In this document: one piece after another, positions 1 through 38,442 of the stretch
How the letters are laid out: each line of letters begins with the position of its first letter
Position numbering within the stretch: the first letter of the stretch is position 1
Assembly: GCA_017627765.1 (NCBI GenBank)
Contig: JAGAGD010000032.1
Location: 1-38,442, forward strand
Reading direction: 5' to 3'
Length of the DNA stretch: 38,442 nucleotides
Origin: Prevotella sp.
Lineage (GTDB): Bacteria > Bacteroidota > Bacteroidia > Bacteroidales > Bacteroidaceae
The notes under the pieces: model-generated
The model's database searches: none
The model's input: only the letters and a program-made list of their open reading frames with translations
Told to the model about the DNA's origin: nothing
Made by a program: the position numbers and the translations under genes

Positions 1-1
1 A

Positions 2-121
2 CACCGCAGTTTTGACAACTTCGCTACCAATCTAATTGCAGGACTCATTGCATACAACATGCTGCCGAAGAAACCTGCAATGAATATTGAAATAATTGAC
101 AAAAGCAGACTTATTGCATAA
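2..121 (+). CDS. C-terminal fragment of a transposase, IS982-like (5' end outside window)
   Basis: An open frame runs from the left edge to a TAA at 119-121 and gives 39 residues. It begins HRSFDNFATNLIAGLIAY and continues through LPKKPAMNIE. This resembles the end of IS982-family DDE transposases of Bacteroidota, which carry a similar HRS..NF..NL...L.AY..F..KP segment near the C terminus. The catalytic core lies outside the window, so the family call rests on this short tail, from memory of the family. The bases just after the stop (about 121-143) may hold the element's terminal inverted repeat, but the partner end is not visible. I cannot tell whether the element is intact. Nothing suggests that it affects the thiL operon, which ends at 271 on the other strand. 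Confidence 0.6.
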   Translation, partial: HRSFDNFATNLIAGLIAYNMLPKKPAMNIEIIDKSRLIA

Positions 122-174
122 GTCTTATATCGAACTCACGTTAAATTATTATAACTATAATGACTATAGAAGGA

Positions 175-219
175 ACAAAAAAGAAAAGCAACCTGCCAAG
201 CTATAAAACTTGTGGTTGC
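175..219 (-). terminator. Intrinsic terminator of the sppA-lpxK-punA-thiL operon
   Basis: Read on the minus strand, arms at 214-219 and 188-193 (gcaacc/ggttgc) with an inner CAAG/CTTG pairing form a hairpin. It is followed by a T-rich run, the complement of the A-run at 175-187. It lies about 50 bases beyond the thiL stop, in the right place to end the operon. Confidence 0.65.
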
Positions 220-270
220 ATTTCATCGTTAAATAGAGTTTGAGTCTAACAAATACCAAAACTCTTTATT

Positions 271-1341
271 TTAGTCCATAAGCGGGTTCCATCCTTGAGC
301 CTTTAAAGCAAACTCCTGTCCATCTCGCGTAACAAGCTGGCAGCCAAGCTCTTTACGAGTAACGTGTCCAATGATGTGAACATTTGGGGCTAGCTCTTGC
401 AACTTCTCGTGATCGCCAATTGGCGCAGTGAATAGCAGCTCGTAGTCTTCACCACCATTCAACGCACATGTTGTTACATTCATATTCAGTTCTTCTGCCA
501 TGACCGCAGTCTGATAATCAATTGGAATATTCTTTTCAAATATCCTACAACCGCAGTTACTCTGATTGCAAATATGAAGTAACTCACTGCTAAGCCCATC
601 ACTTATATCCATCATTGACGTTGGACGGATGTTGCATAGACGGAGTTTCTCAAGCACATCACCTCTTGCTTCAGGTTGCAACTGCCGCTGCAACAGATAT
701 TCCTTGCCAGCAAAATCTGGTTGGAAGTTCTTAAGAGCATCTATAGCAGCTTTGTTATTTTTGCGTTTAGCCTCATCAACTTGCTGATAATAGACGGTCT
801 TCTCACGCTCAAGCAGTTGCAGACCCATATATGAAGCACCTAGATCACCAGTAACACAAATGAGATCATTCTCTTTTGCCCCATTTCTATATACTATATC
901 TTCCTTTCTTGCCTCTCCAATACAGGTAATGCTTATAGCAAGACCAGTGAATGAAGAAGTTGTATCTCCTCCAACTATATCAATCCCCCACTTATCGCAA
1001 GCCATACGAAGACCTTGATAGAAAGCATCCATATCCTCAACAGAAAACCTTTTGCTAAGCGCTATGCTGACAAGCATCTGACGCGGTGTCCCATTCATGG
1101 CGAAAATATCACTTATATTGACCATAGCCGATTTGTAGCCAAGATGCTGCAAGTCAATATATGTAAGGTCAAAGTGAACACCCTCCATCAGCATATCAGT
1201 GGTAACAAGCACTTCACTATTATCATAGTGTAAAACGGTACAGTCATCCCCTACTCCATATATCGTAGAGGCATTTTTAGGCTTGTGCTCCTTTGTCAAT
1301 CTATCAATAAGTCCAAATTCTCCTATTTTAGCAATATCCAT
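271..1341 (-). CDS. thiL: Thiamine-monophosphate kinase ThiL
   Basis: Phosphorylates thiamine monophosphate with ATP to thiamine diphosphate, the last step of cofactor synthesis, in the cytosol. The 356-residue protein has the family's signature segments in order: GVGDDC near residue 30 (metal/ATP site), TTDMLMEGVHFD around 48-59, and GGDTTSS around 124-130, followed by an AIRS-type C-terminal domain with MMDISDGL and NGGEDYELLF. Length fits the family (about 320-350, slightly longer in Bacteroidota). It is the last gene of a four-gene minus-strand run, 55 bases after punA, and a hairpin with a T-run follows its stop. The start is ATG at 1341, which places the conserved GEFGLID segment at the N terminus. 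Confidence 0.93.
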   Translation of the reverse strand: MDIAKIGEFGLIDRLTKEHKPKNASTIYGVGDDCTVLHYDNSEVLVTTDMLMEGVHFDLTYIDLQHLGYKSAMVNISDIFAMNGTPRQMLVSIALSKRFSVEDMDAFYQGLRMACDKWGIDIVGGDTTSSFTGLAISITCIGEARKEDIVYRNGAKENDLICVTGDLGASYMGLQLLEREKTVYYQQVDEAKRKNNKAAIDALKNFQPDFAGKEYLLQRQLQPEARGDVLEKLRLCNIRPTSMMDISDGLSSELLHICNQSNCGCRIFEKNIPIDYQTAVMAEELNMNVTTCALNGGEDYELLFTAPIGDHEKLQELAPNVHIIGHVTRKELGCQLVTRDGQEFALKAQGWNPLMD

Positions 1342-1396
1342 CTATTGTAAATTAAGATTTTTTGAAAAAGCAGTTCTTAGTTAAATCTTCAATGTG

Positions 1397-2206
1397 CTAT
1401 GCTCGCTTTATCATTTCTCGCATAATCTCTGTCATCAGAGGCTGAGCCTTGTTTGCTGCTTCCTGAACCTCTTCATGGCTAACTGCAACAGGTACGTCAA
1501 AGCCTCCAAGATCAGTAATTACAGATATTCCAAATGTCTTTATTCCACAATGATGTGCAACAATAACCTCAGGAACAGTACTCATTCCAACAGCATCAGC
1601 CCCCATCTTGCGATAGAGTTTGTACTCTGCTGGTGTTTCGAAAGTTGGACCTTGAACACCCATGTATACTCCATGCATAACTCTGATGTTCTTCTCTGCA
1701 GCAATTCTGTCAGCTTCCTCTATTAAGCTATGGTCATAAGTCTCATGCATATCTGGAAAACGAGGACCTGTAGGGAAATTCTTGCCACGAAGAGGATGCT
1801 CAGGGAAGTTATTGATATGGTCTGTGATAATCATCAGGTCACCAATCTTAAATTCTTCGTTCATACCTCCTGCAGCATTTGATACAAACAATGTGGTAAT
1901 TCCAAGTTCATACATTACTCGTACAGGAAACGTAACCTCCTTCATATTATAGCCTTCATAGAAATGGAAACGACCTTGCATTGCGAGAATATCAACTCCA
2001 CCTAATTTGCCAAAAATGAGTTTTCCTGCATGTCCCTCTACTGTTGATACAGGGAAGTTAGGTATTTCATTATATGGAAATTCAAAAGTATCAGTTATTT
2101 CTGAAGCTAATTGTCCGAGCCCCGTTCCCAGTATGATTGCAGTTTTTGGGTTTGTTGTCATCCTTTGCTTTAGCCAGGATGCTGTTTCTTGAATTTTTTT
2201 GTACAT
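1397..2206 (-). CDS. punA: Purine-nucleoside phosphorylase
   Basis: Cleaves purine (deoxy)nucleosides with phosphate to base and (deoxy)ribose-1-phosphate in purine salvage. The 269-residue length and motifs match the trimeric PNP-I/MTAP family: ILGTGLGQLA near residues 25-34 (phosphate loop), VEGHAGKL, RFHFYEGY, SNAAGGMN (base/phosphate site), and VGMSTVPEV near residue 210. Its first 116 bases lie inside the end of lpxK in another frame. The ATG at 2206 is still the likely start, because the phosphate loop begins only about 25 residues in. It lies between lpxK and thiL in the same operon, so expression probably depends on the promoter upstream of sppA and on coupling to lpxK translation. 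Confidence 0.93.
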   Translation of the reverse strand: MYKKIQETASWLKQRMTTNPKTAIILGTGLGQLASEITDTFEFPYNEIPNFPVSTVEGHAGKLIFGKLGGVDILAMQGRFHFYEGYNMKEVTFPVRVMYELGITTLFVSNAAGGMNEEFKIGDLMIITDHINNFPEHPLRGKNFPTGPRFPDMHETYDHSLIEEADRIAAEKNIRVMHGVYMGVQGPTFETPAEYKLYRKMGADAVGMSTVPEVIVAHHCGIKTFGISVITDLGGFDVPVAVSHEEVQEAANKAQPLMTEIMREMIKRA

Positions 2207-3263
2207 AACTTATTATTTTTTGATTGAATAATTCTTCTTGTTCGAGCATGAATTTTATTTCTATCGGCAGAACATACATATTCCTACGCACATTCTCACT
2301 TAATCCCTCACTGCCAAAAATTCGTGCTGCATCTTTTTCTGTAGTTATAAGAACTTTAGGCGAAGGCATTGATTCGAATGTATTGTTTATTCTTTCATAG
2401 TCTTTATGCGTAAATCTGTGATGGTCTCCGAAAGACAATGAAGTAATGTTTTTTGTATATGGCTGCAAATCTAGTATCATCTGCTTTGGCGAAGCAATGC
2501 CTGTCAGAAGCAAAACGTTTTCATCTGATTTCAAAGTGTTCAATTGTCGCTGTTCACCTCCAAACATTGGCAGCAAGTCACCATATTGCAATGTGCTGAA
2601 AAGCAATGATTGGTATGGATATAGATTCATTGCTTTTGTCAGCACACGATAATCCATTGGTTTCAATTCCGTAGGACATTTTGTAACGATAACAATATCA
2701 GCCCTAATCTTACCATCCTTTGATTCTCTTAATCGCCCTGCTGGAAGCAATTTGTCGTAAATGATAAGTCGATGATAGTCAACAAGAAGGATGTTGATAC
2801 CTGGTTTTACATATCTATGTTGAAATGCGTCGTCAAGTATTATAACATCAGTATTATTGGCTATAGAATTGTCTGTAAGCTTCTCTATCCCGTTACGTCT
2901 GTTTTTGTCAACAGCAACATAAATATCTGGAAATTTACGCTTCATCTGATATGGCTCATCGCCGATATCAGTCGCATCAGAACTGTCGTCAGCTAATACA
3001 AATCCTTTACTCTTGCGCTTATATCCTCGACTTAAGACTGCAACTTTGGCATGTTTTTTCAGCAATCTTACAAGATACTCAACATGTGGAGTCTTGCCAG
3101 AACCACCTACAGTTATGTTTCCTACCGAAATAATAGGAATGTCATAGGCTTTACTTTTTAGAACACCAATGTCGAAAAGTTGGTTTCTTAACCATACAAC
3201 CAAACCATAAATCCAGCTGAACGGCAGCAACCATTTGTTTATTTTTATAAAATCGCCTTCCAT
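2091..3263 (-). CDS. lpxK: Tetraacyldisaccharide 4'-kinase LpxK
   Basis: Phosphorylates the 4' position of the tetraacyl-disaccharide-1-phosphate lipid A precursor at the inner membrane. The N terminus carries a hydrophobic membrane-association segment (about 11-28). A P-loop GGSGKTP follows at 53-59 after the typical IPIISVGNITVG strand, and a DDAFQHR motif lies near residue 145. The 390-residue length is slightly long for LpxK. The last ~38 residues are encoded across the start of punA and are rich in K, N and R with no recognised motif, so the functional protein may end earlier in evolutionary terms. It starts 32 bases after the sppA stop. ATG at 3263 is chosen because it precedes the membrane helix. 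Confidence 0.92.
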   Translation of the reverse strand: MEGDFIKINKWLLPFSWIYGLVVWLRNQLFDIGVLKSKAYDIPIISVGNITVGGSGKTPHVEYLVRLLKKHAKVAVLSRGYKRKSKGFVLADDSSDATDIGDEPYQMKRKFPDIYVAVDKNRRNGIEKLTDNSIANNTDVIILDDAFQHRYVKPGINILLVDYHRLIIYDKLLPAGRLRESKDGKIRADIVIVTKCPTELKPMDYRVLTKAMNLYPYQSLLFSTLQYGDLLPMFGGEQRQLNTLKSDENVLLLTGIASPKQMILDLQPYTKNITSLSFGDHHRFTHKDYERINNTFESMPSPKVLITTEKDAARIFGSEGLSENVRRNMYVLPIEIKFMLEQEELFNQKIISYVQKNSRNSILAKAKDDNKPKNCNHTGNGARTISFRNN

Positions 3264-3295
3264 AGCCAGTATATATTAACTTGCCTAAATCTAAA

Positions 3296-5065
3296 CTACT
3301 TTATATTAATACAATAAGGAATGCGAGCCTGAATTGCATTCTGATGACTTATGCTCTTAAGCATCATCAATGGTTCATACAATTCGCCAAATGTTCCCTT
3401 AAGTTGTTCATCAAGATAATTTCCTGCAGCCCTTGTAGCAGATAGCTGATCAAAGAAGGATAATGGAGCAGGATAGCTATATGTCTTATAGTCTTTAATT
3501 TTTGCAAGTTGAGCTGCTTTTGCAACAGCCTCATCAAGTCCGCCAAGTTGGTCTACAAGCTTTATTTTTATAGCATCTATACCCAACCATACGCGACCTT
3601 GAGCAATCTTGTCGACATCAGCTACATTCATTTTTCTGCCATCAGCCACACGCTTGAGGAAAAGAGCATATCCACGCTCAATATACGACTCTAAGAAGCT
3701 CATCTCTTCAGCGTTGAAAGGACGTGCCATTGTGCCCATCGCACTATTCTTATTAGTCTTCACCTCATCGAATGTAACTCCAAGCTTATCTTTCAGAAGT
3801 CCGCTAAAGTCTGGGAACATGCCAAATATGCCAATGCTTCCAGTAATGGTAACAGGCTCTGCAACTATCCAGTTTGAATTACAACTCATATAGTAACCAC
3901 CAGAAGCAGCCATTCCACCCATTGAAACAACTACAGGTTTCTTTGCTTTCAGCATCTCAATAGAATGCCACATCTGCTCAGAAGCATAGGCACTTCCACC
4001 ACCAGAATTAATTCTAAGAACAACAGCCTTAACATCATCATCGTTCATAAGTCGCTCTAAATCTTTACATACTGCCTGAGCATCTATAACATCATCTTGG
4101 TTTAACATGCCCTGAGCACCATCAACAATGCTTCCGTATGCATAGTAGACAGCTATTTCATCACCTTTGTTTCGTTTCTCTTTTACATTTCTCATGTCGG
4201 CAATGCTCAACTGGTTGAGATTGTCGTCATCGTCTATTTTCATAAGTTTCTTAACTTCGCTTTTAACCTGATCGGTATATAGCAGAGCATCTACCATTTT
4301 TGACTTCAGATAAGTGTCAGTTGAAACAAATGTATAAGGCTGGTCTGCATAAGCATTAAGCGTCTCTGCTGGAATTTTGCGCGATTTTGAAATGTCACTT
4401 ATTACTTGATTCCATATACCTGTGAGCATCTGGGTAATCTGCTCACGATTTGGCTCACTCATCTTGTCGGCAGTGAATGTTTCAGGCGCACTCTTATATG
4501 TACCAACCTTTGCAAGTTGCATCTTCACACCGAACTTAGCCATAAGGTTTTTCAGATAATAAGGCTGTGAAGATAAACCACGCCAGTCAATCTGCCCCTG
4601 TGGGTTGATAAAAACTTTATCTGCAGCAGATGCCAGATAATATGTGGGTTGTGTATAAGTATCGCCATAGGCTACTATCCACTTTCCTGTTTTCCTAAAA
4701 TCGAGCAATGCCTTTCTGACTGCAAGAAGCGAAGCATAAGAATCAGAAGAAAACATACCTGCCTCAATATAAATACCCTTAACCTTGTCATTGTCTGTAG
4801 CTTTTCGTATTGCTCCGAGCATATCGTCAAGACCAATTGTATTTTCATCAATACCACGCAGACGATTAAAAATATTGTCGTTAGCTCTCTCATTAAGATT
4901 GCCAGACAGGTTAAGAACAAGTACTGAGTTATCACTAATGTTTTTAGTAGACTCAGATGAAGCCACCATTCCCACCATACACATTATGCCTATAAAACCT
5001 AATGCTACGAAAAAAATAATTAAGCCAACTATAGTGGCTCCTGTCATTTTAAGAAATTCTTTCAT
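3296..5065 (-). CDS. sppA: Signal peptide peptidase SppA (67K type)
   Basis: Membrane-bound serine protease that degrades cleaved signal peptides. One N-terminal transmembrane helix (about residues 10-34) precedes two tandem ClpP/crotonase-like domains. The lysine of the Ser/Lys dyad is in KVGTYKSAPETF (K191 from the start chosen here). The serine is in MGGMAASGGYYMSC (S389). Length is 589 residues, typical of the long form. An upstream TTG at 5089 would add eight residues, but it lies inside the -7 box of the promoter at 5087-5118, so the ATG at 5065 (MKEFLKM) is preferred. It is the first gene of the operon sppA-lpxK-punA-thiL. The first copy of the long repeat begins about 110 bases upstream of its promoter. 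Confidence 0.93.
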   Translation of the reverse strand: MKEFLKMTGATIVGLIIFFVALGFIGIMCMVGMVASSESTKNISDNSVLVLNLSGNLNERANDNIFNRLRGIDENTIGLDDMLGAIRKATDNDKVKGIYIEAGMFSSDSYASLLAVRKALLDFRKTGKWIVAYGDTYTQPTYYLASAADKVFINPQGQIDWRGLSSQPYYLKNLMAKFGVKMQLAKVGTYKSAPETFTADKMSEPNREQITQMLTGIWNQVISDISKSRKIPAETLNAYADQPYTFVSTDTYLKSKMVDALLYTDQVKSEVKKLMKIDDDDNLNQLSIADMRNVKEKRNKGDEIAVYYAYGSIVDGAQGMLNQDDVIDAQAVCKDLERLMNDDDVKAVVLRINSGGGSAYASEQMWHSIEMLKAKKPVVVSMGGMAASGGYYMSCNSNWIVAEPVTITGSIGIFGMFPDFSGLLKDKLGVTFDEVKTNKNSAMGTMARPFNAEEMSFLESYIERGYALFLKRVADGRKMNVADVDKIAQGRVWLGIDAIKIKLVDQLGGLDEAVAKAAQLAKIKDYKTYSYPAPLSFFDQLSATRAAGNYLDEQLKGTFGELYEPLMMLKSISHQNAIQARIPYCINIK

Positions 5066-5086
5066 CTCAATATTTGTTTTTAGTTG

Positions 5087-5118
5087 CAAATATATACAAA
5101 ATAGAATGAACCACCAAA
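5087..5118 (-). promoter_or_regulatory. Bacteroidota-type promoter of the sppA operon
   Basis: On the minus strand, TTTG (complement of 5115-5118) is followed after 20 bases by TATATTTG (complement of 5087-5094). This matches the primary sigma factor pattern of Bacteroidota. The predicted start of transcription is near 5083, leaving an 18-base leader to the ATG at 5065. Confidence 0.7.
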
Positions 5119-5227
5119 AAATTTTAAGTGTTTCTAACTATTTAGTACCTTTGATGACTCAAGTAAAAATGGAAACACACAAAAATAATATAACAATTCA
5201 CACATCAACTTTTAGTCTGAATGCATG

Positions 5228-5675
5228 TATGAAAAATATTGACAAAATGCCATTTTTCTTGCAGAAAAAAGTCTTTCAGAATCGGTTGTTTTGCCATTGC
5301 CTTCACAGTTGTCCATCCGTCAAGTTTTACGCGCCTAGAAAAGAAATTTTCTGTAAATACCTATCATTCAACGATTTGCAAAAGGCGGAAAAACGATAGG
5401 TATTGTCTCGTAATGCGAAAGGTGCCCTTTCGCACTGTCATATGTGATGGTTGACCATGTCAAACGTATCGTTTCGCATTGTCATATGCCACATATTGCA
5501 AACGCTAACAAACCTTTCAATCGTGAACATCGGTTAAAATTATTCACGCTCTTTAAGTATATTGATTAACAACTTCATGGATTTTAAGTTTTCAGCGTGC
5601 CAAACTAAAAAATCAATAAATAGTTCCAGTACTCTTTATCGTTCCAGTTTTTTATTATGAAATATTTTGACAAAA
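5228..5675 (+). repeat. Long intergenic repeat, copy 1 (448 bases), function unknown
   Basis: This stretch is matched along its length by 15767-16213 in the same orientation. The right-hand ~290 bases differ at about 15 positions by my count. Bases 5412-5478 are identical to 15950-16016 (67 of 67). The left ~150 bases are more diverged. Both ends carry a similar 20-base direct repeat (tatgaaa..att.tgacaaaa). Inside are a 10-bp stem (5356-5365 with 5395-5404), a perfect 9-bp stem with a 3-base loop (5414-5434), and a 17-base direct repeat (5428-5444 and 5472-5488, one mismatch). No reading frame is shared by the two copies. I do not recognise it. It fills the gene-free space between sppA and the gene at 5717. 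Confidence 0.9.
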
Positions 5676-5716
5676 AGAGAAAAATAACATCTAAATTCTG
5701 CATTATCTGAATATAA

Positions 5717-7279
5717 TCATTCAAGATATTTCTCATAATCACAAAGCAGTTGGTCGAAGTCGCGAGCACCACCAGTTCTATTAAATAATTTTTGCAATAA
5801 TCTTACACGCATATTTGTAATTGCCTGTGGAGATGAACATGTAAGAATAGCTATCTCTGACGGAAGAAAATTCTGTCTGATAAGCAAACAGACATTAACC
5901 TCACGCTCACTTAACGAAGAAAATAGTGACTGCAAATTGGGGCGGAGAGCAAACGAAATTTGTGCCAAAGTATTCCAGTCATCGCTGCTTCCCTCTCTAC
6001 CCTTCATTGCAAGGTTGTGCAATCTGCTAACTATTTCCTTCAATTGCTTTGAATTTTCTCTTTCCTCTCTTTCTTTAGCTTTACGCATCTGCGTAAGTCG
6101 CTCACTGGTAAGGAAATATGCCTCTTGACTTTCAGTAAAACGCGAATTAAGTTGGTCTACCCTTCGGAAATGATACCAAACAAATAAACCTATAACAATA
6201 GAAAGACCAATGAACACAAAAAGCATTGCAATTGTTGTGCGATATACCTTACGTTCATCTTGCATTTTGTCAAATTGCATCTGAATATCAATTGTATTTG
6301 CTGCAGTTCCATTTTCAAATATATTGTCATAGTAACGATTAAGTTGCATGCTAAGCAATGAAGCAACACGCGGAATATCCTTTTTAAGATGAAAATCAAT
6401 CAACGACTTGTAGGCATTTATGCGAATACTTGAACTGAAAGCATTAATATTATGATACCATAATTCCACTGCACGCATAGTATCTCTTTCCTTCATGTAG
6501 ACATCAGCCAACAGCTTGTATCCTTTCTCTGTTGGAAAAACTTGTCGTGCTTCTTCAAGTAATCTTTTTGCCTGTTCTCTCCGGCCTAAATTCAGATAGT
6601 AACTTGCAAGGTTGACAAGGAAAGTAGAATAAATCTCACTATTATCTTTTTTCAACATAGGTCTGGCAGTAATTAAATATTTTTTCAGACTGTCATTCTT
6701 CCCTACAAGGTCAAATGTTGTAGCAATATTATTTAATGTCTGAACGATTCTGGTTGTATCGCCAAGATTCTTTGCTGCTTTCAAAGCGCGCCTATAGTAA
6801 GAAAGAGTTAATGGCACATTGCCTGCGTTGTCATTAATATCACCCAAAACTGAGTATAGATAGAATTTGAATGCGTCATTATTTATATTCTTCGAAAGCA
6901 GTTCCGCTCTCTTTATGTTATGTATACCTTCGCTCAAGTGCTGCTTTTTATAGAGTATAATTCCATGATGCAACAAAGCGCGTGCAAGATGTGGATTGTC
7001 GCCGATGCGCTCATAATATTTGCTACAAATAGAAATAAGTGAATCAGACTCTACTGAAAGTCCACTACAATGCAAAGATTCTATAAAAAGCAGTATATAC
7101 AGAGCTCGGTCACCTTCACGTTCAAACTGCTCAACATCATAGTCACTAAGAATACCTACAACAGTATCAGGCTTAAAATTGATAAGAAGTTCTGCCTCTT
7201 TCAAAACATCATTGTGAGGCTGTCGCAAAGAACAGCTCACAATGACGAAACCTATTATACATATTAAATAATACCGCAT
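5717..7279 (-). CDS. TPR membrane regulator with C-terminal LuxR-like HTH
   Basis: A 520-residue protein with a lipobox-like or signal-anchor N terminus (IVSC, Cys16). A helical region with several TPR-like repeats spans about residues 90-300, followed by one transmembrane helix at about 349-370. A charged coiled coil covers about 380-420, and a C-terminal helix-turn-helix about 455-505 (LSEREVNVCLLIRQNFLPSEIA), like the LuxR/GerE fold. This architecture is common in Bacteroidota, where such proteins are thought to couple envelope or peptide signals to transcription. Targets cannot be read from the sequence. It lies 101 bases downstream of the TonB_C gene on the same strand and may be cotranscribed with it. 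No own promoter was obvious. Family known, role inferred. Confidence 0.75.
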   Translation of the reverse strand: MRYYLICIIGFVIVSCSLRQPHNDVLKEAELLINFKPDTVVGILSDYDVEQFEREGDRALYILLFIESLHCSGLSVESDSLISICSKYYERIGDNPHLARALLHHGIILYKKQHLSEGIHNIKRAELLSKNINNDAFKFYLYSVLGDINDNAGNVPLTLSYYRRALKAAKNLGDTTRIVQTLNNIATTFDLVGKNDSLKKYLITARPMLKKDNSEIYSTFLVNLASYYLNLGRREQAKRLLEEARQVFPTEKGYKLLADVYMKERDTMRAVELWYHNINAFSSSIRINAYKSLIDFHLKKDIPRVASLLSMQLNRYYDNIFENGTAANTIDIQMQFDKMQDERKVYRTTIAMLFVFIGLSIVIGLFVWYHFRRVDQLNSRFTESQEAYFLTSERLTQMRKAKEREERENSKQLKEIVSRLHNLAMKGREGSSDDWNTLAQISFALRPNLQSLFSSLSEREVNVCLLIRQNFLPSEIAILTCSSPQAITNMRVRLLQKLFNRTGGARDFDQLLCDYEKYLE

Positions 7280-7380
7280 TAATAATCACCAATTATTCTT
7301 GTATTAAATATTATTAGAAAATATCGAAAAACTGTTTGAAATATATAAAGACTATTTTTCCTTACCATTCTATAATTATT

Positions 7381-7794
7381 TCATCTAAGTTTAAAAGTTA
7401 TTGGCAATGTAAACTTCGTACGCACAGGCTTACCATCTATTTTACCAGGATTCCATTTAGGCATTCCTTCAATAATCCGCTTTGCTTCTTTGTCAAGTGA
7501 TGGATGGGCGTTACGAATAATGTCTACATTAGTTATACTACCATCTTTCTCAACTACAAAAGTAACTATAACCCTACCTTCAATGCCTTGTTTTTCTGCA
7601 TCCTTTGGGTACCTCATGTTTGATGCTAAATAATGATTTATTCCATTCCCATTAGAAGGAAAAGATGGCATTTCATCAACTTTGAGAAAAATTTCATCTT
7701 GGGTTGTTTTTTTTGAGACCACAGTTTTCTGTGCATTAATAGCCATCAGACCGAAAACAGCCATCAGACTTAATAAAAACATTTTCCTTTTCAT
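7381..7794 (-). CDS. Secreted protein with a TonB C-terminal domain
   Basis: A 137-residue protein with a cleavable signal peptide (about residues 1-21, ending INAQ). It is followed almost at once by a TonB_C domain (about 50-137: YLASNMRYPKDAEKQGIEG, VTFVVEKDGSI, and ending LPITFKL). It lacks the inner-membrane anchor and proline-rich spacer of a classical TonB. It therefore probably acts as a free periplasmic domain, perhaps binding TonB boxes or partner proteins, rather than as an ExbBD-powered transducer. The domain call is firm and the role is not known. It is transcribed from promoters at 7847-7878 and perhaps 7979-8011, and precedes the TPR/HTH regulator. Confidence 0.8.
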   Translation of the reverse strand: MKRKMFLLSLMAVFGLMAINAQKTVVSKKTTQDEIFLKVDEMPSFPSNGNGINHYLASNMRYPKDAEKQGIEGRVIVTFVVEKDGSITNVDIIRNAHPSLDKEAKRIIEGMPKWNPGKIDGKPVRTKFTLPITFKLR

Positions 7795-7846
7795 GACTTC
7801 TTTTGTTTTTTTTAAATTAATAATTGAGTATATTGTCCGGACGATG

Positions 7847-7878
7847 CAAAGTTATAAATTGGCTGATTTCAGTGCAAA
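7847..7878 (-). promoter_or_regulatory. Promoter of the TonB_C-domain gene
   Basis: Minus strand: TTTG (complement of 7875-7878), 20 bases, TAACTTTG (complement of 7847-7854). Leader to the ATG is about 50 bases. A second match with a 21-base spacer (complement of 8008-8011 and 7979-7986, TATCTTTG) lies further upstream. The rest of the 7795-8205 gap is AT-rich and holds the groES control region near its right end. Confidence 0.65.
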
Positions 7879-8144
7879 AAAACTATTACATTAAATTACA
7901 CACAATCCGATTTTTGTCTTATTTTCTAACAAAAAGAGATGAAAAACATTCAATCTGCATATAATAAGCAAAACTATGCAAAGATATAAAGAATAATAAT
8001 GTAAAAACAAAACACTTACACTTGCAAAGAATAATTATCACTTACAAAGTAAAAAAGAATGTACGATACATTATTATATAGTAAGATGTCAAAAAGGCAC
8101 AATGACACGCTGACAAACTGTAACTTTTTACATAATATATTCAC

Positions 8145-8162
8145 TTTGGCACAGTTTTCGTA
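8145..8162 (+). promoter_or_regulatory. Possible sigma-54-like promoter element for groES-groEL
   Basis: The segment TTGGCACAGTTTTCG at 8146-8160 has a full TTGGCAC (-24-like) half. Its -12 half (TCGT where TTGC is expected) is only partial. It lies 46 bases before the groES ATG. No TTTG/TAnnTTTG promoter with proper spacing was found there. Just upstream, 8086-8119 contains TGTCA/TGACA/TGACA words that could be an operator. This is inference from one imperfect match. Confidence 0.35.
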
Positions 8163-8205
8163 TTATTGGTAAGTAGAAAATTTAAAATAATAAAATATTA
8201 CAACT

Positions 8206-8475
8206 ATGAACATTAAACCATTAGCAGACCGCGTGCTTATTTGCCCAGCACCGGCAGAAGAAACAGTAGGTGGAATTATTATTCCAGACACAGCAAAAGA
8301 GAAACCACTTCGTGGAAAAGTAATTGCTGTAGGCAACGGAACAAAAGACGAAGAAATGATTCTGAAGATTGATGACGAAGTTCTATACGGCAAATATGCA
8401 GGAACAGAACTTGAGTTTGAAGGAGAAAAATTCTTAATGATGCGCCAGAGTGATGTGCTTGCTGTTATCAAATAA
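8206..8475 (+). CDS. groES: Co-chaperonin GroES
   Basis: Heptameric 10-kDa lid of the GroEL folding chamber. At 89 residues it is the standard length, starting [11 protein letters not shown]. It has the mobile loop region [17 protein letters not shown] at about 18-34 and the C-terminal strand ending SDVLAVIK. It is the first gene of the groESL operon, with groEL following after 92 bases. The ATG at 8206 is the only start compatible with the conserved N terminus. Confidence 0.98.
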
Positions 8476-8525
8476 GGAATCATTTAGAAAAAGAATATAA
8501 GTTTAAACATAAACAAAAAGGTTAA

Positions 8526-10196
<1,671 letters not shown>

Positions 10197-10237
10197 TTCA
10201 GACAATAATAGAAATATAAAGCTTTGACAAATAGTCC

Positions 10238-10283
10238 AAAAACGGAAAAAGAGCCATACAAATTGGCTCTTTTTTCGTTTTTA
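10238..10283 (+). terminator. Strong intrinsic terminator after groEL
   Basis: A 19-bp stem (10238-10256 with 10264-10282, one G-T pair) with a 7-base loop. The T-rich 3' arm continues as T's. It ends the groESL transcript before the separate unit at 10316. Confidence 0.9.
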
Positions 10284-10315
10284 TTGTTCGTGAAGTTTCT
10301 TTTTATCTAAAATAT

Positions 10316-10346
10316 TTTGTGGTTTAATAAAAAACATATACCTTTG
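10316..10346 (+). promoter_or_regulatory. Consensus Bacteroidota promoter of an orphan short transcript
   Basis: TTTG at 10316-10319, a 19-base spacer and TACCTTTG at 10339-10346 match the consensus exactly. Predicted start is near 10350. The only thing downstream on this strand is an intrinsic terminator about 100 bases away. Confidence 0.75.
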
Positions 10347-10349
10347 CAC

Positions 10350-10458
10350 TCCGATTTAGAAAAGGAATAAGAACATTTTTTTGATTTGTTTTAGTAGATT
10401 AGTTTTTAAGTAGTTTGTTTTTTGGAAATCGGGTGTCGTGATGACATCCGGTTTTTTT
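10350..10458 (+). ncRNA. Candidate small RNA of about 105-110 nt
   Basis: The segment is bounded by a consensus promoter and a terminator hairpin (10430-10437 with 10443-10450, one G-U pair) followed by seven T's at 10452-10458. The transcript would begin tccgattt. Bases 10351-10357 (ccgattt) can also pair with 10426-10432 (aaatcgg), which overlaps the 5' arm of the terminator, so two exclusive folds are possible. The middle is U-rich. No start codon with a credible frame is present, and the next gene is convergent, so it is not a leader. I do not recognise a known RNA family. Could also be a degenerate leader left from a lost gene. Confidence 0.55.
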
Positions 10459-10469
10459 ATTATAACAAA

Positions 10470-11051
10470 TCAAACAAGAACAACGGTAACACTTCTTGCT
10501 GCTTGTGCTCCCATTACGAGAACTTGTGCAATGTCTGCTGTCTTAGAAGGACCACTTATAAATGTGCCATATCCATAATCATTGAACGCTATCTGCTTAT
10601 ATGCTTCATGCATATTATTTAATATCCTATCTTTTTCCAATATAATTATTAGATTCTCAGAAATGAAACATACAGCCTTTTCTTTCATTGTCTGCGGAAT
10701 CCATATACATCCATTTTCGGCAACACCAAATTCCCCCTTAATGACACCTACGTCTGTTCCATTAAGAGTTTGAGCATCTTCCACATCATCGGGATTGCTA
10801 GTAGCAATGGTTACTTCTGGAAGATTGCTCGAAATAGTCTTAGCTTCGGGATAACATTTCTTTATTAAGTCATTAATACTTTCATAACTTTCAATCTTAA
10901 CAACCTTGGCACCAACACTTTCGCTAACATCTATAAACTGCCTTAAAACATCTTCATAAGTTACAGACTTGATGTCATTGAGGTTAGGCATGTCAAACTT
11001 TTCTTTTACGTTTGCACGAAACCTTCTTAAAATATCTTCTTTATTACTCAT
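10470..11051 (-). CDS. lutC: Lactate utilization protein LutC (LUD domain)
   Basis: Third subunit of the LutABC L-lactate oxidation complex, cytosolic. The 193-residue protein is a small LUD/DUF162 (YkgG) domain: MSNKEDILRRFRANVKEKF at the start, VTIATSNP in the middle, GVIKGEFGVAENGCIWI and the C-terminal ISGPSKTADI segment typical of the fold. Its ATG overlaps the lutB TGA by four bases (ATGA at 11048-11051), which indicates translational coupling. The order lutA-lutB-lutC on the minus strand matches the Bacillus lut and E. coli ykgEFG operons. Confidence 0.9.
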   Translation of the reverse strand: MSNKEDILRRFRANVKEKFDMPNLNDIKSVTYEDVLRQFIDVSESVGAKVVKIESYESINDLIKKCYPEAKTISSNLPEVTIATSNPDDVEDAQTLNGTDVGVIKGEFGVAENGCIWIPQTMKEKAVCFISENLIIILEKDRILNNMHEAYKQIAFNDYGYGTFISGPSKTADIAQVLVMGAQAARSVTVVLV

Positions 11052-12421
11052 TTCTTTTCAATATCTTTAAAAATTGCATGGAATGGTTTCTTTGGGAATT
11101 TCATCATAGTGTGTCCTTCTGCCCATGAATTAAGAGGCATATTTATTATAAAAGAAGGCACATAGTTTGCTAACCACGCCATAGACGTAGCTGTATTATA
11201 TATAAAAGGGCTGTCAAATACAACCTTCATACCTTTACACATAAGTTTCTTCTCTGGGTTGGCAGTGCCAAAATCGTCTAACTGCTGACGCCATTTGTAT
11301 ATCTGGTCACCTAAGTCAATCTTAACCGGACATACTGACTGGCAACTAAGACACAATGTACATGCACTAACATTTCCTGAATGCATTTTTTTATCTCTGA
11401 GCATACCAAGATTGATTCCTACAGGTCCTGGTATGAAATAACTATATGAATAACCGCCAGAACGACGATATACAGGACAAGTATTCATACATGAACCACA
11501 TCTTATACATTTCAATACTTCCCAATGCTCAGGATTTGCAACCCATTCACTACGACCATTATCTACTAGAATAATATGCATCGGTGATGCTGTTGGTCTA
11601 GCTTTTCTAAAGTGAGAAGTGTAAGTTGTTGTAGGCTGCCCTGTTCCTGCCCTGCACAACATACGCAGGAATACGGCTAGACAATCATAATCAGGAATCA
11701 CCTTTTCCAAACCAATAGCTGCTATATGAAGTTTTGGACATGACGTTGACATATCAGCATTTCCTTCATTTGTACATACAACAATATCACCCGTTTCTGC
11801 AATACCAAAGTTTGCTCCAGTCATGCCTGCATCTGCGGTCAGAAACTCGTTTCGTAAACTCAGGCGAGCTTTATATGTAAGATACGTTGGATCATGATTT
11901 CCAATTTCGTCAGATATCCCTTTTTCTTCAAATAGTTCACCTACATCATCATGGTTCAAATGAATTGCAGGCATAACAATATGACTTGGTTTCTGTCCTT
12001 TAAGCTGAATTATCCTTTCCCCTAAGTCTGTTTCAACAACCTCTATGCCTCTCGATTCAAGATATGGATTCATTTCGCATTCCTCCGTTAGCATAGACTT
12101 AGACTTAACCATTTTTTTAACATTATGCTCTTTGAGAATCTTATATACTATATCGTTGAACTCCTCAGCATCTTTTGCCCAGTGAACTATTGCACCATTA
12201 TTTTCTGCATTTGTTGCAAACTTATCAAGATACTCATCAAGATGACTTATAGTATGACGCTTGATTGCAGATGCTTTGTCGCGCAACTGTTCCCACTCAC
12301 CTAGAGCATAAGCCATGTTGTCACGCTTAGTCCTTACCGACCAAAATGTTGCATCATGCCATTTCATATAGCCTTGATTTTTTATAAAATCCTTAGCCTT
12401 CTTGCTATGCTGTGTACTCAT
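11048..12421 (-). CDS. lutB: Iron-sulfur lactate utilization protein LutB
   Basis: Electron-carrying subunit of L-lactate oxidation to pyruvate. 457 residues: an N-terminal LUD domain (about 60-290, with TGANFGIAETGDIVVCTNEGN) and a ferredoxin-like part with two 4Fe-4S motifs, CIRCGSCMNTCPVY (near 307-320) and CTLCLSCQSVCPVK (near 357-370). A C-terminal DUF3390-like tail follows. Length and order match LutB/YkgF. It starts 49 bases after lutA and overlaps lutC by four bases. Confidence 0.94.
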   Translation of the reverse strand: MSTQHSKKAKDFIKNQGYMKWHDATFWSVRTKRDNMAYALGEWEQLRDKASAIKRHTISHLDEYLDKFATNAENNGAIVHWAKDAEEFNDIVYKILKEHNVKKMVKSKSMLTEECEMNPYLESRGIEVVETDLGERIIQLKGQKPSHIVMPAIHLNHDDVGELFEEKGISDEIGNHDPTYLTYKARLSLRNEFLTADAGMTGANFGIAETGDIVVCTNEGNADMSTSCPKLHIAAIGLEKVIPDYDCLAVFLRMLCRAGTGQPTTTYTSHFRKARPTASPMHIILVDNGRSEWVANPEHWEVLKCIRCGSCMNTCPVYRRSGGYSYSYFIPGPVGINLGMLRDKKMHSGNVSACTLCLSCQSVCPVKIDLGDQIYKWRQQLDDFGTANPEKKLMCKGMKVVFDSPFIYNTATSMAWLANYVPSFIINMPLNSWAEGHTMMKFPKKPFHAIFKDIEKK

Positions 12422-12470
12422 AAAATATTCTGTTTTAAGTTTATTATTTTACTAAAACTCATTAAAAATA

Positions 12471-13208
12471 CTATAATCCAGATGCAAGTATTTCCACAAC
12501 ATGCTTGAACTTCATTTCAAGTTGCTGCTTATCTGCTACACCTGCCATGTGCATAAGACAAGAGCAATCAGGTCCAGTAACATATTCCGCACCAGTTGCG
12601 ATATGGCGTTCAACTTTCTCCTTACCCATTTGCGCACTAATACTCTTCTCTTCTACAGAAAACATTCCGCCAAATCCACAGCATTCGTCAGAACGCTCTG
12701 GCTCAACAACAGTAATTCCATCTACGAGTTCAAGCAGATCTTTTATTTTATTAAACTTTTCTACATGCATTTCACTAGGCGACGAAAGCCCCAGCTCTCT
12801 TACACCGTGACAAGAATTGTGCAAACTCACTTTGTGAGGAAAACTTCCTAATGGCATGTCAATCTTTACAATATCGTGCAGAAATTCTACCACATCCATT
12901 ATTTTTTCACTCGTAACACACTCGTGCCTGCCTTTAAGCAGTCTAGGATAATTGAGCTTTACGAAAGCAGTGCAACTTACTGAAGGTGCAACAACATAAT
13001 CAAAATCTCTGAATTTATCCTCAAATCTCTCTGCTAATCCCACAGCCTGCTTTTCAAAACCTGCATTTGCCATTGGCTGGCCGCAACAAGTCTGATTAAT
13101 TGGATATGTCACATCAAGATTTAGATGCTTTAACAATCTATATGTGGCAATACCTACTTCAGGAAAAACGGCATCAACATAACAGGGTATAAAAAGTCCT
13201 ATCTTCAT
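12471..13208 (-). CDS. lutA: Lactate utilization protein LutA (CCG-domain oxidoreductase)
   Basis: First subunit of the LutABC complex. 245 residues with two cysteine-rich CCG domains: CTxxxx-type PINQTCCGQPMANAG near residues 37-51 and SDECCGFGGMFSVEE near 173-187. HNSCHGVREL lies near 132-141. These bind an Fe-S or heterodisulfide-reductase-type cluster. It is the first gene of the operon, with a promoter at 13297-13329 and an 85-base leader. The divergent neighbour lldP makes the physiological role, lactate use, very likely. Confidence 0.93.
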   Translation of the reverse strand: MKIGLFIPCYVDAVFPEVGIATYRLLKHLNLDVTYPINQTCCGQPMANAGFEKQAVGLAERFEDKFRDFDYVVAPSVSCTAFVKLNYPRLLKGRHECVTSEKIMDVVEFLHDIVKIDMPLGSFPHKVSLHNSCHGVRELGLSSPSEMHVEKFNKIKDLLELVDGITVVEPERSDECCGFGGMFSVEEKSISAQMGKEKVERHIATGAEYVTGPDCSCLMHMAGVADKQQLEMKFKHVVEILASGL

Positions 13209-13296
13209 AATGTTTCTTAAATATTATATCAACTATTTTGCTTACAGAATAAATTATTGTCCAGTTAAAACATCAAACTAGCGACATTTAACTATG

Positions 13297-13329
13297 CAAA
13301 TATATAAATTTAATTTCATTATAAGCAAA
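13297..13329 (-). promoter_or_regulatory. Promoter of lutABC
   Basis: Minus strand: TTTG (complement of 13326-13329), 21 bases, TATATTTG (complement of 13297-13304). It lies in the 255-base divergent region shared with lldP. I saw no clear regulator palindrome there. Confidence 0.65.
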
Positions 13330-13396
13330 ATTCAGCAAAAAATCTTTCATTTTGTCATTTTACATCATCAAAGTATATTGTTTCTGATGTTTTTTG

Positions 13397-13404
13397 TATC
13401 TTTG
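13397..13404 (+). promoter_or_regulatory. -7 box upstream of lldP
   Basis: TATCTTTG is a full match to the Bacteroidota -7 element. The only TTG upstream (13378-13380) is 16 bases away, shorter than usual, so promoter strength may depend on an activator. Predicted leader is about 57 bases. Confidence 0.5.
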
Positions 13405-13463
13405 CAGCAATAATTTATACAAACTAGTCAAATATATTTATAAAACAATCAAAATAATAATCT

Positions 13464-15020
13464 ATGACAGCATTAGTCTCTATTATCCCTATTGCACTGC
13501 TTTTTGTATTAATGTTAGGCTTTAAGATGCCTGGACACAAAAGTGCATTCATAACTCTGATAACAACAGTATTACTCGCGCTGTTTGTCTCGCCGTCAAT
13601 GAACATGATTTCAGAACCGTTGTCCAGTTTCTCAACCTCTGGCATTGTTTGGTGGTCATTCGTAGAAGGTGTACTTAAAGCCATCTTCCCAATCCTTATT
13701 ATTATCCTAATGGCTATATACAGCTACAACATTCTTGTTGAATCTCGCGAAATAGAGGTTATAAAAACTCAATTTACTTCTTTCACAGAAGACAAAGGAG
13801 TTTTAGTTTTAATGCTTGTATGGGGATTTGGCGGACTACTTGAAGGAATGGCTGGCTTCGGAACTGCTGTAGCAATACCTGCTGCCATACTTATCGGATT
13901 AGGTTTCAAACCTTTATTCTCAGCATTAGTTGCACTTATCGGTAACACTGTTGCTACAGGTTTTGGCGCAGTCGGGGTACCTGTAACGACACTGTGCAAC
14001 GAAGTAACTCCAGGCGGAAGTGCATCAGCGGAGACAATCTGTGAAATTTCTTCATACGCTGTTTTCCAGTTAGCACCATTATTCATTATCTTACCATTCA
14101 TCATATTAATGCTAACAGACAAAAAAGCAATTGTAAAGAATATTACTCTTTCACTATGGGTCGGAATAATATCACTAATAGTACAATACATGTGCGCCAG
14201 GCATCTTGGAGCTGAAACACCAGCGATAATAGGTTCGGCAGCAGCAATAGTTGCAATAATTGTGTATGAGAAATGCTTTGGAAAAAAGAAATATGAAGCA
14301 GACAAAGCTAATGCCAAACGCTTTACAATGGGCGAAACATTCAGAGCATGGAGCGTATATCTCTTTATTCTTGTTTTTATCCTTTTCAGCGGAGCCCTCT
14401 GTCCTCCTATTAACAGTTTTCTGAAATCACACCTCGTTTCTACAGTCCATTTACCCATTATTGGCTCTACATTTAAATTTGGATGGATTTCAAACGCAGG
14501 ACTCATGCTTTTCCTTGGTTCCACCATCGGAGGACTTATTCAAGGTCTATCATTTAAGAAGCTGATGGTTGTACTGGCACACACAGTAGTAAACCTGCGC
14601 AAGACCGTTATTACGATAATATCACTTATTGCTTTAGCATCAATAATGAATTATAGTGGCATGATTGCAGCAATCGCTTCTGGACTTGTCGCAATAACAG
14701 GCAATTTATATCCTATCTTTGCTCCGCTTATTGGTGCTGTAGGCACATTCGTAACAGGTAGCGACACTTCGTCTAACATTCTATTCGCTAAACTGCAAGC
14801 AAATGTAGCAACTCAACTAAACTATCCTAACAGCAACTGGCTCGTGGCAGCAAATACAACTGGTGCAACTGGTGGCAAGATGATTTCTCCGCAGAGCATT
14901 GCAATAGCCACAGCATCGTGTGATATGCAAGGTAAAGACGGACAGATTCTATCTCAAGCGTTACCATTTGCCATTATGTATATTATAATAAGTGGACTTA
15001 TGGTATTTTTCGCTGTATAG
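13464..15020 (+). CDS. lldP: L-lactate permease LldP
   Basis: Proton-coupled uptake of L-lactate (and probably D-lactate or glycolate) across the inner membrane. 518 residues made almost wholly of hydrophobic helices (about 12-14). Characteristic lactate permease segments are GFGGLLEGMAGFGTAVAIPA (about 117-136), VGVPVTT, GAVGTFVTGSDTSSN (about 431-445), and NTTGATGGKMISPQSIAIA near the end. Length fits the LctP family (about 500-560). It is transcribed divergently from lutABC and ends at a strong bidirectional hairpin. It also supports the lactate-oxidation reading of LutABC. Confidence 0.95.
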   Translation: MTALVSIIPIALLFVLMLGFKMPGHKSAFITLITTVLLALFVSPSMNMISEPLSSFSTSGIVWWSFVEGVLKAIFPILIIILMAIYSYNILVESREIEVIKTQFTSFTEDKGVLVLMLVWGFGGLLEGMAGFGTAVAIPAAILIGLGFKPLFSALVALIGNTVATGFGAVGVPVTTLCNEVTPGGSASAETICEISSYAVFQLAPLFIILPFIILMLTDKKAIVKNITLSLWVGIISLIVQYMCARHLGAETPAIIGSAAAIVAIIVYEKCFGKKKYEADKANAKRFTMGETFRAWSVYLFILVFILFSGALCPPINSFLKSHLVSTVHLPIIGSTFKFGWISNAGLMLFLGSTIGGLIQGLSFKKLMVVLAHTVVNLRKTVITIISLIALASIMNYSGMIAAIASGLVAITGNLYPIFAPLIGAVGTFVTGSDTSSNILFAKLQANVATQLNYPNSNWLVAANTTGATGGKMISPQSIAIATASCDMQGKDGQILSQALPFAIMYIIISGLMVFFAV

Positions 15021-15034
15021 ATTTAAGAATGAAA

Positions 15035-15070
15035 AAAATAGGCTCACGCACATTGTTGTGAGCCTATTTT
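15035..15070 (+). terminator. Bidirectional terminator between lldP and the MaoC-like gene
   Basis: Perfect 13-bp stem (15035-15047 with 15058-15070), 10-base loop. It has T's on the right and A's on the left, so it can serve lldP (plus) and the convergent gene ending at 15139 (minus). Confidence 0.85.
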
Positions 15071-15138
15071 GTATATGTAGTATGTTATGCCCTTACTAGC
15101 AGGAAAAAACAACAGTCAGTCTGCACAAATAACATATA

Positions 15139-15603
15139 TCAATTAAAATAATAGAGAAATGAAGAAATACCCTCGAGTGCTGGTTTTCGCTGACCTTCAA
15201 TCTCTATTCTAAATGCGATTTCAGCTTTGCATATTCCACGAAGATTGGTTATCTGATGCAATTTAGTAACAAGCCTAATTCTGCTACCAGTTATTACGGG
15301 CTGACCAAATCTCATCTTGTCCATACCATAATTCACAAGCATCTTGATATTATTCACTTCAATAATCTGGTCCCACATATAAGGCAGCAATGAAAGTGTC
15401 AGATAGCCATGTGCAATTGTACTCTTATAAGGGCTTTCTTGCTTCGCCTTCTCTGTGTCTACGTGAATCCACTGATGGTCTAGTGTTGCGTCAGCAAACA
15501 TGTTTATCCGTTCCTGATCAACCGTCAACCAATCAGAACAACCTAACTCCTCACCAAGATGAGATGCAAACTCATCATAAGAATTAATTACTAATTTTGA
15601 CAT
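15139..15603 (-). CDS. MaoC-like hot-dog dehydratase/(R)-enoyl-CoA hydratase family protein
   Basis: 154 residues of a single MaoC-type hot-dog domain. The active-site region is present: FADATLDHQWIHVDTEKA (about 32-49) supplies the Asp and His dyad, and IAHGYLTLSLLPYMW (about 63-77) the following helix. Such proteins hydrate trans-2-enoyl-CoA to (R)-3-hydroxyacyl-CoA. The substrate here is not known and no fatty-acid gene is adjacent. It stands alone with its own promoter (15625-15656) and a shared terminator. Length matches the short single-domain form. Confidence 0.82.
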   Translation of the reverse strand: MSKLVINSYDEFASHLGEELGCSDWLTVDQERINMFADATLDHQWIHVDTEKAKQESPYKSTIAHGYLTLSLLPYMWDQIIEVNNIKMLVNYGMDKMRFGQPVITGSRIRLVTKLHQITNLRGICKAEIAFRIEIEGQRKPALEGISSFLYYFN

Positions 15604-15624
15604 AATACATTGAATTTAAGGCTG

Positions 15625-15656
15625 CAAATATACTAAAATAAAATTTAAAAAACAAA
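15625..15656 (-). promoter_or_regulatory. Promoter of the MaoC-like gene
   Basis: Minus strand: TTTG (complement of 15653-15656), 20 bases, TATATTTG (complement of 15625-15632). Predicted start near 15621, leader about 18 bases. The second long-repeat copy begins 111 bases upstream, almost the same distance as between copy 1 and the sppA promoter. Confidence 0.7.
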
Positions 15657-15766
15657 AGAATTAAGATTCAATAATTATGATTTTAATCTCTAAGATTTAC
15701 ATTTTGAAAATAAATAATATGTTAAAAATTTTCTGTCTGAAATAGAAATGTAAATTCTAGAGAAAA

Positions 15767-16213
15767 TATGAAAAGTTTTGACAAAACACCCTTTTTCTTG
15801 TCTGAAAAAATCTTTTAGAATCGGTTGTTTTTCCATCTACCTCAAGTTGTCCATCCGTCAAGTTTTACGCGCCTAGAGACAATTTTTTCTATAATTATCT
15901 ATCATTCAATGATTTGTAAGAGGCGGAAAAACGATAGGTATTGCTTCGGAATGCGAAAGGTGCCCTTTCGCACTGTCATATGTGATGGTTGACCATGTCA
16001 AACGTATCGTTTCGCACTGTCATATGCCACATATCGCAAACGCTAACAAACCTTTCAATCGTGAATGTCGGTTAAAATTATTCACATCCTTTAAGTGTAT
16101 TGATTAACAACTTCATGGATTTTAAGTTTTAAGCGTGCCAAACTAAAAAATCAATAAATAGTTCCAGTACCCTTTATCGTTCTCGTTTTTTATTATGAAA
16201 TATTTTGACAAAA
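15767..16213 (+). repeat. Long intergenic repeat, copy 2 (447 bases), function unknown
   Basis: Partner of 5228-5675, same orientation and practically the same length. Ends carry a 20-base direct repeat: tatgaaaagttttgacaaaa at 15767-15786 and tatgaaatattttgacaaaa at 16194-16213 (18 of 20 identical). The 9-bp hairpin (15952-15972) is unchanged. The first stem is kept as 15896-15903 with 15933-15940 through a U-G pair. The internal 17-base direct repeat (15966-15982 and 16010-16026) is here perfect. It occupies most of the 15604-16351 gap, between two divergent genes. The remaining bases on either side are AT-rich without recognisable features except the two promoters. Confidence 0.9.
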
Positions 16214-16337
16214 TTGCAAAAAACGGAGTCTAATTAAGTTATTTAAAATCGCATAAAAAAGAAAAATAAAATAGCTTAAAAATAAACCAATTTGTAATTT
16301 TTCATTTTCCAATTACCAATTATCAAGCAAAAAATTG

Positions 16338-16345
16338 TACCTTTG
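16338..16345 (+). promoter_or_regulatory. -7 box immediately before the small membrane-protein gene
   Basis: TACCTTTG ends six bases before the ATG at 16352. Transcription would start about three bases before the start codon, giving an essentially leaderless mRNA. No TTTG lies at the usual distance upstream. Confidence 0.5.
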
Positions 16346-16351
16346 CACATC

Positions 16352-16564
16352 ATGAATAACAATTATAACATAAAGCATTTCATTCTTTTCTTTTGCGTGA
16401 GTCTGGCATTGCTCCTGCTTACTGACTCTTGGCTGATGACGCTCGGCATACTTATGCTGTTGCTGCTGATAGACCGTCTGCTCATAAACTATGACAACAA
16501 GCGTAGACACAGACAAAACCAAGATAATGAAAACGAAAAGGACAAGGACTCCCAACTTGATTAA
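16352..16564 (+). CDS. Small two-helix membrane protein, unknown function
   Basis: 70 residues starting MNNNYNIKHF at ATG 16352. An upstream TTG in frame lies inside the -7 box and is rejected. Two hydrophobic stretches (about 9-22 and 27-44) are followed by a strongly charged tail rich in N, D, E, K and R (about 46-70). It ends 17 bases before the amgK-like gene and is probably cotranscribed with it. I do not recognise the family. The membrane location and operon position suggest a link to envelope sugar recycling, but that is only inference. Confidence 0.6.
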   Translation: MNNNYNIKHFILFFCVSLALLLLTDSWLMTLGILMLLLLIDRLLINYDNKRRHRQNQDNENEKDKDSQLD

Positions 16565-16581
16565 AAAAGAATATAAAGAAA

Positions 16582-18111
16582 ATGAAAGAACTCATTCAGC
16601 TCTATAGAAAATGGAGTGGCAAAGAGCCTAAAGATATAGAAAGAATAGCCGATTCGGGCAGCAATCGAGAATATTTTCGCATAACCAACGACGAAAATAA
16701 TAGTGTCATTGGCGTCATCGGTACAAGTTTTGACGAAAACAAAGCTTTCGTATATCTTTCAAAACATTTTGAAAAACGCAAACTTCCAGTTCCACATCTG
16801 CTTGCAGTGAGCGACGATTCTATGCGATACCTGCAAGAAGACTTGGGAAAGCAATCACTGTTTCAGGCGCTGAAAGGTGGCCGTGAGTCAGGTGGCAGAT
16901 ACAATGTAAAAGAGCGCGAAATGCTTATCAGGACTATCCGCGAACTGCCTAATGTTCAGATTCGAGGTGCTCGCGGTCTTGACTGGTCGAATTGCTATCC
17001 ACAACCAGAGTTTGATGAAGAAGGTGTTATGTTCGACCTGAACTATTTTAAGTATTGCTTTCTGAAACCTTCTAATATTGACTTCCATGAACTGAAACTC
17101 GAAGCCAACTTCAGAATGCTAACTAAAGACCTAACTGAAGAAAAGTTTGATAGTTTTCTTTATCGCGACTTTCAAGCTCGAAATGTAATGCTTGATGCAA
17201 ATAATAACCCCAAGTTCATAGACTACCAAGGTGGAAGGTGCGGACCATATTATTATGACGTAGCTTCTTTTCTTTGGCAAGCCTCAGCCCACTATCCCAG
17301 CGACTTGCGTACAAAGTTGATTGAAGAATACTATAACTCACTAAAAAACTATACTGAAGTACCGTCAATAAGGCATTTCAACGAGCGACTTAGCCTCTTT
17401 GTGTTGTTTAGAACTATGCAAGTTCTTGGCGCATACGGCTATCGTGGGCACTTTGAGCGCAAGCAACATTTCCTGCAATCAATTCCATCAGCGATAGAAA
17501 ATCTTAGAAATATCATTTCAGAATCAGATTTCCCTTATCCTTATCTTGTAGAGACTCTACAGCATATTTGCGATCTGCCTATATACAAAACAGCAGAAAA
17601 GAAAACAGCAGAACGCTCGGACGGATATAAGACAACAGATCATAATGTATATAAGGCACATCCATCAGATGGACCTGCAACTTTTTCAAAATACGACAAT
17701 CGTGGACCACTCGTAGTTAGAGTCTACAGCTTTTCATATCATAAAGGTATTCCTGAGGATAGCTCAGGCAATGGTGGAGGTTATGTTTTCGACTGCCGAT
17801 CTACACATAACCCTGGACGCTATGAGCCATATAAGAAACTGACTGGGCTTGATGAACCTGTGATTCGTTTTCTTGAAGACGATGGCGAAATACTTGCCTT
17901 TCTAAATCATGTATACGCTTTAGCAGACAATCATGTTGAGCGATACATGCAGCGAGGTTTCAACAGTCTGATGTTCTCCTTCGGTTGTACAGGCGGTCAG
18001 CATAGATCTGTCTATAGTGCGCAACACCTAGCAGAGCATATCCACGATAAATATGGGATTGAAGTTCATATCTGCCATAGAGAACAAGGCATATCACAAA
18101 AACTCATTTAG
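16582..18111 (+). CDS. amgK: AmgK-like amino-sugar kinase fused to a RapZ C-terminal domain
   Basis: 509 residues in two parts. Residues about 1-330 form an aminoglycoside-phosphotransferase-like kinase: YRDFQARN (catalytic D196, N201) and FIDYQGG (metal-binding D214). This is the pattern of AmgK, which phosphorylates the anomeric position of MurNAc/GlcNAc in peptidoglycan recycling. After a polar linker (about 335-373), residues about 376-503 match the C-terminal domain of RapZ (FDCRSTHNPGRY at 403-414, TGLDEPV at 421-427, FGCTGGQHRSV at 467-477). In E. coli that domain binds glucosamine-6-phosphate and the sRNA partners. The RapZ P-loop domain is absent. The next gene is MurU-like, supporting the AmgK reading. 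Substrate and any sensing role are inferred. Confidence 0.82.
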   Translation: MKELIQLYRKWSGKEPKDIERIADSGSNREYFRITNDENNSVIGVIGTSFDENKAFVYLSKHFEKRKLPVPHLLAVSDDSMRYLQEDLGKQSLFQALKGGRESGGRYNVKEREMLIRTIRELPNVQIRGARGLDWSNCYPQPEFDEEGVMFDLNYFKYCFLKPSNIDFHELKLEANFRMLTKDLTEEKFDSFLYRDFQARNVMLDANNNPKFIDYQGGRCGPYYYDVASFLWQASAHYPSDLRTKLIEEYYNSLKNYTEVPSIRHFNERLSLFVLFRTMQVLGAYGYRGHFERKQHFLQSIPSAIENLRNIISESDFPYPYLVETLQHICDLPIYKTAEKKTAERSDGYKTTDHNVYKAHPSDGPATFSKYDNRGPLVVRVYSFSYHKGIPEDSSGNGGGYVFDCRSTHNPGRYEPYKKLTGLDEPVIRFLEDDGEILAFLNHVYALADNHVERYMQRGFNSLMFSFGCTGGQHRSVYSAQHLAEHIHDKYGIEVHICHREQGISQKLI

Positions 18112-18191
18112 AGCAACGCCCCAACAAAGCAGAAAATCTTGTATTATATAAACAAATTTATGAAATCAAAATAAAAAACAGACCATTTCTC

Positions 18192-18222
18192 TTTGTTCTC
18201 CGTCGGGTTTTCATTACCTTTG
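18192..18222 (+). promoter_or_regulatory. Consensus promoter of the murU-like gene
   Basis: TTTG 18192-18195, 19-base spacer, TACCTTTG 18215-18222. Only five bases separate the box from the ATG at 18228, so the transcript should be leaderless. The gene can therefore be expressed separately from amgK upstream. Confidence 0.75.
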
Positions 18223-18227
18223 CAAAC

Positions 18228-18959
18228 ATGAAGCAAGCAATGATATTTGCAGCAGGATTAGGTACAAGACTCAAACCTCTTACCGACACAAAGCCAAAAG
18301 CACTGGTAGAAGTCGGTGGAAAACCACTGCTAGAGCACATAATTGAAAAACTAAAGGCTGAAGGCTTTGAAAGAATTATTATTAACATTCATCATTTTGG
18401 ACAGCAAATAATAGACTATCTGAAAAATAATAATTATTTTGGAATAGACATACGCATAAGCGATGAAAGTCAGCAACTGCTCGAAACTGGTGGAGGGATA
18501 AAAAAGGCACAATATCTTTTCGACAGCAACACGCCAGTTCTCATCCACAATGTTGATATTCTTAGTAATGCCAATCTGAAAAGCTTCTATGAAAAAACCG
18601 ATTCGGAAGCTGCACTCCTTGTCAGCAATCGTGATACAAGCCGCTATCTACTATTCGACGATGAAATGCGACTTGCAGGTTGGACAAATATAAAAACAGG
18701 TGAAATACGTTCGCCTTACAAAGACTTTGATATTACTAAGCATAAAGCTTTCGCTTTTTCTGGAATCCATGCTTTCTCTCCTAAACTCTTTAATGAAATG
18801 GGCAGTTATCCTGATAGATTCGGAATAATTGATTTCTATCTTGATCAATGTGCCAAACATGTTATTAAAGGTATTATAGACAACAATTTACAACTAATAG
18901 ATGTAGGAAAACTTAATACACTTGAATTAGCAGAAAAATGGATAAGTCAGAAGCAATAA
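18228..18959 (+). CDS. murU: MurU-like sugar-1-phosphate nucleotidyltransferase
   Basis: 243 residues of a nucleotidyltransferase Rossmann-type domain. The signature MIFAAGLGTRLKPLTDTKPK (about 5-24) binds the NTP. VEVGGKPLLEHII follows, with LETGGGIKKA (about 86-95) and HNVDILSN (about 107-114) holding the metal Asp. In Pseudomonas, MurU uses UTP and MurNAc-1-phosphate to make UDP-MurNAc, downstream of AmgK. The two genes are adjacent here too. By motif alone it could be a mannose-1-phosphate guanylyltransferase-like enzyme, and context favours MurU. The ATG at 18228 is the first codon and sits right behind the promoter. Confidence 0.78.
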   Translation: MKQAMIFAAGLGTRLKPLTDTKPKALVEVGGKPLLEHIIEKLKAEGFERIIINIHHFGQQIIDYLKNNNYFGIDIRISDESQQLLETGGGIKKAQYLFDSNTPVLIHNVDILSNANLKSFYEKTDSEAALLVSNRDTSRYLLFDDEMRLAGWTNIKTGEIRSPYKDFDITKHKAFAFSGIHAFSPKLFNEMGSYPDRFGIIDFYLDQCAKHVIKGIIDNNLQLIDVGKLNTLELAEKWISQKQ

Positions 18960-18974
18960 AGTATGAAAATATTT

Positions 18975-19030
18975 AAACTCATAAACTAAAGAGCTTAGGA
19001 ACTAAATAACTCAAAAACTCATAAACTAAA
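18975..19030 (+). repeat. Short direct repeat in the guaA leader
   Basis: The 16-base word aaactcataaactaaa occurs at 18975-18990 and again at 19015-19030, 40 bases apart, just before the guaA start. A related word (aactcgttaactaaa) lies in the groES-groEL spacer at about 8531-8545. Function unknown. Confidence 0.6.
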
Positions 19031-19034
19031 ATAT

Positions 19035-20642
19035 ATGCAAAAGATTATAATTCTCGATTTCGGTTCGCAGACCACACAGCTCATTGGTCGTCGTGTAAGA
19101 GAGCTCGACACCTTCTGTGAGATAATGCCCTACAACAAATTTCCGAAAGACGACGACAGCGTAATTGGAGTAATTCTTAGCGGTTCACCTTATTCTGTAC
19201 ACGACAAAGAAGCCTTCAAAGTTGACCTCAGCCAATTTATTGGCAAGATACCAGTCTTAGGAATATGCTATGGTGCACAGTATATATCACACCATAACGG
19301 CGGAAAAGTTGAAAAAACAGATACGCGAGAATATGGACGTGCTCATCTACAATGGTTTGACGAAGAAAATAAACTTTTCAAAGGATTCTCACAGAACTCA
19401 CAAGTATGGATGAGTCATGGAGATACCATCACTGCCCTACCCGATGGGTATAAGCCAATAGCCTCAACTGCAGACGTGAAATATGCAGCTTATGCAAGCA
19501 ATAATAGTCCTGTATGGGCGGTTCAGTTCCATCCTGAAGTTTTCCACTCTGTTGAAGGAAGTCTGCTTCTGAAAAACTTTGTTGTAGACATCTGCGGATC
19601 AAATCAGGACTGGAGTGCAGCATCTTTTATTGATACAACTGTAGAAGATTTACGCAAACAAGTTGGTTCAGACAGAGTAATTCTCGGACTTTCGGGTGGT
19701 GTTGATAGCAGTGTTGCTGCCGTACTCCTGAATAAAGCCATCGGTGATAAACTGACTTGTATTTTCGTTGATCACGGATTGTTACGTAAAAACGAATTCA
19801 GCGATGTCATGCACGACTATGAGTGTTTAGGACTTAACGTAATTGGAGTTGATGCAAGCGAGAAATTCTTCAACGACCTCAAAGGAGTTAGCGATCCTGA
19901 GCAGAAACGTAAGATTATAGGAAGAGACTTCGTTGAAGTATTCAATGCAGAAGCAAAAAAAATAGAAGATGCCCGTTGGTTGGCACAAGGCACAATCTAT
20001 CCAGACCGCATAGAGTCATTAAACATAACAGGAAAGGTTATAAAAAGCCATCATAATGTAGGTGGACTTCCAAAAGAAATGCACCTCGGACTATGCGAAC
20101 CTCTGAAATGGTTATTCAAAGATGAAGTAAGACGTGTAGGTCGTCAACTCGGAATGCCAGAACATCTCATAACCCGCCATCCTTTCCCTGGTCCAGGACT
20201 AGCAGTACGTATACTTGGCGACATAACTCCAGAAAAGGTTCACATACTTCAAGAGGCGGACGATATTTTTATAAAAGGCTTGCGTAACTATAAAGTTCGC
20301 CTAAGTGGAGAAGAAGCTCGCAGGGTACTTGCTGCAGGAATACCTGCACGAATGAAAGATGGTGAGATTGACGTTTCCCTCTACGACCAGATATGGCAAG
20401 CAGGAACAGTTTTGCTATCTAATGTCCGCTCTGTAGGAGTTATGGGCGACGAGCGTACATATGAGCATCCTGTAGCACTTCGTGCAGTTACGAGTACAGA
20501 TGCAATGACAGCTGACTGGGCACACTTACCTTACGACTTTATGGCAAAAGTAAGTAATGAAATTATAAATAAAGTGCGTGGAGTAAACCGCGTATGCTAT
20601 GATATTTCTTCAAAGCCACCTTCAACAATTGAATGGGAGTGA
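19035..20642 (+). CDS. guaA: GMP synthase (glutamine-hydrolysing)
   Basis: Converts XMP to GMP with glutamine and ATP. 535 residues: an N-terminal class I glutamine amidotransferase domain (about 1-190; nucleophile in GICYGAQ near 76-82, His/Glu in FHPEV near 167-171), then an ATP-pyrophosphatase domain (SGGVDSS near 220-226), and the C-terminal dimerisation domain ending KPPSTIEWE. The length is somewhat above the common 510-525. The start at 19035 lies just after the second of two 16-base repeats. It ends at an intrinsic terminator and converges on panD. Confidence 0.97.
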
Positions 20643-20674
20643 TTTGAATTTATAAATAACATATAATATAAGAC

Positions 20675-20718
20675 AAAAGGCTAAGCACTTATACATGAAT
20701 ATTTGCTTAGCCTTTTTA
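20675..20718 (+). terminator. Intrinsic terminator of guaA
   Basis: Perfect 13-bp stem (20675-20687 with 20704-20716), 16-base loop, T-run at its 3' end. Confidence 0.85.
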
Positions 20719-20754
20719 ATTATACTATAAAATATATAGTTCTAACAATAATAT

Positions 20755-20793
20755 ATAAAAAAGAAGGATGCACTCTTTAAGATACATCCTTCT
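20755..20793 (-). terminator. Intrinsic terminator of panC-panD
   Basis: 9-bp stem (20762-20770 with 20785-20793). On the minus strand it is followed by T's, the complement of the A-run just to the left. It is 35 bases past the panD stop. Confidence 0.75.
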
Positions 20794-20827
20794 ATATATT
20801 TACAAAATAATGTAAAGAATTGGAAAA

Positions 20828-21169
20828 TTAAATCTTATTATCCTTTGGGAAAATAACAGATGGAGTAAACACTTTTGCCTCTTCAAAATCCATGATGCCA
20901 TAAGAAATAATGATTATCGTATCGCCAACTATGCACTTTCTTGCCGCTGCACCGTTTAAACAAATACATCCACTTCCACGCTCACCTTTTATTATATATG
21001 TTTCAAAACGCTCTCCATTATTGTTGTTTACAACTTCAACTTTCTCTCCTGCAATCATATTTGCAGCATCAAGAAGGTCTTCATCAATCGTAATACTACC
21101 TATATAGTTAAGATTTGCCTCAGTAACCTTAACACAATGAATCTTAGACTTTAATACTTCTATCATCAT
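20828..21169 (-). CDS. panD: Aspartate 1-decarboxylase PanD (proenzyme)
   Basis: Makes beta-alanine from aspartate for pantothenate synthesis. 113 residues, standard length. The self-cleavage site is YIGSITID (G24-S25), which generates the pyruvoyl cofactor. K9 in LKSKIH and [11 protein letters not shown] are also typical. It starts two bases after the panC stop, so the two are coupled. The double Met start leaves [10 protein letters not shown] as the usual N terminus. Confidence 0.96.
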
Positions 21170-21171
21170 AT

Positions 21172-22026
21172 CTAAGCCTCCTTATATTTAATGTGATCTA
21201 TAAGGCGAATTGGGGTTTTGCCACAATACACCGTAATGCAGCCAACAATATAATTACTATCTTCCCAGGATGAAACATCTTGAAGAGTATTACCATCTAC
21301 AATAGAATAGTATTCAACATCTAGACCGTCAACAGCATTTATACTATCGACGACAAAACTTTTAGTTTCTTCCATAGAATGGTTTTTCGAAAACTCTATA
21401 CTCTCTTTCAGATATCTATATATCGCTGGAGCAATTTTGCGTTCAGATTCAGAAAGCAAAGTATTGCGCGAACTTTTTGCAAGTCCATCGTTTTCTCTAA
21501 CAATTGGACATTCCACAATTTGGACATTGAGATGGAGATAATTAACCATAGCCTTAACAACACAAATCTGCTGCCAGTCTTTTTCTCCAAAATAAGATCT
21601 TATAGGACGTACTATATAGAACAAACGACTAACAACCTGACAAACACCATTGAAGTGACCAGGACGATGAGCGCCTTCCATAACCGTTGACACTGGCGGA
21701 AACTCAAAGAAACGGTTATCTGGGGTGGGATACATTTCCTCAACTGTAGGTGCCAAAACAAAATCTGCGCCAACAGATTCAAGTAATCTGCAATCAGAAT
21801 CTAAATCACGAGGATAGTTCTTTAAGTCATTCTTGTCGTTGAACTGCGTTGGATTAACAAAAACAGACACGACAGTAACATCATTTTCAGCAACACATTT
21901 TTGCACCAATGAGGCATGTCCTTCATGAAGGGCACCCATTGTAGGTACAAGTCCAATGGTTTTGCCTGCCTTTCGAAGCTCGAACAAGGCATTCTGAAGG
22001 TCAACAATTTTGTGAAATACTTTCAT
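21172..22026 (-). CDS. panC: Pantothenate synthetase PanC
   Basis: Joins pantoate and beta-alanine using ATP. 284 residues with the class I HIGH-like motif ([11 protein letters not shown], about 30-40), FVNPTQF (about 57-63), FGEKDWQQ (about 145-152), and the KSSRN loop (about 184-188). It forms a two-gene operon with panD, which supplies its beta-alanine. It is divergent from the glycogen-synthase-like gene. I saw no complete Bacteroidota promoter upstream on this strand. Confidence 0.96.
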
Positions 22027-22306
22027 TTCAGTTTATTTTCATAACATCAGCGTAACCATAACAGACAAAACATAGAAGCAGATATTAAATCTTAATCGTC
22101 ATGTCATCATAGCCGATACGCTTATTCTAAAAATGCGGTGCAAAATAACAACATTTTTCTTAAATAAGAAAGAATTACATGAAAAAAATTGCGAAAACAA
22201 CATCCTATTTACCAAAAATAAGTTTCAATATTGCAAAATTTGAACTCTAAACATAACAAAAAAGCCAATATACAAACACAGCTATTATCATAATAAAGGT
22301 AAAAAT

Positions 22307-22338
22307 CTTGGTCATGTCAGAATAAATTCTTACCTTTG
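22307..22338 (+). promoter_or_regulatory. Promoter of the glycogen-synthase-like gene
   Basis: CTTG at 22307-22310, a 20-base spacer and TACCTTTG at 22331-22338. The rest of the divergent gap 22027-22306 is AT-rich and I see no further element in it. Confidence 0.65.
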
Positions 22339-22389
22339 CAAGGTAAAATATAACTTATCATCACAATATTTGTGATTACAAAAAACACA

Positions 22390-23196
22390 ATGATGGGAAA
22401 GAAAATATTATTTATAAACCAAGAAATCTCACCGTATATTGCAGACAATGAAATGTCGCTTTTAGGAAAGCTGTTTCCTCAAAAAATTCAAGAAGCAGGT
22501 TACGAAATACGTACATTCATGCCTAAATGGGGAACTGTGAATGAAAGAAGAGGACAGCTACATGAAGTCCAGCGCCTATCTGGAATGAATCTCATCATTG
22601 ATGATACAGACCATCCTCTCATAATCAAGGTTGCCTCAATTCAATCAGCACGCATACAAGTATATTTCCTAGACAATGATGATTATTTTCCCAAAAAACA
22701 TGTTGGGGAAAATGATGACATAGAAGAAGAAAACATTAATGGAGAAAGAGCTGTGTTCTATGCTCGTGGTGTGCTTGAAACAGTAAAAAAACTACGCTGG
22801 GTTCCTGATTTAATTGTATGCCAAGGATGGATGAGCGCATTAGTTCCACTATACATAAAAAAAGCATATAATGAAGAACCATCATTTGTTAATACAAAAA
22901 TAATAACTTTATTATTTGACAATCAACCAAAAGAACTTCTTGAAGAGAATTTCAGAAAATGTATAGAATTTAAAGACATCAAAGAAGACATTCTAGATAA
23001 TTATAGCAAAGATTTCGACTATAACGAATTTGTAAATCTCGCCATAGATTATTCTGATGGAGTTATTGCCGCATCAAAAGATTTAGATCAATCTATTAAA
23101 AAGCATCTTAAAACAAAGAAAATTCCTAAACTAAAATATCAAGGTAAGGATTTTACAGATGAGCATAAAAAATTCATTGAATCTTTCTTAGAATAG
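22390..23196 (+). CDS. Half-length GT5 glycogen/starch-synthase-like protein
   Basis: 268 residues from ATG 22390 (a GTG at 22372 would add six). The whole protein corresponds to the N-terminal Rossmann-type half of GT5 glycogen synthase: KILFINQEISPYIADNE, GYEIRTFMPKWG, RVxY-like VYFLDNDDYF, and DLIVCQGWMSALVPLY where the family has the ADP-glucose-binding region. The C-terminal half with the catalytic glutamate and acceptor site is missing, and no remnant follows. The frame is intact, so this is not a recent truncation. Similar short proteins beside panC occur in Bacteroides, from memory. It is probably non-catalytic or dependent on a partner, function unknown. Confidence 0.75.
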   Translation: MMGKKILFINQEISPYIADNEMSLLGKLFPQKIQEAGYEIRTFMPKWGTVNERRGQLHEVQRLSGMNLIIDDTDHPLIIKVASIQSARIQVYFLDNDDYFPKKHVGENDDIEEENINGERAVFYARGVLETVKKLRWVPDLIVCQGWMSALVPLYIKKAYNEEPSFVNTKIITLLFDNQPKELLEENFRKCIEFKDIKEDILDNYSKDFDYNEFVNLAIDYSDGVIAASKDLDQSIKKHLKTKKIPKLKYQGKDFTDEHKKFIESFLE

Positions 23197-23263
23197 TATA
23201 TTTAGTATTTCCCAATAAATCTATACATTCTAATCAAATCGTATACACATTGCCTAAAACATC

Positions 23264-24751
23264 ATGAAAACAATAAACATCTTAGCTTTTGTCGCCATAC
23301 TTTTTACCTTAATTGCATGCGATGACACTACAGATTCTATTGGAACATCTGTCACTGATAATCTAAGTACAATTACAATTAAGGCAGATACTTTTAATGT
23401 TACATCAAGATCTGTTCTATCTAATTCTGTCGTAAACAGAAATAACATAGGATACTTAGGATATATAAGAGATCCAGAAACAGGCTCTTTTGTCAAGGGA
23501 AATTTCCTCACTTTATTTCATACTCTAGAAAACTATTCACTCCCTGAGTTTTCAAAAATTGTAAGTAAGGAAGAAGGAAGAGTTGTAGCTGATTCATGTG
23601 AAATCAGACTATATTACAGAAATTTCTACGGTGATTCTCTAGCAACGATGAAACTTACAGCCAAAGAATTAAGCCACCCTGTGGAAGAAGGTCAGATTTA
23701 TTATTCTGACTTTGACCCAGAAAAAGAAGGTTTTATCAGGCAAGACGGAATTCAGAAACAACAAACATATTCCCTTGTTGACTTAAAAATTGGTGAAAGT
23801 GATAGGAATCAGTCAACTTATATAAATCGTATATCAATTCCATTAAGCGATAAATACATAGATAAGCAAGGCAAATCATATAAAAACTATGGCAGCTATA
23901 TGATGGAGAAATATTTTGAGAATCCAAAATATTTCAAAAACTCATACGAGTTTTCACATAATGTAGTACCTGGATTTTTCTTTAAACACACAGGTGGGAT
24001 AGGTTCAATGGCATATATTACATCAAGTGCCTTGAATGTTTACTTTAGATATATAGAAGGTGATAGTACCTACAATGCAGTCATGACATTTGCCGGAACA
24101 GAAGAGGTTTTGCAAACCACCCAGATTACCAATGATAATGATAATCTTCAGAATCTCGTTTCTGACAATTCTTGTACTTACTTGAAGACACCTGCAGGAA
24201 TATATACAGAAATGACATTGCCTATTGATGAAATTGTATATGGGCATGAAAATGACACTATAAACTCTGCAAAGTTAGTAATACCACGCATTAAAAATGA
24301 AAACACATCAAATTATACATTACCATACCCTAAGACACTATTGATTTTGCCAATTGATAGTATTAGTAGTTTTTTTGAGAAAGAAACACTGCCAGACAAT
24401 AAACTCTATTTTCTTGCAAATTACACTACATCAAAGAGTGAGAGCGCAACAACAGCAATTAACGCATACACTTTTAATAATATTGGTACCTTAGTATCAT
24501 TCTTAGCTAAAAACAAAAAACAAGGTCTGAGGACTGACAACAACTGGCTAACAAAAAATCCAAATTGGAATAAAGTTGCTATAATACCTGTTGAAGTAAC
24601 TACTGTATTAAATCAAGAAACAAATAAGGAGGAAATAACTAAAGTTACGAATAACATGTCACTCACAAGCACGAGATTGGTTGGTGGACTAAATAGTAAA
24701 TATGGAAATCTGCAAATAACTGTAGTTTATAGCAATTTCCAAAGCAAATAA
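23264..24751 (+). CDS. DUF4270 lipoprotein
   Basis: 495 residues with a lipoprotein signal (lipobox LIAC, Cys19), followed by an aspartate/threonine-rich stretch (CDDTTDSIGTSV) and a long beta-rich domain. The order and segments (TFNVTSRSV, GYLGYIRDPETGS, VPGFFFKHTGGIGSM) fit the DUF4270 family of Bacteroidota surface or periplasmic lipoproteins. Function is not known. It follows the GT5-like gene by 67 bases and precedes a 47-residue gene. The trio beside panCD appears to be a conserved block in the order, which I recall but could not test. Confidence 0.8.
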   Translation: MKTINILAFVAILFTLIACDDTTDSIGTSVTDNLSTITIKADTFNVTSRSVLSNSVVNRNNIGYLGYIRDPETGSFVKGNFLTLFHTLENYSLPEFSKIVSKEEGRVVADSCEIRLYYRNFYGDSLATMKLTAKELSHPVEEGQIYYSDFDPEKEGFIRQDGIQKQQTYSLVDLKIGESDRNQSTYINRISIPLSDKYIDKQGKSYKNYGSYMMEKYFENPKYFKNSYEFSHNVVPGFFFKHTGGIGSMAYITSSALNVYFRYIEGDSTYNAVMTFAGTEEVLQTTQITNDNDNLQNLVSDNSCTYLKTPAGIYTEMTLPIDEIVYGHENDTINSAKLVIPRIKNENTSNYTLPYPKTLLILPIDSISSFFEKETLPDNKLYFLANYTTSKSESATTAINAYTFNNIGTLVSFLAKNKKQGLRTDNNWLTKNPNWNKVAIIPVEVTTVLNQETNKEEITKVTNNMSLTSTRLVGGLNSKYGNLQITVVYSNFQSK

Positions 24752-24764
24752 CAAATAAAAGGTA

Positions 24765-24908
24765 ATGGCAGATAACTATTTAGAACGCAGCCGAGAAGAC
24801 TATGAATTGAGGAAGAAAAAATGGCTTCTAAAAAAGAAAAGAATAAAAGTTCACAAACAAATACTTTGTGAGCACAAATTAGAGAGACCCGAAGATGAGT
24901 CTCTCTAA
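24765..24908 (+). CDS. Conserved-looking 47-residue basic protein
   Basis: An ATG at 24765 follows an aaaagg ribosome site. The protein starts MADNYLERSREDYELRKKKW, is dense in Lys/Arg and Glu, and ends LERPEDESL. From memory, small Bacteroidota proteins starting MADN(F/Y)LE and ending PEDE(A/S)L form a family of unknown function. This recognition is not database-checked. The last 12 codons and the stop lie inside a perfect 17-bp inverted repeat (24872-24915). It is 13 bases after the DUF4270 gene and likely cotranscribed. Confidence 0.65.
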   Translation: MADNYLERSREDYELRKKKWLLKKKRIKVHKQILCEHKLERPEDESL

Positions 24909-24915
24909 TTTGTGC
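24872..24915. terminator. Perfect 17-bp inverted repeat at convergent gene ends
   Basis: Arms 24872-24888 (gcacaaattagagagac) and 24899-24915 are exact complements with a 10-base loop. The left arm and loop are coding for the 47-residue protein. No T-run follows on either strand, so it may protect 3' ends or act as a factor-dependent terminator for both this operon and the convergent alkD-like gene (stop at 24951). Confidence 0.6.
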
Positions 24916-24950
24916 ATAAATGTTAATAATAATTATAAGATAATTTTACT

Positions 24951-25583
24951 TTATATTCCTATCAGAGCACCTATTCTTTTTATTTTATCTTCTTTATCAA
25001 CAACAACATTGCACTCTGAACCTATCAGTAAATCATACAACTTATTGGCACAAGCTAATGCTGCTTTCTTTAAACTTATTACTTGATAACCATTTATAGT
25101 TACCTGAATCTGATCTATCAACTCATCAATGTCACGAGAACAAGGGATCAAACCTTTAATGAAAAGACGAGACAAAATATGAAAACCACAAATTTGATGC
25201 AAATCATTATTACTAGAAATTAACTTGAAAGAGTAGTCAGAAGCAAAACTAACATTCTGCAATAGATTAAAAGCTAATGCTTCAACAAGTTCAAGATTAT
25301 CTGCTTCAGAAATCCAAATATCAGCAATTTCTGGCAACATCTCGTCGCATGGCATCAACATTGTAGCCAATATCTTACATTCTCTTATATTTTCTTTCCA
25401 TAAAGAGATCGCAAGATTAATGTCTTTTTCATATTCCTCACTCATTTTTCTAAGGTCGCTCAGACTGATTCCCCAACTTAAATGATAAGACAATCCTTTC
25501 CTCCTCATAGAGTCTGTTGCGACTCCATTCATCAATAAACGGAATGAACGCTTAATTTCTTTTATAGTCTCATCTTTATTCAT
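24951..25583 (-). CDS. AlkD-like DNA alkylation repair protein (HEAT-like repeats)
   Basis: 210 residues, all helical, of the DNA-alkylation-repair/HEAT-like fold. Characteristic segments are SFRLLMNGVATDSMRRKGLSY (about 12-32), LWKENIRECKILATMLMP (about 61-78), and ICGFHILSRLFIKG (about 131-144). AlkD proteins remove bulky or cationic alkylated bases by flipping without base contact. This shorter Bacteroidota type may have lost glycosylase activity, as I cannot pick out the catalytic Asp/Trp pair. It is the last gene of the minus-strand run, 17 bases after the peptidase gene. Confidence 0.65.
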   Translation of the reverse strand: MNKDETIKEIKRSFRLLMNGVATDSMRRKGLSYHLSWGISLSDLRKMSEEYEKDINLAISLWKENIRECKILATMLMPCDEMLPEIADIWISEADNLELVEALAFNLLQNVSFASDYSFKLISSNNDLHQICGFHILSRLFIKGLIPCSRDIDELIDQIQVTINGYQVISLKKAALACANKLYDLLIGSECNVVVDKEDKIKRIGALIGI

Positions 25584-25600
25584 CTTGATTTTTTCAAAAC

Positions 25601-27589
25601 TTATAGTGTTGAATAATCATCAGAGTATCTGAACATTTGTTCTTCATAACCTTCTGAATAATCAACATCAATATCTATAACATTTCCATTTTCATCACGA
25701 ACAACACTAAAACGAGGATTTATAAATCCTTTATATGGAGCAAGATTTATTTTTTCATATCTTTTAAGCACTTCATCATGCAAATCAGCATCAACCTTAA
25801 CTCCATATTTTTCAACTAAAGAACGAGCTGCACTGTAATCTCCCTCACTTTTTATACGCTGAATCTCTTTTAGTAATTCTGCAAATAAAGAACGCAGTTT
25901 ATTATAGTCATTAATATAAAGATACGTTTTATCATTCTTTTTTCTAAGTTCAACTGCTCCGCAAGAATTCTCATATACCCAATAAGCAATAAGCGCCCTA
26001 TTTCTCATATGAGATTCTTCTATTTGTTGATTTGGTTTTATACGTATAAGCTGCGTCATAAGCCCATTTAACATATAAGTATAATAATGCGCCTTATATG
26101 CTTCACGATTGTCAAGAACTCCAAGTTCTATCAGTTTTTCATCTGCCATGAAATATAGTCCAAACAAATCTGCACGGGCTTCTTCAATTGTACTTCCATA
26201 CGCACCTAAAGCATCTGAATTAACACCAGGTAGTAGTTGTCCACTGCCATGACCTAAACATTCGTGTAAATCAGTATGAAGACTATCACAAATATTATCA
26301 AACTGCTTGATCATTGACAAAGTTTCATAATCATCTACAAACTCCTCTATAAATCCATTGCCCTTAGCAGCCTCATTATATGCTTCTGTTAGATTACCAA
26401 TAGTAACACTCTTACTACCATAAACCGCTCTAATCCAATCCGCATTTGGCAGGTTTATTCCAATAGCCGAAGCTGGATATTCTTCCCCTCCAAGCATCGC
26501 GGCACATATTACATTTGCAGAAATGCCTTTAACCTTTTTCTTTTTGAAGCGATTATCAATTGGAGAGTTATCCTCAAACCATTGGGCTTGACTACTAATT
26601 ATATGGGTACGCTTAGTTGATTCTTCATCTATAAATTCAACGATTCCTTCCCAAGTTCCTTTAAGCCCCATCGGGTCTCCATAGACCTCAATAAACCCAT
26701 TAACAAAGTCTATTTTTCCACATTTTGACAGAGTCCAATCTATAGAATAATCATCAAAATCAGAAAGGTCACCTGTATTATAGAATTTAATCAACTTTTC
26801 TATTATTTTCCTTTGTTCGTCATTTTCAGCTTCAAGTTTAGCTTTATCAAGCCAAAAAACAATCTTTTCAATAGCTTCTCCATATAATCCGCCAACTTTA
26901 TAGACCAACTCTTTAACTTGGCCATTCTTCTTAACGACTTTAGAGTTTAATCCCCAGGAAGGTTGACCTTTAACAGAATTAATATCCCCATAGATTCCTA
27001 AATCCGATTTAAAAGATTTCTTTTTATTCTCATAAAAATCATCTACTTCTTTTTGGGAAACTCCTTCATAAAAATTACATGCAGAAGTTAATACCAAATC
27101 TTGGTGCACTGCCAAATTTACACGCTTAGGCAATACTTTTGGATTAAAAATAACAGGAAATAATTCTTCTATAATACTTTCAAAAGTCTCATTCTTAATA
27201 TTTATTCTACCATTTTTTACAATATCTAAAAGAATATTTTTGAGATAACCCTCACTAAAATCAGGAATAAACTTATCACAACTATAATGATGGTATATAC
27301 CATTTGAGAACCAAATCCTTTTCAAATACTCAATTAGTTTCTGAAAATTTTCACAATCTCTGTCTCCTGAATAATTACGATAAATATACTCAAACAATCT
27401 CCGTATCCTCAAGTTATACTTACCGTTTTGGTCGAAAATGATATCTCTTCCTATAAGAGTTGCTTCAGACAGACAATATATATACTTTTTTTGCTGCAAC
27501 GTAAGCTTTTCAAAACCTTTAAGCCTATATCTCAGCATCTGAATATCTGCAAATCGCTGATCTACATATTTAAAACAAATATCATTCAT
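25601..27589 (-). CDS. Dipeptidyl peptidase III (M49 metallopeptidase)
   Basis: Zinc exopeptidase that removes dipeptides from peptide N termini. 662 residues with the M49 motifs HECLGH (442-447; two His ligands and catalytic Glu) and EEARAD (469-474; third ligand Glu), the Bacteroidota variant of EECRAE. No signal peptide is visible, as the N terminus is MNDICFKYVDQRF, so a cytosolic location is likely. This differs from some Bacteroides homologues annotated as exported. It lies 45 bases after the AraC-type gene and 17 bases before the alkD-like gene in the same operon. Confidence 0.9.
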   Translation of the reverse strand: MNDICFKYVDQRFADIQMLRYRLKGFEKLTLQQKKYIYCLSEATLIGRDIIFDQNGKYNLRIRRLFEYIYRNYSGDRDCENFQKLIEYLKRIWFSNGIYHHYSCDKFIPDFSEGYLKNILLDIVKNGRINIKNETFESIIEELFPVIFNPKVLPKRVNLAVHQDLVLTSACNFYEGVSQKEVDDFYENKKKSFKSDLGIYGDINSVKGQPSWGLNSKVVKKNGQVKELVYKVGGLYGEAIEKIVFWLDKAKLEAENDEQRKIIEKLIKFYNTGDLSDFDDYSIDWTLSKCGKIDFVNGFIEVYGDPMGLKGTWEGIVEFIDEESTKRTHIISSQAQWFEDNSPIDNRFKKKKVKGISANVICAAMLGGEEYPASAIGINLPNADWIRAVYGSKSVTIGNLTEAYNEAAKGNGFIEEFVDDYETLSMIKQFDNICDSLHTDLHECLGHGSGQLLPGVNSDALGAYGSTIEEARADLFGLYFMADEKLIELGVLDNREAYKAHYYTYMLNGLMTQLIRIKPNQQIEESHMRNRALIAYWVYENSCGAVELRKKNDKTYLYINDYNKLRSLFAELLKEIQRIKSEGDYSAARSLVEKYGVKVDADLHDEVLKRYEKINLAPYKGFINPRFSVVRDENGNVIDIDVDYSEGYEEQMFRYSDDYSTL

Positions 27590-27634
27590 AAATACTATTA
27601 TCTTTGTTCATTTAGTAAGTTATTTATTTCAAAT

Positions 27635-28075
27635 TCACTTCGCTTTTTTCACTCCAGTATTAAGCTCTTCATAAAACTTATTTTTAAATTCCCGTGGAGA
27701 AATCTTTACAAATTTTTCAAACGCAGAATAAAACGATTGTCTATTTCTAAATCCCACCATATCACTAATGTCTTGCATTCGCATCTCATAGTATTTTTTA
27801 TTAGTCAATATGCTCATAGCCTCTTCAACACGAAGCCTATTAATATACACATTGAATGTTGAATGGAATCGTACGCTAAAAACTGCAGAAATATAACGAG
27901 TGTTTGTGTCAAGTTCATTCGCAAGCTGAATAGCAGAAAGCCCTTTATCTTTATAGCGTTTCTCAACTAAAACAATCCGCCGTATAGCCTCTTGAATCCT
28001 ATCCATAATCTCTGGACTAATTTTTGATTTATATGAAGGCTCCTTTGTTATTCCCATATTATTTTTATTTTTCAT
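27635..28075 (-). CDS. AraC-family HTH transcriptional regulator (DNA-binding domain only)
   Basis: 146 residues. After a 30-residue lead (MKNKNNMGITKEPSYK), the C-terminal ~100 residues form two AraC-type helix-turn-helix units: LSAIQLANELDTNTRYISAVF (about 50-70) and MRMQDISDMVGFRNRQSFYSAFEKFVKISP (about 98-127), with the usual final ...PREFKN. No effector-binding domain is present, so the signal is unknown, perhaps an upstream partner. In Bacteroidota such short forms occur near peptidase and envelope genes. It sits 17 bases after maf and 45 before dipeptidyl peptidase III. Confidence 0.8.
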   Translation of the reverse strand: MKNKNNMGITKEPSYKSKISPEIMDRIQEAIRRIVLVEKRYKDKGLSAIQLANELDTNTRYISAVFSVRFHSTFNVYINRLRVEEAMSILTNKKYYEMRMQDISDMVGFRNRQSFYSAFEKFVKISPREFKNKFYEELNTGVKKAK

Positions 28076-28092
28076 ATGATATAACCGTAAAT

Positions 28093-28677
28093 TTAAACTT
28101 CAGTTGATAATTTCATTATTTCATGATATATACGCTGAACAGGAAAACCTACAACATTAAAATAACTGCCTTTAATGTTTGTTACACCAACATAACCAAT
28201 CCACTCCTGTATGCCATAAGCCCCAGCTTTATCATATGGTTTGTATTTATCTAGATAATAATTTATTTCATCATTAGACAGTTCCTTGAAGGATACGCTT
28301 GTTGAAACAGAGAAACTCTTCTTCTTTTCTTTTGTTGTAAGACAAACTCCTGTTATAACGTGATGAGTTTTACCACTTAACATTTTCAGCATATCAAATG
28401 CGTCTTGTCTATTCGCTGGTTTTCCTAAAACCGTTTTATCAAGAATGACAACAGTGTCTGCAGTGATAACAAGGTCATTATCTAATAAGAGACCATCATA
28501 GGCCAAACTCTTCTCTACTGCAATAAACTCAGCAATCTTATCTGATTCGAGATTTTCGGGATAAATTTCACTAACATTCGGCAAAACCTTAACTTCAAAA
28601 GGAATATCAAGTCCTTTCAGAAGTTCTCTACGCCTTGGTGAGTTGCTAGCTAATATCAGATTAAATTTGAAATTCAT
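28093..28677 (-). CDS. maf: Maf-family nucleoside triphosphate pyrophosphatase
   Basis: Hydrolyses non-canonical or pyrimidine NTPs to NMP and is linked to cell-division control. 194 residues from the ATG at 28677 (MNFKFNLILASNSPRRREL), which places the signature SxxR(R)xxLL at residues 11-18. Extending upstream to 28746 would run into kdsC, so this start is preferred. Other Maf motifs: TADTVV (about 74-79) and the KAGAYGIQ segment (about 152-159). It lies 22 bases after kdsC, in the same run. Confidence 0.92.
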   Translation of the reverse strand: MNFKFNLILASNSPRRRELLKGLDIPFEVKVLPNVSEIYPENLESDKIAEFIAVEKSLAYDGLLLDNDLVITADTVVILDKTVLGKPANRQDAFDMLKMLSGKTHHVITGVCLTTKEKKKSFSVSTSVSFKELSNDEINYYLDKYKPYDKAGAYGIQEWIGYVGVTNIKGSYFNVVGFPVQRIYHEIMKLSTEV

Positions 28678-28699
28678 TGATTTTTTCGTACTTTTTTTA

Positions 28700-29218
28700 C
28701 TACCATCCAAAAGCTTTCCTATCACACATCCATTTACCTTTAGCACGTAAGACCTGTTCTATTATATCACGGCCACAACCACGTCCGCCATCTTTATCAC
28801 TTACATATATACTGATTTCCTTTATTTCGTGACATGCATCGGCTGGACAACATGGACATCCACATGTTTTCATAATCTCAAAATCCGGAATATCATCGCC
28901 CACATAGATTATTTCTTCATCTGTCAATCTGTACTGTTTTTTATATTCTTCGTATTTTTCAATCTTTACAGCACACTTCATGAATATATCATCCACACCA
29001 AGTTTACGATATCTTTCATATATACTATTATTATTACCACCTGTAATAATGGCTATTCTCAATCCAACTTTTTGTGCTAACTGTATTGCGTAACCATCCT
29101 TAATATTGACAGTACGCATAGGTTCACCATTATTATCCATTGTTACCATCTGAGAACTCAATACACCATCAATGTCGAATATTATGGATTTTATTTTTTT
29201 TAAATCATAGTTTATCAT
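28700..29218 (-). CDS. kdsC: KDO-8-phosphate phosphatase KdsC (HAD family)
   Basis: Dephosphorylates Kdo-8-phosphate on the way to lipopolysaccharide core. 172 residues of a cap-less HAD domain: FDIDGVLS (about 14-21, nucleophile and acid/base Asp), ITGGNN (about 57-62), the Lys region, and [11 protein letters not shown] (about 106-116). The C-terminal [14 protein letters not shown] segment fits the tetrameric KdsC family. Its start overlaps the end of the DUF2520 gene by 14 bases. Confidence 0.9.
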
Positions 29219-29981
29219 GATGCTCTTTATTTATACTTTGACTCATCAGCCTATATATTTGTTTATCAATTTCGTCATCCAACATGCATATATGACGATT
29301 CATTACATCCATATCACATCTTACAGCAGGACCTGTTTGTGCATCCAATGGATGTAGCTGCTCTATTTTTTCATATGTTTCACGAATTAAAGGTCGCAAC
29401 AAATCAAATGACAAATTTTCTTTTTTTAAAATTTTTGCAGACAAAGAATAACAATGGTTTACAAAATTACATGCAAAAACTGCAGACAGATGCAATTTCC
29501 TACGTTTCTCTGATGATGCATCTGCAATACAATTACTAATACTTGATGTAAGTTTATGAATATCTGAAATTGTATTTTCATCTGAACCTTCAACAAAAAA
29601 AGGAACTACAGACACGTCTATATTTCGTGTCTTAGAGAAAGTCTGTAAAGGATAAATAACTCCAAATCTTCTAGCAAATCCTTTGAATACATCAATATCC
29701 ACACATCCTGCCGTATGAACATGCAATGAAGCATCATGCTGATGGGCTATTCTTTCTACTAAATATGGCAAAGCGCTATCACTAACAGAATACAAATAAA
29801 CATCTGTATCTTCCTTGAGAGCAGAAATATCACAAACAGCTTTAGAACCAATTTTCTCTGCAAGTCCTTTTGCTGACTGCAAAGTTCTACTAAATACATA
29901 AACTATTTCATGCCCTGCTTTTTGTAGGGCAAAACCCAAATGAGTTGCAACATTTCCAGCACCAATAATAGTTATTGTCAT
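29205..29981 (-). CDS. Rossmann-fold and DUF2520 domain protein
   Basis: 258 residues. An NAD(P)-binding Rossmann part starts at once ([17 protein letters not shown], about 3-19), followed by the DUF2520 helical domain (about 125-258; [13 protein letters not shown] near 166-178). The fold resembles ProC/6-phosphogluconate dehydrogenase relatives. The substrate is unknown. It commonly lies next to kdsC and maf in Bacteroidota. It starts 26 bases after the nitroreductase stop. Confidence 0.85.
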
Positions 29982-30007
29982 TATTTAATTTCAACTTATG
30001 ATTCTAA

Positions 30008-30535
30008 TTACTCTACTATCTTAACATTTTCCCACAAAAGTTCACGATCTGTTTTTGGCAACATGTTATCAAATTTTTGCTTTCCAAAACCTACAACGCA
30101 CAAAATCCTATCATCTTCAGGTATATCAGCAATACCACGTACAACATCTTCCGAAGAAGTACCATCACTTAAATAGTGTCCATTAATCTGACACCAACAA
30201 GAACCAATTCCAATTTCTGCAGCTTGGTATTGCATTGTTATTGCAGCAATAGAACAATCTTCGACCCAACACGATGCGTCATTTTCGTTACATGTAACAA
30301 TTATAGCCAATGCAGTGTCTGCTAAAAACTTTGAACCATTTTCTTTTGCATCAGACAATTTCAATAATTTATCTTTATTATCAACAACATAAAAATGGCA
30401 AGCACGTGCATTCCTGACAGTAGGTGCCAATAATGCAGCTTCAAGCAGACAAGTAACTTCATCAGAAGTCAAATCTGCTGCAGAAAACGTTCTGCAACTT
30501 CTTCTCTTTCGCAATAGTTCCAAAAATGATTTCAT
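30008..30535 (-). CDS. Nitroreductase-family flavoprotein
   Basis: 175 residues of a single nitroreductase domain: LLRKRRSCRTFSA (about 8-20, FMN-phosphate binding), CLLEAALLAPTVRNA (about 30-44), VEDCSIAAITMQYQA (about 91-105), GIGSCWCQ (about 109-116), and IPEDDRILCVVGFG (about 138-151). It probably reduces quinones or nitro compounds with NAD(P)H. The substrate cannot be read. The -7-like box TACCTTCG (complement of 30540-30547) ends four bases before its ATG, which would make the transcript leaderless. It would head the long minus-strand run down to 24951. Confidence 0.85.
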   Translation of the reverse strand: MKSFLELLRKRRSCRTFSAADLTSDEVTCLLEAALLAPTVRNARACHFYVVDNKDKLLKLSDAKENGSKFLADTALAIIVTCNENDASCWVEDCSIAAITMQYQAAEIGIGSCWCQINGHYLSDGTSSEDVVRGIADIPEDDRILCVVGFGKQKFDNMLPKTDRELLWENVKIVE

Positions 30536-30771
30536 GCTGCGAAGGTACTAAATAATCAGCATATAAAAAAATAAAAGGTGGATTAAAATGATTATTTGGG
30601 TAGATTAACATAAAAAGTTGATTTCCTTACATTTAATACTTAAATTATGGTTAATCTAATACATCATAAAACTAATAATTCAAGCCATTCAGGTTACTTG
30701 GCATTAGATTTAAGATAGATATAAAATTTGAACAACTTATTATACATTATAACTACAAAATCTTATACTTT

Positions 30772-31581
30772 CTACTCATCAACAAGAGTAAAAATACCTG
30801 TTGGTGATTTTCGTTTAAGAACCGTTAGTTCAAAGTCTGAGCCGACTATTTTTTCATATTTCTTTAAACCATCAATAATTGTTTTACGCGCTAATTCCGG
30901 ATGATTATTTTCTTGACTAAGATGACAGAGCCAGACATGACGCAACTTTTGTGAAGAATATCTACCTATCGCATCAGCACAAAAATCATTACTCAAATGG
31001 CCAGTTCCACTACAAATACGCTGTTTAAGATATTGTGAATATGGACCATTGAGCAACATCTCCCTATCATAGTTTGCTTCTATAACCAAGAAATCAGCAT
31101 CCTTTATATTGTTTTTTATTTCTTCTGTTATACATCCCACATCAGTAAGCAAACAGAAAACAACACCTTGACATTCAATATGATACCCTACACAATCAAG
31201 ACTATCATGTGGAACATGAAAAGGAGTTATAACAAAATCTCCCAATTTTATAGTTTTATCATTCTCGATTTGATGAGAATTTATTGGGTCAACCTTGCGT
31301 CGAATACTATAATTACGATTTATCCCACTAAATGTTAATGCTGTTGCATAAACTGGCAGATGATAGGAAGAACTGAGACTACCAACAGACTTTACATGAT
31401 CAGCATGATCATGGGTCAGAAGTATATGATGTATTTTACTTTGTGATAAGCCATAGTCAACAAAATACTTTTTCAATGCCCTTACCCCTATTCCAACATC
31501 TATAATCAATCCATCAGATTCTGTAAAGAGATAATAACAGTTTCCACTACTTCCACTACCTAAAGATATGAATTTCAACAT
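30772..31581 (-). CDS. MBL-fold metallo-hydrolase (YycJ/WalJ-like)
   Basis: 269 residues of a metallo-beta-lactamase fold: LGSGSSGNCYYLF (about 7-19), LLTHDHADHVKSV (about 54-66, the HxHxDH metal site), the Asp/His motif in LTDVG (about 142-146) and HLSQENNHPE near the C terminus. It belongs to the group that includes YycJ (5'-exonuclease-like, linked to cell-wall regulation in Firmicutes). The role here is unknown. It stands alone, with AT-rich gaps on both sides and nothing recognised in 30548-30771. Confidence 0.83.
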   Translation of the reverse strand: MLKFISLGSGSSGNCYYLFTESDGLIIDVGIGVRALKKYFVDYGLSQSKIHHILLTHDHADHVKSVGSLSSSYHLPVYATALTFSGINRNYSIRRKVDPINSHQIENDKTIKLGDFVITPFHVPHDSLDCVGYHIECQGVVFCLLTDVGCITEEIKNNIKDADFLVIEANYDREMLLNGPYSQYLKQRICSGTGHLSNDFCADAIGRYSSQKLRHVWLCHLSQENNHPELARKTIIDGLKKYEKIVGSDFELTVLKRKSPTGIFTLVDE

Positions 31582-31673
31582 ATGCTTATTATGTCAGATA
31601 CTACAATAAAACCATGAGATTTATTACATCTGCTATGCAAACTTAATTAAAAATGCAAAAGTACAGAAAAACA

Positions 31674-31704
31674 TTTGCCTAACAAAAGAAAAACGCTAAC
31701 TTTG
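31674..31704 (+). promoter_or_regulatory. Promoter of the small lipoprotein gene
   Basis: TTTG 31674-31677, 19-base spacer, TAACTTTG 31697-31704. The leader to the ATG at 31768 is about 60 bases. Confidence 0.75.
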
Positions 31705-31767
31705 CATAAAATTTATATTAATATGTTTGTTTTTCTATAAAGTGAATTAAAAAATATACAACAAGAC

Positions 31768-32217
31768 ATGAGGTTTTTAATTTCAGCAGCTATAACTACA
31801 ATAATTATAATGACAAGTTGCGGTCAGCAAATACAAGAACACAAAGTTGCATCATGCATAGATAGCTTTGCTATATATTATTTTAATTATGATTTTACTA
31901 ATGCCCGCCGTTTCGTAACAGATGATTCTGAGAAATGGTTACAATTTGCCGCATCTAACGTTCATGAAAGTGACATAGAAATCCTGAAAAAACAAGACAT
32001 TGCAAAAATAGAAATTACAGACATTGAGATATCCGACAATCTAACTGATGCTGAAGCAAAAATTGATGTTAAAGGATGGTTACACAAGACAATCATAGGA
32101 AAAGATCCTATAGTTGAAGAGAAAACAACCATTAAACTTTTTGCCGTAAAAGATGGTGAACAGTGGAAAGTCAAAATGGTAAACCTACCGCAAAGTGAAA
32201 AGCAAAATCACGACTAA
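31768..32217 (+). CDS. Small lipoprotein, DUF4878-like
   Basis: 149 residues with a lipoprotein signal (IIMTSCGQ, Cys18). An alpha+beta domain with an NTF2-like arrangement follows (about 25-140: SFAIYYFNYDFTNARRFVTDD, then alternating strands ending DGEQWKVKMVN). This fits the DUF4878 family of predicted lipoproteins, unknown function. Its last 47 bases overlap the convergent tamL gene in antisense, so both coding ends are constrained. Confidence 0.65.
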   Translation: MRFLISAAITTIIIMTSCGQQIQEHKVASCIDSFAIYYFNYDFTNARRFVTDDSEKWLQFAASNVHESDIEILKKQDIAKIEITDIEISDNLTDAEAKIDVKGWLHKTIIGKDPIVEEKTTIKLFAVKDGEQWKVKMVNLPQSEKQNHD

Positions 32218-34405
32218 CATCAGGGTGAAAAATAGGATAATGCTCTTTACTATTTTTATAAGCAGGATTAATTGCTTTCATTCCTAAGTCAAACCGAAGG
32301 ATGAAATAATCAAAATTTAGTCGTAATCCTAGTCCATATGCAACTGCCATTTGCTTATAAAACTCATTAAAATAAAACTGCCCTCCTGGCTGTTCTTCAT
32401 AATTTCGAAGCGTCCAAATATTACCAGCATCAATAAATACTGCGCCATTAATTTTCCAGAATAATCGCATTCTGTATTCCAGATTTAAATCTATTTTAAT
32501 GTCACCTGTCTGATTAATAAAATCTATAGCACCATTCGACTTGTGGTATTTACCTGGACCTAAACCTCTCACATTCCATCCTCTTACAGAGTTAGCACCA
32601 CCAGAAAAGTAACGTTTTTCAAAAGGAAGTATTTTGCTATTACCATAAGGATATGCAATACCAAAACCTGCATGCATAACAAATGTACTATTTCTACTAA
32701 ATGGCAATGCATACGAATACTCAAAATCGCCTTTTGCATACTGAGCATACGCAATGTTTAACACAGTGTACTGTCCTTGACTGTTACGCTTCATTTTAAT
32801 AAAATTAGACATAGCATTAAGGAAATTCCCAGAAGTTTCAACACTTGCCCTAACTACCTGTCTTTTATTGCTATAAGAAACCCCAAAACCAATTTTTGCA
32901 ATAAAGAGATCTTCATAATTATACCTTAAAATTGCATTCCTACTTGAAACATCGTCTAAATATTGAGACTTAAATGTTGAAGAAATCCAAGGCATATAAA
33001 TATAATTCAAGTCTATAAGGTCAAGCTTATATGAGACATTCTTCTTTGACAAATGCCATCGATAGCGCCACACCGAAGAAAAAACGCGACGATGGAATTC
33101 AGGACGATTCTGCAGATTGTAGCTTAATGCCAATTCTGAAGTGGCATTAACATGAATCTTATGGCGTGTTGGAATAAATGGTATTAAAAAACGTGGGAAA
33201 GATAATCTAGTTTCTATATTATATTCTTCATAATTTTTATTCTGATAACCTTCAAGTCCCGTTATTGCCTCAAAAGCAGCACGAATCTGCATACTTAAGG
33301 TTTCCGACCCCCTAAAAAGATTTCTGTTCTCATATGTCAATATGGCTGCTGCTCCAAGATTTCCCGCAGTATTAGTACCTTCAGGTTGAAAACTGATTGA
33401 ACTTGGTTTATTTGTTTTAACATGAACGTGAACATCCAACATTGCAGAATCAGCAATTTCGTTCAATTTTATATTAGTATATTTTATTGCGTGTAAACGG
33501 CTAAAATTATTATAAGTCTGCTGAAGTTTCTCTGCACTAAAGTTGTCCCCCTCGCTCAACATCATGCTATTTTCCAAAACCGGTTGACGTACACGTATTG
33601 TAGTTCCAGGCTCAAAAGAGTATGTTATTTTACGAATTTTATATTGTAAATGCTCTTTGGGAGCATCATCATAATTATTCTGAAATAAGTCTAGATATAA
33701 AACAATATTTATTAATTGGCTACCACTAATTGTATCACAATCATAATGAATAAATTCCTTATTAAACTTATAATAACCATTACTACGCAAAAAAGAAGTA
33801 ATTCGTTGACGTTCCGTATCTAAATCTTCAACAGAAAAAGGAATTCCTTTGCGCAATCCACGTTTAAAAAAATCATTATCAATTAATAATGTTTTTATTG
33901 AAGAATCTGATATCACATAAGATATTTTATCTATAAAAAAAAGTTTATCAGGATGTACTAAATACTTAAGTTTCAACCTCTTATTATTAATCTTAGTTAT
34001 ATAATCTACCTTTGCATGCAAATATCCATTATTATTCATAACAGACTTCAATACATTACAAGTATTCTCAGCCTGCACTGAATCAAAAAATATTGGTTTA
34101 TTTCCCCATTTAATTTTAGCCTTATCAATCCATTTTGCAGAATCTTTATCATTAAAAAACTTACTTCCTAATTTATATTTTATAGTTGGAAACAGCTTAG
34201 TATTTGTCTTCTGCTTCAGATAAGGTTTCAAAATTGAGACATCAAAATCTTTTGAATCAGATTTTACATCTACTTTATCAAGCAAATATTCCCCTTCTGG
34301 AACATATTTTGATGTTGAACATGATACAGCCATCATGCTTAATAAAAACATCAAACATAATACATTTTTTTTCAATACGAATTTAAATATTGAGAGTATT
34401 TGCAT
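32171..34405 (-). CDS. tamL: TamL: BamA/TamA-like outer-membrane assembly lipoprotein
   Basis: 744 residues. An N-terminal lipoprotein signal (lipobox AVSC, Cys29) and the STSKYVPEGEYLL segment are typical of the Bacteroidota TamL form. POTRA-like repeats cover about 40-320, followed by a C-terminal 16-stranded barrel of the Omp85 family with the RGW-type loop (VRGWNVRGLGPGKY, near 609-622) and a final aromatic strand (...FHFAVGLPF). It inserts outer-membrane proteins, probably with TamB. Its promoter overlaps that of the divergent methyltransferase gene. Confidence 0.9.
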   Translation of the reverse strand: MQILSIFKFVLKKNVLCLMFLLSMMAVSCSTSKYVPEGEYLLDKVDVKSDSKDFDVSILKPYLKQKTNTKLFPTIKYKLGSKFFNDKDSAKWIDKAKIKWGNKPIFFDSVQAENTCNVLKSVMNNNGYLHAKVDYITKINNKRLKLKYLVHPDKLFFIDKISYVISDSSIKTLLIDNDFFKRGLRKGIPFSVEDLDTERQRITSFLRSNGYYKFNKEFIHYDCDTISGSQLINIVLYLDLFQNNYDDAPKEHLQYKIRKITYSFEPGTTIRVRQPVLENSMMLSEGDNFSAEKLQQTYNNFSRLHAIKYTNIKLNEIADSAMLDVHVHVKTNKPSSISFQPEGTNTAGNLGAAAILTYENRNLFRGSETLSMQIRAAFEAITGLEGYQNKNYEEYNIETRLSFPRFLIPFIPTRHKIHVNATSELALSYNLQNRPEFHRRVFSSVWRYRWHLSKKNVSYKLDLIDLNYIYMPWISSTFKSQYLDDVSSRNAILRYNYEDLFIAKIGFGVSYSNKRQVVRASVETSGNFLNAMSNFIKMKRNSQGQYTVLNIAYAQYAKGDFEYSYALPFSRNSTFVMHAGFGIAYPYGNSKILPFEKRYFSGGANSVRGWNVRGLGPGKYHKSNGAIDFINQTGDIKIDLNLEYRMRLFWKINGAVFIDAGNIWTLRNYEEQPGGQFYFNEFYKQMAVAYGLGLRLNFDYFILRFDLGMKAINPAYKNSKEHYPIFHPDVSRDFAFHFAVGLPF

Positions 34406-34426
34406 AAAAAGAAACTAATTTGGGCA

Positions 34427-34457
34427 CAAAGGTATAAAAAATTAGTTGAGATTCAAA
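34427..34457 (-). promoter_or_regulatory. Promoter of tamL
   Basis: Minus strand: TTTG (complement of 34454-34457), 19 bases, TACCTTTG (complement of 34427-34434). Predicted start near 34423, leader about 18 bases. Confidence 0.75.
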
Positions 34458-34474
34458 CTTTTTTAATACCTTTG
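34446..34474 (+). promoter_or_regulatory. Promoter of the SPOUT methyltransferase gene
   Basis: TTG at 34446-34448, 18-base spacer, TACCTTTG at 34467-34474. The two divergent promoters interleave within 48 bases, so polymerases would compete. Confidence 0.6.
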
Positions 34475-34501
34475 CGTTAGCTTAAAACATTTTTAATCAC
34501 T

Positions 34502-35284
34502 ATGATAAGCAAGAACAAGATTAAACTCATACACTCATTAAAACAAAAAAAACACCGTGATAATGAAAGGCTTTTCATAGCAGAAGGTCCAAAAGTTGTA
34601 GGTGATTTAATTGATTTTTTTCCACCAACTGCCATTTTTTGTATGGAGCAATGGATAAGTAACAATCATCGTTTAATTGGGAATGAAACAGAAATCAACA
34701 TTGTTTCAGAAGAAGAACTAAGAAAAATAAGCCAATTACAAAATCCGCAAAAAGTCCTTGCTTTATTTTCTATAGAAAAATACAATAATAAATTTATTAC
34801 AAAAAAAATAAGTTCAGATAAACTATCAATAGCTTTGGATGGAATACAAGATCCAGGAAACTTAGGTACAATTATAAGAATTGCTGATTGGTTTGGTATC
34901 GAAAACATTATTTGCAGTAATGAGTCTGCTGACGTTTTCAATCCAAAAGTTATTCAGGCAACAATGGGAAGTATTGCAAGAGTTAATGTATTTTATACAA
35001 ACTTATACGCCTATTTGAATAGTCTGCCAGAAGATTTTCCTTTATATGCAACATTGCTCGACGGTGAAAACGTTTATAAAAAGCAACTAACAAGCGGTGG
35101 AATAATTGTTATGGGAAATGAGGGTAATGGAATCTCTCCAGAAATAAAAAAAATAATTACAAATAAATTATATATTCCTACATTCCAAACAAGCACAAAT
35201 AAAGCTGACAGTTTGAATGTTGCAGTCGCTACAGCTATAGTGTGCTCTGAGTTTAGACGTAATTTAACATTACAAAAGATATAA
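34502..35284 (+). CDS. TrmH/SpoU-family RNA 2'-O-methyltransferase
   Basis: 260 residues. An N-terminal RNA-binding substrate domain (about 1-95: KQKKHRDNERLFIAEG) precedes a SPOUT knot. The three family motifs are present: ALDGIQDPGNLGTIIRIA (about 117-134), GIIVMGNEGNGISPE (about 199-213), and TNKADSLNVAVATAIV (about 237-252). It methylates rRNA or tRNA ribose, and the exact site cannot be told from the sequence. Confidence 0.88.
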   Translation: MISKNKIKLIHSLKQKKHRDNERLFIAEGPKVVGDLIDFFPPTAIFCMEQWISNNHRLIGNETEINIVSEEELRKISQLQNPQKVLALFSIEKYNNKFITKKISSDKLSIALDGIQDPGNLGTIIRIADWFGIENIICSNESADVFNPKVIQATMGSIARVNVFYTNLYAYLNSLPEDFPLYATLLDGENVYKKQLTSGGIIVMGNEGNGISPEIKKIITNKLYIPTFQTSTNKADSLNVAVATAIVCSEFRRNLTLQKI

Positions 35285-35289
35285 TGCTT

Positions 35290-35321
35290 GTTAATTTTCC
35301 GTTAATTTTATGTTAATTAAC
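35290..35321 (+). promoter_or_regulatory. Three phased GTTAATT repeats upstream of pntAA
   Basis: gttaatttt at 35290-35298, gttaatttt at 35301-35309 and gttaattaac at 35312-35321, an exact 11-base period. The -7 box TATTTTTG of pntAA is at 35355-35362, so the array ends about 34 bases upstream of it. It could be a binding site for a regulator on one face of the helix. Confidence 0.45.
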
Positions 35322-35413
35322 AACTAACACAATTACAAAGTTGCATAAAAAGCGTATTTTTGTACGGTTTAATTAATAATACATATTTAATATTAACATA
35401 AAAACAAAAAATC

Positions 35414-36571
35414 ATGATTATTGGTATTCCAAAAGAGATTATGCACGACGAAGCTCGTGTTGCAGCTACTCCTGAAACAGTGGGTAAGTTTGTAAAAGAT
35501 GGCTTTGAAGTAATGGTTGAAAAGACCGCAGGAGACGGTGCTCTTTACCATGATGAAGACTATGCAAAAGAAGGAGCAAAAATGATTGAAGGTCCTCAGG
35601 AAATCTTCGACAAAGCAGACATGATCCTGAAAGTTAAGGAACCACTTTTCAATGAGAAATTGGGCAAGCACGAAGTTGAAATGATGCATGCTGGACAAAT
35701 CCTTATTACATTTATTCACCCAGCTTCTCCAGTTAACCATGAAATGGTTAAGAAACTCACAAAACAAGGTGTAACTGCAATTACTCTTGATGGTATTCCT
35801 CGTATTTCTCGTGCACAAAATCTTGATGCATTGACATCAATGAGTACTTGTGCTGGTTACAAAGGAATCTTGATGGCTGCTAATCATCTTACAACTTTCA
35901 TGCCACAAATGTTTACAGCCGTTGGTCAGATTAAGCCTGCCAAAGTAATGGTTATTGGTGTTGGAGTTGCAGGTCTTCAGGCTCTTGCTACAGCTAAGCG
36001 TCTCGGTGCTATCACATATGCAGCCGATATTCGTCCTATGGCTTCAGAGAATGCAGGAAGTTTAGGTGCTAAAGTTGTTGATACAACTGTTCCTGCAGAA
36101 TTAGCTATTGCTGAGGGTGGTTATGCAAACCGTCTTCCTGCAGATGTACTTATTCAGGAGCAAGAAGCTCTTAAAGAGACAATACAAGAAATGGACGTTG
36201 TATTCTGCTCTGCACTTATCCCAGGAAAGATTGCTCCTATCATCATTACAGAAGAAATGGTTAAGGGCATGAAACGTGGTTCTGTCATTGTCGACATCTC
36301 AATCGACCAGGGTGGAAACTGCGAACTCACTCCAAAGGGTGGCATTGAAACAAAATACGGTGTAACTATTATGGGTGTAAAGAACATTCCTGGATTGCTT
36401 CCAACAAGTTCAACATGGATGTTCTCTAACAACCTTTACAACCTTGTTAAATACTTAGTTAAGGATGGCAAAGTTGAACTTGACCGTAATGATGAAGTCA
36501 TTGCAAAGAGTTTGGTATGTATCAATGGTGAATTAGTTCACGTTGGTGCACGTGAAGCTATGGGCATGTAA
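35414..36571 (+). CDS. pntA: NAD(P) transhydrogenase alpha subunit, NAD-binding part (PntAA)
   Basis: Domain I of the proton-pumping transhydrogenase, which passes hydride from NADH to NADP+. 385 residues: alanine-dehydrogenase-like N part (IGIPKEIMHDEARVAATPE at the start) and a Rossmann unit with GVGVAGLQALATAKRLGA (about 184-201). VDISIDQGGNCE lies near residue 295. This is the split form, with the membrane part of alpha coded separately. Arginine codons are mostly CGT, indicating high expression. ATG at 35414. Confidence 0.95.
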   Translation: MIIGIPKEIMHDEARVAATPETVGKFVKDGFEVMVEKTAGDGALYHDEDYAKEGAKMIEGPQEIFDKADMILKVKEPLFNEKLGKHEVEMMHAGQILITFIHPASPVNHEMVKKLTKQGVTAITLDGIPRISRAQNLDALTSMSTCAGYKGILMAANHLTTFMPQMFTAVGQIKPAKVMVIGVGVAGLQALATAKRLGAITYAADIRPMASENAGSLGAKVVDTTVPAELAIAEGGYANRLPADVLIQEQEALKETIQEMDVVFCSALIPGKIAPIIITEEMVKGMKRGSVIVDISIDQGGNCELTPKGGIETKYGVTIMGVKNIPGLLPTSSTWMFSNNLYNLVKYLVKDGKVELDRNDEVIAKSLVCINGELVHVGAREAMGM

Positions 36572-36591
36572 TTTTATTGAAAACTAATAGG

Positions 36592-36630
36592 AAAAAAGAG
36601 GAAAGTATTTTATCACTCTCCTCTTTTTTA
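36592..36630 (+). terminator. Terminator-like hairpin between pntAA and pntAB
   Basis: 10-bp stem (36592-36601 with 36620-36629), with A's on the left and T's on the right. It lies 20 bases after the pntAA stop and could reduce read-through into pntAB-pntB. Confidence 0.6.
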
Positions 36631-36674
36631 TTTTTTTCATAGCAACATTAATCATTATCATAAACTTTTTTTAT

Positions 36675-36986
36675 ATGATACATCCAGTTATTCTAATTAT
36701 TGTTTTTTTGGTATGTACCATTGCGGGATACTTTATAATTAAGAATGTACCTAGCTTGTTACACACCCCACTTATGTCAGGTATGAATGCTCTATCTGGA
36801 GTGACTATTGTTGGAGCTATTTCTGCAACAGGTCTTTCTTTACTTGACAACTCTCTCGATTCTGCTACTGTAATATTTGCACAAATAATAGGATGTATTG
36901 CTATTATTTTAGCCGCTATCAATGTATTTGGTGGTTTTGGTGTAACACACCGTATGTTGCAAATGTTTAACAAAAAGAAGAAATAA
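36675..36986 (+). CDS. pntA: NAD(P) transhydrogenase alpha subunit, membrane part (PntAB)
   Basis: Membrane domain II of the alpha chain, needed for proton translocation. 103 residues with three hydrophobic helices (about 4-21, 38-55, 62-83), separated by GMNALSGVTIVGAI, a conserved segment. Ends with a Lys-rich tail. It is 103 bases after pntAA (with a hairpin between) and 18 bases before pntB. Confidence 0.9.
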   Translation: MIHPVILIIVFLVCTIAGYFIIKNVPSLLHTPLMSGMNALSGVTIVGAISATGLSLLDNSLDSATVIFAQIIGCIAIILAAINVFGGFGVTHRMLQMFNKKKK

Positions 36987-37004
36987 TAAAGAACTTATCG
37001 AAAC

Positions 37005-38442
37005 ATGGAAACCATTCAAATTGTAATAAGTGCGTTATTAGCAGTAGCTGTATTAGCAGGAATATCAATGATGAGTAAAGTTAAAAGCTCAGTAAATGGA
37101 AATCTACTTTCTGCTTTGGCAATGCTCATCGGTATAATTGCAACTCTATTCTTTAGTGGAGTTGTAACAGCATGGACAATATATCCTGCTATAATAATTG
37201 GTGCCTTAATTGGTGGAACAATGGCAAAACGAGTTCAGATGATTCAGATGCCTCAAGTTGTTGCACTCTTTAATGGTCTTGGTGGTGGTGCTTCTGCGTT
37301 TGTCGGAATAATGTCAGCTTCAAAACTTGGCTTTAGCGAGGAGCAATTGGCATTAATTGCAGACAAAGGATATGAACCTTTTGTAATGTTCACCTCCCTA
37401 TTAGCAATTGCTGTTGGTATTATTACCCTTGTTGGTAGTTTAGTTGCAGCTGGTAAACTACATAGAGTTTTACCTCAGAAACCTATTGTATGGCCAGGAC
37501 ATTCAATGACAACAATGATATTCCTACTACTGACTGTGATTCTAATTTTAATTGGATCATTCAGCAAAGGAAATGAAACAATAGTTATTGTTGCGACAAC
37601 ATTAACTTCAGCATTATTTGGATTATATTTCTCTGTAAGAGTAGGTGGTGCTGACATGCCAATAACCATATCACTTCTCAACTCTCTATCTGGAGTTGCA
37701 GGTTCAATTGCTGGTATGGCTATCAGTGACATATTCCTTGTTGCTGTTGGTGGCATTGTCGGAGCATCAGGTTTATTGTTAACTCAAATTATGTGTCGTG
37801 CAATGAACCGTAGCCTTATGAGTATACTATTAGGTGGTAAAAAATCTGCTCCAAAACCTTCAACGACAACTAAATCTACAAACAAAGAAGCAACTAAAGA
37901 TTCAGCTAAAGCTTCTACTAAAGAAGAGAAGAACAGCCCCGCTAAGGTGCTCGCTTCTGCAAAGGAAGTGATAATCGTACCGGGATACGGAATGGCGCTT
38001 GCACAGGCACAGCACCAGGTGAAGCAGCTAGCCGAGCTCCTGGAGGGAAACGGAGCCAGGGTGAGGTTCGCCATACACCCGGTGGCAGGACGAATGCCGG
38101 GACACATGAACGTGCTGCTGGCTGAGGCTGACGTGCCATACGAGAAGCTGTTCGAGATGGAGGCAATCAACGACGACTTCGAGAAGGCCGACGCAGTGGT
38201 TGTAATCGGAGCCAACGACGTCCTAAACCCTGCGGCAAGGAACGCGGAGGGCACCCCTATATACGGAATGCCGGTACTCAACGTGGACAAGGCGCCGGAG
38301 GTCATCGTATGCAACTACGACCTGAAGCCGGGATATGCAGGTGTGGAGAACCCTATATACACCAGGGAGAAGGGAGTGTACCTTGAGCTCGGAGACGCAA
38401 AGGAGACAATCAAGAAGCTCATTGCAGGGGTTACGAATGCAA
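37005..38442 (+). CDS. pntB: NAD(P) transhydrogenase beta subunit PntB (3' end beyond window)
   Basis: Beta chain: membrane domain (about residues 1-285, many helices; FNGLGGGASAFVG near 86-98, HSMTTMIFLL near 166-175), a polar linker rich in K, T and S (about 285-315), and NADP-binding domain III (VPGYGMALAQAQHQV, about 325-339; GRMPGHMNVLLAEA; VIGANDVLNPAA near 403-414). 479 codons are visible and the last few residues are cut off. ATG at 37005 follows pntAB by 18 bases. From about 37934 on, base composition and codon use change sharply: bases 37561-37620 hold 19 G+C of 60, while 37981-38040 hold 38 of 60 and 38041-38100 hold 39 of 60. Four of five arginine codons in domain III are AGG, whereas pntAA uses CGT throughout. 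The frame stays open across the switch. Confidence 0.92.
   Translation, partial: METIQIVISALLAVAVLAGISMMSKVKSSVNGNLLSALAMLIGIIATLFFSGVVTAWTIYPAIIIGALIGGTMAKRVQMIQMPQVVALFNGLGGGASAFVGIMSASKLGFSEEQLALIADKGYEPFVMFTSLLAIAVGIITLVGSLVAAGKLHRVLPQKPIVWPGHSMTTMIFLLLTVILILIGSFSKGNETIVIVATTLTSALFGLYFSVRVGGADMPITISLLNSLSGVAGSIAGMAISDIFLVAVGGIVGASGLLLTQIMCRAMNRSLMSILLGGKKSAPKPSTTTKSTNKEATKDSAKASTKEEKNSPAKVLASAKEVIIVPGYGMALAQAQHQVKQLAELLEGNGARVRFAIHPVAGRMPGHMNVLLAEADVPYEKLFEMEAINDDFEKADAVVVIGANDVLNPAARNAEGTPIYGMPVLNVDKAPEVIVCNYDLKPGYAGVENPIYTREKGVYLELGDAKETIKKLIAGVTNA

Follow-up and report, generated by a model that had tools for sequence, protein, structure and literature searches.

A dispersed intergenic repeat of Prevotella sp. 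built around an array of 22-bp palindromic bricks

Copies in the window and in the source genome

The window, i.e., the whole stretch of 38,442 nucleotides of Prevotella sp. DNA which was analysed, carries two nearly identical sequences outside its genes, and the question raised by this locus is what kind of element they represent. Copy 1 occupies positions 5228–5675 on the plus strand (448 bp). Its neighbours are an S49-peptidase (sppA-like) gene at 3296–5089 and a TPR-domain gene at 5717–7279, both on the minus strand, the latter facing the copy with its 3' end. Copy 2, at 15767–16213 on the plus strand (447 bp), adjoins a MaoC-domain gene at 15139–15603 on the minus strand. Re-alignment of the copies, which lie on the same strand, gave 405 identical columns of 448 (90.4%) with one gap, and a separate comparison recovered the pair independently. 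The longest identical run comprises 67 bases (5412–5478 with 15950–16016), and 26 differences fall in the first 150 columns against 15 in the right-hand 290. The ends, the lengths, the 67-base run and the approximately 15 right-hand differences given in the original prediction were thereby reproduced to the base.

Searching the 2.48-Mb source genome, a draft of 88% completeness with contigs ending in the repeats, returned eight full-length or nearly full-length copies of 87–100% identity, and beyond these one copy with an internal deletion as well as fragments. Solo right ends were also present. Chance is excluded, since the E-values of the eight copies were 3.9e-152 or lower, and a local duplication of two copies only, which had been considered beforehand, is ruled out by the genome-wide count. 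A related, larger family has at least 40 members in the same genome. Intergenic position was assessed with open frames of at least 600 nt, counting overlaps of more than 60 bases. No frame overlapped any of the eight copies or of 30 further own-genome elements, and all eight copies lie between genes, in agreement with the non-coding status first proposed. The 448-bp element is a dispersed, multicopy, non-coding, intergenic repeat. It had no match in plasmids and phages, and no second species carrying the 448-bp family was found.

In the original prediction, each copy starts 110–111 bases upstream of a minus-strand gene's promoter. Measured to open frames and not to promoters, the distance to the gene on the left is 139 bp for copy 1 and 164 bp for copy 2. 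With the element read in its own orientation, four of the eight copies have a minus-strand neighbour on the left and the other four a plus-strand one, so that the placement is no general rule, and a regulatory island linked to a particular arrangement of genes is not supported. Divergent, convergent and tandem arrangements were all seen in the open-frame survey, and no gene-orientation rule emerged from the eight copies and the 30 further elements.

Brick arrays, arms and ends

The core of the 448-bp element is an array of 22-bp palindromic bricks. Each brick pairs two 11-bp half-sites which face each other, so that their orientation alternates along the array and dyad axes recur at 11-bp spacing in the eight copies. 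The array of copy 1 spans 5414–5504 on the plus strand (bricks 5414–5437, 5438–5459, 5460–5481 and 5482–5504), and that of copy 2 spans 15952–16042 on the plus strand (bricks 15952–15975, 15976–15997, 15998–16019 and 16020–16042), for which TRF reported a 22-bp period. A spacing of 11.0 bp between dyad axes was the first or second autocorrelation peak in all seven sets, taken from eight genomes. The letters of the half-sites vary among species and among bricks. In the larger family the array is the longest well-conserved stretch (0.92–0.98 over 30 rows), but some windows in the arms are conserved as strongly (0.95, 0.96 and 0.98).

Arrays are flanked by an arm motif and by a TGAAWAATNNTKACA-like end motif, the latter read by eye. 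The arm motif TTGATTAACAA lies on the plus strand at 5562–5572 in copy 1 and at 16100–16110 in copy 2, and its core is common to the larger family of the genome. The element ends carry TATGAAA.A.TTTGACAAA, with 38 matches in the source genome and none for the control. On the plus strand, the left terminal motif was located at 5228–5247 in copy 1 and 15767–15786 in copy 2 (motif search, one mismatch in both cases), and the right one at 5656–5675, in the orientation of the left motif, and 16194–16213 (motif search). The 20-bp end motifs of the 448-bp family are thus direct and not inverted, and direct 20-bp ends were also seen by eye in elements of the genomes G156 and G170.

Direct ends of this kind, together with the existence of solo motif copies, would fit attachment-like recombination sites of a circular element. 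We regard this as very unlikely, as the motif is inverted at two places of the source genome (C86:28956/29375, and C43:19095/19515, where each motif has one mismatch), and several solo copies look like remnants and not like empty targets, because they retain inner right-end sequence.

Occurrence in the genus and published relatives

Brick patterns with various letters were enriched in 51 of 398 genomes of the genus. The single-brick pattern had 6–190 matches in 20 of the 398, its reversed control at most 2. A two-brick pattern was found in both letter types across genus genomes, where some of the low counts may be unrelated palindromes. Its reversed control was not neutral but itself enriched (236 in G108, 212 in G017), because the bricks of these two genomes carry those letters. 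It was treated as signal, and the background was taken from the single-brick scan (reversed 0–2) and from a scan outside the genus, in which neither reading rose above chance. Arrays were read directly in 23 genomes, 20 of them within the enriched 51. As a stand-in for a comparison with the PINSR consensus (below), the core of the larger family was searched against 150 genus genomes; 13 matched, its own included and the others by short brick stretches, and G108, which lay within this range, was absent among the 13. Elsewhere in the order, for the two letter types tried, brick patterns occurred at chance level. A wider pattern scan of contigs, which may omit records near the source genome, gave 18 stretches, unread, which were judged to be chance from the spread of organisms. 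The element class was found in a single genus, inferred to be Prevotella sensu lato. A strand polarity of arrays along replicons was rejected by fuller place lists, those for G372 being incomplete.

It had first been stated that no such element was known in this group, and this needs amending, since PINSR is a published relative by architecture, and the closest one to the 448-bp element. According to the available part of its description, PINSR is a 188-bp intergenic repeat of Prevotella intermedia and P. nigrescens with function not known; two strains carry 177 and 184 copies, and about three-quarters of the sites are common to both (PMC4755523). That part reads it as clade-specific and without terminal inverted repeats, and mentions neither a 22-bp nor an 11-bp periodicity (PMC4755523). 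Like PINSR, the 448-bp element and the larger family are dispersed, non-coding, intergenic and present in many copies, whereas the window element differs in its 448-bp length, its brick letters and its arms. G108, of the same genus as the window, has brick elements of about 190 bp, and one of these matches 13 places of a P. nigrescens record (best 192 bp, 78.6%). PINSR is for this reason very probably a brick array, the comparison being made via G108 elements and not letter by letter with its consensus, which is in figure form. As an architecture, restriction to intermedia/nigrescens does not hold given the enriched genus genomes, while the PINSR sequence itself may be clade-restricted.

The BrickBuilt MITE of Porphyromonas gingivalis is intergenic, with 19 copies and a tandem-repeat core between leader and tail; its period is 23 nt, with 1 to 22.8 repeats, it has short TIRs like those of ISPg1, and bidirectional promoter activity was shown in E. 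coli (PMC4596501). The likeness lies in an intergenic multicopy element with a repeat core flanked on both sides. However, its TIRs (Table 2, PMC4596501) are unlike the ends found here, and its 23-nt tandem repeat without spacers contrasts with period 22 and 11-bp dyads. It also belongs to another bacterial genus and has another sequence.

REP and BIME arrays of enterobacteria and pseudomonads are short alternating palindromes, intergenic and in many copies, and BIMEs bind proteins. The arrays here share the short palindromes, the alternating orientation, the intergenic position and the copy number, all of which would suit mobilisation by a Y1 (RAYT) transposase, but they differ in strict 11-bp dyad spacing, species-specific letters and the lack of a RAYT-type transposase link. 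Nothing was found for PF01797 in the draft source genome. The domain was present in 8 of 18 genomes picked as array-positive against 9 of 18 picked as negative, or 8 of 19 against 9 of 17 after G108 was moved from negative to array-rich. Its presence does not follow that of arrays, and RAYT mobilisation is barely credible.

Shared sites, folding and a candidate role

Between the two close relatives G170 and G156, 36 of 56 array places share a flank partner, and in 12 of 19 others the array place aligned in the stretches compared; no empty site was seen among the sites resolved. For eight of ten loci in G372, one or more of the neighbouring genes also lie beside an array in G170 or G156. Ortholog identity was 0.950 at columns conserved among paralogs against 0.882 at other columns, which include intergenic bases outside the element (27 of 30 pairs, p = 3.5e-8). 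This test excluded anchoring bases and concerns one species pair, with 30 pairs of 48 resolved chosen for unbroken alignment. Part of the paralog conservation could stem from a recent common origin, and conversion can homogenise repeats that form hairpins.

These data bear on a non-autonomous mobile element, one of the suggestions made at the outset. Dispersed copies of high identity, a common end motif with an inverted arrangement at two places, the internally deleted copy, the solo right ends and the intergenic position could all belong to a MITE-like transposon with no host role, in which the bricks would be the hairpin body and the end motif the transposase site. We consider this a real but minor possibility. 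The end motifs of the 448-bp family are direct, no target duplication was visible by eye in the flanks of the eight copies (L004 and L007 in opposite orientation), and no autonomous copy was seen in a search for PF01797 and the end motif. The lack of empty sites among those resolved between G170 and G156 and the better preservation of paralog-conserved columns between species also speak against it. Past mobility of the element is nevertheless plausible from its dispersal, common ends and truncated copies.

A multicopy RNA had likewise been suggested. Compared with shuffles, the minus strand of the 448-bp family folded better in eight of eight copies (z-scores -2.0 to -4.8) and the plus strand in none, the eight copies not being independent in this test. 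In 20 cores of the larger family the mean z-score was about -4 on either strand, and on each strand 19 of the cores scored -2 or lower; in 20 G170 elements the means were -3.4 and -2.4 on the two strands. These negative scores would suit a transcribed structural element acting in RNA, such as a terminator, a 3'-UTR hairpin chain or a small RNA, which we find quite improbable. The strands of the larger family fold about equally, as expected of inverted-repeat DNA; given this and the overlapping registers in which dyads follow each other at 11 bp, no single RNA fold is favoured. The absence of a gene-orientation rule also weighs against it, and Rfam 15 covariance models gave no match (whole window at gathering scores; 5100–5800 at E up to 1). 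A strand-specific RNA as a general property was rejected, as the asymmetry is absent in the larger family; for the 448-bp family, the folding signal would allow a minus-strand RNA.

Our preferred reading, to which we give about an even chance, is of a once-spread repeat which is now kept, probably as a docking or structural site at the DNA level. In each lineage the element would have multiplied as a non-autonomous repeat whose ends served for recognition. With a spacing of 11 bp, close to one helical turn, the dyad axes would all come to lie on one face of the DNA. Copies may then have been kept because a putative DNA protein, dimeric or oligomeric, binds the array, or because the array forms an extruded cruciform. 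The role would be at chromosome level, such as organisation, a boundary or the relief of supercoils, as in BIMEs, and not the control of one adjacent gene. An unlikely, more far-reaching version is a genus-wide combinatorial DNA code, in which arrays of 11-bp half-sites at fixed intergenic sites would organise the chromosome, PINSR would be one dialect, and the reader is predicted to be a dedicated, fast-evolving DNA-binding protein co-diverging with the half-site letters of each species.

PINSR, unexplained in one clade, is seemingly one spelling of an architecture found across dozens of species in a genus that is abundant in the mouth and gut. Constant geometry, changing letters, shared positions and better conserved columns together make a testable case that intergenic repeats of bacteria can be kept for a role at chromosome level, and they also point to where an array-reading protein may be sought.

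Copies of the element and its larger family

The original prediction described two near-identical, non-coding stretches, each about 447 bases long, separated by 10.5 kb and in the same orientation, and this description proved exact. Copy 1 (5228-5675) and copy 2 (15767-16213) are identical in 405 of 448 columns with one gap, a 67-base identical run lies at the predicted position, and the right-hand 290 columns hold 15 differences, as noted. The draft genome of the window (2,478,662 bases in 120 contigs, 88% complete) was searched with copy 1 and holds eight copies of full or almost full length (437-449 bp, 87-100% identity) on six contigs, which excludes a local duplication of the two. Two of the aligned loci, L004 and L007, ran in opposite orientation. 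The same search gave an internally deleted copy in two pieces (L018 and L009) on contig C35, together with a 3' fragment (L010) and short fragments of the right end. The repeat is real and no local accident. A search of 59 other genomes with the 448-bp element returned one weak match, confined to the brick core, so the version with arms was seen in one species only.

Both ends of the element carry the 20-bp motif TATGAAA-A-TTTGACAAAA in the same orientation, according to the copy alignment and a repeat finder. The 19-base end motif had 38 matches in the genome with at most one mismatch, while its reversed control had none. The motif is direct in the 448-bp family, whereas it forms an inverted pair at two places, C86:28956/29375 and C43:19095/19515, the latter with one mismatch each. 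No target duplication was visible in the alignment of the 448-bp copies. Right-end modules lacking the array were seen at L011:377-416 and L012:1501-1535; inverted CCGTTATCGTT-type ends around them hint at a further small repeat, roughly 90 bp long. At L014, on contig C26, the short tandem repeat GTTAAGGTTAAAG immediately adjoins a solo right end.

With a weaker hit as query, 39 further elements of 83-89% identity were found in the same genome besides the query, a floor, as 40 of 176 candidates were scored. Several of them reach contig ends, as is usual for repeats in draft assemblies. Thirty elements of this larger family were aligned, and no well-conserved stretch was longer than the brick array, where 20-column windows scored 0.92-0.98 of rows; the adjoining arms ranged from 0.74 to 0.98, with single windows up to 0.95, 0.96 and 0.98.

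Geometry and folding of the brick array

Bricks are palindromic units of 22 bp, each with two half-sites of 11 bp. Copy 1 carries four of them mid-element (5414-5437, 5438-5459, 5460-5481 and 5482-5504), copy 2 has its array at 15952-16042, both with a 22-bp period, and the arm motif TTGATTAACAA comes after the array. Complementarity was scored around every possible axis in seven array sets from eight genomes, with 2-40 arrays per set; two of the four arrays from genomes G082 and G113 had no anchor and were left out. A spacing of 11 bp between axes was the first or second autocorrelation peak in all seven sets, further peaks fell mostly at 22 and 33 bp or close by, and strong dyads averaged 2.0-6.0 per array against 0.9-1.5 in single-letter shuffles. 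These results make the array a run of 11-bp half-sites whose orientation alternates, with roughly one half-site to each turn of the helix. The half-site letters in the window's genome are AAAGG, AAACG and ATATG, and by eye they are different in other species. Locus L331 (G319:C5) repeats 22-bp units AAATCAATTTGTTTTGCCGAGC several times over, a purer tandem form of the same period.

The minus strand of the 448-bp copies folded better than shuffles in 8/8 cases (z -2.0 to -4.8) and the plus strand in 0/8, with 30 shuffles each, the eight copies not being independent. Among larger-family cores (20 of 30 folded) z was -2 or lower in 19/20 on each strand, and among elements of genome G170 (20 of 56 folded) the same held for 15/20 and 11/20 on the two strands. 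Two-strand folding is what inverted-repeat DNA gives, and no RNA is singled out.

Genomic positions, constraint and mobility

Gene context was read from open frames of at least 240 nt, from which frames overlapping a longer one, and frames below 600 nt reaching more than 60 bases into an element, were dropped. After this filter all eight copies of the 448-bp element and all 30 larger-family elements were intergenic; the L050 element shares 32 bases with a short open frame. Flanking genes of these 38 elements were convergent, divergent and tandem with no orientation rule, seven of the 30 lacking one neighbour. One filtered frame, plus-strand 4785-5399, is antisense to the sppA-like gene and enters copy 1; it is disfavoured as coding because sequence changes break shared frames, a point already made in the original prediction. 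Elsewhere in the window, a 43-bp imperfect inverted repeat without spacer (20653-20738) is possibly a terminator.

All brick places were taken with flanks from two genomes closely related to each other, each in two contigs: 56 in G170 (contigs 1,796,408 and 1,371,874) and 57 in G156. By flanks, 36 of the 56 had a partner place in G156, with the array itself lacking clear alignment in at least two (L207, L245). The other 20 entries, two of them one place, were traced in fetched G156 stretches, where the array place was aligned in 12 of the 19 places and seven were unresolved. No empty site was seen among the array places compared. In G372, eight of ten loci had at least one neighbouring gene in common with a G170 or G156 array locus.

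In 30 G170/G156 ortholog pairs, chosen from 48 for unbroken alignment, paralog-conserved columns had an identity of 0.950 against 0.882 for the remaining columns, and scored higher in 27/30 pairs (p = 3.5e-8, 17 anchoring bases excluded). Remnants of old insertions evolving neutrally would be expected to lose identity evenly, so the difference suggests selection, or else conversion between copies. A rearrangement breakpoint was observed near one array: L291 (G156:C2) matches L231 as far as about position 2045 and, from there on, L245 in the other orientation; L231 and L245 both belong to G170:C2.

The transposase family examined for a link to arrays, Y1 (PF01797), is absent from the window's draft genome. 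It occurred in 8/18 genomes chosen as array-positive and 9/18 chosen as negative (8/19 and 9/17 with G108 recounted as array-bearing), which rejects the link. Plasmid and phage collections gave no match to the window's element. Beside one array, the 346-bp stretch L195:904-1249 (G170:C1) is missing at the same G156 site with a 7-base junction overlap, and related stretches occur in L220, L234, L314 and L188; it has the appearance of an independent MITE-like insertion that duplicated 7 bp of its target.

Distribution and relation to known repeats

Pattern AAAGGNNNCCTTTNGCA had 6 to 190 matches in 20 of 398 genus genomes and at most three in the remainder, its reversed control at most two per genome. 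A two-brick pattern with freer letters reached at least five matches in 31 of the 398; its reverse did so in 18, 13 of them new, and is another brick spelling, hence no neutral control. Adding seven AAAGGNNNCCTTTNGCA-pattern genomes missing from the two-brick lists, brick patterns are enriched in 51/398. Arrays were read in 23 genomes, 20 of them within the 51. Elsewhere in the order, 9 of 392 genomes had one match each and 12 had one reversed match, chance level with these letters, in a sample including only two other genomes of the genus and three from other genera of the family.

In the broad sense the repeat is of a known kind. PMC4755523 describes PINSR, of unknown function, as a repeat of 188 bp between genes of P. 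intermedia, two strains carrying 177 and 184 copies and sharing about three-quarters of the sites; there it is taken as non-coding, without terminal inverted repeats, and is found in four related species but PCR-negative in other clades tested. G108, of the window's genus, has brick elements of about 190 bp, one of which matches 13 places in a 568-kb P. nigrescens record (best 192 bp, 78.6%) and a single place in P. nigrescens F0103. This match makes it very probable that PINSR is a brick array, the likeness being drawn through the G108 element, not the PINSR consensus, and marks the genus as Prevotella in a broad sense. BrickBuilt of Porphyromonas gingivalis (PMC4596501) is an analogue with a period of 23 nt and ends other than those here.

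Open-licence papers dealing with PINSR, or with palindromic or MITE-type intergenic repeats of Prevotella, were not found to describe the genus-wide architecture. The features that appear novel are the geometry of 11-bp half-sites, the occurrence of differently spelled arrays across many species, and the higher conservation seen at shared positions. The function we infer is that the element most likely serves as a DNA-level docking or structural site within a once-spreading repeat.
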